This document shows positions 1 to 64,000 of a DNA stretch of 64,000 bases, piece after piece (positions within the stretch are counted from its first letter, which is position 1; the number at the start of each line of letters is the position of its first letter). Under the pieces are notes generated by a model. The model had not been told where the DNA came from and ran no database searches. It saw only the letters and a program-made list of their open reading frames with translations. A program made the translations under genes and the position numbers. The stretch covers positions 186,001 to 250,000 of the forward strand of contig NZ_JAAEDL010000004.1 in assembly GCF_018129005.1 (NCBI RefSeq), written 5' to 3'. Origin of the DNA: Neoroseomonas eburnea (GTDB lineage: Bacteria > Pseudomonadota > Alphaproteobacteria > Acetobacterales > Acetobacteraceae).

Positions 1-362
1 GCGGCGCCAATGGATGCGAATACATGACCGGCGGCACGGTCGTGATCCTCGGGGCGGTCGGCGACAATTTCGGCGCCGGCTTCACCGGCGGCCAGGCCTT
101 CATCTACGACGCCGACGACACCTTCGAACTGCGCATCAACCCCGAGACGCTGCTGTGGAGCCGCATCGCCCACCCGCATTGGGAAGGCGTGCTGTGTGAT
201 CTGATCGCCCGGCATGTGGCGGAAACCGGCAGCCGCTTCGCCGCCCGCCTGCTGAACGAATGGGCGACCGAGCGCGGCCGCTTCTGGCACGTCGTGCCGA
301 AGGAATACGCGAAGTACCTGCCGGTCCCGATGGCCGAGACCGAGGCCGTGGCGGCCGAATGA
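1..362 (+). CDS. gltB: Glutamate synthase large subunit, C-terminal fragment (5' end outside window)
   Basis: This is the last ~119 residues of the large subunit of NADPH-dependent glutamate synthase, which transfers the glutamine amide nitrogen to 2-oxoglutarate. The frame is already open at base 3 and reads GANGCEYMTGG followed by VVILG and GDNFGAGFTGG. This is the glycine-rich repeat edge of the GXGXG beta-helix domain at the C-terminus of the family. The tail after it (VVPKEYAKYLPVP) is also typical of GltB. The frame ends in TGA. The rest of the protein, roughly 1,400 residues, lies upstream of the window, so an internal ATG at 24 is not the start. A gltD partner is not visible downstream; it may lie upstream. 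Confidence 0.93.
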   Translation, partial: GANGCEYMTGGTVVILGAVGDNFGAGFTGGQAFIYDADDTFELRINPETLLWSRIAHPHWEGVLCDLIARHVAETGSRFAARLLNEWATERGRFWHVVPKEYAKYLPVPMAETEAVAAE

Positions 363-502
363 CTCCGGCCAGCGGGCGCTCCGGCGCGCCCGCTGGCGAA
401 ATCCTTCATGGCTCGCGCGCGCGCCATCTTCCGTTTGCGTGACGGAAAGGTAATCTTCGCCGCAGCGGCGGGGCGGCCGCGGCAGCGGAGGAGGTTTTCG
501 GC

Positions 503-1009
503 GTGCGTATCCCGGCCATGGCCCTCGCGGCCCTCCTTGCTTTGGCTGCGCCGGCCTCGGCGCAGGTCCGCGACATCGCCAACGTCAACGGATGGCGCGC
601 CTATGTGGCGCAATCCGACAACGGCCCGCTGTGCGGCATGGGCACGGACGCGAACCGTGTCGGCCGCTTCTTCTGGATCAAGGTCGAGCGCCTGCGCGGC
701 CAACTCCACGGATTCGTGCAGGTGGGCGACCGATCCTGGAATGTTCGGCAGGAGGCGCGGGGGCGCATCATCATCGCGATCGACAACCGCCGTGCCGAAT
801 TGAACTACATCGGCACCACCCGCCCCGAGATGATCGAGGCCTCCTACCAGGGCGCCTTCAACAATTTCATCAATTTCGTCGAGGCCTTCGCCGCCGGCTA
901 CCGGATGCAGGTGATCTTTCCCGGGGAGCGCGTCGAACCCTGGTCCGCCGATCTGCGCGGCACCCGTGCCGTGACCGAGGCCTTCCTGGCCTGCGCGCGA
1001 CGCATCTGA
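503..1009 (+). CDS. Secreted hypothetical protein
   Basis: I do not recognise this 168-residue protein. It begins with GTG, preceded by a good ribosome site (GGAGGAGG at about 487-494). Residues 1-20 form a classical signal peptide (hydrophobic core MALAALLALAAP, cleavage likely after ASA), so the mature protein is probably periplasmic. The mature part has two cysteines (near residues 44 and 164), one towards each end, which could form a disulfide. It is rich in aromatic residues and has no membrane segment after the signal. It is about 140 bp after gltB on the same strand and could be its own unit. No enzymatic motif is visible. Confidence 0.75.
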   Translation: MRIPAMALAALLALAAPASAQVRDIANVNGWRAYVAQSDNGPLCGMGTDANRVGRFFWIKVERLRGQLHGFVQVGDRSWNVRQEARGRIIIAIDNRRAELNYIGTTRPEMIEASYQGAFNNFINFVEAFAAGYRMQVIFPGERVEPWSADLRGTRAVTEAFLACARRI

Positions 1010-1314
1010 GAGCCCGCTTGAGAGCGCGCCGAATGGCGCATTCCCGAGGCCGGCCGTTCCCGGCATTCCCAATCGGGCTCATGCCCGCCGGCCTTTCGGC
1101 TCATCCGGCATGAGAGTCCCGGCCTGGCGCGCAGCCGCCACACCCGTCCTGCGCGCGATACCGTTCGCCTTGCCGATGACGAGGTCATCAGCAAGGCTCG
1201 GCGGTATCAGAGCGCGATGTGCAGCTTTGTGCGCAGCTTTCGCGACGGCTCGCGCGACGCTGATCGCTGCCGACCTTTGCGCCCCGCAAGGGGGGGTGGC
1301 ATAAGCGGGCCATC
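1010..1314. other. Intergenic region without a gene
   Basis: About 300 bases between the secreted unknown and the GST gene. I see no convincing reading frame on either strand. Around 1078-1113 there is a short stretch (CCGGCCTTTCGGCTC then CCGGCATGAGAGTC) resembling the one just after the GST stop at 1985-2021 (CCGGCCAGCCCTTCGGCTGG then CGGCATCGGAGTC). Both are probably degenerate copies of one dispersed repeat. No terminator with a T-run is apparent. Confidence 0.5.
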
Positions 1315-1983
1315 GTGAGGCTGCTCTTCCACCTTCCCCTCTCTCCCTTCTCCCGCAAGGTGCGCCTGGCGCTCGGCGAAAAGCGCATCCCCTTCGACAC
1401 GCGCATCGAGCGGGTGTGGGACCGTCGCGACGACTTCCTCGGCATGAATCCCGCCTGCACAGTGCCTGTGCTGCAGGAGGACAACGGCCTGACGATCGCG
1501 GATTCCAACGCAATCTGCGAGTACCTGGACGAGGCCTATCCCGACATTCCGCTGCTCGGGCGCACGCTCGCGGAACGGGTGGAGGTCCGCCGCCTGGTCG
1601 CCTGGTTCGACGGCAAGTTCCACGCCGAGGTCGGCATGAACCTGCTCTACGAGAAGCAGATGAAGCGGCTGATGGGGCGCGGCAATCCGGATGCGACGGC
1701 GATCCGTGCCGGCTATGCCAACCTTCGCCCGCATCTCGAATACATCGGCTGGCTGGCCGAGACGAGGCCCTGGCTCGCCGGGCCGATGCTGTCGCTGGCG
1801 GATCTGGCCGCGGCGGCGCATCTCTCGGCGCTCGACTACATCGGCGATATCGACTGGTCGCTGAACGAAGCGGCCAAGGACTGGTATGCGCGGATGAAGT
1901 CCCGCCCGTCCTTCCGCCCGCTGCTCGGCGACCGCGTGAGCGGCGTGACGCCGCCCGACCACTACGCCGACCTGGATTTCTGA
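1315..1983 (+). CDS. Glutathione S-transferase family protein
   Basis: A 222-residue cytosolic GST-fold protein. The N-terminal thioredoxin-like domain (about residues 1-78) opens with LLFHLPLSPFSRKVRLALGE, where the Ser in SPFSRK occupies the usual active-site position. It also has the cis-Pro region (CTVPVLQ) and the glutathione-binding DSNAICEYL motif. The helical C-terminal domain follows (about 90-222) with the N-capping box LSLADLAAAAHLS. The start is GTG at 1315; no ATG lies earlier in the domain. The substrate cannot be told from sequence. It is monocistronic, converging on the TPR gene. Confidence 0.88.
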   Translation: MRLLFHLPLSPFSRKVRLALGEKRIPFDTRIERVWDRRDDFLGMNPACTVPVLQEDNGLTIADSNAICEYLDEAYPDIPLLGRTLAERVEVRRLVAWFDGKFHAEVGMNLLYEKQMKRLMGRGNPDATAIRAGYANLRPHLEYIGWLAETRPWLAGPMLSLADLAAAAHLSALDYIGDIDWSLNEAAKDWYARMKSRPSFRPLLGDRVSGVTPPDHYADLDF

Positions 1984-2295
1984 TACCGGCCAGCCCTTCG
2001 GCTGGTTCGGCATCGGAGTCCAATGAAGTGGTTTCCGTTCGCCTCGGTCCGCGGCGACCACTCCAGCCTCTTGCCTTCACGAGCATCCTCACCCGGTCGG
2101 TGATTCCGCTCGATCGGGATCCGTGCCGGCCGATGGGGGGTCATCGGCAGGGTCCGGTGACATATGCCTCTGGCGTGCGTGTCCTGGCTTCGCGCGTCGG
2201 GAGCAGCGCCGCCGGCAAGCGCCGGTCGCGCCGGCTGGTTCAGGCCCGAGGCCTTGCCGGGGGCCGCCGGTGCCCGTCCTTGACCGGCGGCTGGG
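1984..2295. other. Convergent intergenic region carrying dispersed repeats
   Basis: 312 bases between the 3' ends of the GST and TPR genes. It contains a family A repeat (2035-2121, listed separately) and the short CCGGCCAGCCCTTCGGCTGG element at 1985. The remainder (2122-2295) is very GC-rich with several short inverted repeats. It shows no supported coding frame beyond the TPR gene. Confidence 0.5.
2035..2121 (+). repeat. Dispersed repeat family A, copy 1
   Basis: Shares an ordered string of blocks with 47705-47808 and, in reverse orientation, with 53552-53660. The blocks are GTTCGCCT, then CTCCAGCCTCTTG, then GAGCATC(C/T)TCACCC, then GTGATTCCGC, then TGATCGGGAT or its variant CGATCGGGAT. 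The last blocks form an inverted repeat around TGATTCCGC. This copy is the most diverged, so its hairpin arms no longer pair perfectly. It lies downstream of the GST gene between convergent genes. Confidence 0.75.
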
Positions 2296-3108
2296 CTACC
2301 GCCGCGCCGGGCCGGCCTCGATCAGCGCCATGTTCTGCGCCGCGAGATCCGCGGCCGCGCTGTCCGGCGAGAGTTCGATCACCCGTTCCCAGTCGGCCCG
2401 CGCCTCAGCGGCCTCGCCGCGAATCTGGCGGATGATGCCACGCTCCAGCAGGCCTTCCACATTGTCCGGGTCGAGGCGCAGCGCCTCGGCGACGCTCTCC
2501 ACCGCCTCCCCGATGCGGTCCAGCCGGCGCAGCGCGGAGGCGCGCAGCACCCAGGCCTCCACCAGGGAGGCATCCGCCGCGACCGCGCGCTCCAGATCCT
2601 CCAGCGCCTCCGCCGGCCGGTTCAGCGCCAGCAGCGCCATGCCGCGCTCGGTCAGCAGGCTGGAATCGGCAGGCACCAGCGCGAGCGCCAAGGTCAGTGC
2701 CGCATGGGCGCGCTGCGGCTTGCCGGCGGCGATCCAGGCCTCGCCGGCCTGGCCGAACACCGCTGCGCGGGCGGCCATGCCGGCCTGGCTGCGCGCGGCG
2801 ATGCGCTCCAGCGCCTCTGCCGCGCGTTCCGCTTCACCCAGGGTCAGCGCGGCGAGGGCGGCGCAATGGGCAGCCGCCTCGCCACCACCTTCCATTCCCC
2901 AGGAATCGGCAAGGCTGCGTGCGCCCTCCGGATCGTCCTCGAGCATATCGAGGCAGCGTTCATATTCCGGCGCATCAGTCAGCCTCGGCGGTTCCGGCGG
3001 CGTCGGCAGCGGATCCTCGGGCCCGCCCTCCAGGAACCACCAGGCGCCGCCACCGGCCGCGAGCAGCAGTACCGCCGCGCCGGCGATCAGGAGGCGGAGG
3101 GGGAACAT
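2296..3108 (-). CDS. Membrane-anchored TPR protein
   Basis: A 270-residue protein. Residues 4-25 are a single hydrophobic anchor (LLIAGAAVLLLAAGGGAWWF) followed by a proline-rich linker, so the body probably lies in the periplasm. From about residue 55 the sequence is a run of helix-turn-helix tetratricopeptide repeats, clearest at 145-250 (ALLALNRPAEALEDLERA; VLRASALRRLDRIGEAVES). There is no enzymatic motif, so it is most likely a scaffold or assembly factor; its partner is unknown. The short spacing to the divergent SDR gene (about 160 bp to its chosen start) suggests a shared promoter region but not a shared function. Confidence 0.8.
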   Translation of the reverse strand: MFPLRLLIAGAAVLLLAAGGGAWWFLEGGPEDPLPTPPEPPRLTDAPEYERCLDMLEDDPEGARSLADSWGMEGGGEAAAHCAALAALTLGEAERAAEALERIAARSQAGMAARAAVFGQAGEAWIAAGKPQRAHAALTLALALVPADSSLLTERGMALLALNRPAEALEDLERAVAADASLVEAWVLRASALRRLDRIGEAVESVAEALRLDPDNVEGLLERGIIRQIRGEAAEARADWERVIELSPDSAAADLAAQNMALIEAGPARR

Positions 3109-3268
3109 GCCCGCAATCTAGAACAGATCGCGACCCTGTGGAATTGCGCGACCGGGTGATGATGCGGCCGGAACGCAGGGCTGCGCCGGTCGCTGTCGAC
3201 CGGGGCGAACGGTGGGCGATCTGGTCGTCATCTCGCCGCCATGCCAGATGGCGATGGCGGAGGGTGCA

Positions 3269-4144
3269 ATGCTGCTCGTGGCGGGGCTCGGGTTTGCGGG
3301 AATGGCGGCGGCGCGGCTGGCGGCGGCGGCGGGCTGGCGCGTCGCGGGCACGGCGCGCGATCCCGCCGCGAGCGCGGCGCCGCCGGGTGTCGAGCCTGTC
3401 GCCTTCGCCGCTGCCTCCGCGGCGATCGCGGAGGCCTCGCACCTGTTCGTGACGGCGCCGCCGAACGAAGCCGGCGATCCGGTGATCGGCGCGCACCGGC
3501 CGGCGCTCGAGGCCGCGCTCGCCGCCGGCACGCTGCGCTGGATCGGCTACCTCTCCACCACAGGCGTCTATGGCGACCACGGCGGCGCGAAGGTGGACGA
3601 GGCCACGCGCCCCACGCCCGGCCAGGAGCGCAGCCGCCGTCGCCTTGCCGCCGAGGAATCCTGGCGCAACCTTGCCGCCGGCCGCGCCGCGCTCGACATC
3701 TTCCGCGCCGGCGGCATCTATGGGCCGGGCCGCTCCGCCTTCGACGATCTGCGCGCCGGTACGGCGCGGCGCGTGGCGAAGCCCGGCCACGCCTTTTCCC
3801 GCATCCATCGCGACGACATCGCGCGGGCCGTGCTCGCCGCGATCGGCCAGGACCTGCCGCCCACGGTGCGCATCCTGCACCTGGTGGACGACGAGCCGGC
3901 GGAAAGCGCCGAGGTCGTCGCGCATGCCGCGCGCCTGCTCGGACTGGAACCTCCGCCGGCGATCCCCTTCGAGGCAGCTCGGGCGCGCATGTCGCCCATG
4001 GCGCTCTCCTTCTGGGCGGAGAACCGGCACGTCACCAATGCCTTGACCAAGGCCGCGCTCGGCATCGCCTGGCGCCATCCGACCTATCGCGAAGGGCTAG
4101 CCGCCATCCTGGAGGAGGAGCGGCGCCAGGGTCTCCCCCAGTAG
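3269..4144 (+). CDS. NAD(P)-dependent epimerase/reductase (SDR, YeeZ-like)
   Basis: A 291-residue Rossmann protein of the extended short-chain dehydrogenase superfamily. It begins MLLVAGLGFAGMAAARLAAA, a GxGxxG-type nucleotide-binding loop. It then has LSTTGVYGDHGG, the active-site Thr/Ser and Tyr region typical of YeeZ-like members. I chose ATG 3269 because GGCGGAGGG sits just upstream and the Rossmann strand begins there; longer starts at 3212, 3248 or 3254 add an unlikely leader. The substrate is unknown. The 3' end overlaps the convergent hydrolase gene by 48 bp. Confidence 0.82.
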   Translation: MLLVAGLGFAGMAAARLAAAAGWRVAGTARDPAASAAPPGVEPVAFAAASAAIAEASHLFVTAPPNEAGDPVIGAHRPALEAALAAGTLRWIGYLSTTGVYGDHGGAKVDEATRPTPGQERSRRRLAAEESWRNLAAGRAALDIFRAGGIYGPGRSAFDDLRAGTARRVAKPGHAFSRIHRDDIARAVLAAIGQDLPPTVRILHLVDDEPAESAEVVAHAARLLGLEPPPAIPFEAARARMSPMALSFWAENRHVTNALTKAALGIAWRHPTYREGLAAILEEERRQGLPQ

Positions 4145-4849
4145 CGCCAGATCCTGCGGCCGCGACAGGCGGTGGTCGCCGTCCTTGATCAGCGTCACAT
4201 GCACGTCGCCGCCGGTCAGCGCCTCCGCGATGCGCAGCGCGTGGCGCCAGGGCACGTCCGGGTCCTGCTGGCCCTGCAGGATGCGCACCGGCGCCGCGAT
4301 CGGCAGCGGGCCGCGCAGCAGCAGGTGCCGGCGCCCGTCCTCGATCAGCGCGCGGGTGATGGGGTAGGGGGCGCCGTATTCGCTCGGCCGCCGCCAGAGG
4401 CCGTCGCGCTCGATGGTGGCGCGCACCTCGGGCGGGAATTCCGCCCACATCAGGTCCTCGGTGAAGTCGGGGGCAGGGGCGATGCCGACCAGGGCATGCA
4501 CCGCGATCCGTCGCGCCAGCAGCAGCGCGATCCAGCCACCCATGGAGGAACCGACCAGCACCTGCGGGCCGTCGGCCATCGCTTCGATGACGCAGGCCGC
4601 GTCGTCGGCCCAGCGGCCGATGGTGCCGTCCTCGAAGCGGCCGCCGGAGGTGCCGTGGCCGGAATAGTCGAAGCGCAGGAACGGCGTGCCGCGCGCCTCG
4701 CACCAGCCGGCGAGGAATTCCGCCTTGGTGCCGGTCATGTCGCTGTTGAAGCCGCCCAGGAAGACCACGCCCATGCCGCGGCCGGGCAGGCGCCGCCAAG
4801 CGAGGCGCACGCCGTCGCCGCGGTCGAGCGTGCCGTGCTGCTCCTTCAT
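4097..4849 (-). CDS. Alpha/beta hydrolase (serine hydrolase)
   Basis: A 250-residue alpha/beta-fold hydrolase of the small esterase/thioesterase type (ABHD10-like in overall pattern). FLGGFNSDMTGTKA is the oxyanion-hole region, FDYSGHGTSGG follows strand 4, and GSSMGGW (residues 100-106) is the nucleophile elbow with Ser102. The likely acid is in QQDPDVPW (Asp196 or Asp198) and the likely base is His226 in DGDHRLS, so the triad is complete. There is no signal peptide, so it is cytosolic. The substrate is unknown. It overlaps the end of the convergent SDR gene by 48 bp. The FAH-family gene lies upstream on the same strand, separated by a pair of repeats. Confidence 0.85.
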   Translation of the reverse strand: MKEQHGTLDRGDGVRLAWRRLPGRGMGVVFLGGFNSDMTGTKAEFLAGWCEARGTPFLRFDYSGHGTSGGRFEDGTIGRWADDAACVIEAMADGPQVLVGSSMGGWIALLLARRIAVHALVGIAPAPDFTEDLMWAEFPPEVRATIERDGLWRRPSEYGAPYPITRALIEDGRRHLLLRGPLPIAAPVRILQGQQDPDVPWRHALRIAEALTGGDVHVTLIKDGDHRLSRPQDLALLGETLAPLLLQDGG

Positions 4850-4864
4850 GGGGAGGGCGTTCCC

Positions 4865-4919
4865 GGGGAGGGCGCCGCCCTCCCCGGACCCCTCCCGCCA
4901 AAGGCCGAAAGGCCTTTGG
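4865..4919 (-). repeat. Dispersed repeat family B, copy 1
   Basis: Composite of two hairpins. The outer one is GGGGAGGGC/GCCCTCCCC at about 4865-4885. The second (4898-4919) has 9-bp arms CCAAAGGCC and GGCCTTTGG around a short loop. Orientation is minus, defined as outer G/C-run hairpin first on the plus strand. It faces copy 2 at 5016 as an inverted pair. Confidence 0.85.
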
Positions 4920-5015
4920 AAACCGGGACTTGGTCAGGGGTGGCGGGGAGGGGGATGGCGCATCCGCGACGATGGCGACGGCGGTGAAGCCCATGCCCGA
5001 AGAATCTCATGGGTT

Positions 5016-5067
5016 CCGAGGGCCTTTCGGCCCTCGGCGGGGTGGTCCGGAGGGGCAGCGCCCCTCC
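5016..5067 (+). repeat. Dispersed repeat family B, copy 2 (variant)
   Basis: Arms CCGAGGGCC and GGCCCTCGG (5016-5037), then GGAGGGGC/GCCCCTCC around a short loop (5049-5067). Both positions of the first arm changed together (AAA to GAG and TTT to CTC). This compensatory change suggests the hairpin itself is under selection or copied as a structure. Confidence 0.8.
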
Positions 5068-5084
5068 GGGAAGCGCCCCACCCA

Positions 5085-6251
5085 TCACGGCCGCGGCAGC
5101 CCGCGGCGCATCAGCGACGCGAACAGCGCCCGCGTGCCGAACACCCAGGGCGGGCATTCGTCGGTGCGGTCCACCTCGTTCACCAGCGCGCCGAGCCGCG
5201 GGCTGGCAATCCGCACGATGTCGCCTTCCTTGTGCGTGAAGCCCATCCCCGGCGCGCCGCGGTCCTTCGCCGGCGAGAACGGCGTGCCGAGATACAGCAC
5301 CGCCCCGTCGGGATACTGGTGGTGCGCCCCGATCATCTGCCCGACGAGCTCCGCCGGATCGCGGCTGATCGCGCCGACCGCTCCGCGCTCGTCCAGCGTG
5401 AAGCCGTCGCGGCCGCTGATGGTCAGCGTGATCTCGGCGCGCCGCACATCCTCAAGCGTGAAGCCTTCGTCGAACAGCCGGATGATCGGCCCCAGCGCGG
5501 CCGAGGCGTTGTTGTCCTTCGCGCGCCCCAGCAGCAGCGCGCTGCGCCCTTCCACGTCGCGCAGGTTCACGTCGTTGCCGAGCGTCGCCCCCTGGATGCG
5601 GCCGCGGCTGTTGACCACCAGCACCGCCTCCGGCTGCGGGTTCGACCAGTGGGAGGCGGGATGCACGCCGACCTTCGCCCCGGTGCCCACTGCTGCCATC
5701 GGCGGGCATTTGGAGAAGATCTCCGCATCCGCGCCGATGCCGACCTCGAGGTACTGGCTCCACCAGCCCTTCTCGACCAGCGCCGCCTTGACCCGCATCG
5801 CCTCCGCGCTGCCCGGCACCAGCCTGGCGAGGTCGTCACCGATGATCTCCCTCACTTCGAGCCGCACGGCGGCGGCGGCCGATGCATCGCCGCGGCAGCG
5901 TTCCTCGATCACGCGTTCCAGCATGGAGCGCACATAGGTCACGCCGGCGGCCTTCACCGCCTGCAGGTCGATCGGCGCCAGCAGCCAGGGTTTCGCCGGA
6001 TCGCGCGCATCATGCGCGGAATTGGCCATCAGCGCGTCGAGGTCGAGGGCGAGCGGAGCCCCGCGCGTGCGGATGGTGGCGGCGGGGTGTTCCTCCTCCA
6101 TCCAGCGGGACATGGTGCCGTAGGCGCAGGTCATGTCGAAGGCGGCGCCGCCGATCATGCCGACGATGCAGGGGCCCTCGGCCGTCATGATGCGTGCGGC
6201 GAAGGCGCCGGCGGCGAGGTCCGCCGGCAGGCAGGTGCGGTCCAGCCGCAT
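5085..6251 (-). CDS. Fumarylacetoacetate hydrolase (FAH) family protein
   Basis: A 388-residue cytosolic protein with the FAH-fold catalytic domain in its C-terminal two thirds (about 150-375). Visible hallmarks are the acidic metal-binding stretch EVGIGADAEIFSKC near residue 170, the PQPEAVLVVN segment, GNDVNLRD, and the C-terminal THKEGDIVRIASPRLG. Family members are Mg2+-dependent and cleave or decarboxylate acylpyruvates, or dehydrate sugar acids. The size and long N-terminal extension are closer to the sugar-acid/hydroxyglutarate type than to minimal YcgM-like enzymes, but the exact substrate cannot be assigned. The muramidase-like gene follows on the same strand with a 66-bp gap. Confidence 0.85.
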   Translation of the reverse strand: MRLDRTCLPADLAAGAFAARIMTAEGPCIVGMIGGAAFDMTCAYGTMSRWMEEEHPAATIRTRGAPLALDLDALMANSAHDARDPAKPWLLAPIDLQAVKAAGVTYVRSMLERVIEERCRGDASAAAAVRLEVREIIGDDLARLVPGSAEAMRVKAALVEKGWWSQYLEVGIGADAEIFSKCPPMAAVGTGAKVGVHPASHWSNPQPEAVLVVNSRGRIQGATLGNDVNLRDVEGRSALLLGRAKDNNASAALGPIIRLFDEGFTLEDVRRAEITLTISGRDGFTLDERGAVGAISRDPAELVGQMIGAHHQYPDGAVLYLGTPFSPAKDRGAPGMGFTHKEGDIVRIASPRLGALVNEVDRTDECPPWVFGTRALFASLMRRGLPRP

Positions 6252-6317
6252 GCGTTCGTCACTCCCGGTGTCTGGCCCTCACAGGCTGACGGCGTGACGC
6301 GCCCCTGCCAAGGGGGG

Positions 6318-6827
6318 TCAACAGGCGGCGTGAAGCACCGTGCAGGGCGGCGGCGCGGGACGCGGTGCGAAGGGCGGCGGAAGGCTGCGTCCCGCACGCC
6401 AGGCTGCGTGCCGGGCGGCAATGGCGCGCACGAGGGCTTGGGGCGCGCGGGCATGGGCGGCGGCCAATGTCGGCGCATCCGGGGCACCGCTCTGCACGAC
6501 GCCGAGATCCTCCTGCAGGTCGGATAATGCCTGCATGGTCCCTGCCTCCAGGGCATAGGCGAAGAGGGCGAGGTCCGGCCCGGCCGGCAGCTTTCCGGCA
6601 CCCACCGGCGCCCAGACCATCTGGCGCAGGATCCGCGCCGCGGTATCGCGGCCGAGCCCGCGCAGCGCCGCGACATCGGCCGGCCCCCCGATCCAGACCG
6701 AGAGCAGCCCGAGCCCGATGCCGTGCGCGGCGGGCCCGCCCAGCAGCCGGTCGTGCGGGTTGAACGCACCGTGGGCCGTCATCACGGTCGCGGCGCAGGC
6801 GGCGAAACGGTCATCTACGGCGGGCAT
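6318..6827 (-). CDS. Small GH108/N-acetylmuramidase-like protein lacking the catalytic Glu
   Basis: A 169-residue protein whose order of blocks resembles GH108 (ZliS-type) muramidases. It has an N-terminal helix ending in a G-rich turn (HGAFNPHDRLLGG), a helical block (ALRGLGRDTAARILRQMVWAP), the LPAGPDLALFAYALEAG block (family: LP...D.AvFDaaVNsG), and LQEDLGVVQSGAPDAPTLAA, a peptidoglycan-binding-like end. In the family the turn reads about HEGGY..DP.DPGG, and its Glu is catalytic. Here that position is His or Gly. If the match is right, it is probably inactive as a hydrolase and may be a binder. No signal peptide is seen. The assignment rests on pattern memory and is uncertain. Confidence 0.5.
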   Translation of the reverse strand: MPAVDDRFAACAATVMTAHGAFNPHDRLLGGPAAHGIGLGLLSVWIGGPADVAALRGLGRDTAARILRQMVWAPVGAGKLPAGPDLALFAYALEAGTMQALSDLQEDLGVVQSGAPDAPTLAAAHARAPQALVRAIAARHAAWRAGRSLPPPFAPRPAPPPCTVLHAAC

Positions 6828-6874
6828 GACGCCACATTGGCGACATGGAGGTTAAGGAAGGCTTTCGCGACCTC

Positions 6875-8098
6875 TCACGGCGGCAAGCCCCGCTTCCACG
6901 GGTAACCCACGCTCGCCTTGCCGTAGCCGTAGTCGAACAGGGCGCGCAGATAGGCCATCGCGAAGGGCTCGGATTCCTCGGCGGTGAAGTCATCGTCGAT
7001 GTGCGCGAGGTTGAAGGCGATGCCGTGGCGTTCCGCCGCGGCCTGGATGCGGAAGATGTCGCCCAGGCTGGCGGCGCTGATCAGGGTCGAGATGGCGCGG
7101 CCGGCGATGTCGATGGCGCGCCGCCGCACCGGCCCGCCCGGTGCCCTCAGCCGCCCGTTGCGCACCACATAGGCGGTGACCGAGGCCGGCGTCAGCCCCG
7201 CGCGGATGCGCGCCTCCCGGCTCTCGCCCAAGGCCGGCGGATAGAGATAGGCCTGTGCGTAGGTGCCGCCGTCGACATGCATTTCCTGGTGCGGCCGCCC
7301 GTTCACCGTGACGTCGATCATCACCGGCGGAAACAGGCCCGGAATGGCGGTCGAGGCGAGCAGCACCTGGCGCGCCAGATCGAGCGCGCGGGGATGCCCG
7401 CTCGCCGCGATGGCGCCGAGGTTCCAGCCGACCGGCCGCTGCGCATCGAGGTTGGTGGTGGCGATGATGAGCTGCCGCCCGTCGCGATAGCCTTCGGCGA
7501 TCTCGGCCAGCAGGCCCTCGTTCATGTGTCGCGCGATGGCGCGCGCGAGCGGCGCGCTGTCCGCCACCGCATCGTCCAGCAGCGCCGCGAGCAGGCCGCG
7601 GCCTTCCAGCACGTCCGAGGCGGTGATGCCGGTATAGGCCTCGCGCAGCTCCGCATCGCGGTGCGGCCCGGCAAAGACCAGCGGCGCGGTCAGCGCGCCG
7701 GTGGAGATGCCGGTGACGACGTTGAAGGTCGGGCGCGTGCCGTGCGTCGTCCAGCCGCAGGCCAGGCCGGCCCCGAAGGCGCCGTTCTCTCCCCCGCCCG
7801 AGAAGGCGATGATCGAGGAAGGCGGCAGCGGTTCCCGCGGACCGAGGCCGAACCGCCGGCGCTGGCGGCGGCCGGCCTCGTTGAACTCCTCGACGATGCG
7901 CGGCAGGTCGATGGGATCGGTGACGCAGAAGCGCTCGTTCGGCAGGCCGAGGACGGTTGCCTCGCGGATCTCGTCCCGCGGCACGGGGGCGCCGCGCTCG
8001 GAGAAGGCGCATCCCGCAAGCGTGGCCGCACCTCCGGCGAGCAGGCTCCGCCGCAGGATCCGCTCGCTCGTCAGCATGTCCTCAGCGGGGGCCGTCAT
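6875..8098 (-). CDS. Patatin-like phospholipase, lipoprotein (paralogue 2)
   Basis: A 407-residue lipolytic protein. The N-terminus carries RRSLLAGGAATLAGC, a twin-arginine-like signal with a lipobox, so Cys30 is probably lipidated and the enzyme is anchored to an envelope membrane. The patatin domain shows the glycine-rich oxyanion loop FSGGGENGAFGAG (about 99-111), the nucleophile elbow GISTG (Ser132) and the DGG motif (Asp276), giving a complete Ser-Asp dyad. It lies 36 bp downstream of a close paralogue on the same strand, so the pair is a tandem duplication and likely cotranscribed. A shorter start at residue 8 is possible. Substrate (phospholipid or other acyl ester) not determined. Confidence 0.88.
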   Translation of the reverse strand: MTAPAEDMLTSERILRRSLLAGGAATLAGCAFSERGAPVPRDEIREATVLGLPNERFCVTDPIDLPRIVEEFNEAGRRQRRRFGLGPREPLPPSSIIAFSGGGENGAFGAGLACGWTTHGTRPTFNVVTGISTGALTAPLVFAGPHRDAELREAYTGITASDVLEGRGLLAALLDDAVADSAPLARAIARHMNEGLLAEIAEGYRDGRQLIIATTNLDAQRPVGWNLGAIAASGHPRALDLARQVLLASTAIPGLFPPVMIDVTVNGRPHQEMHVDGGTYAQAYLYPPALGESREARIRAGLTPASVTAYVVRNGRLRAPGGPVRRRAIDIAGRAISTLISAASLGDIFRIQAAAERHGIAFNLAHIDDDFTAEESEPFAMAYLRALFDYGYGKASVGYPWKRGLPP

Positions 8099-8134
8099 CC
8101 CCGGCCTCCATGGCGCGCGGCCATCCGTGCCGCC

Positions 8135-9337
8135 TCATGCCGGCGGGCGGCGCGCCCAGTCGTAGCCCCGGCGCCCCCGCTCGTAGCCATAGGCGAAGAG
8201 CGCGCGCATGTAGCCCTGGTCGAAGGGGGCAGGGAGCTGCTGGTCGAAATCGGTGCCGATGAAGGCGAGATGGAAGCCGATCCCGTCGCGCTGCGTGTTG
8301 CTGTAGATGCGCAGCACGTCGTTGTAGCCGCTGGCGGCGATCATGGTGGAGATGGCGCGGCCGGCGATGCCGAGCGTGCGCCGTTCCACATCCGCCCATT
8401 CGGGGTCGAGCCGCGCGTTGCGGATCACGTAGGCATCGGCGACCGCGGCGGCGGTGCCGCGACGGAGCCGCGCCCGCCGCCCCTCGCCGAGCGACGCCGG
8501 GTAGAGGAAGGCCTGGGCGAAGGCACCGCCGTCGACGTGCATCTCCTGCCGCGCCTCGCCGTCCAGCGTGACGTCGATCATCACCGGGGAGAAGGCGCCG
8601 GGGATGGCGGCCGAGGCGAGCAGGATGCGGCGCGTGAGGTCGAGCGCCCGCGGGTGGCCGCTGTCCGCGATGGCACCGATGTTCCAGATGACCGGAAGCT
8701 GCGCGTCGAGCTGCGTCGTGCCGATGAGCATCAGCCGCCCGCCCCGGTAGGCGCCGGCGATCGCCGCGAGCATCTCCTCGTTCATGTAGCGGGAGATGGT
8801 GCGGAAGAGCGGGGAATTGTCGGCGAGTCCATCGGCGAAGACCGCCCCCAGCAGGCCGCGCGAACGCGCGACGTCGGCGAGCGTGAGCTCCGTGTAGACG
8901 GAACGGAGCTGCGCGTCGTGGGCGCTGCCCAGGAAGGCGAAGGGCGCCGTCAGCGCGCCGGTGCTCACGCCGGTGACGAGGTTGAATTCCGGTCGCGTGC
9001 CCTGCTCGGTCCAGCCGCAGAGCAGGCCCGCGCCGAAGGCCCCGTTCTCCCCGCCGCCGGAGACCGCGAGCAGCTTGACCGGAGGCAGCGGCGTGCCCTG
9101 CCGCAGGCCAAGGCGCGCGCGGCTGCGCTCGCCCGCCGCGATGAACTCGGCTTCCAGCGCCTGGAGCCCCGCGCGGTTGAAGATGTTGAAGCGCTCATTG
9201 GTCAGACCCAGCACCTTGGCCTCGTCGGTCCGTCCCCGCGGGACGGCCGGCCCCCGGACAGGGAGTTCGCAGCCGGGCAGCGCAAGCGCGGCACCGAGCG
9301 CGAGGAAGGACCTCCGGGGAGCGATTGGTGCGGCCAT
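8135..9337 (-). CDS. Patatin-like phospholipase, lipoprotein (paralogue 1)
   Basis: A 400-residue paralogue of the next gene downstream, similar along its whole length (for example both contain GGGENGAFGAG, DSGHPRALDL or ASGHPRALDL, and EMHVDGG). The signal PRRSFLALGAALALPGC ends in a lipobox with Cys23. Catalytic residues by family analogy are Ser125 in GVSTG and Asp269 in DGG. Family members hydrolyse acyl esters of phospholipids with a Ser-Asp dyad. It begins the two-gene unit. It diverges from the TctC gene, with 128 bp between the two starts. Confidence 0.88.
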   Translation of the reverse strand: MAAPIAPRRSFLALGAALALPGCELPVRGPAVPRGRTDEAKVLGLTNERFNIFNRAGLQALEAEFIAAGERSRARLGLRQGTPLPPVKLLAVSGGGENGAFGAGLLCGWTEQGTRPEFNLVTGVSTGALTAPFAFLGSAHDAQLRSVYTELTLADVARSRGLLGAVFADGLADNSPLFRTISRYMNEEMLAAIAGAYRGGRLMLIGTTQLDAQLPVIWNIGAIADSGHPRALDLTRRILLASAAIPGAFSPVMIDVTLDGEARQEMHVDGGAFAQAFLYPASLGEGRRARLRRGTAAAVADAYVIRNARLDPEWADVERRTLGIAGRAISTMIAASGYNDVLRIYSNTQRDGIGFHLAFIGTDFDQQLPAPFDQGYMRALFAYGYERGRRGYDWARRPPA

Positions 9338-9465
9338 GGCGAGCTCCGGCTGATGGGCACCGCAGCATAGACGAGGAAACGGCGCCGCGCGCAGCCCGCC
9401 GATTGCGGCCGCGGTGGTCAGGCGCCACTCTCGGGTCCAACGACCGGAAAGGGAGGGAGAACGTC

Positions 9466-10443
9466 ATGACCATCACCCGCCGCAATGCCCTCGGTGCGCT
9501 TGCCGCCGCCGGCACCTTCGGCCTGCCTCGCCTCGCCCGCGCCGCCTGGCCGGCCGACCGCCCGATCGAGGTGATCGTGCCCTACCCGCCGGGGGGCGGG
9601 GTCGACACCATGGCGCGCGTGATCCTGCCGGCGGTGCAGAACCGGCTGCAGGGCGCCCGCTTCCTGGTGGTCAACCGCGCCGGCGCCGGCGGCCAGCTCG
9701 GCTGGGAGGCGGCCTTCGCCGCCGCGCCGGACGGCTTCACCCTCGCTGCCACCAGCGTGCCCGCCATGGTGACCTATCCGATGGAGCGCCAGGTCCGGTA
9801 CCGGCCGCTCGACTTCACCTTCATCGCCAATGTGGTGGATGATCCGGGCGGCATCTTCGTCGCGGCGAATTCCCCGCTGCGGACGCTGGCCGACCTGGTG
9901 GCCGCGGCCAAGGCGCGGCCGGGGCAGATCTCCTACGGCTCCACCGGCATCGGCTCCGACGACCACCTGCTGGTCATCGCGCTCGAGGACCGCGCCGGGA
10001 TGCCGCCGATGACGCATGTGCCCTTCAACGGCATGGCGCCGCTGTCGACCGCGCTGGTCGGCGGGCACATCCAGGTCGGCGCCTTCAACATGAGCGAGAG
10101 CCTGGCGCTGCTGCGCGACGGGCGGATCCGCTCCCTCGGGCAGGCGTCGCTGACGCGCTGGTCGGGCACGGCGGATGTGCCGACCTTCCGCGAGCAGGGG
10201 CAGAACCTGATCAGCGGGGCGACGCGCGGCATCGTCGCCCCGCCCGGCCTGCCTGCCGAGATCCGCGTGCGGCTGGAGGGCGCCTTCCGTGCCGCGCTCG
10301 CCGATCCTGACTTCGTGAAGGAGGCGGAGCGGCTGGGCCTGCCGCTCGCACCGCGCATCGGGGAGGAGTACCGCAGCGATGTGGTGGGGCTGGAGCGCGA
10401 CCTGCGCGGCCTCTGGCAGCGGCGGCCCTGGCGCGAATCGTGA
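9466..10443 (+). CDS. Tripartite tricarboxylate transporter substrate-binding protein (TctC/Bug family)
   Basis: A 325-residue periplasmic solute receptor. ATG 9466 follows GGGAGGGA and starts TITRRNALGALAAAGTFGLP, a twin-arginine-type signal ending near ARAA. The mature protein starts WPADRPIEVIVPYPPGGGVDTMAR, the hallmark opening of Bug receptors, which clamp carboxylates through two loops. Other family blocks are GAGGQLGWEA, GQISYGSTGIGSDDHL and VPTFREQG. No TctA/TctB membrane genes are nearby, which is common because these receptors are amplified and orphaned. The following gene, an Ldh2-type dehydrogenase, probably acts on the imported hydroxy acid. Confidence 0.93.
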   Translation: MTITRRNALGALAAAGTFGLPRLARAAWPADRPIEVIVPYPPGGGVDTMARVILPAVQNRLQGARFLVVNRAGAGGQLGWEAAFAAAPDGFTLAATSVPAMVTYPMERQVRYRPLDFTFIANVVDDPGGIFVAANSPLRTLADLVAAAKARPGQISYGSTGIGSDDHLLVIALEDRAGMPPMTHVPFNGMAPLSTALVGGHIQVGAFNMSESLALLRDGRIRSLGQASLTRWSGTADVPTFREQGQNLISGATRGIVAPPGLPAEIRVRLEGAFRAALADPDFVKEAERLGLPLAPRIGEEYRSDVVGLERDLRGLWQRRPWRES

Positions 10444-10527
10444 GCGGCCGCCCCTGGCGCGAATCGCCGAAGCGGTGCCTCGTGACGGTTCGCGCCGCCC
10501 CCGGCGCGAACCGCGAATGAGGCCGCC

Positions 10528-11595
10528 ATGCTGAAGATCCATGCCGGGGCGCTGCGCGACCTGGTGCGTTCGATCGTCGCCGCCACCGGCAGCACGCAGG
10601 AGGAGGCGGAGGAAGTCGCCGCCCACCTCCTGGAAGCCAACCTGCAGGGGCATGACAGCCACGGCATCATGCTGCTGCCGCGCTACGTGGAGCATGTCCG
10701 GCAGGGCAAGCTGCACCCCAACGTCGCGCCGAAGGCGATCCGGCAGGAGGCGTCGCTGGCGCTGTTCGACGGCGGCATGGGCTACGGCCAGCGTGTCGGG
10801 CGCATCGCGATGGACTGGGCGATCAATGCGGCCCATGCGCATGGCCATGCGGTGATGGGGCTGCGCGACGTGCACCACCTCGGCCGCATCGGCACCTATG
10901 GGGAGCAGGCGGCGGCGGCGGGGATGATCTCCGTCCATTTCGTCAACGGCGTCTCCGGCCCGCCGGCGGTCGCACCCTTCGGCGGGTCCGACGGGCGGTT
11001 GTCCACCAACCCGGTCTGCATCACCGTGCCGGCGGCGCGCGCGGGCGATGCGCCGCTGGTGCTCGACTTCGCCACCTCGGCGATCGCGCTCGGCAAGTGC
11101 CGCGTCGCCTTCAATGCCGGACGGGCGGTGCCGGAAGGGTCGCTGGTGGATGCGAAGGGGCAGCCGACGACCGATCCCGGCGTGCTGTATCGGGACCAGC
11201 CGCGCGGGGCGCTGCTCTCCTTCGGGGCGCACAAGGGCTACGGCCTCGCGCTGGTGTGCGAGGTGCTGGCCGGCGCGCTGCTCGGCGGCGCCACCGCCTG
11301 GCGGCCGGAGCAGCGCGAGCGCGGCATCGTCAATTCCTGGCTCGCCTTCGTGCTGGACCCCGGGCGGTTCGGGGATCTCGACGCCTTCCGCGGCGAGCTC
11401 GCGGCGGTGATCGCGGACGTGAAGACCTCCCCGCCCGCGGACCCGGAGAACCCGGTGCTGGTGGCGGGGGAGAAGGAACGCATCACCCGCGCGAAGCGGC
11501 TGGCCGAGGGTATTCCGGTCGATGCGACCACCTGGGGCAACCTGGTGGCGGCGGCGCGGAGCCTCGGGATCGCGGAGATTCCCGAGGCGCGCTGA
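10528..11595 (+). CDS. Ldh2-family malate/L-lactate (hydroxy-acid) dehydrogenase
   Basis: A 355-residue NAD(P)-dependent dehydrogenase of the Ldh2/YbiC family, which is unrelated in fold to Rossmann lactate dehydrogenases. Diagnostic stretches are GHDSHGIMLLPRYV (catalytic His45 by analogy), DVHHLGRIGTYGEQAA, the nucleotide-binding GGSDGRLSTNP and SFGAHKGYGLAL. It reduces 2-oxo acids or oxidises 2-hydroxy acids such as malate, lactate or ureidoglycolate; the precise substrate is not readable. It lies 84 bp downstream of the TctC receptor on the same strand, and I infer a small uptake-and-oxidation unit for a hydroxycarboxylate. Confidence 0.9.
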   Translation: MLKIHAGALRDLVRSIVAATGSTQEEAEEVAAHLLEANLQGHDSHGIMLLPRYVEHVRQGKLHPNVAPKAIRQEASLALFDGGMGYGQRVGRIAMDWAINAAHAHGHAVMGLRDVHHLGRIGTYGEQAAAAGMISVHFVNGVSGPPAVAPFGGSDGRLSTNPVCITVPAARAGDAPLVLDFATSAIALGKCRVAFNAGRAVPEGSLVDAKGQPTTDPGVLYRDQPRGALLSFGAHKGYGLALVCEVLAGALLGGATAWRPEQRERGIVNSWLAFVLDPGRFGDLDAFRGELAAVIADVKTSPPADPENPVLVAGEKERITRAKRLAEGIPVDATTWGNLVAAARSLGIAEIPEAR

Positions 11596-12005
11596 AGCCG
11601 CGCCGTGTCGGGGGGCGGCATCTTGGCTGGCGTGATGGTCCGGTTCGGGTGACGCGAGGGGGCCACCCCATGTGTGCAAGCCTGTGGCGCTGGTGATCGG
11701 AGAAGGGCTCTGCCCCTCTCCGAGCCTCGCCCTGCCGGGGTGCAGTGCACCCTGGACCGGCCGATGCCTGGCGTTGGGGATGGCTGCCGCGCCGGAACGA
11801 GGAAGCGCGCTGCGTACACGACACCCGCGCAAGCATACGGGCTCCGGGCGCGGCGCTTCCTTCGTCGCCGCGGAACGCCTCCCCTGCCCGACGCCAGGTG
11901 ATGGTTTCCAAAGGCCTTTCGGCCTTTGGTGGGGAGGCTTGGAGGGGCAATGCCCCTCCATTTCCCGTCCGCCGATCACCGCTTCATCACCAGGGCCCGA
12001 TGGCA
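11596..12005. other. Convergent intergenic region with hairpin repeats, no gene
   Basis: 410 bases between the ends of the dehydrogenase (+) and the VOC gene (-). It holds a family B repeat (11908-11959), a related single hairpin GGAGAAGGGC/GCCCCTCTCC near 11699-11720, and the palindrome GGGTGCA-GTGCACCC near 11738. Frames crossing it have no initiation signal and are composed of repeat sequence, so I call no gene. Confidence 0.6.
11908..11959 (+). repeat. Dispersed repeat family B, copy 3
   Basis: Arms CCAAAGGCC/GGCCTTTGG at 11908-11929, then the second hairpin GGAGGGGCA/TGCCCCTCC at 11941-11959. Plus orientation. Confidence 0.88.
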
Positions 12006-12410
12006 TCACGCCTCGGCGAGGACCATCCAGCTCACGCCGAAGCGGTCCTGCACGACGCCGAAGGTGGCCGCGAAGAAGGTCTTCGCCATCGGCATCTGCA
12101 CCTGTCCGCCTTCCGACAGGGTGGCGAAGGTGCGTTCGGCCTCACCGACCGAATCGGCTGTGAAGGCCAGCGAGAACCCGGCGAAGCTGGCCGCGCCCTC
12201 GGCGCAGCCGTCCGAGGCCAGGATTTCCGTCGCACCGACCTTGATCGACGCGTGCATGATCCTGTCCTCGCTGCCCGGCGGGATCTGCGATGGCTCGGGG
12301 TTGTCCCTGAAGCGCAGCACCATGCCCGGCGTGGCGCCGACGGCCTTCTGCCAGAAGGCGATCGCCTCCTCGCAGCGGCCGTTGAGGAAGAGATAGGGCT
12401 GGACCTGCAT
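12006..12410 (-). CDS. VOC-superfamily protein, PhnB/glyoxalase-like
   Basis: A 134-residue cytosolic protein of the vicinal-oxygen-chelate fold, PhnB/YjdN subgroup. It starts MQVQPYLFLNGRCEEAIAFW, the signature opening, and has the internal beta-alpha-beta-beta-beta repeat with IMHASIKVGATEI and the C-terminal DRFGVSWMV. PhnB-type proteins lack a firm enzymatic role; many are annotated as 3-demethylubiquinone-like or antibiotic-resistance-like. The start codon follows GGAGGAAA, and that ribosome site is one arm of a hairpin (12419-12435, listed separately). Confidence 0.88.
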   Translation of the reverse strand: MQVQPYLFLNGRCEEAIAFWQKAVGATPGMVLRFRDNPEPSQIPPGSEDRIMHASIKVGATEILASDGCAEGAASFAGFSLAFTADSVGEAERTFATLSEGGQVQMPMAKTFFAATFGVVQDRFGVSWMVLAEA

Positions 12411-12418
12411 CGTGGTTT

Positions 12419-12435
12419 CCTCCGCTGGGCGGAGG
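12419..12435 (-). promoter_or_regulatory. Hairpin sequestering the VOC gene ribosome-binding site
   Basis: On the minus strand the leader reads CCTCCGC, CCA, GCGGAGG, a 7-bp perfect stem with a 3-nt loop. Its 3' arm is the Shine-Dalgarno sequence GGAGG, 8 nt before the ATG at 12410. Just upstream is an AT-rich block (12436-12475, containing AACTAAATGGTTTATC on the plus strand) that could hold the promoter and an operator. Translation control is inferred from position only. Confidence 0.5.
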
Positions 12436-12483
12436 AGACTTAACTAAATGGTTTATCTATTCGCAAGCGCGGCGTCGATCTGC

Positions 12484-12963
12484 CTAGCCGATCGGCACCC
12501 CCGCCACGTCCTTCGCGGTGCGGATGGTCTGCAGCGTCTGCACCCGCATGACGCTGGGCGCGCCGGTCAGTCGGGAGGTCAGCTCGTTTTCGTGCGCCGT
12601 GTCGCGCGCGACCAAACGCAACAGGAAATCGCCGCCGCCGCGGATCATGTGGCACTCGCGCACCTCGGACCAGGAGGTCGCCAGCGACTCGAAGGCATCG
12701 AGCACGGCCTGCTTCTGCGACTCGAGGCCGACCAGGGCGAAGAAGGTGATTTCCCAACCGAGGGCCACGGGGTCGATATCGGCATGGTAGCCGCGGATCA
12801 CGCCGGCCTCCTCCAGCCGCCGCACCCGCCGCAGGCAAGGGGGCGCGGAGAGGTTCACCCGGCGGGCGAGCTCGACATTGGTCATCCGGCCATCCGCCTG
12901 GAGTTCGGCGAGGATGTGCCGGTCCACCGAATCGAGGCCGGGGTCTTCGTGATCGCGGGGCAT
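12484..12963 (-). CDS. Lrp/AsnC-family transcriptional regulator
   Basis: A 159-residue regulator. The N-terminal winged helix (about 12-60) reads LDSVDRHILAELQADGRM, then VELARRVNLSAPPCLRRVRRLEEAGVI. The C-terminal alpha-beta RAM/ligand-binding domain follows (about 70-150; GGGDFLLRLVARD). Family members are dimeric or octameric and sense amino acids. The ATG at 12963 is my choice; an in-frame TTG two codons earlier is possible. It is divergent from trxB, and the 154-bp gap holds a short palindrome. Lrp beside trxB and LysR is, as I recall, a recurring alphaproteobacterial arrangement, so it may regulate trxB. Confidence 0.9.
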   Translation of the reverse strand: MPRDHEDPGLDSVDRHILAELQADGRMTNVELARRVNLSAPPCLRRVRRLEEAGVIRGYHADIDPVALGWEITFFALVGLESQKQAVLDAFESLATSWSEVRECHMIRGGGDFLLRLVARDTAHENELTSRLTGAPSVMRVQTLQTIRTAKDVAGVPIG

Positions 12964-13006
12964 GTTCAAAGGTCGCTTGTTTCGTTGCTCGGCTGCTTGG
13001 CCGGGC

Positions 13007-13019
13007 GCAATATCATTGC
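13007..13019. promoter_or_regulatory. Candidate operator between lrp and trxB
   Basis: A 13-bp palindrome, GCAAT-ATC-ATTGC, in an otherwise GC-rich 154-bp divergent region. Its size and A/T core fit a site for an Lrp-type dimer or the LysR regulator encoded downstream of trxB. There is no direct evidence beyond symmetry and place. Confidence 0.4.
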
Positions 13020-13117
13020 ACGTTCCTGCTGTATCAAGGCATCAGGGTTGTGGCCTGTGCGGGGCTGCCCGATATCCGATGCAGCGCAACTGCAATGGGA
13101 CCCGCCTCGTGGCCGAG

Positions 13118-14083
13118 ATGCACCGTACCCGCCTCCTCATCATCGGCGCCGGCCCGGCGGGGTACACGGCGGCGATCTATGCCGCCCGCGCGGGGCTCGA
13201 ACCCATGGTCGTCGCCGGGCTTCAGCCCGGGGGGCAGCTCACCATCACCACAGATGTCGAGAATTACCCGGGCTTCGCCGAGGCCATCCAGGGCCCCTGG
13301 CTGATGGAGCAGATGCAGAAGCAGGCGGAACATGTCGGCGCCAGGGTGGTGTTCGACATCGTCACCGCCATCGACCTGTCCCGCCGGCCCTTTCGCGCCA
13401 CCGGCGACTCGGGCGACGTCTATGAGGCCGAGGCGGTGGTCATCGCCACCGGCGCCCAGGCGAAATGGCTCGGCATCCCGGGGGAGAAGGAACTCGGCGG
13501 CTTCGGGGTCTCGGCCTGCGCGACCTGCGACGGCTTCTTCTACCGCGGCAAGGACGTGGCGGTGATCGGCGGCGGCAATTCGGCGACGGAGGAGGCGCTG
13601 TACCTCGCCAACCTCGCCCGCCACGTGACGCTGATCCACCGGCGCGACTCGCTGCGCAGCGAGAAGATCCTGCAGCAGCGCCTGTTCGCGAAGCCGAACG
13701 TGACGGTGCTGTGGGACACGGTGACCGAGGCGGTGCTCTCCGATTCCTCCGGCCGCGTGCCGGTCGCGCGTGGCCTCGCGCTGCGCAACGCGCGCAGCGG
13801 CGAGAAGTTCGAACTGAGGGTGGACGGCATCTTCGTCGCCATCGGCCATGCGCCGGCGACCGCCCTGTTCCAGGGCCAGGTGGAGATGGACGCGGAGGGC
13901 TACATCGTGACGGTGCCGGGAACCGCGCGCACCTCCGTGCCCGGCGTCTTCGCAGCGGGCGACGTGCAGGACAAGGTCTATCGCCAGGCGGTCACCGCGG
14001 CCGGCACCGGCTGCATGGCCGCGCTCGAGGCGGAGAAGTTCCTCGCCGCGATGGACGCCGCGACAGAACAAGCCGCCGCCTGA
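13118..14083 (+). CDS. trxB: Thioredoxin-disulfide reductase
   Basis: A 321-residue FAD flavoprotein that passes electrons from NADPH to thioredoxin. The FAD-binding GAGPAGYTAA is near residues 10-19, followed by GGQLTITTDVENYPGF. The redox-active disulfide is CATC (Cys134 and Cys137), the NADPH-binding GGGNSATEEAL follows, and the C-terminal FAD segment is GVFAAGDVQDKVYRQA. I chose ATG 13118 because the Rossmann strand starts there; a longer ATG at 13079 is possible. The stop codon overlaps the ATG of the LysR gene by one base (TGATG), so the two are translationally coupled. Confidence 0.95.
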   Translation: MHRTRLLIIGAGPAGYTAAIYAARAGLEPMVVAGLQPGGQLTITTDVENYPGFAEAIQGPWLMEQMQKQAEHVGARVVFDIVTAIDLSRRPFRATGDSGDVYEAEAVVIATGAQAKWLGIPGEKELGGFGVSACATCDGFFYRGKDVAVIGGGNSATEEALYLANLARHVTLIHRRDSLRSEKILQQRLFAKPNVTVLWDTVTEAVLSDSSGRVPVARGLALRNARSGEKFELRVDGIFVAIGHAPATALFQGQVEMDAEGYIVTVPGTARTSVPGVFAAGDVQDKVYRQAVTAAGTGCMAALEAEKFLAAMDAATEQAAA

Positions 14084-14979
14084 TGCCGATCGACTGGGAC
14101 AAGCTGCGCGTCTTCCACGCGGTGGCCGAGGCCGGCTCCTTCACCCATGCGGGGGAGACGCTGAACCTCAGCCAATCCGCCGTCTCCCGTCAGATCCAGG
14201 CGCTGGAGGAGGCGCTGACGGTCCCGCTCTTCCACCGCCACGCCCGCGGCCTGATCCTGACCGAGCAGGGGGAGACGCTGAACCGCACGGTGCGGGAGGT
14301 CTTCGCCAAGCTCGCCATGACCGAGGCGCTGCTGACCGAAAGCCGCGAGCGCCCGGCGGGGCGGTTGAAGATCACCACCACCACCGGCTTCGGCAGCACC
14401 TGGCTCGCACCGCGACTGCCGCGCCTGATCAGCCTGCATCCGGAGATCAGCGTCACGCTGCTGCTGGACGATTCGGACCTCGACCTCGCGATGCGGGAGG
14501 CCGATGTCGCCATCCGCATGCACCCGCCGCGGCAGCCTGACCTGATCCAGCGCAACATCGCGACCTTCGGCTGGAAGGTCTGCGGATCGCCGGCCTATCT
14601 GAAGGGCGCGGGCATCCCGCAGCGGGTCGAGGACCTCGATGCCCACCGGCTGATCATCTACGGCGACTACCGGCCGCCGATCGACAACATCAACTGGCTG
14701 GCCGAGGCCGGGCGCCGGCCCGGGACGCCACGGCGGTCGGCGATCGAGATCAACTCCCTGCCCGGCATCCTCGAGGCGGTGCGCAGCGGCCTCGGCCTCG
14801 CGGCGCTGCCCGACTACGTCCTGGAACGGCAGATGGAAGGGCTGGTGCAGGTGCTGCCGGAGGTGAAGGCGCCGAAGATCGAGGCCTTCTTCGTCTACCC
14901 CGAGGAGATGCGCCATTCGAAGCGGGTCGCGGTGTTCCGGGACTTCCTGATGGCGGAGCTGGCGGCGACGGGGCACTGA
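14083..14979 (+). CDS. LysR-family transcriptional regulator
   Basis: A 298-residue LysR-type regulator. The winged helix-turn-helix occupies residues 1-62 (WDKLRVFHAVAEAGSFTHAG, then LSQSAVSRQIQALEE). The effector domain follows, with typical RLKITTTTGFGSTWLAPRL and DLDLAMREADVAIRM stretches. It shares one base with the trxB stop, so expression is tied to trxB. I infer that it senses redox or a metabolite and controls the trxB promoter, together with or against the Lrp protein; the effector is unknown. Length is normal for the family. Confidence 0.93.
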   Translation: MPIDWDKLRVFHAVAEAGSFTHAGETLNLSQSAVSRQIQALEEALTVPLFHRHARGLILTEQGETLNRTVREVFAKLAMTEALLTESRERPAGRLKITTTTGFGSTWLAPRLPRLISLHPEISVTLLLDDSDLDLAMREADVAIRMHPPRQPDLIQRNIATFGWKVCGSPAYLKGAGIPQRVEDLDAHRLIIYGDYRPPIDNINWLAEAGRRPGTPRRSAIEINSLPGILEAVRSGLGLAALPDYVLERQMEGLVQVLPEVKAPKIEAFFVYPEEMRHSKRVAVFRDFLMAELAATGH

Positions 14980-15149
14980 GCCGGCGTCAGCCCCCGGGAT
15001 CCGGGTTGCTCACGGCATAGAGCCTGAATGGTGGCACGGAGAACATCACGCAGCCGTTACGCGCGTCACACGGGTATCTCGTTCAGTCATGCGATGTGCG
15101 CATATCGGATTGGTGCATATCGGGAATCATGCATGCCGCAACTGCGTCT

Positions 15150-15268
15150 ATGGTTTGGGCATCCGATGACTAGCTCGGATGGGGTCCTCAGGATCCCTCG
15201 TCTCCCAGACGTGAAGCCTCCCTGTTGACTAGCCCTGGAAAACCTTGGTTTTCCGGGGCTTTCTTTTT
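15150..15268 (+). ncRNA. Candidate small RNA with intrinsic terminator
   Basis: Three stacked structures lie in order on the plus strand. First is a 7-bp stem CATCCGA/TCGGATG (15160-15181). Second is a 5-bp stem CGTCT-CCC-AGACG (15199-15211). An unpaired stretch follows with GCCTCCCT (15216-15223), complementary to a Shine-Dalgarno sequence. Last is a 14-bp terminator stem (15231-15260) followed by TTCTTTTT. The stem has one G-U pair. CU-rich anti-SD loops are known in several alphaproteobacterial small RNAs. I do not recognise the family. The 5' end is a guess. Confidence 0.55.
15231..15268 (+). terminator. Strong intrinsic terminator
   Basis: A stem of AGCCCTGGAAAACC with GGTTTTCCGGGGCT (one G-U pair) and a 2-nt loop TT, followed directly by TTCTTTTT. 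It is the clearest factor-independent terminator in the window. It ends the candidate small RNA; the LysR gene stops about 250 bp earlier. Confidence 0.85.
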
Positions 15269-15782
15269 GCGGCAGGGGCAGTGGCGCCGCGGGTGCGGGG
15301 TGGATGGGATGCAGTCCACGAGGGTGGTGGTGTGAATGGCTCGCGCTATGCGGGTGTGCGATCATGCGTGGCAACTTCTGCTGATCTTGGCATTATTTTT
15401 GCTTAAACTTTGTTGACGCGCCCTCGCCAGAGCCATTCCCGTTTGACGGGGCATCGGCGGCGCCATGCCGCCTGCGCGGTCACCATTGCCGGCAGCCCTG
15501 TCCAGCCTGCCCGCCACGCCGTCTCCGACCGCCCTGGTCATGAGGCCGACCACATTGTTTCGGTGGCCGCGGCCCCTTGGCCGATGGCTCTCGGCACGAA
15601 GGCGCGTCTTCGCAACGAAGATCCACGCCAAGCTCAACGGCTGCTGGCCGGCAGCCCTTCCTGCCGATGACTGTTCTGTATATGTTCCTTTTCGCCGGCG
15701 ATGATTCCCGGCCGGTGCCGGCCTGCTTCACCCGTCGCGCAGCGGCCGGAAGTGACCAGCCATGACCAGGAGGAGCCCCGCC

Positions 15783-16358
15783 ATGACCGATCACCGGCGT
15801 TGCCGCTGGGCCGAGAAGGATCCCCTCGAACGCGCCTATCACGACACCGAATGGGGCGTGCCCGAGCGCGACCCGCGCGCCCTGTGGGAATGCCTGATGC
15901 TGGAAGGCTTCCAGGCCGGCCTGTCCTGGATCACCGTGCTGCGCAAGCGCGAGAACTTCCGCACCGCCTTCGCCGGCTTCGACCCGCGCAAGGTCGCCCG
16001 TTTCACCGAGGCCGACACCCTCCGCCTGCTCGCCGATCCCGGCATCATCCGATCCCGCGCCAAGATCGAGGCGACCATCCGCGGCGCGCGGATCTTCCTT
16101 GAGATGGACGCGCGCGGCGAGGATTTCGCGACCTATTGCTGGTCCTTCACCGATGGCCAGGTGCTGCGCGGCGATGGCAAGACAGCCGCGGCCTCCGCCG
16201 AACTCGCCGGGCGCGTCTCGAAGGACCTCAAGGGCCGCGGATTCAAGTTCGTCGGACCGACCATCGTGCAGGCCTGGCTGCAGGCAGTCGGCATCGTCAA
16301 TGACCACGCGATCGGCTGCTTTCGACGCGATGCCATGGCCGGAAGCGGTGGTGCGTGA
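15783..16358 (+). CDS. tag: DNA-3-methyladenine glycosylase I
   Basis: A 191-residue base-excision repair enzyme that removes 3-methyladenine from alkylated DNA. The start ATG 15783 follows AGGAGG, and MTDHRRCRWAEKDPLERAYH opens the protein. The Tag zinc ligands are all present: Cys7, His20, His175 and Cys179 (YHDTEWG and NDHAIGCF). EGFQAGLSWITVLRKRENF is the helix-hairpin region of the family. It is monocistronic and converges on ilvA; each gene is followed by a GC-rich hairpin. Confidence 0.96.
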   Translation: MTDHRRCRWAEKDPLERAYHDTEWGVPERDPRALWECLMLEGFQAGLSWITVLRKRENFRTAFAGFDPRKVARFTEADTLRLLADPGIIRSRAKIEATIRGARIFLEMDARGEDFATYCWSFTDGQVLRGDGKTAAASAELAGRVSKDLKGRGFKFVGPTIVQAWLQAVGIVNDHAIGCFRRDAMAGSGGA

Positions 16359-16375
16359 GGCCGGCCGGTCGAAGG

Positions 16376-16399
16376 TCGGGGGGAGGGAACTCCCCCCGA
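16376..16399 (+). terminator. Hairpin downstream of tag (GGAA-loop family)
   Basis: A perfect 10-bp stem TCGGGGGGAG/CTCCCCCCGA with the tetraloop GGAA, 17 bases after the tag stop, followed by a pyrimidine tract CCTCCCTCCTTCCT instead of a pure T-run. The same structure follows ilvA, ettA and, with a changed loop, the LLM gene. It is probably a terminator or mRNA-end stabiliser. Confidence 0.6.
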
Positions 16400-16466
16400 T
16401 CCTCCCTCCTTCCTGGATCACCTGGATGGGCGGTCCCGGCGCGCCGGGAACTCCAGGCTGACAGAC

Positions 16467-16505
16467 AAAAAAGGAGGGGGTGCGGGGGAGGTTCCCCTCC
16501 CCCGC
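16467..16505 (-). terminator. Intrinsic terminator of ilvA (GGAA-loop family)
   Basis: Read on the minus strand: a 10-bp stem GCGGGGGAGG/CCTCCCCCGC with loop GGAA (16482-16505), starting 3 bases after the ilvA stop. ACCCCCTCC and then six T residues (16472-16467) follow, and then GTCTGTCAG. The T-run makes this the most terminator-like member of the family. Confidence 0.7.
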
Positions 16506-16508
16506 GCA

Positions 16509-17768
16509 CTACCCGCGCCTGACGACGTAATCCCCTGCCTCAAGCGCCGCGATGATCGCATCCCCCTGCGCGGCGTCGCGCACCTCGACCATCAGGTGCA
16601 GCTCCGTGCTCTGCACCGTCGGCGCGCCGAACAGTTGCTGGTGCTTCACCTCGATCACATTGCCGCCGACCGCCGAGATGCGTGCGGCGATGTCGGCGAG
16701 CACGCCGGGGCGGTCCGGGATGTCGAAGTGCAGCCGCAGGATGCGCCCGTCGCGCAGCAGCTGGCGCAGCAGCACGTTGGACAGGGCGCGCGCGTCGATG
16801 TTGCCGCCGCAGACGGCGGTGCCGACGACGCGGCCCTTGAAGCGCTCCGGATAGGTCAGGATGGCCGCGAGGCCGGCCGCGCCGGCGCCCTCCGCGACCA
16901 CCTTGGCCCCTTCGGCGAGCAGCGCGACCGCCTGCTCCACCGCGCGCTCGGGCACCAGCAGCACCTCGACGCCGAGGCGGCGGAGGATGGCGAGCGGCGT
17001 TTCCCCGACGTCGCGCACCGCGATGCCCTCGGCGATGGTCGGCCCGCCGACCGAGACGGGGTCGCCGGCCAGGCGCTGCGCCATGGCCGCGTAGCCCTCC
17101 ACCTCCACGCCGAAGACCGGCATGCCGGGGCGCAACTCCGCCGCCGCGCTCGCGACGCCGGCGCACAGGCCGCCGCCACCGATCGGGATGACCAGCGCCT
17201 CGATCTCCGGCGCGTCCTCGAGCATCTCGAGCGCCATGGTCCCCTGGCCGGCGATCACGCCGGGGTCGTCGTAGGGATGGATGAAGACCAGGCCTTCCTT
17301 CAGCGCCAGGTCGTGCGCATGGGCGGCGGCCTCGGCCAATGTCTCGCCGTACAACACGACGCGCGCGCCCCAGAACTCGGTGCGCACCACCTTCGTCGCC
17401 GGCGTGAACTTCGGCATGACGATGGTGGCGGCGACGCCGGCGAGCTGCGCGTGCCGCGCGACGGCCTGCGCGTGGTTGCCGGCAGACATGGCGATGACGC
17501 CGGCCGCGCGTTCGCGCGCCGTCAGCAGCGCGAGCCGATTCGCCGCGCCGCGTTCCTTGAAGGCGCCCGTCGCCTGCAGGTTGTCGAGCTTGAGGAAGAC
17601 CCGCGTGCCGGCGGCGCGGCTGACGGCCGGGTTCTCGATGGTGGGCGTGCGCAGCACCGCGCCGCGAATTCGCTCTGCCGCGGCGCGAATGTCGGCGAGC
17701 GTGACGCTCTGCACGACAGGGGCCTCGGCAGCCACGGCGAGGCCGCGGATCGAATTCACGGGTGACAT
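16509..17768 (-). CDS. ilvA: Threonine ammonia-lyase (threonine dehydratase) with ACT domain
   Basis: A 419-residue PLP enzyme that deaminates threonine to 2-oxobutanoate, feeding isoleucine synthesis or threonine catabolism. LQATGAFKERGA carries the PLP lysine (Lys71), SAGNHAQAVA binds the substrate carboxylate, and IPIGGGGLCAG holds the PLP phosphate. The C-terminal 80 residues form one ACT domain (LHFDIPDRPGVLADIAARIS). A single ACT and ~419 aa match the short biosynthetic-like/TdcB-type enzymes rather than the ~510-aa E. coli IlvA. The start ATG has AGAGGA upstream. It follows greA by 85 bp on the same strand. Confidence 0.92.
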   Translation of the reverse strand: MSPVNSIRGLAVAAEAPVVQSVTLADIRAAAERIRGAVLRTPTIENPAVSRAAGTRVFLKLDNLQATGAFKERGAANRLALLTARERAAGVIAMSAGNHAQAVARHAQLAGVAATIVMPKFTPATKVVRTEFWGARVVLYGETLAEAAAHAHDLALKEGLVFIHPYDDPGVIAGQGTMALEMLEDAPEIEALVIPIGGGGLCAGVASAAAELRPGMPVFGVEVEGYAAMAQRLAGDPVSVGGPTIAEGIAVRDVGETPLAILRRLGVEVLLVPERAVEQAVALLAEGAKVVAEGAGAAGLAAILTYPERFKGRVVGTAVCGGNIDARALSNVLLRQLLRDGRILRLHFDIPDRPGVLADIAARISAVGGNVIEVKHQQLFGAPTVQSTELHLMVEVRDAAQGDAIIAALEAGDYVVRRG

Positions 17769-17853
17769 CGTTGTCCTCTTGATGGTCGGAATACTGTCCG
17801 GCGCGCCGCCGCGGGCGGAGGCGCGCCGGGAAGCCTGCGCGGCCGGCCGGCGA

Positions 17854-18327
17854 TCAGGCGAAGCTGACGCCGGTGATCTCGACCGAACGGGCGCCGCCAG
17901 GTGTCGGCACCTCGACCGAATCGCCCACCTTCTTGCCCATCAGCGCCTTGGCGAGCGGCGAGGTGACGGAGATCGACCCGTTCTTCATGTCCGCCTCGTA
18001 CTGCCCGACGATGCGGTAGGTCTTCTCGTCCTCGCTCTCCTCGTCGACGATGGTGACACGGGCGCCGAACAGCACCTTGTCGCCGGTGAAGCGGGCGACG
18101 TCGATCACATCGACGGCGGGGATGATCGCCTCGAGCTCCGCGATGCGGCCTTCGATGAAGGACTGGCGCTCGCGCGCGGCGTGGTATTCCGCGTTCTCGG
18201 ACAGGTCGCCATGCGCGCGCGCCTCGGCGATCGCCCGGATGATCGCCGGACGCTCCTCGCCTTTCAGCACCTTCAGCTCCTCCTCCAGACGCGCGAGGCC
18301 CTCGGCGGTCATCGGGAACTTCTGCAC
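17854..18327 (-). CDS. greA: Transcription elongation factor GreA
   Basis: A 157-residue factor that rescues backtracked RNA polymerase by stimulating transcript cleavage in the secondary channel. The N-terminal coiled coil (about 1-75) ends with the acidic tip DLSENAEYHAA, whose Asp and Glu coordinate the catalytic Mg2+. The FKBP-like C-terminal domain follows (SPLAKALMGKKVGDSVEV). It starts with GTG at 18327, supported by GGGAAGGG 6-7 bases upstream; an internal ATG at residue 6 is too late. It lies 114 bp after carB on the same strand. Confidence 0.96.
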   Translation of the reverse strand: MQKFPMTAEGLARLEEELKVLKGEERPAIIRAIAEARAHGDLSENAEYHAARERQSFIEGRIAELEAIIPAVDVIDVARFTGDKVLFGARVTIVDEESEDEKTYRIVGQYEADMKNGSISVTSPLAKALMGKKVGDSVEVPTPGGARSVEITGVSFA

Positions 18328-18441
18328 GGCGAACCCTTCCCAGATAGTGCGTCCCCCCCGCCGGCCCTCGGTCCGATTCAGCCAGGCCAGGCGGTCGGTG
18401 GGGGAGAGACGCCACGGGGGCCGGAAACGGCCCCCATGCGG

Positions 18442-21687
<3,246 letters not shown>

Positions 21688-21912
21688 GGTCTCAGGCCTC
21701 GGGGGAAGAAGGGGCGGCAGCGGTGCCGCCGATCATGAACTGGGCGCCGCAGCCGACCGGCCGGGCGAGGGGGAGGGCGGTGACACCCGGATCTGCGCGC
21801 CGCCAGGCGGGACCGGCAGGCCGGGGCGCCGCCTGCGCAATGCAGGACGCCGCCATGCCGGCGCGACGCGGCACCGCGCCCATCGCACGGGGCCTCGGGT
21901 CGAACCGGTCCA

Positions 21913-22218
21913 TCAGCCCTCCTTCGGCCGCGGAAACAGGAGCAGCGTGAGGAAGGCGACGGCGAAGAGAATCCCGCCCCCCAGCAGCACGCCGGCCATC
22001 GCATCGTCCACGAGGCTCGGCCGCAGGCTCCAGAAGGCCCAGAGCCCGCCGAAGGCGGCGATGGCGCCATAGGCGGCGCTGCACGTCACGAAGGGACGCA
22101 GCGCGCGCGGGCCGAAGCCGAGGCGGCGCGTCGTGATCCAGAACAGCACCACCGCCGGCAGGCCGATGATCAGCGCCGCCGCGGCGCCCTGCGCAAGCGC
22201 CTCCAGCCCTGCATACAT
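21913..22218 (-). CDS. Small three-segment membrane protein
   Basis: A 101-residue hydrophobic protein, too short for function to be read. It has three likely membrane helices at about 10-28, 43-63 and 74-96. The ATG at 22218 shares one base with the LysE stop codon (TGATG), so it is translationally coupled to the transporter and probably expressed only with it. It ends in a charged RPKEG tail. I do not recognise the family. Context suggests an accessory to the LysE-type exporter, but this is only inference. Confidence 0.7.
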   Translation of the reverse strand: MYAGLEALAQGAAAALIIGLPAVVLFWITTRRLGFGPRALRPFVTCSAAYGAIAAFGGLWAFWSLRPSLVDDAMAGVLLGGGILFAVAFLTLLLFPRPKEG

Positions 22219-22850
22219 CAGCGCCTCCCCTCGCTCGCGAGCTTCACCGCGATCAGTGCCAGCGCGGCGCCGAGGATCCAGCGCTGCGCCGCCATCCAGC
22301 CCGGCCGTGCGCCGAGAAAGCGGGCCACGCCTGCCGCCCCCAGCACCAGCGCGCCGTCGAAGAGGATCGCGACACCGATCTGCACCGCACCGAGCAAGGC
22401 CCCCTGGGTGAAGACGCTGCCGAGCGCCGGGTCGATGAAGGGCGGCAGCACCGCCATGTAGAACAGCGCGACCTTCGGGTTCAGCGCCGCCGTGGCGAAG
22501 CCGACGCCGAACAGCCGCGCCGCGGGTTCCCGCGGCATCGGCCGTGGTGCGAAGATCGGCTGCCCGCCCGGCCGCAGGCATTGCCAGGCGAGGAACATCA
22601 GATAGGCCGCACCGCCGAGCCGCAGCACGTCCCAGGCATAGGGCACGGCGAACAGCGCCGCGGTCAGCCCCGCCGCGGCGCAGAGCATGATCACCAGCGA
22701 GCCGAACTGGCAGCCGACGAGCGAAACCAGGCCCGCCCCCGTCCCCTGCGCCAGCGAACGCGAGACGAGGTAGAGCATGTTCGGCCCCGGCGTCGCCGCG
22801 AGGCCGAGGGACAGCGCGGCGAAGACCAGCAGTGTCTCGACCGGGGGCAT
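22218..22850 (-). CDS. LysE/RhtB-family exporter
   Basis: A 210-residue, roughly six-helix inner-membrane exporter of amino acids or related small metabolites. The N-terminal signature SLGLAATPGPNMLYLVSRSL and the central ALNPKVALFYMAVLPPF are typical of the family. Its start overlaps the SDR stop (TGATG) and its stop overlaps the start of the small membrane protein, so the three form one coupled unit inside the carA-carB interval. The substrate is unknown. Confidence 0.9.
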   Translation of the reverse strand: MPPVETLLVFAALSLGLAATPGPNMLYLVSRSLAQGTGAGLVSLVGCQFGSLVIMLCAAAGLTAALFAVPYAWDVLRLGGAAYLMFLAWQCLRPGGQPIFAPRPMPREPAARLFGVGFATAALNPKVALFYMAVLPPFIDPALGSVFTQGALLGAVQIGVAILFDGALVLGAAGVARFLGARPGWMAAQRWILGAALALIAVKLASEGRR

Positions 22851-23608
22851 CAGCCGTGCACCGAGAACCCGCCATCCACCGGGATGGAGACCCCGGTGAT
22901 GAAGGATGCCGCATCGCTCGCCAGGAACGCCGCCACGCCCTCGAAGTCGCGCGGATCGCCCCAGCGCCTGATCGGCGAACGGCGCAGCACGTCATCGTGC
23001 AGGCTCGCCATGTCCTGCCGCGCCTTTCGCGTCAGGTCGGTGTCGATCCAGCCGGGCAGGATGACGTTCACCGTGATGCCATCCTCCGCCCAGGCCACGG
23101 CGAGCGACTTCGTCAGCTGCACCACGCCACCCTTCGACGCGCCATAGGCGGCATGGAAGGGCAGGCCGAAGATCGACAGCATCGAGCCGTTGTTGATCAC
23201 CCGCCCCGCGCCGCCGGCCTTCAGGTACGGATGCGCCGCCTGGCTCGCGATCATGGTGCTGGTCAGGTTGGTGGCGAGCACCGTGTGCCAGTCCTCCATC
23301 CGGTACTCCTCCGGACGGCGGCGGATGTTGGTGCCGGCATTGTTCACCAGGATGTCGAGGCGGCCCATGCGCTCGGCCGTCGTCGCGACCACGGCGCGGA
23401 TCGAGGCTTCCTGCGTGACGTCCACCTCGACCGCGTCTGCGGTCGCGCCCAGCGCCTTCAGTTCGGCGACGGCGGCCGCGTTCTTCGCCGCGTTGCGCCC
23501 GGCGACCATCACGCCGGCGCCGGCCTTGGCGAGGCCGCGCGCGAAGCCGAGGCCGATGCCCCCATTGCCGCCGGTGACGAGCGCGACGCGCCCCTTCAGG
23601 TCGAACAT
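22850..23608 (-). CDS. Short-chain dehydrogenase/reductase
   Basis: A 252-residue classical SDR. The cofactor loop is TGGNGGIG (residues 12-19), NNAG is at 89-92, and the catalytic triad is Ser142, Tyr155 and Lys159 (YGASK). The close VDGGFSVHG ending and RRWGDPRDFEG resemble gluconate 5-dehydrogenase/2-deoxygluconate 3-dehydrogenase members, but the substrate is not certain. GGAAGGGAAA precedes the ATG. It starts 28 bp after carA and overlaps the LysE gene by one base (TGATG), so it is likely read from the carA promoter. Confidence 0.9.
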   Translation of the reverse strand: MFDLKGRVALVTGGNGGIGLGFARGLAKAGAGVMVAGRNAAKNAAAVAELKALGATADAVEVDVTQEASIRAVVATTAERMGRLDILVNNAGTNIRRRPEEYRMEDWHTVLATNLTSTMIASQAAHPYLKAGGAGRVINNGSMLSIFGLPFHAAYGASKGGVVQLTKSLAVAWAEDGITVNVILPGWIDTDLTRKARQDMASLHDDVLRRSPIRRWGDPRDFEGVAAFLASDAASFITGVSIPVDGGFSVHG

Positions 23609-23636
23609 GCCGTTTCCCTTCCTATCGCCGGGCGCG

Positions 23637-25016
23637 TCAGGCGCGGCCGGTCTTGGACGCCTCGATCATCTCGACGAAACGATGGAAGAGGTAGTGGCTG
23701 TCGCTCGGGCCCGGGCTGGCTTCCGGGTGGTACTGCACGGAGAAGGCCGGCCGGTCGGTCGCGGCGATGCCCTCATTCGTGCCGTCGAACAGCGAGACAT
23801 GCGTGACCTTCGCATTCGCCGGCAGGGTCTTGGGGTCCACCGCGAAGCCATGGTTCTGGCTGGTGATCTCCACCTTGCCGGTGGTCAGGTCCTTCACCGG
23901 CTGGTTCGCCCCGCGATGCCCGCGCGGCAGCTTGTAGGTCCTGGCCCCCAGCGACAGCGCCAGCAACTGGTGGCCGAGGCAAATGCCGAAGACCGGCAGC
24001 TTCGTCTCCAGCACGCCCTGGATCGCCGGGATGGCGTATTCGCCGGTCGCCGCCGGGTCGCCGGGGCCGTTGGAGAGGAACACCCCGTCCGGCTTGTGGC
24101 CGAGGATCTCCTCGGCGGTCGCGGTGGCGGGCACCACCACCACCTCGCAGCCGGCGGAGGCGAGGCAGCGCAGGATATTGCGCTTCGCCCCGTAATCCAC
24201 CGCGACGACCTTGTGCTTCGGCGCCGCCTGCCGCCCGAAGCCGGCCGGCCAGGCCCATTCCGTCTCGTCCCAGGAGAAGGTCTGGCGGCAGGCGACCTCC
24301 TTCGCGAGGTCCATCCCCTCCAGCCCCGGCCAGGCCGCCGCCTGCGCCTTCAGCGCGGCGATGTCGAAACGGCCGTCGGCGCGGTGGCAGATGACGCCGT
24401 TCGGCGCGCCGAGGTCACGGATGCGCGTCGTCAGCGCCCGCGTGTCGATGCCCGACACGCCCGGGATGCCGTACGAAACCAGCCAGTCCCGCAGATCCTT
24501 CGTCGCCCGCCAATTGGCCGGCTCGGTCACGTCCTGCTTCACGACCAGGCCGCGCGCGGCCGGCGTGATGCTTTCGATGTCCTCGATGTTCGTCCCGACA
24601 TTGCCGATATGCGGGAAGGTGAAGGTGATGACCTGCCCGGCATAGGACGGGTCGGTCAGCGTCTCCTGATACCCCGTCATGCCGGTGTTGAAGCAGATCT
24701 CGCCGACCGCGGCGGCCTCGGCGCCGAAGCCTCGGCCCCAGAAGATCGTCCCGTCGGCGAGCACCAGGCAGCCCGTGGCGCCTTCGGGAGGGGTCTCGGC
24801 AGAGGCCATGGTGGGCTCCGTCTTCTGGGTTTCGGCGGGCGCGCCGGGCAGTTCGGCAAGGGACAGGCCGGTGGCGGACAATACGGCGGGCCAGTGCTTG
24901 GCCGGGATGGCCTTCGCCTGGCGCCATTTCCGGATGGCCTCGGTGCCGACGCCGCAGCGCGCGGCGGCCGCGTCCGGTCCGCCCAGCAGGGCGATGATCT
25001 CTTCCACGGTGCGCAT
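23637..25016 (-). CDS. carA: Carbamoyl-phosphate synthase small subunit with N-terminal helix-turn-helix domain
   Basis: The glutaminase subunit of carbamoyl-phosphate synthase, which hydrolyses glutamine and channels ammonia to CarB. The conserved protein starts at Met70 (ATG 24809, good GGAG site) and is 390 aa, with the class I amidotransferase motif FGICLGHQ (Cys277 from Met70) and YHPEAS. Upstream, the same frame continues 69 codons to ATG 25016: [37 protein letters not shown]. This is a compact helix-turn-helix like YdaS/Cro. It matches my memory of a database domain named after carbamoyl-phosphate synthase and isopropylmalate proteins (carph-isopro). ATG 25016 has no clear SD, so both forms may be made. 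Confidence 0.9.
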
Positions 25017-25039
25017 GGGCGGGGTTATGCCGGGAAACC

Positions 25040-25076
25040 ATTTCCCACCGCAACCCGAATCGCTTGGGTGGGAAAT
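25040..25076. promoter_or_regulatory. Inverted repeat in the carA-yqeY divergent promoter
   Basis: Perfect 10-bp arms ATTTCCCACC (25040-25049) and GGTGGGAAAT (25067-25076), 17 bp apart, centred in the 120-bp gap between the HTH-carA start and yqeY. Each arm is extended by related A/T and C runs (GGGAAACC and TTTCC). The spacing puts the two arm centres about 27 bp apart, close to 2.5 helical turns. It is a plausible operator; the obvious candidate binder is the CarA N-terminal domain. Confidence 0.5.
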
Positions 25077-25136
25077 TTCCTCCCAGGCGGCCCGGCGCGC
25101 TATAGGACCCGCCAACCGATCGAGGAGCCCCGGCCC

Positions 25137-25598
25137 ATGTCTCTGCGCACCCGCTTCACCGAGGAACTCAAGGCCGCGATGCGCGCCGGCGACAGCGCCC
25201 GCGTCTCCACGCTGCGCATGATCACGGCCAAGCTGAAGGACACCGACATCGCCGCCCGCAAGGCGCCGACCGACCCCGGGGTGTCGGAGGAGCAGATCGT
25301 CGCCATGCTGCGCGCCATGGCGAAGTCCCGCGCCGAGAGCGTCGCCCTCTACCGCCAGGGCAACCGGGAGGAGCTCGCCGCGAAGGAGGAGGCGGAGATC
25401 GCCGTGATCGAATCCTTCCTGCCGCAGCAACTGGATGAGGCGGCCATGGCGGCGGCGATCGACGCCGCGGTGGCCGAGACCGGCGCGGCCTCCATCAAGG
25501 ATATGGGCAAGGTGATGGCGGCGCTGAAGGCGAAGCACGCCGCGGTGCTGGACATGGCCAAGGCCGGGCCGATGGTGAAGGCGCGCCTTGGCGGTTGA
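25137..25598 (+). CDS. yqeY: GatB/YqeY domain protein
   Basis: A 153-residue cytosolic protein of the YqeY family, related to the tail domain of the GatB tRNA amidotransferase subunit. ATG 25137 follows CGAGGAG. Typical stretches are [35 protein letters not shown] (here [14 protein letters not shown]) and the C-terminal [12 protein letters not shown]. It is divergent from carA. In many alphaproteobacteria yqeY and carA are neighbours of dnaG and rpoD, as here. The exact role is unknown; binding to tRNA is proposed for the family. Confidence 0.92.
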
Positions 25599-25690
25599 GG
25601 TCGCTGTTTCCGTTGTTCCGGCCCAGGCCCGCGCGGTAGTCTGACCGCGCGGGAAGGCCTCCGCGCCCTCCCGCGGGAGGGTGCGGCGTC

Positions 25691-26203
25691 ATGGCTGTCA
25701 CGGTACCTGCCCCCAATCCCCGGCCCGCGCCGGCAGGGCGCGGCGGACACGCCAGGGGTGCGACGCCGTCGCGGACATCCCGCTGGATCTACGTGGTCTT
25801 CCTCGGCGGGCTGGGCGCGCTCTTCGCCTGGCATGCCTGGTCGCAGGCGAATGCCTACTGGGCCCTCGACACCCACGGGCAGCGGGCAGAGGCCGTCATC
25901 CTCCGCTACGAGGAAGTCCGCGGCCGCCGCAGCACGAGCTGGTACCCCGTGTTCCAGTTCGCCACGCCGGAGGGGCTGCGGGTGGAGGCGACCTCCGGCG
26001 TGCCCGCCGAGCCTGCCGCATGGCCGCGCGGGCGTCGCGTGATCGTCGTCTACGAGCCGGGCAATCCCACCCATGTCCGCCCGGCCGCCGCGGTCGATGC
26101 CGGGCCCGGCGTCACGCCCTGGATCCTGGGCCTGATGGCCTTCGTGATGTTCGCCCTGGCCTCGGTCTTCCTCATCCCGGACCGGCCGAGGAAGATCCAT
26201 TGA
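25691..26203 (+). CDS. DUF3592-type membrane protein
   Basis: A 170-residue protein with two membrane helices (about 32-50 and 143-163) flanking a small beta-rich domain. That domain (GQRAEAVILRYEEVRG, TSWYPVFQFATPEG, GRRVIVVYEPGNP) has the pattern of DUF3592, in which the extracytoplasmic or cytoplasmic loop forms a barrel. The function of the family is unknown. The first 30 residues are Pro/Gly/Arg-rich and probably disordered. It is 92 bp after yqeY on the same strand. Confidence 0.8.
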   Translation: MAVTVPAPNPRPAPAGRGGHARGATPSRTSRWIYVVFLGGLGALFAWHAWSQANAYWALDTHGQRAEAVILRYEEVRGRRSTSWYPVFQFATPEGLRVEATSGVPAEPAAWPRGRRVIVVYEPGNPTHVRPAAAVDAGPGVTPWILGLMAFVMFALASVFLIPDRPRKIH

Positions 26204-26304
26204 CGCCGCCGGCGCGAAGCGCCCGGGTGCCGCGCGCGGCCCTGTCGTGGCGCCCGAACCGGCAGGCCGTGGCTGCCCGCAACCGCCCCCCGCGTCACGG
26301 AAGT

Positions 26305-26325
26305 CCAGGGGACCCGGTCCCCTGG
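26305..26325 (+). terminator. Hairpin after the DUF3592 gene
   Basis: A perfect 9-bp stem CCAGGGGAC/GTCCCCTGG with loop CCG, about 100 bp after the stop, with no T-run. A near copy (CAGGGGAC/GTCCCCTG) lies at 31241-31259, so this is also a dispersed repeat. Confidence 0.45.
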
Positions 26326-26388
26326 CGCGGGTCTCGGGGGCGGCGCCCGCGAGCGGAGCGCGAGGCGGGGCCTCGCACCCCCCCTCGC

Positions 26389-26607
26389 CTAGTTCGGCAT
26401 CTCGAGGTCTTCTGAGAGCACCACGATCTGCACCGCGTAGGAAACCTCGCCGTCCTCCGCGTCGCGATGGACGGTGCCGATGAACTCGTCGCCGACGCGG
26501 AGCTCGACGCTCGCGCCCTTGCGCTCGGGGGCCATCACGGCGATGCGGTTGTTGCCGAACAAGCGGCGGAGATGTGCCTGCACGGCGGCGCGTTCGGCCG
26601 GGGTCAT
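26389..26607 (-). CDS. DUF3126 family protein
   Basis: A 72-residue cytosolic protein. The order of blocks (AERAAVQAHLRRLFGN, then VELRVGDEFIGTVHRDAEDGE, then SYAVQIVVLSEDL) matches the small alphaproteobacterial DUF3126 family of unknown function. The fold looks like one helix followed by a short beta-sheet, with no metal or catalytic motif. The ATG at 26607 lies in a 104-bp region shared with the divergent dnaG gene, so the two may have overlapping promoters. Confidence 0.82.
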   Translation of the reverse strand: MTPAERAAVQAHLRRLFGNNRIAVMAPERKGASVELRVGDEFIGTVHRDAEDGEVSYAVQIVVLSEDLEMPN

Positions 26608-26711
26608 TGGCGTATCCTTGTCTGCGGGAAGGCGCGCTGATTAGCCGCCGTTCCGTCGCGGCGCAAATCCCGTCGCGCCTTCCTCGCGGGGAAGCTAACT
26701 AGCACCCTAGC

Positions 26712-28520
26712 ATGGCCCTCCCGCCCGCCTTCCTCGACGAGTTGCGCGCCCGCACCCCGCTGCCCGGCCTGATCGGGCGGAAGACGCGGCTGCTGAAGTC
26801 CGGCCGCAACTGGAAGGGCTGCTGCCCCTTCCACGGGGAGAAGACGCCCTCCTTCTACGTCTACGACGATCACTTCCACTGCTTCGGCTGCGGCGCGCAC
26901 GGCGATGCCGTGACCTTCGTGATGCGCAGCGAGGGCGCCTCCTTCCCTGAGGCGGTCGAACGCCTGGCGGCCGAGGCGGGGATGGAGGTGCCGAAGCCCT
27001 CCGCGCAGGAGGTGGCGCGCGAGCGTCGCGCCCGCGACCTGCACGCCGTCATGGCGGCGGCGGCCGAGGCCTATCACCGCCGCCTCTTTCTCCCCGAGGG
27101 GCGACCGGCGCTCGACTACCTGCTGCGCCGCGGGCTGAAGCAGGAGACGATCCGCGCCTTCGCCCTCGGCTGGGCGCCCGCCGGTCGCGGTGCCATCGCG
27201 GCCGACCTGCGCGGGGAGGGCGTCACCGAGGACCAGCTCATCGAAGCCGGCCTGCTCCGCCCCGGTGAGGCGGGCGACCCACCCCGGGACTTCTTCTATG
27301 CGCGGGTGATGTTCCCCATCCGGGACCGGCGCGGGCGGGTGATCGCCTTCGGCGGCCGCATCCTCGGCGACGGGCAGCCGAAATACGTCAACAGCCCGGA
27401 GACGCCGCTGTTCCGCAAGCGGCTCGGCCTCTACGGCCTGGACCTCGCACGGGAAGGGGCCTTCCGCGGCGCGCCGGTGGTCGCCGTCGAGGGCTACATG
27501 GACGTCATCGCGCTGCACCAGGCAGGGTTCGCGGGGGCGGTGGCGCCGCTGGGCACCGCGCTGACGCCCGAGCAACTGCAGGAACTCTGGCGCCTGTCGC
27601 CGGAGCCGGTGCTCTGCTTCGACGGCGATGCCGCCGGGGCGCGGGCCGCGGCGCGCGCGGCGGAGGTGGCACTGCCGCTGATCTCCACCGACCACACGCT
27701 GCGCTTCGCCACCCTGCCGGCGGGGGAGGACCCCGACACGCTGACCGTCAGGGGCGGGCCCGCGGCCTTCCAGGCGGTGCTGGACGCCGCCCGGCCGATG
27801 TCGGAGGCGCTCTATGGCCTGATCGCCGAGGGCCGCCCGGCCGCCACGCCGGAACAGCGGGCGGCGCTGCGCAACCGCCTGTCGGGCGCGGCGGCGGCGA
27901 TCACCGACAAGGCGCTGGCTGCGGAATATCGGCGAGTGTTGCTCGATCGCTTCTTCGCCGCCGGACGGCGCGGTCCCGGGGGGGGCGCGGCGGGGCGGCC
28001 GTTCGCCGCGCGCCTGGCCCGCCCGGCGATTTCCGCCGCTCCGGTGCAGGCGGAACGGGCCCGGATGCTGTTCGCCATCCTGCTGCGCCACCCGTGGCTG
28101 CTGCCCCAGGCGGAGGAGGCGATCGGGCTGCTCGACCTGCCCGATGGGCCTGCCACGCACCTGCGGGCCGCGATTCTCGCATGGCATGGAGGTGTCGAAC
28201 GGGTTGACTCCGAAGGTCTGATCGCCCACCTCGCAGACTGCGGATTGGAAGATGCGGTGGCCTGGGCCCTCGTGCCCGCCGGCCTACCCCTTGCGGCGAG
28301 GGCCGAGGCCCTGCCCGGGGAGGTCGAGGAAGGTTTCTGGCACTTCTTCCTCCGCCTGCGCGGCGAGGCGGAATTGATCGAGGACCAGCAGGAGGCCCGG
28401 CGGATCCTGGCGGAAACCAATGATCCCGCGGCACAACGCCGGCTGATCCTGCTGTCGGAGGCACTCGATGCCGTCCGTCGCGGGGAAGGGGCTGCGGGGG
28501 CGTCCGGGGACGCCGCATAG
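26712..28520 (+). CDS. dnaG: DNA primase
   Basis: A 602-residue primase that lays RNA primers at the replication fork. The CHC2 zinc finger is at the N-terminus (CCPFH with Cys38 and His41, then CFGC with Cys57 and Cys60). The core has the RNA-polymerase domain signature (FYARVMFPIRDRRGRVIAFG) and the TOPRIM segment VVAVEGYMDVIALHQAG and CFDGDAAG. The C-terminal third, which binds the replicative helicase, is Ala/Arg-rich and contains a low-complexity linker (FFAAGRRGPGGGAAGRP). rpoD follows on the same strand, as in many Proteobacteria. Confidence 0.97.
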   Translation: MALPPAFLDELRARTPLPGLIGRKTRLLKSGRNWKGCCPFHGEKTPSFYVYDDHFHCFGCGAHGDAVTFVMRSEGASFPEAVERLAAEAGMEVPKPSAQEVARERRARDLHAVMAAAAEAYHRRLFLPEGRPALDYLLRRGLKQETIRAFALGWAPAGRGAIAADLRGEGVTEDQLIEAGLLRPGEAGDPPRDFFYARVMFPIRDRRGRVIAFGGRILGDGQPKYVNSPETPLFRKRLGLYGLDLAREGAFRGAPVVAVEGYMDVIALHQAGFAGAVAPLGTALTPEQLQELWRLSPEPVLCFDGDAAGARAAARAAEVALPLISTDHTLRFATLPAGEDPDTLTVRGGPAAFQAVLDAARPMSEALYGLIAEGRPAATPEQRAALRNRLSGAAAAITDKALAAEYRRVLLDRFFAAGRRGPGGGAAGRPFAARLARPAISAAPVQAERARMLFAILLRHPWLLPQAEEAIGLLDLPDGPATHLRAAILAWHGGVERVDSEGLIAHLADCGLEDAVAWALVPAGLPLAARAEALPGEVEEGFWHFFLRLRGEAELIEDQQEARRILAETNDPAAQRRLILLSEALDAVRRGEGAAGASGDAA

Positions 28521-28535
28521 GGTAGAGGCAGTTTT

Positions 28536-28567
28536 TTCGGGCATCCGGCCACCATCGGATGCCCGAA
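28536..28567 (+). promoter_or_regulatory. Hairpin between dnaG and rpoD
   Basis: A perfect 12-bp stem TTCGGGCATCCG/CGGATGCCCGAA with loop GCCACCAT, starting 15 bp after the dnaG stop and ending 24 bp before the rpoD ATG. T residues precede it rather than follow it, so it is not a standard terminator. It is positioned like the processing or attenuation site between dnaG and rpoD in the E. coli macromolecular-synthesis operon, but the resemblance is positional only. Confidence 0.55.
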
Positions 28568-28591
28568 GGCGTTGGACGGAGCGGAGAGCGC

Positions 28592-30517
<1,926 letters not shown>

Positions 30518-30575
30518 GGTTGACCCACCGCCGGCGCCGCCGCGAGAGTCGCGGCACGGCAGGAGGGCGCGAGAC

Positions 30576-31148
30576 ATGGCGATGACCGTCGCTGAACCGG
30601 TGCAGGAGGTGACCGTCGACGTCACCTTCCTGCGGATGGACACCCCGCCGTCCGAGCCCGCCCGGCCCTTGCCCGGGGATGTGCGGGTGGAGCTGGCGCG
30701 GCACTGCTCGGTGCCGTTCTACCGCTACCTCTACGACACGGTGGGCGAGCCCTGGCTGTGGTGGATGCGGCGAACCGCCTCGGATGCCGAACTCGCGGCT
30801 CTGCTCTCGCTGCCGGCGATCTCGATCCATGTGCTGATGAAGGATGGCGAGCCGGCGGGGTTCTATGAACTCGACCGCCGCTCCGGGCAGGTGGTGAACC
30901 TCGCCTATTTCGGGCTGATGCCTTGGGCGATCGGCACCGGGATCGGGCGTGCCTTCCTGCGCCATGCGGTGGACGCCGCCTGGAGCGCCGGCCGCGCGGC
31001 GGTGACGGTGAACACCTGCACCGCCGACCATCCCCGGGCGCTGCCGGCCTATCTGGCGGCCGGGTTCCAGAAGCTCCGCACGGTGCGGGAGGTCTGGCCG
31101 GTGCCGCAGCGGCTCGGGCTGAGGGTGCCGGCGCATCTGATCGGCTGA
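30576..31148 (+). CDS. GNAT-family N-acetyltransferase
   Basis: A 190-residue acetyltransferase. The GNAT core runs from about residue 85 ([21 protein letters not shown]) through the acetyl-CoA loop [18 protein letters not shown], which fits R/Q-x-x-G-x-G/A loosely, to [21 protein letters not shown]. The substrate is unknown. The N-terminal 45 residues are specific to this subfamily. It is 58 bp after rpoD on the same strand and may be read through from it. It is followed by a family B repeat. Confidence 0.85.
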
Positions 31149-31157
31149 CGCGCCCCC

Positions 31158-31212
31158 GAGAGGGGCGCTGCCCCTCTCGAACTCTCCCCGCCAAAGGCCG
31201 AAAGGCCTTTGG
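31158..31212 (-). repeat. Dispersed repeat family B, copy 4
   Basis: First hairpin GAGAGGGGC/GCCCCTCTC around GCT (31158-31178), then CCAAAGGCC/GGCCTTTGG (31191-31212), in minus orientation. Just beyond it lie CAGGGGAC/GTCCCCTG (31241-31259) and GGGGC-AAA-GCCCC (about 31278-31290), so the convergent region is a chain of four hairpins. Confidence 0.85.
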
Positions 31213-31305
31213 AAACCAAAACGTCAAGTCACCGCGGGTGCAGGGGACCGTGTCCCCTGTTGGGGGGAGCTTGATGGGGCAAAGCCCCCTCGATCCTCAT
31301 CCCCG

Positions 31306-31932
31306 TCAGGCATCCACATACTTGACCGCGCAGCCGTACGCCGGCGTGCTGGCGCGCGCCACCGCCCGCCCCTCGACCACGGCCAGCATGGCGTCGCGCA
31401 GGAAGGGTTCGGCACGGGCCACGTCGTCGACACGCGTCGAGCGGATGGAATCGATGCCGCCCATGTAGCGCAGCACGCCGTCCGCCGAGATGACGAACAT
31501 GTGCGGCGTGACCGTCGCCTGGTAGGCGCGCGCGGCGACCGAGCGGTGGTCGAGCAGCACCGCCGCCGGCGCCGCATTGCGCGAGGCGGTGAGCTCCTTC
31601 GCCTGCGCCCCGGTGACGTGGCCCTGCTCCCCCACCGGGGAGGAGGCGATGCTCAGCCAGACCACGCCGCGATCCGCGGCTAGCCGCTGCAGGCCCTGCA
31701 TGTTGGCGCTGTTGTAGTGCTTCCGCACGAAGGGGCAGTCGTGGTTGGTCCATTCCAGCACCACCACCTTGCCCCGGAAGTCGGACAGGCGGCGCAGGGT
31801 GCCGTCCTGGTCGGGCAGGGCGAAGTCCGGCGCCGGCGCGCCGATGGCGGGCGCGGCGGCGGCGAGGCGCGGCGCGAAGGCAAGGGCGCCGGTGGCCGCG
31901 AGGGCGGCGCGGCGGGTGATCGTCACGGTCAT
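31306..31932 (-). CDS. Thioredoxin-like/peroxiredoxin-like Tat-secreted protein
   Basis: A 208-residue AhpC/TSA-type thioredoxin-fold protein. The signal ITRRAALAATGALAFAPRLA has the twin-arginine pattern, so it is probably exported folded. The mature domain starts IGAPAPDFALPDQDGTLRRL and carries the motif NHDCPFVRKHY. Here only one cysteine (Cys66) stands where thioredoxins have CxxC; the second position is Val. A further Cys is near the C-terminus (AYGCAVKYV). The ATG overlaps the DsbD-like stop by one base, so it is coupled to that reductase, its likely redox partner. Confidence 0.85.
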   Translation of the reverse strand: MTVTITRRAALAATGALAFAPRLAAAAPAIGAPAPDFALPDQDGTLRRLSDFRGKVVVLEWTNHDCPFVRKHYNSANMQGLQRLAADRGVVWLSIASSPVGEQGHVTGAQAKELTASRNAAPAAVLLDHRSVAARAYQATVTPHMFVISADGVLRYMGGIDSIRSTRVDDVARAEPFLRDAMLAVVEGRAVARASTPAYGCAVKYVDA

Positions 31933-33998
31933 CAGGACGCGTCTCCTTGGCTGGCGATGGCCTGCAGCACGATCCCCTCGGTGAGGATCTGCGGCAGGAC
32001 GAGCGGCACCGCGCCGCCCGCTGGGTAGAAGAGGTAGAGCGGCACGCCCTCCCGCTGATGCGCGCGGAGCAGCGCCGTGATGGCGGGATCGCCCTGCGTC
32101 CAGTCTCCGGTCAGGTAGGCGACGTTGCGCTCGGCGAAGGCGCGCCGGACCCCTTCGGTGGCCAGCGCCATGCGCTCATTCACCTTGCAGGTGATGCACC
32201 AGGCGGCGGTGAGGTTGACGAAGACCGGCCGGCCTTCGGCGCGCAGCGCGGCAACCCGTGCCTCGGACCAGGCCTCGCTGCCGGCGTCGACGGCCGCCCG
32301 GGCCGCCGGCGGCGCGGCGGCCAGCATCGGCAGCAGCGCCAGCGCGCCGGCCACCGCGGCCAGCCCGGCGATGCGCCCGACGCGCCCGCCGCTCGCCTGC
32401 GCCGCGCCGATCGCCCAGGCGCCGAAGCCGATCAGCACGCCGCCCAGCAGCACCGCCAGCACCGCGGGCGGCCCCGACTGCTCGGACAGCACCCAGACCA
32501 GCCAGGCCGCCGCCGCGTACATCGGGAAGGCGAGGCCCTGCTTCAGCCACTCCATCCAGGCGCCGGGCTTCGGCAGCAGCCGCGCCAGCGCCGGGACCAG
32601 CCCGAGCAGCGCATAGGGCAGCGCCATGCCGAGGCCGAGCGCGGCGAAGACGGCCATCGCCTCTACCGGTCCCATCGCCAGCGCCGCGCCGATCGCCGCC
32701 GCCATGAAGGGCGCGGTGCAGGGGGTGGCGACCAGGACGGCCAGCGCGCCGGTGAAGAAGGAGCCGGCATGCCCGCCCCGCGCCGCCAGCCCGCCCCCGG
32801 CCGAGACCGGCCCGCCGACGGCGAAGACGCCCGAGAGGTTGAGCCCCACCGCCAGCATCAGCCAGGCCATGGCACCCACGAAGACGGGCGAGGTGAACTG
32901 GAACCCCCACCCCGCCGCGCCACCCGCCGCCCGCAGCGCGACCAGCGCGCCGCCGAGCGCAAGGAAGGACAGCACCACGCCGGCCGTGTAGGACGCCGCA
33001 TGCGCCCGCACCGCGCCGCGCGCCGCCCCCGAGAGCCGCGCCAGCGACACCGCCTTCATGGCGAGGATCGGGAAGACGCAGGGCATCAGGTTGAGGATCA
33101 GCCCGCCCAGCGCCGCGAACAGCATCGCCTGCCGCAGCGGCAGGCCGCCGCCCGCCTGCGGCACCGCCCCGGGCGCCGCGCCGACCAGATAGGCGCCCCG
33201 CACGCCGGCCGCGTCGGTGATGGCGACGACGCCCTCGACCCGCGCCGGCAGGGCCTCGGCCGGGCCGCGCTGCAGGGCAAGGGTCAGCGCCCCGTCGCGG
33301 ACCGTGAGCGGCTGTGCCGCGGCGTTCTCGACCACGCCCCATTCGGCGGGGAAGAAGAAGGCGTCCCGCACGGCGCCGGGGGCGATGCCGGGGCCGGCGA
33401 TCTCGATCGCCCCGCGCGCGCCGGCGAATCCGAGCCGCGCCGTGAAGGGCGCGTGCCGCGGCTCGGCCGCCTCGGCGGCGGTGAAGAGAGCGGTGATATC
33501 CGGCGCGGTGGCGCGCGGAGCGGCCTCGACCGGGATCTCCAGGCGGAAGGCGCCTTCCTCCGGGATGCAGATGCGCTCGCAGACCAGCCAATTGGCCGCC
33601 GCGGTGACGGTGAAGGTCTCGCCGGGGCTGAGATGCGCCGGCGCGGTGACCGGGATGGTGAAGACCGGCTCGCCCTCGTAGCCGAAATTGACCAGCGGTC
33701 CGAAGGGGATGCGCTCCGGCGCCGGGAAGCGCATCGCACCGGCGGAGGCGCCATCGGGCAGGGCGAGCGTGACCTCCGGCGGCTGCCCGGCATCCCCGGG
33801 GTTGGTCCAGTAGGTGTGCCAGCCGGGCGCGAGTCGCTGACGGAGCGCCAGGCGGAACGGCTCACCGGGGGCGATGGCGGCCCGGTCGGCGATCAGCGTG
33901 ACGGTGGAGCGCGGGGAAGTGACCGCGGCTGACTCGACCGCCCGCGCCGCAGGCGCAAGCGCGACAAGGCCGGCGAGGAGCATGAGCAGCCGCAGCAT
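31932..33998 (-). CDS. DsbD-family thiol:disulfide interchange protein (ScsB/DsbD-like)
   Basis: A 688-residue inner-membrane protein that carries reducing power from cytosolic thioredoxin to the periplasm. A signal (residues 1-20) precedes a periplasmic DsbC-like domain with the cysteine pair CERIC (Cys140, Cys144). A hydrophobic core of about eight helices has the paired cysteines PCVFP (Cys307) and TPCTAPF (Cys427). A C-terminal thioredoxin domain has WCITCK (Cys601, Cys604). All three redox pairs are intact. ATG 33998 starts the signal; the open frame runs further upstream but without function. It is coupled to the thioredoxin-like gene. Confidence 0.92.
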   Translation of the reverse strand: MLRLLMLLAGLVALAPAARAVESAAVTSPRSTVTLIADRAAIAPGEPFRLALRQRLAPGWHTYWTNPGDAGQPPEVTLALPDGASAGAMRFPAPERIPFGPLVNFGYEGEPVFTIPVTAPAHLSPGETFTVTAAANWLVCERICIPEEGAFRLEIPVEAAPRATAPDITALFTAAEAAEPRHAPFTARLGFAGARGAIEIAGPGIAPGAVRDAFFFPAEWGVVENAAAQPLTVRDGALTLALQRGPAEALPARVEGVVAITDAAGVRGAYLVGAAPGAVPQAGGGLPLRQAMLFAALGGLILNLMPCVFPILAMKAVSLARLSGAARGAVRAHAASYTAGVVLSFLALGGALVALRAAGGAAGWGFQFTSPVFVGAMAWLMLAVGLNLSGVFAVGGPVSAGGGLAARGGHAGSFFTGALAVLVATPCTAPFMAAAIGAALAMGPVEAMAVFAALGLGMALPYALLGLVPALARLLPKPGAWMEWLKQGLAFPMYAAAAWLVWVLSEQSGPPAVLAVLLGGVLIGFGAWAIGAAQASGGRVGRIAGLAAVAGALALLPMLAAAPPAARAAVDAGSEAWSEARVAALRAEGRPVFVNLTAAWCITCKVNERMALATEGVRRAFAERNVAYLTGDWTQGDPAITALLRAHQREGVPLYLFYPAGGAVPLVLPQILTEGIVLQAIASQGDAS

Positions 33999-34096
33999 GT
34001 CGATAAGGAAGGGCGGCCGGGCCGGAGACGCAAGGGCCCCAGCGGGAAAAACCGGCGAAGGATGGTGCCGGGCGGGGATCGCGCGGCGCCGGGGGG

Positions 34097-34858
34097 TCAT
34101 TCCAGGGTGCTGCTCTCCCAGGAGGCATGGGTGATGTCAGGGTGGCGGAGAAGCTCGGCGACCACCGCCTCGATCTCCCGCGGCACGACCGCCGTGCTGA
34201 CCAGCACGGCGGCGACCTCGGTCGCCTCGTCGCCATGCTCGGTCACCTCGATATCTGCGACCGGGTAGTGCGCGGCCTGCAGGCGCTCGATCACGTGGCG
34301 GCGTACCGCGGGCAGGCTGGCCGAGCCGGTTGTCACGCGCACTTCGATGCGGGCCTCGGTGCTGGCCTGGCTGACCGGGCTGCGTTCGATCCAGGTCACC
34401 ACCGGTCGCAGCATCGTGTTCCCGGCGAGGACGAAGGCGGTGATCAGCACCGCCTCCACCACCAGGTCCGAGCCGGCGGCCGCGCCGATCGCCGCCGAGC
34501 ACCACAGTGTCGCCGCGGTGTTCAGGCCGCGGACGTTCAGCCCCTCCTTCATGATGACGCCGGCGCCGAGGAAGCCGATGCCGGAGACGACATAGGAGAT
34601 CACGCGGACCGCCTCGGCGTCGCCGGCCAGGCGCTGGCCGATATCGACGAAGGCGGCGGCTCCGACCGCGACCAGGGTGTTGGTGCGCAGCCCGGCGCTG
34701 CGCTGGCGGAACTGCCGCTCGATGCCGACCAGGGTGCCGAGGATGAAGGCCACGAACAGGCTGAGGATGCTGTCCAGGATGGGCAGCAGGTGGATGGTGG
34801 TCTGGAAGCGCAAGGGCGGGAACCGTCGGTGAGGAGGGACTTGCGCCCTCACTACCAT
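34097..34858 (-). CDS. MgtC/SapB-family membrane protein
   Basis: A 253-residue protein. The N-terminal half is the MgtC membrane domain with about four helices (ILGTLVGIERQFRQRSAGLRTNTLVAVG, shown here in two parts: ILGTLVGIERQFRQRS and AGLRTNTLVAVG). GIGFLGAGVIMK, conserved in the family, follows. A soluble C-terminal ACT-like domain is at about 170-250. MgtC proteins affect magnesium limitation and F-ATPase in pathogens; here the role is unknown. The start is not certain: ATG 34858 lacks a clear ribosome site and a shorter start is possible. It is about 100 bp upstream of the DsbD-like gene. Confidence 0.85.
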   Translation of the reverse strand: MVVRAQVPPHRRFPPLRFQTTIHLLPILDSILSLFVAFILGTLVGIERQFRQRSAGLRTNTLVAVGAAAFVDIGQRLAGDAEAVRVISYVVSGIGFLGAGVIMKEGLNVRGLNTAATLWCSAAIGAAAGSDLVVEAVLITAFVLAGNTMLRPVVTWIERSPVSQASTEARIEVRVTTGSASLPAVRRHVIERLQAAHYPVADIEVTEHGDEATEVAAVLVSTAVVPREIEAVVAELLRHPDITHASWESSTLE

Positions 34859-34921
34859 GCATTGGCCCGCCTGGCCGGCGGCCACGAAACCGTCATGCCC
34901 GCCGCCCGGTCCCGATGCAGG

Positions 34922-34943
34922 AGGGGCGCCCTGCGGCGCCCCT
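34922..34943 (-). terminator. Hairpin after hppA
   Basis: A 9-bp stem AGGGGCGCC/GGCGCCCCT with loop CTGC on the plus strand, 28 bp after the hppA stop on the minus strand and 64 bp before the MgtC ATG. There is no T-run; a terminator role is inferred from place. Confidence 0.45.
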
Positions 34944-34971
34944 TCCGAACAATGCGACGATGGTGGCGCTG

Positions 34972-37095
<2,124 letters not shown>

Positions 37096-37522
37096 ATTAC
37101 GGACTCCCCCTGGAAATTGCGCGGCGCATTGGCCGCCATGACCCGTCTTTCGCAGGCCGGAGGGAAGGCTAGAGGGGGAAGGGGAGAAGGCGCAACGGCA
37201 GGCGATCCCGCTTCCGCGCCGGCCGGAGCCGCGCTGTAGGAAAATCGTCATGAAACGACGACGCCTGCTGCCGCAGGGCAGCGCCGAGGCAGGACCCTGC
37301 CCACCCCGATCGCTTCGCCGGCGGACCGCATGCCGGTGAGAGCGGAATCGCAGCGTCGGCCGCCGTGGCCTCGATGGGACAGAGGCCTGTCTGCGCGTGT
37401 CGCGGCGCCGCGGAGGGACTGGTGCCGGCCAGCCTAGCGGATGCCTGGGTATCGGGGGCTTGGTTTCGCGTGCCGCCGCTCAGCCGGCCCCGCGTGCCAT
37501 GCCGGGAGCCAAGGACTGGTTT

Positions 37523-37575
37523 CCAAAGGCCTTTCGGCCTTTGGTGGGGTGGCCCCGGAGGGGCAAGGCCCCTCC
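37523..37575 (+). repeat. Dispersed repeat family B, copy 5
   Basis: CCAAAGGCC/GGCCTTTGG at 37523-37544, then GGAGGGGC/GCCCCTCC at 37557-37575. Plus orientation. Confidence 0.85.
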
Positions 37576-37620
37576 GGCTCCGCGCCCCGGGCAGGGGTCA
37601 GGTGACGAGCGCCCCAGCCT

Positions 37621-37654
37621 CCTGCTTCCGAAGTCCTGCCGACTTCGTTTTCAG
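37621..37654 (+). repeat. Dispersed repeat family E, imperfect copy
   Basis: A hairpin with inner stem CGAAGTC/GACTTCG (37629-37647) and outer CCTG/CAGG. It is an imperfect version of the long stem at 47813-47849. Confidence 0.6.
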
Positions 37655-37695
37655 GCCGCGAGCCCTGAGTCTTCAGTGGCCGGCCTGTCCGCTTC

Positions 37696-37717
37696 GTTCG
37701 CCGGATCTCCGGCGAAC
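37696..37717 (+). repeat. Short inverted repeat
   Basis: A perfect 10-bp inverted repeat GTTCGCCGGA/TCCGGCGAAC with 2-nt loop TC. The related CGCCGG/CCGGCG hairpin at 58815-58830 suggests another dispersed element. Confidence 0.55.
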
Positions 37718-37752
37718 CTCGCGGGCAGGACACCAGGACCCCCACCCACAGC

Positions 37753-38280
37753 TCACTTCTTCGCCCGTTCGATCGCTTCCTGGATCAGCCTGCGGGCTTC
37801 GTCGGCCCCGCCCCAGCCCAGCACCTTCACCCACTTGCCGGGTTCGAGGTCCTTGTAGTGCTCGAAGAAGTGCTGGATCTGCTGCAGGGTGATCTGCGGC
37901 AGGTCCGTGTGCGTCTTCACATGGGCGTAGCGCTGGGTGAGCTTCGGCGACGGCACGGCGATGATCTTCTCGTCCCCGCCGCCGTCATCCTCCATGCGCA
38001 GCACGCCGACCGGGCGGACGTTGATCACCGCGCCGGGGATGATCGGGCGGGTGTTCGCCACCAGCACGTCGATCGGGTCGCCGTCATCCGACAGGGTATG
38101 CGGCACGAAGCCGTAGTTCCCGGGGTAGCGCATCGGCGTGTAGAGGAAGCGGTCGACGAAGAGCGTGCCGGCGTCCTTGTCCATCTCGTACTTGATGGGC
38201 TCGCCGCCGACCGGGACCTCGACGATGACGTTCACGTCCTCCGGCGGGTTCTTGCCGATCGGGATGGCGTCGATACGCAT
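37753..38280 (-). CDS. ppa: Soluble inorganic pyrophosphatase (family I)
   Basis: A 175-residue cytosolic enzyme that hydrolyses PPi to phosphate and pulls biosynthetic reactions forward. Family I signatures are present: [38 protein letters not shown] and DGDPIDVLV, whose Asp residues bind Mg2+. It is divergent from the M20 peptidase gene and on the same strand as hppA downstream; the two PPases act on the same substrate in the cytosol and at the membrane. Length is standard. Confidence 0.96.
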
Positions 38281-38393
38281 GGAATCTGTCTCCGGTAGGG
38301 AACGCCGCGGCTGGTAGCAGAGTGCCGCGACGGGGCCAATCGCAGCGCAGCATGGGTTGCACCCGGGGGGGTGCCCCGCCCAGGCTGGCGCCC

Positions 38394-39659
38394 ATGCCCG
38401 AAGCCCCTGCCGCCGCCCGATCCGCCTTCGCCGCCGCCGCCCGCGCCCGCGCCCCGGAGGTCGCCGCCCTGACCCGCCGGCTGATGGCCGTGCCGTCCCC
38501 CAATCCGCCCGGCGACGTGCGCGCCTGCGCCGAGGAGGCCGCCGCCCTGCTGCGGTACCTGGCGCCGGAGGCGGAGGTCGCGCTGCACGCCACCTCGCCC
38601 GAGGTGACCAACCTCGTCGCCCGGATCCGCGGCGCCGGTCCGGGGCGGCTGCTCGCCTTCAACGGCCATCTCGACACCTACCCGGTGAACGAGGCGCTGC
38701 CCTGGACCGTCGATCCGCTGAAGGGCGAGTTGCGCGACGGCCGGCTCTATGGCCGGGGCGCGGCCGATATGAAGGGCGGCATCGCCGCCTCCCTGCTGGC
38801 CTTCGTCCTGCTGGCGCAGCACCGCGACGCCTGGCGGGGCGAGGCGATCCTGACGCTGGCCGGCGACGAGGAGAGCATGGGCCCGCTCGGCACGAAGTGG
38901 CTGCTCGACAATGTCCCAGGCCTCGCGGAAGCCGGGGCGGTCATCATCGGCGATGCCGGCAGCCCGCGCGTACTGCGCTTCGGGGAGAAGGGCTTCCTCT
39001 GGATCGAGGTGGAGGCAACGGGCCGCGCGGCCCATGGCGCGCATGTCCATCTCGGCGAGAACGCGGTGGACCGGTTGCGCGCGGCGCTCGATGCCGTGGC
39101 CGGGCTCGCCGTCCTGCCGGTCGCCGCGCCGCCTGCGGTTGCCGCCGCCATCGCCGCGGCGAAGCCGGTCAGCGAGCCGCTCGCCGGGGTGGGGGAGGCC
39201 GACGTGCTCGGCCGCGTCACGGTGAACATCGGGCGGATCGAGGGCGGCACGGCGCCGAACCTGGTGCCGGCCTCGGCCCGCGCCGCCTGCGACATCCGCC
39301 TGCCCGTCGGGGTGACGTGCGACGCCGCCGAAGCCGCGCTGCAGGCCGGGCTGGGGGGGCTGCCCGGCATCGCCTGGCGCGTGCTGCGGCGCTTCGAGCC
39401 CAACCACACCGACCCCGCGGCCGAGGTGGTGCGCCTGACCCATGCCGCGGCGGAGGAAGTCCTTGGGGGCAGCGTCGCGGTGAACATGCGGGTCGGCGGT
39501 TCCGACGCGCGCTGGTTCCGCATGGCCGGGCTGCCGACCGTCGTCTATGGGCCGACGCCGCACAACATGGGCGGGGCCGACGAATGGGCCGAGGTCGCGG
39601 AGCTGGAGGCCGTGGCCCGCGTGCACGCCCTCGCGGCCTTCGACTTCCTCGCCACCTGA
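38394..39659 (+). CDS. M20-family metallopeptidase (ArgE/DapE-like)
   Basis: A 421-residue cytosolic di-zinc amidohydrolase. Metal and catalytic motifs are [29 protein letters not shown] (catalytic Glu pair), GDAGSP and a late PHNMGG His. A dimerisation domain is inserted in the middle (about 200-310). It probably hydrolyses N-acyl amino acids or dipeptide-like substrates, as do ArgE, DapE and carboxypeptidase G2; the specific substrate is not assignable. ATG 38394 is my choice; the frame is open earlier. The ZIP transporter begins 4 bp after its stop, so the two are cotranscribed. Confidence 0.9.
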
Positions 39660-39663
39660 CGCG

Positions 39664-40452
39664 ATGGGCGCGGAGGGCTGGCACCCGCTGCTGCTGGGCG
39701 CGCTGGCGAGCCTCGCCGCCGGCGCGGCGACCGGCCTCGGCGCGCTGCCCGTGCTGTTCGGCCGGCGGCTGGCCGGGGCGTTGGAGGACGCGCTGCTCGG
39801 CTTCGCGGCCGGGGTGATGCTCGCGGCCTCCTTCTTCTCCCTCATCCAGCCGGCGCTCGAAGCCGCCGGGGGGCGCGGCTACGGCGCCTTCGGCGCGGCG
39901 CTGGTCGTGGTGGCGGCGATCCTGTTCGGCGCGCTCTGCCTCTGGCTGGTGAACCGCGTCCTGCCGCACGAGCATTTCGTGACCGGCCGCGCCGGCATGG
40001 GGGGTGAGAGGGTCCGCCGCATCTGGCTCTTCGTCCTGGCGATCACGCTGCACAACTTCCCGGAGGGCCTGGCGGTCGGCGTCGGCTTCGGCGGCGGGGA
40101 CGTGGCCGCCGGCACCGCGCTGGCTCTGGCGATCGGGCTGCAGAACATCCCGGAAGGCATGGCGGTGGCGGTGGCGCTGGCCGGGCTCGGCTACCCGCCG
40201 CGCCAGGCGGCGGGGGTGGCGCTGCTGACCGGCCTGGTGGAGCCGGTCGGCGGGCTGCTCGGTGCCGGGGCGGTCGCCATCTCCGGCGCGGTCCTGCCCT
40301 GGGGCATGGGTTTCGCCGCCGGGGCGATGATCTGGGTGATCAGCAACGAGATCATCCCCGAAACGCATCGCAAGGGGCATGAGGACATCGCGACGCTCGG
40401 CCTGATGGCGGGGTTGGCGGTGATGATGCTGCTCGATGTCTCGCTGGGCTGA
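39664..40452 (+). CDS. ZIP-family divalent metal transporter
   Basis: A 262-residue inner-membrane transporter with about eight helices. The metal-binding motifs of ZIP proteins are present: HNFPEGLAVGVG, QNIPEGMAVAVAL, EPVGGLLGA and SNEIIPETHRKGHE. Family members take up Zn2+, Fe2+ or Mn2+; this GufA-like type is often zinc-selective, which is inference here. It directly follows the M20 metallopeptidase, a zinc enzyme, so supply of the metal may be the link. tRNA-Ile follows 45 bp downstream. Confidence 0.9.
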   Translation: MGAEGWHPLLLGALASLAAGAATGLGALPVLFGRRLAGALEDALLGFAAGVMLAASFFSLIQPALEAAGGRGYGAFGAALVVVAAILFGALCLWLVNRVLPHEHFVTGRAGMGGERVRRIWLFVLAITLHNFPEGLAVGVGFGGGDVAAGTALALAIGLQNIPEGMAVAVALAGLGYPPRQAAGVALLTGLVEPVGGLLGAGAVAISGAVLPWGMGFAAGAMIWVISNEIIPETHRKGHEDIATLGLMAGLAVMMLLDVSLG

Positions 40453-40497
40453 GCCGCTTGCGCGGCGACCGCCGGCGGGCCATTGCTGGCATCGCAT

Positions 40498-40570
40498 GGG
40501 CCTGTAGCTCAATGGTCAGAGCGGACCGCTCATAACGGTTTGGTTGCAGGTTCGAGTCCTGCCGGGCCCA
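40498..40570 (+). tRNA. tRNA-Ile with anticodon CAU (lysidine-modified)
   Basis: A full cloverleaf of 73 bases without encoded CCA. Acceptor stem GGGCCTG/CGGGCCC (one G-U), D-stem GCTC/GAGC, anticodon stem GACCG/CGGTT, anticodon loop CTCATAA with CAU at 40531-40533, T-stem GCAGG/CCTGC and loop TTCGAGT. CAU tRNAs are initiator Met, elongator Met or Ile2; the overall sequence resembles ileX-type tRNAs, in which the C is converted to lysidine to read AUA. Initiator features (C1-A72 mismatch, GGG/CCC anticodon stem) are absent. Confidence 0.9.
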
Positions 40571-40602
40571 TGATTTTCGCGCGCGCCAGCGCGCGAAAAT
40601 CA
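40571..40602 (+). terminator. Perfect hairpin immediately after tRNA-Ile
   Basis: 14-bp arms TGATTTTCGCGCGC and GCGCGCGAAAATCA with loop GCCA, starting the base after the tRNA. It could end the tRNA transcript, although no T-run follows. Its 3' half is the start of the tandem repeat. Confidence 0.6.
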
Positions 40603-40935
40603 TCCGCCGGAGGCAAGGCGGCGCAGCCGCCTGGGAGGCACCCTCGCGCGGCGCTGCCGCGCGAGTGCGGCGGCCCGGCGCCGTCCGTGCCGCCCGCCGC
40701 GCATCCCCTGCACCCGCGCGGAGCGCCAGCGCGCGAATATCATCCGCCGGAGGCAAGGCGGCGCAGCCGCCTGGGAGGCACCCTCGCGCGGCGCTGCCGC
40801 GCGAGTGCGGCGGCCTGGCGCCGTCCGTGCCGCCGCGCATCCCCTGCACCCGCGCGGAGCGCCAGCGCGCGAAAATCATCCGCCGGAGGCAAGGCGGCGC
40901 AGCCGCCTGGGAGGCACCCTCGCGCGGCGCTGCCG
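40585..40935 (+). repeat. Tandem repeat of a 136-140 bp unit, 2.5 copies
   Basis: Units start at 40585 (140 bp), 40725 (136 bp) and 40861 (partial, to about 40935). They are nearly identical; the 4-bp difference is one CGCC lost from CCGCCCGCCGCGC, and single changes include AAAATC/ATATC. Each unit begins GCCAGCGCGCGAA and contains the stem GGCGGC/GCCGCC with GCAGC-type loops (GGCGGCGCAGCCGCC) and CGCGCGGC/GCCGCGCG. The first unit abuts the tRNA hairpin; the third decays after CGCGCGGCGCTGCCG. Confidence 0.9.
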
Positions 40936-41052
40936 TGCCTGCCCGTTGCCCGCCGCTCCGTCCGCGGGCACACCATCCGTTCCGCCGGCGAGGCCGCCCT
41001 CCCGGCAGCCGAAGGGGCCAGGACCATCAGCGCGAAGACAGGCAAGGAAAAT

Positions 41053-41104
41053 GGAGGGGCTCCGCCCCTCCAAGCCACCCCGCCAAAGGCCGAAAGGCCT
41101 TTGG
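41053..41104 (-). repeat. Dispersed repeat family B, copy 6
   Basis: GGAGGGGC/GCCCCTCC (41053-41071), then CCAAAGGCC/GGCCTTTGG (41083-41104), minus orientation. It faces copy 7 as an inverted pair 118 bp apart. Confidence 0.88.
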
Positions 41105-41222
41105 AAACCGTGGTTTGGCACGGTGCGCCGCGCATTGACGCGATGCCGTACGCCATGCCCCTGCACGAAGCGCGTCGCGACGATCCGACGTGGCTGCCGT
41201 GCCCGGTGCCAGATGATGGTTT

Positions 41223-41274
41223 CCAAAGGCCTTTCGGCCTTTGGTGGGGTGGTGCGGAGGGGCAAAGCCCCTCC
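41223..41274 (+). repeat. Dispersed repeat family B, copy 7
   Basis: CCAAAGGCC/GGCCTTTGG (41223-41244), then GGAGGGGC/GCCCCTCC (41256-41274), plus orientation. It ends 11 bp before the SDR-DoxX start codon. Confidence 0.88.
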
Positions 41275-41285
41275 GGCCTTCGCGG

Positions 41286-42650
41286 ATGACCTTCGCACCG
41301 ATGGCATCCGCGCCCCCGGAAGCGCGCGGCGATGCGCCGCCTCGGTCCGCGCCGCTCACGGTCCTCGTCCTCGGCGCCTATGGCTTGGTCGGCGCCGTGG
41401 TGGCGGATCGCCTGGCCGCTGCCGGTCATCGCGTCACCGGCATCGGCCGGCAGGTCGAGGCCGCCCGCAGGGCGCGCCCGCACGTGGACTGGAAGGCACA
41501 GGACATCGCCCGCCTCGGGCGGGCCGAGGACTGGGCGCCGCTGCTCGTCGGCGTGGACGCTGTGGTGAATTGCGCCGGCGCGCTGCAGGACGGCGCGCGC
41601 GACGATGTCCAGGCCGTCCAGTCCGTCGCCATGCGCGCGCTGTTCGAGGCCTGCGATGCCGCCCGCATGGGCTGCGTCGTGCAGGTCTCGGCGGTCGGTG
41701 CGGCGGCGGATGCGTCGACCGCCTTCATGCGCAGCAAGGCGGAGGCCGATGCCGCCCTGGCCCGCGCGGCCTGCCCCTGGGTGGTGCTGCGGCCCGGCCT
41801 GGTGCTCGCACAACAGGCCTATGGCGGCACGGCGCTGCTGCGCGCGCTCGCCGCCTGGCCCGGGCCGGTGCCGCTGCCGCTCGTCGGGGCGGAGGTGCAG
41901 ACCGTGCCGGTCGGCGTCGTCGCCGATGCGGTGCTGGACGCCGTGGAAGGCCGGCTCGCCCTGCGCGCGACCTACAACCTGCTGGAGGACCGGCCGCACC
42001 GCCTGGCGGACTGCGTCGCGGCGTTGCGAGCGTGGCTCGGGCGGCCGCCCGCGCGGAGCCTGCCGGCGCCCTTCGCCCTGGCGCGCATGCTGGCCTGGGG
42101 CGGGGACCTGCTCGGGCTGCTCGGCTGGCGGCCGCCGCTGCGCAGCACGAGCCTCGCCGAACTGGCGCGCGGCGTGCGCGGAGATCCGGAACCCTGGGCG
42201 CAGGCCACCGGGCGGCGTGTGCCGGCGCTGGCCGAGACGCTCGCCGCCATGCCCGCCACGGTGCAGGAGAAGTGGTTCGGCCGGCTCTGGCTCCTGCGGC
42301 CGGCGATGATCGCGGTGCTCTCCGTCTTCTGGGCAGCGAGCGGGATCGTCGCCCTGCTGCGCCCGGCCGAGGCCGCCGCGGTGCTGACGGCGCGGGCGGT
42401 GCCGGAGGCGTTCGCCGTGGCGGCGGTGCTGCTGGGCGCCGCGGCGGACCTCGCGCTGGCGGTGCTGATGCTCCACCGCCGGACCATGCCGTTCGCGGCG
42501 CGGGGCATGGTGGCGGTCACGCTCGCCTACCTGGCGGGGGGCAGCCTGCTCGCGCCCGATCTCTGGCTCGATCCGCTGGGACCGCTGCTGAAGCCCATCC
42601 CGGCCATGCTGCCCGCCCTCGTGCTGCTGGCGACGGAGGAGGAGCGGTGA
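41286..42650 (+). CDS. Fused SDR (NAD(P)-binding) and DoxX-like membrane protein
   Basis: A 454-residue two-part protein. Residues about 23-240 form an atypical SDR Rossmann domain (LTVLVLGAYGLVGAVVADRLAAAG, shown as LTVLVLGAYGLVG then AVVADRLAAAG; VVNCAGALQD; QVSAVGAAADASTAFMRSK), close to NAD(P)H-binding proteins that act on quinones or membrane substrates. Residues about 330-450 carry four hydrophobic helices of DoxX type (MIAVLSVFWAASGIVALLRP). The membrane part would bring the nucleotide domain to the inner membrane. ATG 41286 is used; 41301 is an alternative. Its stop overlaps the DUF2269 start (GTGA). Confidence 0.85.
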   Translation: MTFAPMASAPPEARGDAPPRSAPLTVLVLGAYGLVGAVVADRLAAAGHRVTGIGRQVEAARRARPHVDWKAQDIARLGRAEDWAPLLVGVDAVVNCAGALQDGARDDVQAVQSVAMRALFEACDAARMGCVVQVSAVGAAADASTAFMRSKAEADAALARAACPWVVLRPGLVLAQQAYGGTALLRALAAWPGPVPLPLVGAEVQTVPVGVVADAVLDAVEGRLALRATYNLLEDRPHRLADCVAALRAWLGRPPARSLPAPFALARMLAWGGDLLGLLGWRPPLRSTSLAELARGVRGDPEPWAQATGRRVPALAETLAAMPATVQEKWFGRLWLLRPAMIAVLSVFWAASGIVALLRPAEAAAVLTARAVPEAFAVAAVLLGAAADLALAVLMLHRRTMPFAARGMVAVTLAYLAGGSLLAPDLWLDPLGPLLKPIPAMLPALVLLATEEER

Positions 42651-43123
42651 GCCTGCTGCCCGACCTGCTGCGCTGGCTGCATGTGCTCGGCGCCGCCGTG
42701 CTGTTCGGCACCGGCGCGGGCATCGCCTTCTTCATGGTCATGGCACACCGGACGCGCGATGCGGCGCTGATCGCCCATGTCGCCGGAACGGTGGTGGTGG
42801 CGGACACGGTGTTCACCGCGACGGCGGTGGTGCTGCAGCCCGTCACCGGCGTGCTGCTGGTGCAGGAGGTCGGGTGGTCCCTGACCGAGGGCTGGATCCT
42901 GCTGTCGCTGGCGCTCTACGTCCTGACCGGCCTGTTCTGGCTGCCGGTGGTGGCGATCCAGCTCCGCCTGCGCAACCTGGCGCGCGCGGCGGCCGCGGCG
43001 GGGGTGGCGCTGCCGCCGGCCTATCACCGGCTGTACCGGATCTGGTTCGCCTGCGGTTTCCCCGCCTTCCTGGCGGTGCTGGCGATCTTCTGGCTGATGC
43101 TGACGCGCCCGCTGCTCGGCTGA
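42647..43123 (+). CDS. DUF2269-type integral membrane protein
   Basis: A 158-residue protein with four membrane helices (about 4-27, 44-66, 77-101 and 130-152). LRWLHVLGAAVLFGTGAGIAFFM and the late RIWFACGFPAFLAVLAIFW fit DUF2269; function unknown. It starts with GTG overlapping the previous stop by 4 bases, after GGAGGAG, so it is made in fixed proportion to the SDR-DoxX protein. I recall this gene pair from other Proteobacteria; the two probably form one membrane complex. Confidence 0.85.
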   Translation: MSLLPDLLRWLHVLGAAVLFGTGAGIAFFMVMAHRTRDAALIAHVAGTVVVADTVFTATAVVLQPVTGVLLVQEVGWSLTEGWILLSLALYVLTGLFWLPVVAIQLRLRNLARAAAAAGVALPPAYHRLYRIWFACGFPAFLAVLAIFWLMLTRPLLG

Positions 43124-43217
43124 ACGGGAGCGCCGGCCGGGCCAGGGGCGCCGGCTCCGTTGCCTTCGCGGGGGGATGGGCGGCGTCCCTTGGCGGCGAA
43201 GGCACGCCGCCGACGCG

Positions 43218-43469
43218 TCACCGGCGTCGCATCGCCAGGGCCAGGCCGCCGAGGATCATGGCGCCCAGCAGCCAGACCAGCAGCAGCGCACCGATGCCGA
43301 GTCCTGTGCCGACCAGCGTCCCGGTGCGCGCGCTGTCCGATTCCGCCGCCAGGTACTGCAGCGTGGCGCGGACCAGGCTGACCGCGAACCAGCCCGCCAT
43401 GCCGATGTTGAAGGCAAGAAGGAGCCGCCGCGGCAGGCGGGCACGATGCGGGGTGGCGGACGCATCCAT
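43218..43469 (-). CDS. Small membrane protein
   Basis: An 83-residue protein with two predicted helices (about 17-36 and 56-78), arranged RRLLLAFNIGMAGWFAVSLV and then GLGIGALLLVWLLGAMILGGLALAM, with a positive N-terminus and C-terminus. It probably has both ends inside. I do not recognise it. The start at ATG 43469 is the only in-frame ATG near the first helix. It lies downstream of the MFS gene on the same strand, with about 80 bp between. Function unknown. Confidence 0.6.
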   Translation of the reverse strand: MDASATPHRARLPRRLLLAFNIGMAGWFAVSLVRATLQYLAAESDSARTGTLVGTGLGIGALLLVWLLGAMILGGLALAMRRR

Positions 43470-43549
43470 CGGCGGCTCCGGGGCGGTGTCGGTCCGTTCC
43501 TGAACGAAGCGGCGCCCGGCGCCGAGGAAATGCTTCGCGCGCCATGCCG

Positions 43550-44836
43550 TCAGGCGGTCGAGGCCGTCGTCGCCGCGCCCGCCGGCCGCCGCGCGCCGAG
43601 CGCCAGCACCGCCGCCACCAGGCACGCCGCGCCCGCCAGATAGAAGGCCGGCAGGTAGGAGGCCAGCGCATCACGGCTGAGTCCGCCCAGCAGGGCCGCC
43701 AGCGCCGCGCCGAGCTGGTGCGCCGTGAAGATCCAGCCGAAGACGATCGGCGCCTTCTCCCGCCCGAAGGCCTGGCCCGCGAGCTTCACGGTCGGCGGCA
43801 CCGTCGCGATCCAGTCGAGCCCGTAGAACACCGCGAAGAAGGCGAGCCCATAGAGGCTGAAGGTGCTGGACGGCAGCCAGAGCAGCGAGAGCCCCCGCAA
43901 GCCATAATACCAGAACAGCAGCTTGCGGTTGTCGTAGCGGTCCGAGAGCCAGCCCGACAGCACGGTGCCGATGAAATCGAAGATCCCCATCAGCGCGAGC
44001 ACCGAGGCCGCCTGGACCTCCGCCATGCCGAAATCGGCGCAGAGCGGGATGAAATGAGTCTGGATCAGCCCGTTGGTGGACAGGCCGCAGACCAGGAAGG
44101 TCACGAACAGGATCCAGAAGACCCGGGTCCGCGACGCCTCGGCCAAGGTCGCGAAGGCGGTGCGGACGGGATTGGCGGCGGGCGACGGGGGTGGGGCGAC
44201 GCGGTCCTCGCCAAGGGCCGGCAGGCCGAGCTCGGACGGATGGTTGCGCCCGAGCAGCAGCACGAGCAATGCCGCGACGCCGCAGGCGAGCAGGCCCGGC
44301 GCCATGGCGGCGCGCCAGCCGGCCTCCTGCGCCAGCCAGGCGCCGAGCGGCAGGAAGGCGAGCTGCCCGGTGGCATTCGCCGCCGTCAGCAGCCCCAGCA
44401 CCAGGCCGCGGTGCCGCACGAACCAGCGATTCGCGACCGTCGCGCTCAGCACCATCGCCGTCATGCCGGTGCCGATGCCGGTGATGGCCCCCCAGTAGAG
44501 CCAGAGCTGCCAGACCTGCGTCATCGTCGTCGAGAGCAGGCAGCCCGTCACCACGGTGACGAGCGCGATCGCGACCATCCGCCGCAGGCCGAAGCGCTGC
44601 AGCAGCGCCGCGGCGAAGGGCGCCATCAGGCCGAACAGCAGCAGGCGCAGCGCGAGCGCCCCGGAAATGGCGGAGGTCTCCCAGCCCGTCTCCCGCTGCA
44701 GGGGCAGCAGCAGCGCGCCGAGCACACCGAGCGCGCCGGCTGAGGCCAGCGACACCAGGAAGGTGATGGCGACCATCACCCAGCCGTAGTGGATGCCGCG
44801 GCGAGCAAGCGCGGCGGCGAGCGGTTCGGCGAGCAT
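43550..44836 (-). CDS. MFS transporter
   Basis: A 428-residue transporter with 12 predicted helices. The N-half has HYGWVMVAITFLVSLASAG and the motif-A-like loop RFGLRRMV. The C-half starts after a cytosolic loop rich in Pro and carries the second loop SGWLSDRYDNRKLLF. The pattern resembles OFA/monocarboxylate-type MFS permeases. ATG 44836 follows GGAAGGA. A MarR-type regulator gene lies 17 bp upstream on the same strand, so the transporter is likely controlled by that repressor and its ligand. Confidence 0.9.
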   Translation of the reverse strand: MLAEPLAAALARRGIHYGWVMVAITFLVSLASAGALGVLGALLLPLQRETGWETSAISGALALRLLLFGLMAPFAAALLQRFGLRRMVAIALVTVVTGCLLSTTMTQVWQLWLYWGAITGIGTGMTAMVLSATVANRWFVRHRGLVLGLLTAANATGQLAFLPLGAWLAQEAGWRAAMAPGLLACGVAALLVLLLGRNHPSELGLPALGEDRVAPPPSPAANPVRTAFATLAEASRTRVFWILFVTFLVCGLSTNGLIQTHFIPLCADFGMAEVQAASVLALMGIFDFIGTVLSGWLSDRYDNRKLLFWYYGLRGLSLLWLPSSTFSLYGLAFFAVFYGLDWIATVPPTVKLAGQAFGREKAPIVFGWIFTAHQLGAALAALLGGLSRDALASYLPAFYLAGAACLVAAVLALGARRPAGAATTASTA

Positions 44837-44853
44837 GGGGCGTCCTTCCGGGA

Positions 44854-45276
44854 TCAGGCGAGGTCGGTGGCGAGGAGTTCGGCGACCAGCAGGCGCAGCG
44901 CCTGCGTGCGGTCCGGACCGAAACGGGCTTCGAAGTCCTGCTGCGCCGCGGCCCAGAGCGGGCGGGCGGCGGCGAACCGGGCCTGGCCTTCGGGTGTCAG
45001 CGCGAGCAGGCGGCTGCGGCGATCCGCGGGGTCCGGTCCAACGGTGAGCAGCCCGTCGCGCTCCAGCGGCTGGAGGTTCCGCCCGAGCGTGGTGCGGTCC
45101 ATGGCCATGACGGCGGCGAAGGCGCCAAGGGCGATCGGCCCGCGCGAGGCAAGCCGGCCGAGCAGCGCGTATTGCCCGATGTTCAGCCCGGCCGGCGCGA
45201 GGCGCAGGTCGTAGAACTGGGTGAGGTGGCGCGTCGCCTTGCGCAGGCCGTGGCAGCTGCAGCGGTCCGGAAGCAT
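44854..45276 (-). CDS. MarR-family transcriptional regulator
   Basis: A 140-residue winged-helix dimeric regulator. The recognition region reads LGAFAAVMAMDRTTLGRNLQPLERDGLL and the wing DPADRRSRLLALTPEG, split here as LGAFAAVMAMDRTTLG and RNLQPLERDGLL. Flanking helices form the dimer interface. Cys6 and Cys8 near the N-terminus (RCSCHG) could sense oxidants or metals, which is speculative. The MFS gene follows, and the promoter has an 18-bp palindrome inside it, so autoregulation with ligand-induced release is the likely scheme. The mRNA appears leaderless. Confidence 0.9.
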   Translation of the reverse strand: MLPDRCSCHGLRKATRHLTQFYDLRLAPAGLNIGQYALLGRLASRGPIALGAFAAVMAMDRTTLGRNLQPLERDGLLTVGPDPADRRSRLLALTPEGQARFAAARPLWAAAQQDFEARFGPDRTQALRLLVAELLATDLA

Positions 45277-45282
45277 GGCGCG

Positions 45283-45310
45283 ATACTAGGCGTATATACA
45301 CCTATTGCAA
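45283..45310 (-). promoter_or_regulatory. MarR/MFS promoter with operator in the spacer
   Basis: On the minus strand: TTGCAA (45310-45305), 16 bp, TAGTAT (45288-45283), then CGCGCC and the ATG at 45276. The spacer and -10 contain TAGGCGTATATACACCTA (45287-45304 on the plus strand), an 18-bp palindrome with one mismatched pair and a perfect GTATATAC core. Six bases between the -10 box and the ATG imply transcription starting at or next to the start codon. Confidence 0.7.
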
Positions 45311-45395
45311 GGCCCCGCGCCGCCAGCCTTGGCGCGAGGGGCCGCGGGCCGTAGAACCCCGGGCCAACCCTTCCCCTTCGCAGGTTCCCCGCCCC

Positions 45396-47075
45396 ATGGC
45401 CGCCTATCAGTACGTCTACGTGATGAAAGACCTCACCAAGTCCTATCCGGGCGGTCGCGAGGTCTTCAAAGGCATTACCCTTTCCTTCCTCCCCGGCGTG
45501 AAGATCGGCGTGCTCGGCCCTAACGGCGCCGGCAAGTCCACGCTCATGCGGATCATGGCCGGGCAGGACAAGGAATTCGGCGGCGAGGCCTGGGCCGCCG
45601 AGGGCGTGCGCGTCGGCTACCTGGCGCAGGAGCCGCATCTCGACCCCAACCTCACCGTCGGCGAGAACGTCCGCGCCGCCTTCGCCGACCTGAACGGATG
45701 GCTGCACCGCTTCAACGAGATCTCCGAGAAGTTCGCCGAGGAGATGTCCGAGGACGAGATGAACGCCCTGCTCGCCGAGCAGGCGGAGCTGCAGGAGAAG
45801 ATCGACGCCGCCAACGGCTGGGAGATCGACCGCCAGGTCGAGATCGCGCTCGACGCGCTGCGCTGCCCGCCGCCGGACAGCCCGGTGACCAACCTCTCGG
45901 GCGGCGAGCGGCGCCGCGTCGCACTCTGCCGCCTGCTGCTCGAGAAGCCGGACATGCTGCTGCTCGACGAACCGACCAACCACCTCGATGCCGAAAGCGT
46001 CGCCTGGCTGGAACGCACGCTGAAGGACTATGCGGGCACGGTGCTGATCGTCACGCACGACCGCTACTTCCTCGACAACGTCACCTCCTGGATCCTCGAG
46101 GTCGATCGCGGCCGGGGCATCCCCTACGAGGGCAACTACTCGACCTACCTCGAACAGAAGCGCAAGCGCATGGCGCAGGAGGAGCGCGAGGAAAGCGCCC
46201 GCCAGCGGCAGCTCGCCGAGGAACGGGACTGGATCGGGCGCTCGCCTTCCGCCCGCCAGGCCAAGTCCAAGGCGCGCATCGCGGCCTATGAGGACCTGCT
46301 GCGCGCGAGCCAGGACAAGGCGCCGGACCCGACCGAGATCGCCATCCCGCCCGCCCCGCGCCTGGGCAACACCGTCATCGTCGCGGAGAACCTGTCGAAG
46401 GGCTACGGCGACCGGCTGCTGATCGACAACCTGTCCTTCAAGCTGCCGCCGGGCGGCATCGTCGGCGTCATCGGGCCGAACGGCGCCGGCAAGACCACGC
46501 TGTTCAAGATGATCATGGGCCGCGAGACGCCGGATGCCGGCACGCTCACGGTCGGGGAGAGCGTGGAACTCGGCTACGTGGACCAGTCCCGCGACAGCCT
46601 CGACGACAACAAGACCGTCTGGCAGGAAATCTCCGGCGGCGATGACACCATCACCATCGGCAAGCGCACCGTCGCGTCGCGCGCCTACGTGGCCGCCTTC
46701 AACTTCAAGGGCGGCGACCAGCAGAAGAAGGTCGGCTCGCTCTCGGGCGGCGAGCGCAACCGCGTCCACCTCGCGAAGATGCTGAAGAAGGAGCACAATG
46801 TGCTCCTGCTCGACGAACCGACCAACGACCTCGACGTCGAAACGCTGCGGGCGCTGGAGAACGCGCTGATGGAATTCGCGGGCTGCGCCGTGATCATCTC
46901 GCACGATCGCTTCTTCCTCGACCGGCTCGCGACGCACATCCTCGCCTTCGAAGGGGACAGCCACGTCGAGTGGTTCGAGGGGAATTTCGAGAGCTACGAA
47001 GAGGACAAGCGACGTCGACTCGGGGACGCAGCGACGGACCCGCACCGGATCAAGTACAAGCCGCTGGCGCGGTGA
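45396..47075 (+). CDS. ettA: Energy-dependent translational throttle protein EttA (ABC-F ATPase)
   Basis: A 559-residue cytosolic ABC-F protein that binds the ribosomal E site and gates the first elongation step according to ATP/ADP. There are two ABC domains without membrane part: Walker A GPNGAGKST and LSGGERRRVALCRLLL with LLLDEPTNHLDAES in the first, and GPNGAGKTT and LSGGERNRVHLAKML with LLLDEPTNDLD in the second. The inter-domain linker (PtIM; YLEQKRKRMAQEEREE, RDWIGRSPSARQAKSKAR) is of the EttA type. Length and domain order match EttA rather than Uup or YheS. Confidence 0.95.
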   Translation: MAAYQYVYVMKDLTKSYPGGREVFKGITLSFLPGVKIGVLGPNGAGKSTLMRIMAGQDKEFGGEAWAAEGVRVGYLAQEPHLDPNLTVGENVRAAFADLNGWLHRFNEISEKFAEEMSEDEMNALLAEQAELQEKIDAANGWEIDRQVEIALDALRCPPPDSPVTNLSGGERRRVALCRLLLEKPDMLLLDEPTNHLDAESVAWLERTLKDYAGTVLIVTHDRYFLDNVTSWILEVDRGRGIPYEGNYSTYLEQKRKRMAQEEREESARQRQLAEERDWIGRSPSARQAKSKARIAAYEDLLRASQDKAPDPTEIAIPPAPRLGNTVIVAENLSKGYGDRLLIDNLSFKLPPGGIVGVIGPNGAGKTTLFKMIMGRETPDAGTLTVGESVELGYVDQSRDSLDDNKTVWQEISGGDDTITIGKRTVASRAYVAAFNFKGGDQQKKVGSLSGGERNRVHLAKMLKKEHNVLLLDEPTNDLDVETLRALENALMEFAGCAVIISHDRFFLDRLATHILAFEGDSHVEWFEGNFESYEEDKRRRLGDAATDPHRIKYKPLAR

Positions 47076-47089
47076 CGCGGGAGAAGAAT

Positions 47090-47111
47090 CCGGGGGAGGG
47101 AACTCCCCCGG
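47090..47111 (+). terminator. Hairpin after ettA (GGAA-loop family)
   Basis: A perfect 9-bp stem CCGGGGGAG/CTCCCCCGG with loop GGAA, 14 bp after the ettA stop, followed by ACCTTCTGTCTGTCA. The trailing CTGTCTGTCA block also follows the ilvA hairpin, where it reads GTCTGTCAG. Confidence 0.6.
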
Positions 47112-47175
47112 ACCTTCTGTCTGTCACCAGGGCAATCCGGGCGCGGCAGGCCTGCCCGCCTGGCGGAGGCCGCAT

Positions 47176-47706
47176 TTGAGCGCGAGCATGATCCCGCTGC
47201 GCTCGGCACGGATCGTCACGACCGAACGGCTGATGATGATCCCGCCGGGGAAGGAGAACCTGCCGGACCTGATCCGGCTGAAGGGCGACGAGCGCGTCTT
47301 CGGCTGGATGCTGCACGGCGTCCGCAGCGCCGAGCGCGCGGCGGAGGAACTCGAGGACGATTCCGACTTCTGGGAGGTGCGCGGCTACGGCACCTGGTGC
47401 GTCTTCGAACGCGAGAGCGGTGCCTTCCTCGGCATCTGCGGCTTCATGGAACGGCCGGACGGGCGCGGTGTCGCGCTGCGCTACGCCCTCTGGCCCGAAT
47501 GCCGCGGCAAGGGCTTCGCCCGGGAAGCGGCACGCGCGGCGCTCGCCTTCGGGCACCGCGCGGGCCTGCGGCGCATCATCGCCGTCGCGCGGGACGAGAA
47601 CATCGCCTCGCGCGCTGTGCTGACCGATATCGGCATGACCCTGGCCGGGGAATTCCGCAACCAGGGCCACCGCATGCTGCTGTTCCAGAGCCTGGCCGGA
47701 AGCTAG
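47176..47706 (+). CDS. GNAT-family acetyltransferase (RimJ/RimL-like)
   Basis: A 176-residue acetyltransferase of the RimJ/RimL type. It opens IVTTERLMMIPPGKENLPDLIRL (shown as IVTTERLMMIPPG then KENLPDLIRL). FLGICGFMERPDGRGVALRYALWPECRGKG carries the acetyl-CoA motif, with RGKGFAREAARAAL as the pyrophosphate loop, and NIASRAVLTDIGM follows. TTG 47176 is chosen as start because GGCGGAGG lies 6 bases upstream; ATG 47188 is 18 bases from it. Substrate unknown (N-terminal or small molecule). A family A repeat follows the stop directly. Confidence 0.87.
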   Translation: MSASMIPLRSARIVTTERLMMIPPGKENLPDLIRLKGDERVFGWMLHGVRSAERAAEELEDDSDFWEVRGYGTWCVFERESGAFLGICGFMERPDGRGVALRYALWPECRGKGFAREAARAALAFGHRAGLRRIIAVARDENIASRAVLTDIGMTLAGEFRNQGHRMLLFQSLAGS

Positions 47707-47808
47707 AGCGGCTTCGGTTCGCCTTGGCTCACGGCAACCGCTGCAGCCTTCTGAAATTGCTAGCATCTTCACCCGATCAGGTGGGGCCACCTGATCGGGA
47801 TCTGCTCG
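47705..47808 (+). repeat. Dispersed repeat family A, copy 2
   Basis: It has the blocks GAGCGGCTTCGGTTCGCCTTGG, split as GAGCGGCTTC and GGTTCGCCTTGG, then CGGCAACCGCT, GCAGCCTTCTG, AGCATCTTCACCCGATCAGG and CCTGATCGGGATCTGCTC. Here CACCCGATCAGGTG and CACCTGATCGGGA pair as a hairpin. It begins at the GNAT stop codon. Confidence 0.85.
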
Positions 47809-47812
47809 AGCA

Positions 47813-47849
47813 TCCTGATTCGGAAGTCCCGCGGACTTCGGAATCAGGA
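47813..47849. repeat. Dispersed repeat family E: long stem between convergent genes
   Basis: A 17-bp stem: TCCTGATTC + G + GAAGTCC, loop CGC, GGACTTC + G + GAATCAGGA, with only the central G-G unpaired. It ends 2 bp before the stop of the unknown gene on the minus strand, so it probably acts as a bidirectional terminator or 3'-end barrier for both convergent transcripts, although neither side has a T-run. Confidence 0.7.
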
Positions 47850-47851
47850 CA

Positions 47852-48304
47852 TCATTCCAGCCTTTCCGGCCAGCCCACAAACAACCCGACATCTCCCGGC
47901 ATCCCGCCGGGGAAGTCGATGATGCGCGCTGAGAAGGTGAAGCCGCCGGGGGCGAGTTCCTTCTCCCACCACTCGTAGACCTTGTGGAAGACGCCCGGAA
48001 GCGTGTCCTGCCAGCCGGAGAGGTGGTTGTTGATCCGCCGCCCGCCATCCTCGCACAGCAGGGAGGGGAATTTCACGATCATCACCTCCCGCTCGCCGGC
48101 TTCGAAGGCCTTGCGGATGCGCGTGATCGCCCGCGCGCGATCCTCGGCGGTGATCTCGTAGGTCTGTACGCGTTCGGAGAAGGCCTGCAACTCGGCTTTC
48201 CTATGCGCCTCCGCGGCTTCGGCCTCGGCGTGGCGCCGTTTGGCCTCCGCCTCGCGCGCCGCGAACAGGCCTTGGACGCTGAGGGGTGGTGAAGGCTCGG
48301 TCAT
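47852..48304 (-). CDS. Conserved-looking hypothetical protein with N-terminal coiled coil
   Basis: I do not recognise this 150-residue protein. Residues 15-50 are a charged helix rich in Ala, Glu and Arg (AAREAEAKRRHAEAEAAEAHRK) that looks like a coiled coil; it is given here as AAREAEAKRRHAEAE then AAEAHRK. The C-terminal part (about 60-150) is globular and aromatic-rich (HLSGWQDTLPGVFHKVYEWW; FTFSARIIDFPGG). No signal or membrane segment is present. It is followed on the opposite strand by GNAT and the repeats, and is upstream of mlaC's 3' end. Codon use is like its neighbours. Confidence 0.65.
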   Translation of the reverse strand: MTEPSPPLSVQGLFAAREAEAKRRHAEAEAAEAHRKAELQAFSERVQTYEITAEDRARAITRIRKAFEAGEREVMIVKFPSLLCEDGGRRINNHLSGWQDTLPGVFHKVYEWWEKELAPGGFTFSARIIDFPGGMPGDVGLFVGWPERLE

Positions 48305-48387
48305 GGGCAGCTCCTTCGATGCCGAGGACGAAGCCTAGCCGTCTTTGTGATCCTGCCGTTCTGATTCTGCGCAAGCCGCGGGTGCGA

Positions 48388-49029
48388 TCAGCCCCGCGTC
48401 TCGCGCGCGGCGAGTTGCGCGATCTGGTTGCGCATCGCGTCCAGCAGCGGCGCGACCCTTCCGCCGTTGCGCTGGATGACAGCGGCGTATTCGCTGCGCG
48501 TCGTCAGCCGGAGGGAGGTGCCCTCGGCGATCACATCCACCACCTTGGGCTGGCCGCCGATCTCGCTGACCCGCCAGTCGAGCGAGAAGGCCGGCGTATT
48601 CGGCCGCTCGATGATGGTGTTGACCAGCGCGTCCTCCTCCGTCCGCTGCTGGCTGCGGCCGAGGGAGAAGCGCACCCCCCGGTATTCCCCGAAGCGGGCC
48701 GAGAGGTTGCGCACGATGATGTCGTCGAACAGGCGATTGTATTCCGCGAGTTCCGCCGGGGTTGCCTGGCGGACGTAGCGGCCGAGGATGAAGCGGCCGG
48801 TGCCTTCGATGTCGATGGTCCGGCGCAGCACGGCCGCGACCCGGTCCCGCCGCCGCGGCAGGTCGAGCCGCGGGTCGTTGATCGCTGCCACCAGCTCGTT
48901 GCCGGCCGCCTGGATGAAGCCGGTGGCGCGGGCGAGGTCCATCTCGGCCCGGCCATGGCGCGGCAGTGCGAGCATCGCCGCCGCGAGGAAGGGGGAGGAG
49001 AGAAGCAGCCTTCGGGTCATGTGGTTCAT
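48388..49029 (-). CDS. mlaC: Phospholipid-binding protein MlaC
   Basis: A 213-residue periplasmic lipid carrier of the Mla pathway. MlaC shuttles phospholipids between the outer-membrane MlaA complex and the inner-membrane MlaFEDB transporter. A Tat-like signal (MTRRLLLSSPFLAAAMLALP) precedes the domain. FILGRYVRQATPAELAEYNRL, given here as FILGRYVRQATP and AELAEYNRL, is the family hallmark region. IERPNTPAFSLDWRVSE and VVDVIAEGTSL follow. ATG 49029 is preferred; the ATG nine bases later is possible. It lies 26 bp after mlaA on the same strand; mlaFED are not in the window. Confidence 0.9.
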   Translation of the reverse strand: MNHMTRRLLLSSPFLAAAMLALPRHGRAEMDLARATGFIQAAGNELVAAINDPRLDLPRRRDRVAAVLRRTIDIEGTGRFILGRYVRQATPAELAEYNRLFDDIIVRNLSARFGEYRGVRFSLGRSQQRTEEDALVNTIIERPNTPAFSLDWRVSEIGGQPKVVDVIAEGTSLRLTTRSEYAAVIQRNGGRVAPLLDAMRNQIAQLAARETRG

Positions 49030-49055
49030 ATGGGTGGACCTCCGCCGATTCCGAG

Positions 49056-49895
49056 TCATCGCGGGGGCGGCGGCGTCGGTTCCGGGTTCGGCCCCGCCGG
49101 CTGGGTCACTCCCTGGCCATAGCCGATGACGCCCGAGGGAGCGACCGTCGTGCCGTAGACTTCCCGGTTCTCGATCTCGAAGGCGCGTCGCTGCCGGTAG
49201 GCCGAGCGCAGCGTCGAATAGGGGTCGAGAGAGGTTGCGCGCACCTGGTCGATCGGCTCCAGCAGCGCCTCCCGCGTGTCCACCACGACGAGGCCAAGCC
49301 GAACCCAGCCGGCGGCGTCCACCGCCGCCCCCTGGCCAAGCCAGGTGAGCGGGTGAAGTGCGATGTCCACCCCCTGGCCGACCAGGTCGCGCGGGGAGGA
49401 GGGGCCGAACAGCGGCACGAACATGTAGAAGCCCTCGCCGGCCCCCCAGACCGCCAGGGTCTGGCCGAAATCCTCGGAATGGCCGGGCACGCCCCAGTCC
49501 CGCGCCACGTCGAGGATGCCGCCGATGCCGAGGGTCGAGTTCACCATGAACCGGCCGAGCGTGATGCGTGCCCGGCTGATGTTCCCCTGCAGCAGGTCAT
49601 TGGCCAGGATCACCGGCGCGCGCAGGTTGCCCAGAGCGTTGCGGATCCCGTTGCGCACCGGCTGGGGCAGGACGTCGCGATAGGCTTCGGCCACCGGCTG
49701 CAGCACGAAGCGGTCGGCGACCTCGTGCACTTCGAACATCGCGCGGTTGGCGGGTTCGAAGGGGTCGTTGGTCTCGCGGAACTCGGCCACCGCTTCCGGG
49801 TCGTCGGCCGGGGGAGGCGTCGCGCACGCCCCCACGGCGAGGACGGCCAGGGCACAGGCCCAGCTTCGCGATTTCGTGATGATCGGGGGGAGCAT
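49056..49895 (-). CDS. mlaA: Outer-membrane lipoprotein MlaA (VacJ)
   Basis: A 279-residue outer-membrane lipoprotein that removes mislocalised phospholipids from the outer leaflet. The signal (SWACALAVLAVGAC) ends in a lipobox. The family hallmark NDPFEPANRAMFEVHEVADR, then QPVAEAYRDVLPQPVRNGI and GRFMVNSTLGIGGILDVAR, follow. The C-terminal tail is Pro-rich (NPEPTPPPP). ATG 49895 gives a normal signal peptide; the open frame continues upstream without it. It heads the mlaA-mlaC unit and is divergent from metF, with 208 bp between. Confidence 0.92.
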   Translation of the reverse strand: MLPPIITKSRSWACALAVLAVGACATPPPADDPEAVAEFRETNDPFEPANRAMFEVHEVADRFVLQPVAEAYRDVLPQPVRNGIRNALGNLRAPVILANDLLQGNISRARITLGRFMVNSTLGIGGILDVARDWGVPGHSEDFGQTLAVWGAGEGFYMFVPLFGPSSPRDLVGQGVDIALHPLTWLGQGAAVDAAGWVRLGLVVVDTREALLEPIDQVRATSLDPYSTLRSAYRQRRAFEIENREVYGTTVAPSGVIGYGQGVTQPAGPNPEPTPPPPR

Positions 49896-50103
49896 TGCGG
49901 CGGAATACAAGGTCTCGCCCGGGGTTGGAACCGGTTTCCGAACAGGTCTCATGGACGGCAGGCGGGCACGACTATAGCGACAGCAGGTTGCGGCGCAGCA
50001 AGGCGTTTCGTCGCAGTGTGTCACGAAGTCTTGCAAGCGCGTCGTGGACAGGCGAGAGGAGCCGCCCGCCCGCTGCGGTGCTGAGGAACGAGGAACGAGC
50101 GCG

Positions 50104-51036
50104 ATGAACCAGGTCATGGGCGGTACCCTGGCCCGCTGGCTGACCGGGCCCCGGGTGGCCGGCCTGCCTGCCCCGGCGGAAATGCCCGCCCCGCGCCTGT
50201 CCTTCGAGTTCTTCCCGCCCCGGACGGACAAGCTCGAGGAGCAGCTCTGGGCCTGCATCCGGCGGCTCGAGCCGTTGGCGCCGCGCTTCGTCTCCGTGAC
50301 CTACGGTGCCGGCGGATCGACCCAGGAACGCACCCATGCGACCGTCGCGCGCATCGTCACCGAGACCACGCTGACGCCCGCTGCCCACCTGACCTGCGTC
50401 GGCGCGACGCGGGAGGAGGTGGACGCCGTCGCCCGGCGCTACTGGGCGGCCGGGGTGCGCCACATCGTCGCCCTGCGCGGGGACCCGCCGGCAGGGGCCG
50501 CCACCTACACGCCGCACCCGGGCGGCTATGCCCAGGCGGAAGATCTGGTGCGCGGGCTGAAGCGCATCGGGGATTTCGAGATCAGCGTCGGCGCCTACCC
50601 CGAGACCCACCCGGCGGCGCTCTCGGCCGAGGCCGACCTGGATTTCCTCAAGCGCAAGATCGATGCCGGGGCGACGCGGGCGATCACCCAGTACTTCTTC
50701 GATACCGAGGTCTATCTCCGCTTCCTCGACCGCTGCCTGGCCAAGGGCATCACGGTGCCGATCGTGCCGGGCATCCTGCCGGTGTCGAACTTCCAGCAGG
50801 TGGTGAAGTTCTCCGCCATGTGCGGCGCGAGCGTCCCGGCCTGGATGGGCCAGCTCTTCGAAGGGCTGGAGGAGGACGCCGAGACGCGGCGCATGGTCGC
50901 CGCGGTGGTGGCGGCCGAACAGGTGCGGCTGCTGCAGGCGAACGGGGTGGACGAGTTCCACTTCTACACGCTGAACCGGCCGGACCTGACCTACGCGATC
51001 GCGCATATTCTCGGGGCACGGCCCAGGAAGGCCTGA
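50104..51036 (+). CDS. metF: Methylenetetrahydrofolate reductase
   Basis: A 310-residue FAD enzyme that reduces 5,10-methylene-THF to 5-methyl-THF for methionine synthesis. LSFEFFPPRTDKLEEQLWA opens the TIM barrel. FVSVTYGAGGSTQERTHATV, here split after GGST, and ALRGDPPAG and TQYFFDTEVYLRFLDRC complete the FAD and folate site. ATG 50104 matches the family start; an earlier in-frame ATG at 50044 is less likely. I looked for SAM or SAH riboswitch features upstream (208 bp to mlaA) and did not recognise any. Confidence 0.95.
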   Translation: MNQVMGGTLARWLTGPRVAGLPAPAEMPAPRLSFEFFPPRTDKLEEQLWACIRRLEPLAPRFVSVTYGAGGSTQERTHATVARIVTETTLTPAAHLTCVGATREEVDAVARRYWAAGVRHIVALRGDPPAGAATYTPHPGGYAQAEDLVRGLKRIGDFEISVGAYPETHPAALSAEADLDFLKRKIDAGATRAITQYFFDTEVYLRFLDRCLAKGITVPIVPGILPVSNFQQVVKFSAMCGASVPAWMGQLFEGLEEDAETRRMVAAVVAAEQVRLLQANGVDEFHFYTLNRPDLTYAIAHILGARPRKA

Positions 51037-51061
51037 TGCCGTCCGGCCCCGCCGGGGCCGC

Positions 51062-53524
51062 TCAGCCGGCGATCGCGATGTGGTCCGGCGCCAGCTTCGC
51101 CGCCGCGCGCGCATGGATGGCCGCGAAGGCCCGCTCCAACGCCTCCGTCGCCCTGTCGGCATCGAAGAGCGGGCAGGAGGGCAGGTTCGCGGCCAGCCTC
51201 CGCTTCAGCTCCGCGACCCGCTCCGGCGCATTGCCGAGACCCGTCGCCATCCGTTCGTAGTCCTGCAGGGAGGCCACGGCGAGTTCGGGCATGCCGACCG
51301 CCCCCAGCAGGCTGGCCCCCATGCGGCTGGCGAAGGATTCGCCCATCCGCGTCAGCACCGGCAGGCCCATCCGCAGCGCGTTGCTGGCCGTCGTGCCGCC
51401 ATTGTAGGGGAAGGTGTCGAGGAAGAGGTCCGCCAGCGCATGCCGCGCCAGGTGCTCAGCCAGCGGAACGAAGCCTGCGAAGACGATCCGCTGCGGATCG
51501 ATGCCCAGCTTCCTGGCGCGCGTCCGGTAGGTGCCGGAGGATTCCGCCTTGCCGGCATAGAGCCAGAGCACGCTGCCGGGCACCTGCGCCATGATGCGCA
51601 TCCAGGCGTCGAAGGTTTCGGGCGTGACCTTGTAGGCGTTGTTGAACGAGCAGAAGACCGTGCCGCGGTCCGGCAGGCCGGATGCTGCGCGGTCCGGCGC
51701 TGCCGGCGCGGCATCGAGATGCCGGCAATTGGCCTGGAAATGCGGGAGGTGGATCACCTTCTCGCGGAACTGCCCGAAATGGGCGGCCGGGATCGTGGTT
51801 TCGTCGGCGACGACGTAGTCGATGTAGCCGGCCCCCATGGTTCCGATGAAGCCGAGATAGCCGACCTGCACCGGCGCGATCCGCGCGGCGAAGAGCCGCG
51901 TCCGGGCGCCGAGCGTATGCCCGTTCAGATCCACCGCGATGTCGATGCCGAGATCGCGGACGTACCGGATCGCCTCCTGGTCGCCGAGGGCCGAAAGGTC
52001 GTGGAACCGCGTGACCGCCGCGCGGACCTTGTCCTGCCACGGCTCGGCCTGCGCCGGCACCAGAGAGAGGGCGTGCACCTCGAACCGCCGGCGGTCGTGC
52101 CGCTGCAGCACGTCCAGCATCAGGTGGGTTACCGGATGGTTGCCGAAGTCGGAGGAGACATATCCGACCCGGATGACATCCGCCGATCGGGGCACGGCCG
52201 GAAGGGGCACATCCGCCGTGGCGGGATACCTTTCCGCCACGAAGGCCTCCGCCGCCAGCCGCTGGAGCTGCAGGGAATCGGTCGCCGCCAGCAGGTCGAA
52301 GGGGGAGGAGGCTGGACGGCCCTGCCGGATCGCATCGAGGAGTTCCGCGACCATCTCCTCATGCCCGCTCCAGTCCGCGACCTGCATCCGGGCGTGCAGG
52401 ATCTGGCCCGGGAGGAAGGGTTCGGACGGATCGATCCGCCGTGCCTCCTCGAGGTCGCGCAGCGCCCTGTCGGGGCGGCCGGCCCGCAGGAGGGCGTTGC
52501 CGCGCTGCAGCAGCGCCTCGCGGTATCTCGGCCGCAGCGCGATCGCCTCGCCGCAGGCCGCCGCCGCCGCCTCGAAGCGCAGCAGCCTGGTCAGCGCGAT
52601 GCCGAGGTTGCAGTGTGCCTCGGCCAGATCGGGCGCGAGCGCGATGGCCCGGCGGAAGGCGGCGCTCGCCGGCCCGGGGCGACCGGCGTCGAGCAGCGCG
52701 ATGCCCAAGCCGTTGTGCATCGTGGCGTCGGCGGGCTTCAGGGCCGTTGCCCGTTCGTAGGCGGCGAGCGCCTCCTCGACGCGCTTCAGCGCAAGCAGCG
52801 CCCTGCCGCGTCCGGCGTGGCCCTCCGCGAGGTCCGGCCGCAGCGCGAGGGCGCGATCAAAGCTCGCCAGCGCCTCTGCTGCGCGCCGGAGGTCGCACAG
52901 GGCGCCGCCACGATGCAGATACGCCTCGGCGGCGGAGGGGGCGAGCGCGAGCGCCGCGTCGAAGGCCGCGAGCCCCTCGGCGAGGCGTTCCATGGTGCAG
53001 AGCGCGCAGCCGCGCAGGATGTGGGCGGGGGCGATGTCCCGGTTGCGGGCAAGCAGGCCGTCAAGGGAGGCCACGGCCTCGGCCGGGCGTTCCAGGTCGA
53101 TCAGCGCCTGGGCGCGGTGCAGATGCGCCTCCAGCATGTCGGGCCGGAGCCGGATGGCCTTCTCGTAGCAGCGCAGCGCGCGCTCGTGCCGCCCGAGCTG
53201 GCGGAGGCCGTTGCCGAGGTTGGCTTGTGCCTGGGCATTGTCGGGCCGGTAGGCGAGCGATTTCTGGATGAGGTCCACGCCCGCCTGGTGCTGCCCCTGC
53301 TGCAGCGCGCAGACACCGAGGAGGTGCAGGGCGTCGTAGTGGTCGGGGAAGAGCCCGAGGATGGCCCTGTAGATGTCCTGCGCGGCCACCACCTGCCCTT
53401 GCTGGTGCAGGGCCAGGGCGCGGCCGAACATCTCGTGCGCCCGCTGGATCAGGGCTGCGGAGCGGCGGTCGTTCTGCGGTGACAAGGGCTGCCCCTCCTC
53501 GCCCGGCTGCGGGACCTCGGCCAC
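51062..53524 (-). CDS. TPR-repeat glycosyltransferase, GT41/OGT-like
   Basis: An 820-residue protein. The first ~400 residues are about 10-11 tetratricopeptide repeats (for example NAQAQANLGNGLRQLGRHERALRCYEKAI, split as NAQAQANLGNGLRQLG and RHERALRCYEKAI). The C-terminal half is a GT41 domain like eukaryotic O-GlcNAc transferase and plant SPINDLY: IRVGYVSSDFGNHPVTHLM, DLNGHTLGAR, APVQVGYLGFIGTMGAGYID and DLFLDTFPYNGGTTASNAL. In bacteria such proteins glycosylate adhesins or flagellins, or act in polysaccharide synthesis. No acceptor gene is nearby. No signal peptide, so cytosolic. Confidence 0.9.
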   Translation of the reverse strand: MAEVPQPGEEGQPLSPQNDRRSAALIQRAHEMFGRALALHQQGQVVAAQDIYRAILGLFPDHYDALHLLGVCALQQGQHQAGVDLIQKSLAYRPDNAQAQANLGNGLRQLGRHERALRCYEKAIRLRPDMLEAHLHRAQALIDLERPAEAVASLDGLLARNRDIAPAHILRGCALCTMERLAEGLAAFDAALALAPSAAEAYLHRGGALCDLRRAAEALASFDRALALRPDLAEGHAGRGRALLALKRVEEALAAYERATALKPADATMHNGLGIALLDAGRPGPASAAFRRAIALAPDLAEAHCNLGIALTRLLRFEAAAAACGEAIALRPRYREALLQRGNALLRAGRPDRALRDLEEARRIDPSEPFLPGQILHARMQVADWSGHEEMVAELLDAIRQGRPASSPFDLLAATDSLQLQRLAAEAFVAERYPATADVPLPAVPRSADVIRVGYVSSDFGNHPVTHLMLDVLQRHDRRRFEVHALSLVPAQAEPWQDKVRAAVTRFHDLSALGDQEAIRYVRDLGIDIAVDLNGHTLGARTRLFAARIAPVQVGYLGFIGTMGAGYIDYVVADETTIPAAHFGQFREKVIHLPHFQANCRHLDAAPAAPDRAASGLPDRGTVFCSFNNAYKVTPETFDAWMRIMAQVPGSVLWLYAGKAESSGTYRTRARKLGIDPQRIVFAGFVPLAEHLARHALADLFLDTFPYNGGTTASNALRMGLPVLTRMGESFASRMGASLLGAVGMPELAVASLQDYERMATGLGNAPERVAELKRRLAANLPSCPLFDADRATEALERAFAAIHARAAAKLAPDHIAIAG

Positions 53525-53551
53525 CGGGCCGGGGCGCGGGCCGGTGTCGTC

Positions 53552-53660
53552 TAGAGCAGATCCCGATCAGGCGGAATCACCTGATCGGGTGAAGATGCTC
53601 GCGAAAACAAGAGGCTGGAGCGGTTGCCGTTCGCCGAGGCGAACAGTGGCCGCTCCAGCC
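53552..53660 (-). repeat. Dispersed repeat family A, copy 3
   Basis: The reverse complement matches copies 1 and 2 in the order GTTCGCCT, CGGCAACCGCTCCAGCCTC, CGAGCATCTTCACCCGATCA, GGTGATTCCGCCTGATCGGG, ATCTGCTC. The hairpin here is CCCGATCAGG/CCTGATCGGG around the CGGAATCA centre. It lies upstream of the GT41 gene and downstream of the BASS gene. Confidence 0.85.
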
Positions 53661-53709
53661 CCGGCGCCTGACCCTGCGAAGGGGTGAGGCCGGCGCGGTG
53701 CCGCCATGC

Positions 53710-54726
53710 TCAACCCGGCCGCAGCCGGGCATAGACCGGGCGCAGCAGGAAGGGGCTCAGGAACAGCGGGAACTGGCAGAGCGCGAAGAACAGCAGGATG
53801 CGCGAATCCGTCGCGGCCGGCAGCACCGCGAGGTACAGAGCCATGTTGCGGTTGCCCGACAGCAGCCCCGCCGCCAGCGCCAGCCGCCGCCCGGCCGGCG
53901 CGAAGGCCAGCGCCGTCGCGATGTTCAGCCCGAAATTGCCGGCGAAGGCCAATGCCAGCCCGCCCAGCACCCAGTCCGGCTCGGCCAGCAGCTTCGCCAG
54001 CATCCCGTCCATCACGCCGAAGCCGTAGAGCACCACCAGCCACACCACCGCCCCGTCCACTGCCGGGCCGACGCGCTTCAGCGCCGCGTCGCCGACCGCC
54101 CGGCGGATGGCGATCGAGACCAGCAGCGGCAGCCCCACCACCAGCGCCAGCCGCGCCATCAGCCCGGTCAGCGAAATGGCGAGGTCGATCCCCATCAGCC
54201 CCAGCGCCAGCGGCGGCGCGGTCAACGGCACCAGCAGCGTCGTCACCACCGCGACGACGAGCGAGATCTCCCCATCCAGCCCCACCAGCCTGGCGAAGGC
54301 GGGGGAGGAGGTCGCCGCGCACCCCGTCGCGCTGATCACCAGCGCCGCGCCGAGCGGCCCGTCCAGCCCCGTCGCCAACGCCACCGCATAGGCGAGCAGC
54401 GGCGAGATCAGCAGCAGCCAGGCGGTCAGCGCCGCCACCAGCAGCGGCCGGCGCAGATAGCCGAAGACCTGCGCCGGATCGACGCGCAGCAGCACCAGCG
54501 TCATCAGCCCGGCGACGGTGATGGTGACGACGTCGCGGAACAGCGCGGCGAGCGGCGGGACGAACAGCCCGGCGAAGATGCCGATGGCCAGCAGCGCACC
54601 GCCCTGCCGGGCGGACCATTCCAGGAAACGGAGCGGTGACAGGAGAGGCGGGCCCCGGCGGCGGTTGGAGGTCTTCGCCTCAGGTTCTATATCCCAGGGC
54701 GTGCACGCGCCATCCTCGCTCCTCAC
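53710..54726 (-). CDS. Bile acid:sodium symporter (BASS/SBF)-type transporter; start uncertain
   Basis: A hydrophobic protein of about 300-338 residues with 8-10 helices. The order of segments (QGGALLAIGIFAGLFVPPL, then TLVLLRVDPAQVFGYLRRP, LISATGCAATSSPAFARL-like VISATGCAATSSPAFARL, and LLSGNRNMALYLAVLPA) is of SBF/BASS type. NMALYLAVLP is the ion-site region. The substrate is not known. The longest start is GTG 54726, but this would overlap the divergent pentapeptide gene and its promoter. The conserved part begins near SPLRFLEW (about 54650), where no ATG/GTG/TTG is present, so the true start is unresolved. Confidence 0.8.
   Translation of the reverse strand: MRSEDGACTPWDIEPEAKTSNRRRGPPLLSPLRFLEWSARQGGALLAIGIFAGLFVPPLAALFRDVVTITVAGLMTLVLLRVDPAQVFGYLRRPLLVAALTAWLLLISPLLAYAVALATGLDGPLGAALVISATGCAATSSPAFARLVGLDGEISLVVAVVTTLLVPLTAPPLALGLMGIDLAISLTGLMARLALVVGLPLLVSIAIRRAVGDAALKRVGPAVDGAVVWLVVLYGFGVMDGMLAKLLAEPDWVLGGLALAFAGNFGLNIATALAFAPAGRRLALAAGLLSGNRNMALYLAVLPAATDSRILLFFALCQFPLFLSPFLLRPVYARLRPG
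54665..54693 (+). promoter_or_regulatory. Candidate promoter of the pentapeptide-uvrD-prmA operon
   Basis: TTGGAG (54665-54670), 17 bp, TATATC (54688-54693), then seven bases to the GTG at 54701. Spacing is ideal for a sigma-70 promoter. The close start codon implies a leaderless mRNA. No Shine-Dalgarno sequence lies between. Confidence 0.5.
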
Positions 54727-55197
54727 CCTGCTTGCGGGGCTGGTCCTTCTTGCCGGGCCGGCCCTGGCCGGCTGTACCGATCCCCCTGCGCCCGGCGTGG
54801 TGTGGCGACGCTGCCTGCTCGACGAGGCGGACCTGCCCGGCGCCGACCTGACGCGCGCGCTGCTGCGCGATGCCTCCTTCCAGCGCGCCGTACTGACGGG
54901 CGCGAAGCTCATCGAGGCGGACGGGATCGAGGCGCGCTTCGTCTCGGCGGATCTGTCCGGCGCGGATCTCTCGCGCGCCAACCTGCGCCAGACGGATTTC
55001 ACCCGCGCGAACCTTCGGCATGCCGTGCTGGCCGGGGCGGATCTGCGGCGTGCGACCCTGTTCCGCGCCGACCTGACGGAGGCCGACCTGAGCGGTGCGA
55101 ACCTTGCCGGCGCCAACCTGGCAGGCGCGATGCTCGGCGGTGCGCGCTGGACCGACGGGCAGCGCGTCTGCGCCGCCGGCTCGGTGGGGAACTGCCA

Positions 55198-55201
<4 letters not shown>
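54701..55201 (+). CDS. Exported pentapeptide-repeat protein
   Basis: A 166-residue protein with a lipoprotein-like signal (LLTLLAGLVLLAGPALAGC; the Cys is residue 25 or so) and then about 20 A(D/N)LXX-type pentapeptides from residue 45 to 145 (for example ADLSGADLSRANLRQTDF). These build a right-handed quadrilateral beta-helix. No charged gyrase-mimic feature is evident, and the secretion signal argues against a DNA-gyrase role as in Qnr. GTG 54701 gives a normal signal. Its stop overlaps the uvrD start (GTGA), so it is the first gene of the uvrD-prmA operon. Confidence 0.8.
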
Positions 55202-57389
<2,188 letters not shown>

Positions 57390-57393
<4 letters not shown>

Positions 57394-58316
57394 GGCCCTC
57401 CGGCCCCGATGCGCCCGGCGCCCTGTCCCGCCGCCGGGCCGAACCGCTGGAAGCCCTGGTGATCGACGGGTTGCCCGAACATGCCGTGCCGGTCTTCGAG
57501 GCGGCGCTCGAACAGGTGTGCACCACCGTCGCCTATTTCCGCGACGAGCCGACCGATACCTGGCGGATCGAAGGCGTGCGCGAAGCGGGTGCGCATGACG
57601 AGGCGCTGGACGCGGCGCTGGCGCTCGCCGCGGCCGTCGCGGGGATCGACCCGCCCGTGGTGCAGGCCGCGCCGGTGGAGGCGGAGGGTTGGCTCGCCCG
57701 CACCGTGCAGGCCTTCCCGGAAATGCCGATCGGCGGGCGCTTCCTGATCCGCCCGACCCATGTGCCGGACCCCGTGACCCATGGCCGCGTGGTGCTGAAG
57801 CTCGATGCCGGTCTGGCCTTCGGTTCGGGGGAGCATGCCTCGACCCAGGGCTGCCTGCGCGCCTTCGAGGCGGTGGCGCATCGCCGGCCGCGGACGGTCT
57901 GCGACCTCGGCAGCGGGTCGGGCATCCTGGCGATGGCGGCGGCGAAGATGGTGCCGTGCCGCGTGCTGGCGACCGATATCGAGCCGTGGTCGGTGCGCGT
58001 CTGCGAACAGAATGCCCGGCTGAACGGGCTCGTGCCGCGGCGGATGCGGGCCATCCTGGCGGATGGCTGGAAGCCGCGCGTGATGAAGGGCGTGCGCTAC
58101 GACCTGATCTTCGCGAACATCCTGGCGCGGCCGCTCTGTGCCATGGCGCGGGAGCTGGCGCTGCACCTGGCACCCGGCGGCACGGCGATCCTGGCGGGGC
58201 TGCTTGGCACCCAGGCGCGCATGGTGCTGGCGGCGCATCGGCGGCAGGGGCTGGTGCTGGAACGGCGGATCGATGTCGGTCCGTGGTCGACGCTCGTGCT
58301 CAGGCGCCGAGGCTGA
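57390..58316 (+). CDS. prmA: Ribosomal protein L11 methyltransferase
   Basis: A 308-residue SAM-dependent enzyme that methylates ribosomal protein L11 at several positions. The N-terminal substrate-recognition domain is about 1-105. The methyltransferase domain starts FGSGEHASTQGCLRAFE, with the SAM motif CDLGSGSGILAMAA and FANILARPL, as in PrmA. ATG 57390 overlaps the uvrD stop by 4 bases, so expression is coupled. Its 3' end overlaps the convergent small flagellar-like gene by 17 bp. Confidence 0.92.
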
Positions 58317-58587
58317 TCGCCTGGCGCTGGATCTCGTCGTTGCGTTCCAGCGCCCTGGCATTCGCCTCATAGGCACGGCGGGCCTGGATCATGTCGGCCA
58401 TGGCGCGTTCGAGCTCGCCGCTCGCCTGCGCCGTGGTCAGGCCTTCATTGCCGGTCGGCGGGGCGGGCGAGGGATCGCTGCCGCGCGCGCTCTGCGGCGT
58501 CGGGCTGGCGATGGTCGCCGCGGCGCGATCGACCCGTTCCGCCGAGCGTTGCATCCCTTGCACCGAGGCATTGAGCGCGACCTGCAT
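58300..58587 (-). CDS. Miniature flagellar rod/hook-like protein
   Basis: A 95-residue protein that joins the two ends of the flagellar rod/hook fold. Residues 1-30 (ALNASVQGMQRSAERVDRAA) resemble the N-terminal rod domain (AL.G...A..RLD..A.NIAN). Residues 60-92 (MADMIQARRAYEANARALER) resemble the C-terminal rod domain (MIE.QRAYEAN.R). The middle that carries the shaft in FlgB, FlgC or FlgG is replaced by a Pro/Gly-rich linker. No flagellar genes are nearby. It may be a remnant or a small axial accessory. It overlaps prmA by 17 bp in convergent direction. Confidence 0.65.
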   Translation of the reverse strand: MQVALNASVQGMQRSAERVDRAAATIASPTPQSARGSDPSPAPPTGNEGLTTAQASGELERAMADMIQARRAYEANARALERNDEIQRQAISLGA

Positions 58588-58878
58588 CGTCTCATCCTGC
58601 GGTACATTCCTTGATCTTCGATGAACGTCGTGCCGGTGCGGCTGCGCAGGTGCCCAAGGAAGGAGGTGGGGGTTCGGGGGCGGAGTTCTCTCCGCCCCCG
58701 ATTCTCATCCCACCCGCATGGCGAATCCCGTACCAGCCGCCGCTATTGGCGACTGCCGGCATGAGGCTGTTCGTGCCCTCGGACGGCGGCGCAGACCTCC
58801 GGTTTGCTTGGCTTCGCCGGACCACCGGCGGGCCGCGTTCGCGGCCTCGGCACGAGTCAAGAACTCGTGCCGCTGGTA
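58588..58878. other. Intergenic hairpin cluster, no gene
   Basis: About 290 bp between the LLM gene's 3' end and the flagellar-like gene's 5' end (both minus). It contains the LLM hairpin at 58675-58700 and, nearer the LLM stop, three hairpins in a row: CGCCGG/CCGGCG (58815-58830), GGCCGC/GCGGCC (58831-58846) and GGCACGAGT/ACTCGTGCC (58849-58871). No coding frame is supported. Confidence 0.55.
58675..58700 (-). terminator. Hairpin downstream of the LLM gene (GGAA-like family)
   Basis: A perfect 11-bp stem CGGGGGCGGAG/CTCCGCCCCCG with loop AGAA on the minus strand, followed by AACCCCCACCTCCTTCCTT. It is like the tag, ilvA and ettA hairpins but one GNRA position differs (AGAA rather than GGAA). 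It lies about 180 bp after the LLM stop. Confidence 0.5.
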
Positions 58879-59991
58879 TCACTCCGCCGCCCTGGCGGTC
58901 GCTTCCACGTGCTGCCGCAGCCTCGGCATCACCTCCTCGGCGAGCCGCTTCATCGTCTCCGCTTCCCAGGAGGCGTTGACGCCGGACCAGTCGAGCCCCG
59001 GCATCAGCAGGTGTCCGAAGGGCCCGGTGTCCTCGCGCAGCGCCACCAGCCGGTCGAGCACGGTCTTCGGGCTGCCGCAGATGACGCAGGCCTCGATCAT
59101 GTCCTCGGTGGTGGCGTCCATCGGGTCCATGTCGTCGCGCGGCGTCATGGTGGCGGCGAGGCCGGCGCGCTTCGCGAGGCTGCCGAGGTAGTCGAAGTAG
59201 TAGCGCGTCGCGCCTTCCGGCGCGGTGGCGCGGGCGCGGGCCTCGGTGTCGTTGGCGGCGATGACCAGGTTGCGGGCGACGCGCCAATTGGACCCGTCCA
59301 CGGGCCGGCCGGCCTCGGCGAGTCCCTTGGCGATGCCGCGCCAATGCCCGCCGAGCACCCGGTGGGCGACGAAGTTGGCGCTGATCACGCCCCAGCCGCG
59401 CGCCGCGGCGACGGTCACGCCGTAGCTGTCCGGCTGGCGGGCGGAGATGTGGATGGAGGGCCCTTCGCGCCGGAAGGGCTTGGGCATGAAGCCGACGCCG
59501 TAATCGGGCAGCACGGTGCGCGTCAGGCGGATCGGCCAGGTGGCGCCGTCGATCTCGTAGGGCGGGTCGGCGGCCCAGATCGCCTGGATGGCGGCGATCG
59601 ATTCCAGCATGCGCTTGCCGCGCTCGATCGGCGCGATGTCGCCGAAGAGCTCGAAGTCGGAGGCGAGGCCGCCCGAGCCGATGCCGAGCATGAGCCGCCC
59701 GCCCGACATGTGGTCGAACTGGGCGACCTCGGCGGCGACGATGGCGGGGTGGTGGTTGGGAAGGTTGATCACACCGGTGCCGAAGGCGAGGCGCGTGCGG
59801 TGGATCAGCCCCGCCATGAACATCAGCGGAGAGGCGATCGGCTCGGAGGTCGCGGAGAAGTGTTCGCCGACCCAGAGCTCGTCGAAGCCGAGCCGGTCGG
59901 CGAGGAGGGATTTCTCCGTGTCCTCGGCGAGGGTCTCGTGCATCGGCCGCTGCGGCGGGTGCAGCGGCATCATGAACAGGCCGAGGCGCAT
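58879..59991 (-). CDS. LLM-class flavin-dependent oxidoreductase (luciferase-like monooxygenase)
   Basis: A 370-residue TIM-barrel enzyme of the bacterial luciferase superfamily, which uses FMNH2 or F420-type cofactors with O2. Typical stretches are RLGFDELWVGEHFSATSEP, LAFGTGVINLPNHHPAIVAAE, FDHMSGGRLMLGIGSGGL and the C-terminal VICGSPKTVLDRLVALRED. Members oxidise aldehydes, sulfonates, terpenes or nitrogen heterocycles; the substrate cannot be read. It stands alone. Codon use is like that of its neighbours. Confidence 0.92.
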   Translation of the reverse strand: MRLGLFMMPLHPPQRPMHETLAEDTEKSLLADRLGFDELWVGEHFSATSEPIASPLMFMAGLIHRTRLAFGTGVINLPNHHPAIVAAEVAQFDHMSGGRLMLGIGSGGLASDFELFGDIAPIERGKRMLESIAAIQAIWAADPPYEIDGATWPIRLTRTVLPDYGVGFMPKPFRREGPSIHISARQPDSYGVTVAAARGWGVISANFVAHRVLGGHWRGIAKGLAEAGRPVDGSNWRVARNLVIAANDTEARARATAPEGATRYYFDYLGSLAKRAGLAATMTPRDDMDPMDATTEDMIEACVICGSPKTVLDRLVALREDTGPFGHLLMPGLDWSGVNASWEAETMKRLAEEVMPRLRQHVEATARAAE

Positions 59992-60097
59992 GGTCGGAAC
60001 CCTTCCTCCGTTCGATCGGAGGCTAGGGGCTGCGCCGCCGGCGGTGAAGGCGGGGCGGGGCCGCGGTCGGGGGGGTGACGCGGCCCCGCGGTGCCGG

Positions 60098-60460
60098 TCA
60101 GGCCGCCCGGGGGGCGGGGCGCTGGCCGGCGTCGTTGGCCGGGCGGGGGCTGAAGCCGGGCTCGAAGACGCGGCCGATGTCGAAGCGCGTCATGCCGATG
60201 TCCTGCAGCTCACGGTCCGAGAGCTGACGGAGGGCGTTATAGGTCTCGACCCGGGCCGGGAAGGTCAGCACGGCGCGGATCAGGCCCTCGGCGACGCGGG
60301 CGACGGCGCGGGCGGCGCGGCGGACGCCCTCGGCGATGGCGGCGTCGCGCGCGGCGATGGCGGCGAGGCGGATGCGTTCGGCCTCGGCCATGCGGCTGGA
60401 GGTCATGACGGTGGCGGGCAGCAGCAGGGCGGCCTCGGCCTTGGTGATGGCGGTGTCCAT
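60098..60460 (-). CDS. DUF1127 domain protein
   Basis: A 120-residue protein. The C-terminal part holds the YjiS-like DUF1127 motif (TYNALRQLSDRELQDIGMTR, then FDIGRVFEP), which in small alphaproteobacterial proteins (~45-70 aa) is linked to RNA turnover and phosphate/carbon regulation. The N-terminal 70 residues are an Ala/Arg-rich helical extension not usual for the short forms. It is monocistronic and divergent from pepP; the 105-bp gap contains an AT-richer stretch with TTATGTAG that may hold promoters. Confidence 0.85.
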   Translation of the reverse strand: MDTAITKAEAALLLPATVMTSSRMAEAERIRLAAIAARDAAIAEGVRRAARAVARVAEGLIRAVLTFPARVETYNALRQLSDRELQDIGMTRFDIGRVFEPGFSPRPANDAGQRPAPRAA

Positions 60461-60565
60461 GGTAGTTTTCCTTCGCGATGCCGGCGGTTCGTTTCGAACT
60501 CGGCTCGCATGTCGTGGGCGTTATGTAGATGCGTCCGGGTCACAGGTGATGCGCGAAGGTCACGC

Positions 60566-62401
60566 GTGAGATATGCGTTTCTTGCGTGGTTTCCTGTGGA
60601 TGAATGCAATTTTGCGGTAACAAGGATCACAGCCCTGAGCCCCTCCGACCGCCTCGCCGCCCTTCGCGCCCGCCTCGCAGAGGTCGGCGTGCAAGGCTTC
60701 ATCGTGCCCCGCTCCGACGAGCATCTCGGCGAATACGTGCCGCCCGCGGGCGAGCGCCTGGCCTGGCTGACCGGCTTCACCGGCTCTGCCGGCCTGGCCA
60801 TCGTCCTGCCCGACCGCGCCGCCGTCTTCACCGATGGCCGCTACACGCTGCAGGTCCGCCAGCAGACCGACCCCGCCCTCTGGGACTGCCGCCACATCAC
60901 CGAGGAACCGCCGGCGGAGTGGCTGAAGGCCCACGCCCAGGACCTCGCCATCGGCTACGACCCCTGGCTGCATGCCGCGCCGGCGATCGAGCGGCTCAGC
61001 GTGCCCGGCGTCCATCTCGTGCCGCTGCTGGCGAATCCGCTGGACGCCGTCTGGACCGACCGGCCGCCCGCACCGATGGCCCAGGCCGTGCCGCATCCGC
61101 TCGATGTCGCCGGCCGGCCGCATGCGGACAAGCGCGCCGAGGCCGCCGCCGCGCTGCGGGAGGCCGGCGAGCAGGCGGTGGTGCTGGCGGATTCGCATTC
61201 CCTCGCCTGGCTGCTGAACATCCGCGGCGGGGATCTCGCGAACACGCCGCTGGCCCTCGGCTTCGCGCTGCTGCACGCCGATGCGCGCGTCGAACTCTTC
61301 ATGGCGCCGGCCAAGGTGCCGGCGGGGACGCGGGCGCATCTCGGCAATGAGGTGGTGGTGCGACCGCGGGAGGAACTGCCCGCCGCCCTCGATGCCCTGC
61401 GCGGCAAGCGCGTGCGCATCGACGCCGAAGCGACGCCGGCCTGGTTCACCCATTGGCTGCGCGAGGCCGGCGCCGAGATCAGCTCCGGCGAAGACCCGTG
61501 CCGCATGCCGCGCGCCTGCAAGAACCCGGTCGAGCGCGACGGCGCCCGTGCCGCGCACCGGCGCGATGCGGCGGCGATGGCGCGCTTCCTCGCCTGGTTC
61601 GCGGCGGAAGCGCCGAAGGGCGGACAGACCGAAATGTCGGCCGCCGCCCGACTGGTGGAGTTCCGGCGCGCCGGCGACCGCTTCCGCGGCGAATCCTTCC
61701 CTGCCATCTCCGGCGCCGGCGAGCACGGCGCCATCGTCCATTACCGCGTCACGCCCGAGACCGACCGCGGCATCGCGCCGAACGAGGTCTACCTGATCGA
61801 TTCCGGCGCGCAGTACCTCGACGGCACGACGGACATCACGCGCACCCTCTGGACCGGGCCGGACGCGGCGCCGGCAACCCTGAAGGACCGCGTGACGCGC
61901 GTGCTGAAGGGACATATCGCGCTGGCGACGGCGCGCTTCCCGGCGGGCGTCGCCGGGCCGCACCTCGACGCGCTCGCCCGCCGCGCGCTGTGGGATGTCG
62001 GGCTCGACTACGACCACGGCACCGGGCACGGCGTCGGGTCCTTCCTTTCGGTGCATGAAGGGCCGGTGGCCTTCAGCCGCACCGCGCGCATCGTGCCGCT
62101 GCGCGAGGGCATGATCCTGTCCGACGAGCCGGGCTTCTACGCCACGGGGGAATACGGCATCCGGCTCGAGAACCTGCTGCTCGTGGTGCCGGCGGAGCTG
62201 CCGCAGGCGACGAAGCCGTTCCTCGCCTTCGAGACCCTGACCTTGGCCCCCTTCGACCGCGCGCTGATCGAGCCCGGACTGCTGACAGGGCCGGAACGCG
62301 ACTGGCTCGATGCCTATCACGCGCGCGTGCTGGCGGAGGTGGCGCCGCAGGTGGACGGTGCGACGGCGGATTGGCTGCGCGCCGCCTGCGCGCCGATCTG
62401 A
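60566..62401 (+). CDS. Xaa-Pro aminopeptidase (aminopeptidase P, M24B)
   Basis: A long-form aminopeptidase P of about 590-611 residues, which removes N-terminal residues before proline. It has creatinase-like N-terminal domains (PPAGERLAWLTGFTGSAGLAIV; LADSHSLAWLLNIRGGDL) and the C-terminal pita-bread domain. The metal ligands are all in place: Asp pair in LIDSGAQYLDGTTDITRTLW, His in HGTGHGVGSFL, Glu in SDEPGFY and Glu in GIRLENLL. The start is uncertain: GTG 60566 has GAAGG upstream and is used here; GTG 60596 or CTG 60635 are alternatives, the latter giving the family's usual N-terminus. Confidence 0.9.
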   Translation: MRYAFLAWFPVDECNFAVTRITALSPSDRLAALRARLAEVGVQGFIVPRSDEHLGEYVPPAGERLAWLTGFTGSAGLAIVLPDRAAVFTDGRYTLQVRQQTDPALWDCRHITEEPPAEWLKAHAQDLAIGYDPWLHAAPAIERLSVPGVHLVPLLANPLDAVWTDRPPAPMAQAVPHPLDVAGRPHADKRAEAAAALREAGEQAVVLADSHSLAWLLNIRGGDLANTPLALGFALLHADARVELFMAPAKVPAGTRAHLGNEVVVRPREELPAALDALRGKRVRIDAEATPAWFTHWLREAGAEISSGEDPCRMPRACKNPVERDGARAAHRRDAAAMARFLAWFAAEAPKGGQTEMSAAARLVEFRRAGDRFRGESFPAISGAGEHGAIVHYRVTPETDRGIAPNEVYLIDSGAQYLDGTTDITRTLWTGPDAAPATLKDRVTRVLKGHIALATARFPAGVAGPHLDALARRALWDVGLDYDHGTGHGVGSFLSVHEGPVAFSRTARIVPLREGMILSDEPGFYATGEYGIRLENLLLVVPAELPQATKPFLAFETLTLAPFDRALIEPGLLTGPERDWLDAYHARVLAEVAPQVDGATADWLRAACAPI

Positions 62402-62727
62402 TGCCCGGCCACCTCGACACCCTGCCTTCCCGCGCCGTCGGTTCCGGCGCGGCCGTCAAGCATGTGATGATGCCGGCTGCCGCTCTCGCCTGCGCCGGCC
62501 CGCCGGCCATCGCGGAATCCGCGCGGTCGATGCACTCCGCCCGCGATCGCGCGGCCGGGGCCGCGCCCGGCCCCTGGCAAGGCAACCGGGCGCTGCTGCG
62601 CATTTCGGCCGATCCCGGCGATCCCTTCCTGCTGGGGCCGAAACGCGGCGCGAAGGGGCGCGCCTCGGCGCGGCCGGCGTCGGAGAAGGGCGGGCTTGCC
62701 CATCGCCTCGATGCCGAGCGGGAGTGA
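62401..62727 (+). CDS. Doubtful small ORF coupled to the pepP stop
   Basis: An ATG overlaps the aminopeptidase stop (TGATG), and 108 codons follow with an Ala/Arg/Pro-rich sequence. A hydrophobic stretch (VMMPAAALACAGPPAIA) is present near the N-terminus. No family is recognised, and the 3' end overlaps the lipase-like start by 32 bp. The coupling pattern is the only support. It may be only a GC-rich intergenic stretch. Confidence 0.25.
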   Translation: MPGHLDTLPSRAVGSGAAVKHVMMPAAALACAGPPAIAESARSMHSARDRAAGAAPGPWQGNRALLRISADPGDPFLLGPKRGAKGRASARPASEKGGLAHRLDAERE

Positions 62728-63511
62728 CACCCCGCGCCTGGATGGGCAGCGCGTGCTGCTCGTCTATGGCCTGATGGGCGAAGTCATGGCCGCGCTGCAC
62801 CCCTTCGGCATGGACTACATGCACCCTCTGCGCGACTGGCTGGAGGCGCAGGGTGCCGATGTCGCCATCGTGCCCCTGCGCACGGCCGAGCCGGTCTCGG
62901 CCAATGCGGCGCGGCTGCGAGAGGCGCTGATGGCCGATCCCCGGCCGGCGCTGATCATCGCCCACAGCAAGGGCGGGCTCGAAGCCCTTGCGGCGCTGCT
63001 GGACCCGGAGGCCCAGGCGCGCTGCACCGGCTTCCTCGCCATGCAGTCGCCCTTCTACGGCAGCCCCGTGGCCGATGCGGTGACGGGCGCGAAGCCGCTG
63101 GAAGCCGCCGCCGGCGGGCTGGCGCGGCTGCTGCGCATCGGCTCGGGCGAGGGGGTGCGGGACCTGACGACCACGTCCCGCCGCATCTGGATGGCGGCGG
63201 CAGCCCAGGCGGTGGCGCGGCTGCTTGCCGCCCTGCCGGTCGCCTGCCTGGCGACCGAGGTGCAGGAAGGCCTGGCGCGCGGGCGCGAACGCCTGCATCT
63301 CGCCGCCGCGCAGTGGATGGAAAGGCGCGGCTGCGGTCCGAATGACGGGCTGGTGCCGGTCTCCAGCGCGCTGATCCCGGGGGCGCGGCACCTCATCCTG
63401 CCGGGCAGCCACATCGCGACGGTCAGCCGCGGACCGGGGCGCGATCCGGTGGCGATGCTGCGCGCCGGGCTGGACGCCCTGTTCAGCGCGGCGCCCCCGC
63501 CAGCAGCCTGA
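62696..63511 (+). CDS. Alpha/beta hydrolase (lipase-like)
   Basis: A 271-residue alpha/beta hydrolase. LLVYGLMGEVMAAL is the oxyanion-hole strand, IIAHSKGGLEAL is the nucleophile elbow with Ser91, and the late GPNDGLVPV (Asp) and PGSHIATV (His) complete the triad. The elbow has Ala-His-Ser-Lys-Gly, so the first Gly of GxSxG is replaced by Ala, as in some lipases. There is no signal peptide. TTG 62696 has AAGGG upstream; ATG 62711 is an alternative. Its end overlaps the convergent LysE-family gene by 29 bp. Confidence 0.8.
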   Translation: MPIASMPSGSDTPRLDGQRVLLVYGLMGEVMAALHPFGMDYMHPLRDWLEAQGADVAIVPLRTAEPVSANAARLREALMADPRPALIIAHSKGGLEALAALLDPEAQARCTGFLAMQSPFYGSPVADAVTGAKPLEAAAGGLARLLRIGSGEGVRDLTTTSRRIWMAAAAQAVARLLAALPVACLATEVQEGLARGRERLHLAAAQWMERRGCGPNDGLVPVSSALIPGARHLILPGSHIATVSRGPGRDPVAMLRAGLDALFSAAPPPAA

Positions 63512-64000
63512 TCCCGAGGCCGAGGAACAAGGTCCCCGCCGCCCCGTCCAGCCAGCGCCCGGCGGTGGAATTGCGCAGCCGGTCCGCGATGCGCCCCGCG
63601 CCGGCGATCAGCACGGCGAAGAGCGGTATGGAGGTGATCGGCAACAGCGGCCCGAGGATCAGCATCTGCAACCAGGCCGGGCTGCGCCCCGGATCGACGA
63701 AGAGCGGCACGAAGGCCAGGAAGAACAGCCCGACCTTCGGATTGAGCAGGTTGGTCAGGAAGCCCTGCCGCCAGGCCGCGCCGAGCCCGGTCGTCGGCGT
63801 CCGGTCGGCGCCGAGCCCGCCGTTGCCCCTCAGCGCCGCGCGGATCGCATGCACGCCAAGCCACAGCAGGTAGAGCGCGCCGGCCACCCGCAGCGCGGTG
63901 AACAGCGCCGGATGCGCGGCGACGATCGCCGCCACGCCCGCGGCCGCGGCGAGGATGTGCACCGCCGCGCCGGTGAAGATGCCGAAGGTGGCCGCCCAGC
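63483..64000 (-). CDS. LysE-family exporter, C-terminal part (5' end outside window)
   Basis: The C-terminal ~172 residues of a LysE/RhtB-type exporter; the frame is still open at the window edge (WAATFGIFTGAAVHI). It carries TNLLNPKVGLFFLAFVPLFV, the family's central Pro-Lys segment, and the end GAAGTLFLGLGIRLLAG. About 35 residues are missing from the N-terminus. It converges on the lipase-like gene with a 29-bp overlap. The substrate is not known. Confidence 0.9.
   Translation of the reverse strand, partial: WAATFGIFTGAAVHILAAAAGVAAIVAAHPALFTALRVAGALYLLWLGVHAIRAALRGNGGLGADRTPTTGLGAAWRQGFLTNLLNPKVGLFFLAFVPLFVDPGRSPAWLQMLILGPLLPITSIPLFAVLIAGAGRIADRLRNSTAGRWLDGAAGTLFLGLGIRLLAGAPR

Follow-up and report, generated by a model that had tools for sequence, protein, structure and literature searches.

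A Cro-type helix-turn-helix domain fused to CarA and paired palindromes upstream of carA suggest autogenous control in the Acetobacteraceae

In Escherichia coli, carAB is a single operon on which many separate regulators act, and these include the trigger enzymes PepA and PyrH, i.e., enzymes that also regulate the transcription of carAB (PMC6245113). The regulating enzymes described in the available part of that review are enzymes other than CarA, whereas the locus analyzed here points to a role for CarA itself. In the same part of the review, self-control by CarA is not mentioned, and the string "autoregul" occurs 0 times. In the available part of a second paper, carAB is named only in the gammaproteobacterial ArgR regulon (PMC5343134). 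A search of the open-access literature for CarA as a DNA-binding protein revealed no report among the matches listed.

Enzymes that carry a sequence-specific DNA-binding domain in the same chain and control genes of their own pathway are represented by PutA, BirA, and NadR. These are other enzymes with other DNA-binding folds, and none is a subunit of carbamoyl-phosphate synthase (CPSase). A leaderless long form combined with an internal start is not known for PutA, BirA, or NadR. Enzymes that regulate carAB are known, as are fusions of enzymes with DNA-binding domains; the new element would be CarA itself as a putative autogenous DNA-binding regulator.

The locus studied here lies in a stretch of 64,000 nucleotides from Neoroseomonas eburnea (the window), in which the carA product begins with a helix-turn-helix (HTH) domain. 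The nearest solved relatives of this domain, by sequence profile and by fold, are the Cro proteins of phages N15, Xfaso 1, and P22. Cro acts at short operators beside its own gene, an arrangement also predicted for the fusion protein, here called HTH-CarA. Unlike phage Cro, the HTH forms the N terminus of a metabolic enzyme and stays below the gathering score of P22_Cro. In the available part of a paper describing N15 Cro, contact residues were not found (PMC4997575). The HTH of the window is a member, over the cut-off, of the NCBIfam family carph-isopro (NF046037), which supplies a name without a stated function, and no paper on the term carph-isopro was found in the open-access literature searched.

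The HTH-CarA reading frame in the window and in the family

Analysis of the carA frame (Table 1) revealed a CarA part, residues 83 to 452, that scored 464.8 bits against TIGR01368 (equivalog cut-off, 307.35 bits). In an alignment of 21 sequences, C346, H430, and E432 were invariant; we take these residues to be the catalytic Cys, His, and Glu of a class I glutaminase. An earlier note on this DNA, made from its letters, had described 69 additional carA codons that encode an HTH. Both parts of this description were borne out, as the frame opens with an upstream ATG at 25016, the internal ATG at 24809 is codon 70, and residues 4 to 56 score over the NF046037 cut-off. The same domain remained below the gathering scores of Pfam families P22_Cro (PF14549; 19.5 versus 30.2 bits) and YdaS (PF15943; 18.5 versus 30.0 bits).

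Table 1. Features of the carA region of the window, with positions counted from the first letter of the window
Feature	Position	Strand	Remarks
carB	18511..21684 (= G000:C4:204511-207684, matched stretch)	-	TIGR01369; downstream of carA
carA long form, HTH-CarA	23637..25016 (stop codon included)	-	459 aa; from the translation
Internal ATG, predicted start of short CarA (390 aa)	24807..24809	-	In-frame linker ATG
GGAG, ribosome site for the internal ATG	24816..24819	-	From the sequence
Cro-like HTH domain (NF046037 carph-isopro), residues 4 to 56	24849..25007	-	64.9 bits versus curated cut-off of 38
Recognition helix, residues 25 to 34	24915..24944	-	Assigned by analogy with Cro; includes residue 33 (Q)
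Predicted -10 region GCATAAC	25024..25030	-	A at -10 position 2 in 140/155 same-geometry genomes
Predicted operator site 2 (proximal)	25032..25046	.	GGGAAATGGTTTCCC; 10/10 fixed positions; within the predicted -35/-10 spacer
Predicted -35 element TTGCGG	25048..25053	-	TTG at the same place in 138/155 same-geometry genomes
Predicted operator site 1 (distal)	25070..25084	.	GGGAGGAAATTTCCC; 9/10 fixed positions
Divergent yqeY-like gene	25137..25598	+	Frame of a long plus-strand open reading frame; 120-bp gap shared with carA

In the window, carB is positioned about 2 kb downstream of carA on the same strand. It was also found downstream of carA in five other genomes, 22 bp away in one of them (G022) and 0.85 to 2.2 kb away in the rest, and carA and carB may be carried on one transcript. 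Two genes, at 21684 to 23608, separate carA from carB in the window, compared to the 22-bp gap in G022; presumably, they encode a short-chain dehydrogenase-like protein and a LysE-like protein.

The AlphaFold2 model of the HTH contains helices at residues 4 to 11, 14 to 21, 25 to 34, and 39 to 49. Its pLDDT values are 87 to 94 in blocks of residues 1 to 50, and the core of the HTH model is confident. In the full-length HTH-CarA model, the linker is predicted to be disordered (pLDDT of <50 at residues 60 to 71). Searching for solved structures by sequence profile revealed 5w8y, an Xfaso 1/Pfl 6 hybrid (6e-4), 3bd1 (9e-4), 2hin/6on0 (0.016), and 1rzs (0.068) as matches of the HTH. Cro proteins also head the structure-match lists, with 6on0, an N15 Cro-DNA complex, in first place, and the helices superpose on Cro; the Foldseek E values of these Cro matches are weak (0.04 to 0.12), and the HTH-like folds of HEPD, MPnS, and HppE are listed as well. 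Comparison of 27 HTH sequences revealed the invariant residues G12, G13, G24, A27, R29, K30, W31, R32, P38, H41, A48, and G50, and Q33 was nearly invariant. The differences at the three codon positions of the HTH (0.22/0.12/0.455 in 86 sequences) follow the pattern of a translated protein.

To follow the fusion through the family, 299 genomes of Acetobacteraceae were searched, and CarA was present at an E value of 1e-60 or better in 284 of them. A match to NF046037 at 1e-3, counted anywhere in the genome, was obtained in 283 of the 299 genomes (278 over the cut-off), and the domain was matched in 100 of 102 sampled genera. The 5' region of carA was taken from 228 of the 284 CarA-bearing genomes, mostly best-scoring first and not at random, and 56 were left out; carA fragments at contig ends (e.g., in G026, G146, and G178) do not belong to the sample. 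The HTH is present at carA in 225 of the 228 genomes, including G035, where the HTH stands on a separate contig piece (L325) and was scored as positive; it is absent from G210, G029, and G116. At the 225 loci, no stop codon occurs in the first 150 codons from the HTH start (two of the loci do not reach this length), and CarA stands in the HTH reading frame at 223, i.e., the catalytic and the DNA-binding-type domains share one open frame. The exceptions are G088, with a frame shift, and G035, with a contig end. The earlier note had let its reading depend on whether relatives keep the upstream frame as protein, and they do.

In G088 (L271), the HTH and CarA frames are offset by one within the linker, which is probably an assembly error because the palindromes described below are intact. 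The linker of G035 (L267 and L325) contains a tandem nine-residue repeat, TSSRAPEGG, and this is the point where the two contigs break. HTH and CarA as split genes, a possibility raised by profile matches with an internal stop, were dropped, as the retrieved loci have no stop within 150 codons of the HTH start.

Paired palindromes, predicted promoter, and internal start

The earlier note had pointed to a 10-bp inverted repeat in front of carA. This repeat, ATTTCCCACC/GGTGGGAAAT, is exact: its arms at 25040 to 25049 and 25067 to 25076 are 17 nt apart and 100% complementary. As an operator unit, it was ruled out, because relatives keep two 15-bp palindromes, often without the outer match, and the repeat represents the two inner, facing halves of these palindromes. 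The conserved motif is a paired 15-bp GGGAA-N5-TTCCC. It was picked after the upstream sequences of relatives had been viewed; upstream DNA was first read in about 40 relatives, from 56 loci taken, and the rest (14 on the opposite strand and one without flanking DNA) was read afterwards. In the window, the centers of sites 1 and 2 are 38 bp apart.

In the 225 genomes, the best palindrome in the 150 bp upstream of carA matched 10/10 fixed positions in 189 genomes, 9 in 21, 8 in 14, and 7 in 1, so that a palindrome of at least 9/10 is present in 210 of 225. Of 4,500 shuffled sequences, 0 reached 10/10 and 11 reached 9/10. Two or more sites of at least 8/10 were found in 203 of 225 genomes (13 of 4,500 shuffles), and two sites of at least 9/10 were found in 170 (0 of 4,500 shuffles), counts that overstate the evidence because related genomes do not provide independent upstream sequences; the shuffles preserve single bases, not dinucleotides. 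In 225 coding stretches used as a control, the best score never exceeded 8, and no perfect palindrome occurred. Two perfect sites are present in 93 of 225 genomes, a single site of at least 8/10 is present in 21, and none at 8/10 is present in one. The spacing of the sites is 37 to 40 bp in 162 of the 203 genomes with two or more sites.

A palindrome of at least 9/10 is centered 20 to 24 bp before the HTH ATG in 155 of 225 genomes, which we refer to as the common geometry. In these 155 genomes, the near palindrome occupies the 17-nt spacer between the predicted -35 and -10 elements, and the distance from the -10 region to the ATG is 6 to 7 nt in 143. In the window, this distance is 8 nt with a 17-nt spacer or 7 nt with an 18-nt spacer. 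This promoter geometry places the mRNA start on or beside the A of the ATG, and a leaderless mRNA is therefore predicted, which in the window would start at or beside 25016. A ribosome site precedes the HTH ATG in 4 of the 155 common-geometry genomes; with a wider motif, the count is 9 of 155, compared to 38 of 70 in the other geometry. Since 70 of 225 genomes have this other geometry, the leaderless design is not universal. In those genomes (e.g., at L140, L149, L150, and L168), the sites are displaced from the usual position and often lie further upstream, where the HTH then follows a leader with a ribosome site.

A generic promoter scan, in which 9 of 12 consensus bases were required, flagged no promoter at carA. 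In Gluconobacter oxydans, a member of the same family, 62 leaderless mRNAs have been described, and neither carA nor carbamoyl occurs in the main text of that mRNA-start study, as far as this text was available (PMC5756330).

The observation of the earlier note on translation signals was reproduced: GGAG precedes the internal ATG, and nothing similar precedes the ATG at 25016. An in-frame linker ATG with a ribosome site is present in 124 of the 221 genomes with a readable linker and missing in 97, so that two forms would be common but not universal. A ribosome site was found before 124 of 186 in-frame linker ATGs, before 6 of 117 out-of-frame ATGs, and before 508 of 5,647 other codons. Genomes of the leaderless class have the internal start more often (100 of 153) than the remaining genomes do (24 of 68). 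These counts suggest that a short CarA without the HTH is made from the internal start alongside the long form.

Occurrence of the palindromes and covariation with the HTH

Searching 299 whole genomes for the exact palindrome pair revealed it in 112 genomes, at one place in each, and the reversed pattern in 0 of 299. In all 92 of these genomes whose carA locus had been taken, the pair lies no more than 300 bp ahead of the HTH start; the other 20 of the 112 are outside the sample. The genome of the window is not among the 112, because its site 1 has one change. Single palindromes in seven genomes of the genus were as frequent as in the control (24 versus 25), and a wider regulon was rejected on this basis, yet all seven genomes have one at carA. 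An extra site in G292 (L326) gave no lead from the open frames there.

In the genomes without the HTH, the best palindrome within 300 bp of carA scored 8/10 in G210 (at 90 bp), 7/10 in G029, and 7/10 in G116; G210 also has a 9/10 palindrome 741 bp upstream, beyond the range applied to the others. At nine carA loci of other or unplaced lineages, the best palindrome within 260 bp scored 6 to 7/10. Absence of the HTH thus goes with absence of the predicted operator from the gene's own promoter, as judged from three losses, which are few, and from the nine loci of the other lineages. Within genus g31, G210 lacks the HTH, and the five other sampled members retain HTH and sites. The three HTH-less genomes (G210 [L321], G029 [L323], and G116 [L324]) are small, with 1.7 to 2.1 Mb.

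The domain family also occurs apart from CarA. The genome of the window contains two more NF046037 members, which exceed the cut-off only slightly (41.8 and 38.7 bits); they are short open frames (L360 and L363) that are not positioned at CarA and have no palindromes. Matches beyond the family were considered as further CarA fusions and rejected: of 30 loci, 28 were read, and only those of the family genomes G000 and G040 are fusions, while the other 26 are not. Two class-level matches (L346 and L347) were unmatched by the HTH model and left out, and 28 further class-level matches had no locus assigned; two of these (L360 and L363 of G000) were read, and neither is a fusion. Outside the family (L327 to L356), NF046037 matches the start of other proteins, mostly of about 400 to 570 aa (FGGIRPMAxKL...VTTVQGWKxRG), without palindromes; these proteins resemble the mitofilin-like proteins of alphaproteobacteria. 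Close relatives of the HTH as separate proteins numbered 10 among 13 candidates in a search whose length limits exclude full-length fusions. The three named ones among them are all marked as partial, and one has a CPSase domain. Matches of the HTH to PHROGs were weak (best, 3.7e-4).

In some genera, the palindrome reads CGGAA-N5-TTCCG (C-type) in place of GGGAA-N5-TTCCC (G-type). When the HTH columns are compared, mutual information with this outer operator base is highest at residue 33. C-type sites (CGGAA-N5-TTCCG or a close variant) accompany S or A at position 33 in all nine genomes with either residue, and Q33 is present in 187 of 190 G-type genomes. The covariation is one-sided, with C-type sites also in 15 of 211 Q33 genomes. 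According to a tree of 89 full-length CarA proteins, S/A33 has three origins, and the operator changed alongside; a mean of 2.5 of 3 pairs were concordant and never opposite, which is not significant (sign test, p 0.25). A tree of 216 short pieces gave only 1 supported pair. The covariation of residue 33 is support for the HTH reading the sites, not proof.

A putative autogenous regulator and its alternatives

From these comparisons, we consider it probable that HTH-CarA is an autogenous transcription factor that binds the two palindromes and represses its own promoter, with a short CarA made from the internal start. The Cro-type domain, as dimers, would bind the two 15-bp palindromes before its own gene. 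Because the -35/-10 spacer is taken up by the near palindrome, HTH-CarA bound there should block RNA polymerase, and carA would be repressed, as would carB where it is cotranscribed. For roughly two thirds of the genomes studied, the mRNA is predicted to start at the A of the HTH ATG, and the long form would be translated from it without a leader. The second start, with its ribosome site in the disordered linker (more than half of the genomes), would yield ordinary CarA without the HTH. The long form would then act as repressor and enzyme, and the short form would act as enzyme. The comparative evidence points to the self-control and the two forms suggested in the earlier note, through the conserved frame and the internal start; the repeat on which that suggestion had been built consists of parts of two putative operators.

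Alternatively, some other, unlinked regulator of carA might have the palindromes as its operator, with the HTH-like domain acting as a structural or protein-contact module. The metabolic enzymes HEPD, MPnS, and HppE, which appear with HTH-like domains in the same structure list, and the C-type operators that coexist with an unchanged Q33 would fit this explanation. It is nevertheless improbable, given that the three HTH-less genomes also lack sites near carA, that the exact pair occurs once per genome and at carA where this was checked (92 of 112), that the HTH column that best tracks the operator sits in the recognition helix, and that R29, K30, W31, and R32 are invariant there and Q33 nearly so. 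Translation from the internal ATG only, with the upstream frame untranslated, would explain why the ribosome site is found at the internal ATG and not at the upstream one. However, no ribosome site is expected at the upstream ATG if the mRNA starts there, as the promoter geometry predicts, the extension is conserved as protein with codon positions that vary as in a translated protein, and an internal ATG with a ribosome site is missing from 97 of 221 genomes; we regard this explanation as very improbable.

The sites might also control the divergent gene at 25137 to 25598, which we take to be yqeY-like, or HTH-CarA might be an activator and not a repressor. A divergent yqeY homologue is present in 194 of 225 genomes and shares the gap with carA here, and the distal site is centered 61 bp ahead of the predicted mRNA start, a position around which activators often bind. 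But sites of at least 9/10 are kept in 28 of the 31 genomes without yqeY in the upstream DNA examined (less than 400 bp in 17 of the 31), which indicates that the sites go with carA, and the near site lies within the -35/-10 spacer, the typical position of a repressor. Control of yqeY or activation is, on balance, quite improbable. Inverted repeats near a gene might function at the RNA level, forming a leader hairpin or an attenuator, but the common geometry places both palindromes upstream of the predicted mRNA start, no Rfam family reached its gathering score in 22000 to 27000, and no terminator-like site was detected in 24700 to 25300, so that an RNA function is scarcely credible.

Autogenous repression by HTH-CarA could be carried one step further by analogy, although we think this rather unlikely: the assembled CPSase might serve as the switch, with its oligomeric state reporting arginine and pyrimidine supply to carAB transcription without a separate regulator. 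According to the available part of the carAB review, E. coli CPSase is an alpha-beta pair with UMP and an (alpha-beta)4 assembly with ornithine, Mg-ATP, and potassium (PMC6245113). A CPSase tetramer would present four HTHs, matching the two palindromes with their four half-sites. Leaderless versus ordinary initiation would set how much long CarA is made relative to short CarA, and this ratio would tune the number of HTHs per complex.

A large family seems to have given CarA itself a Cro-type DNA-binding domain together with its own operators. If true, this would provide a function for NF046037, a database domain without one, and would define a regulon of apparently one site. The family offers a natural series of changes in the recognition helix and the operator. 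The two forms predicted from one mRNA, of which the long one would be leaderless and the short one would use a ribosome site, would represent a testable link between the mode of translation and repression.
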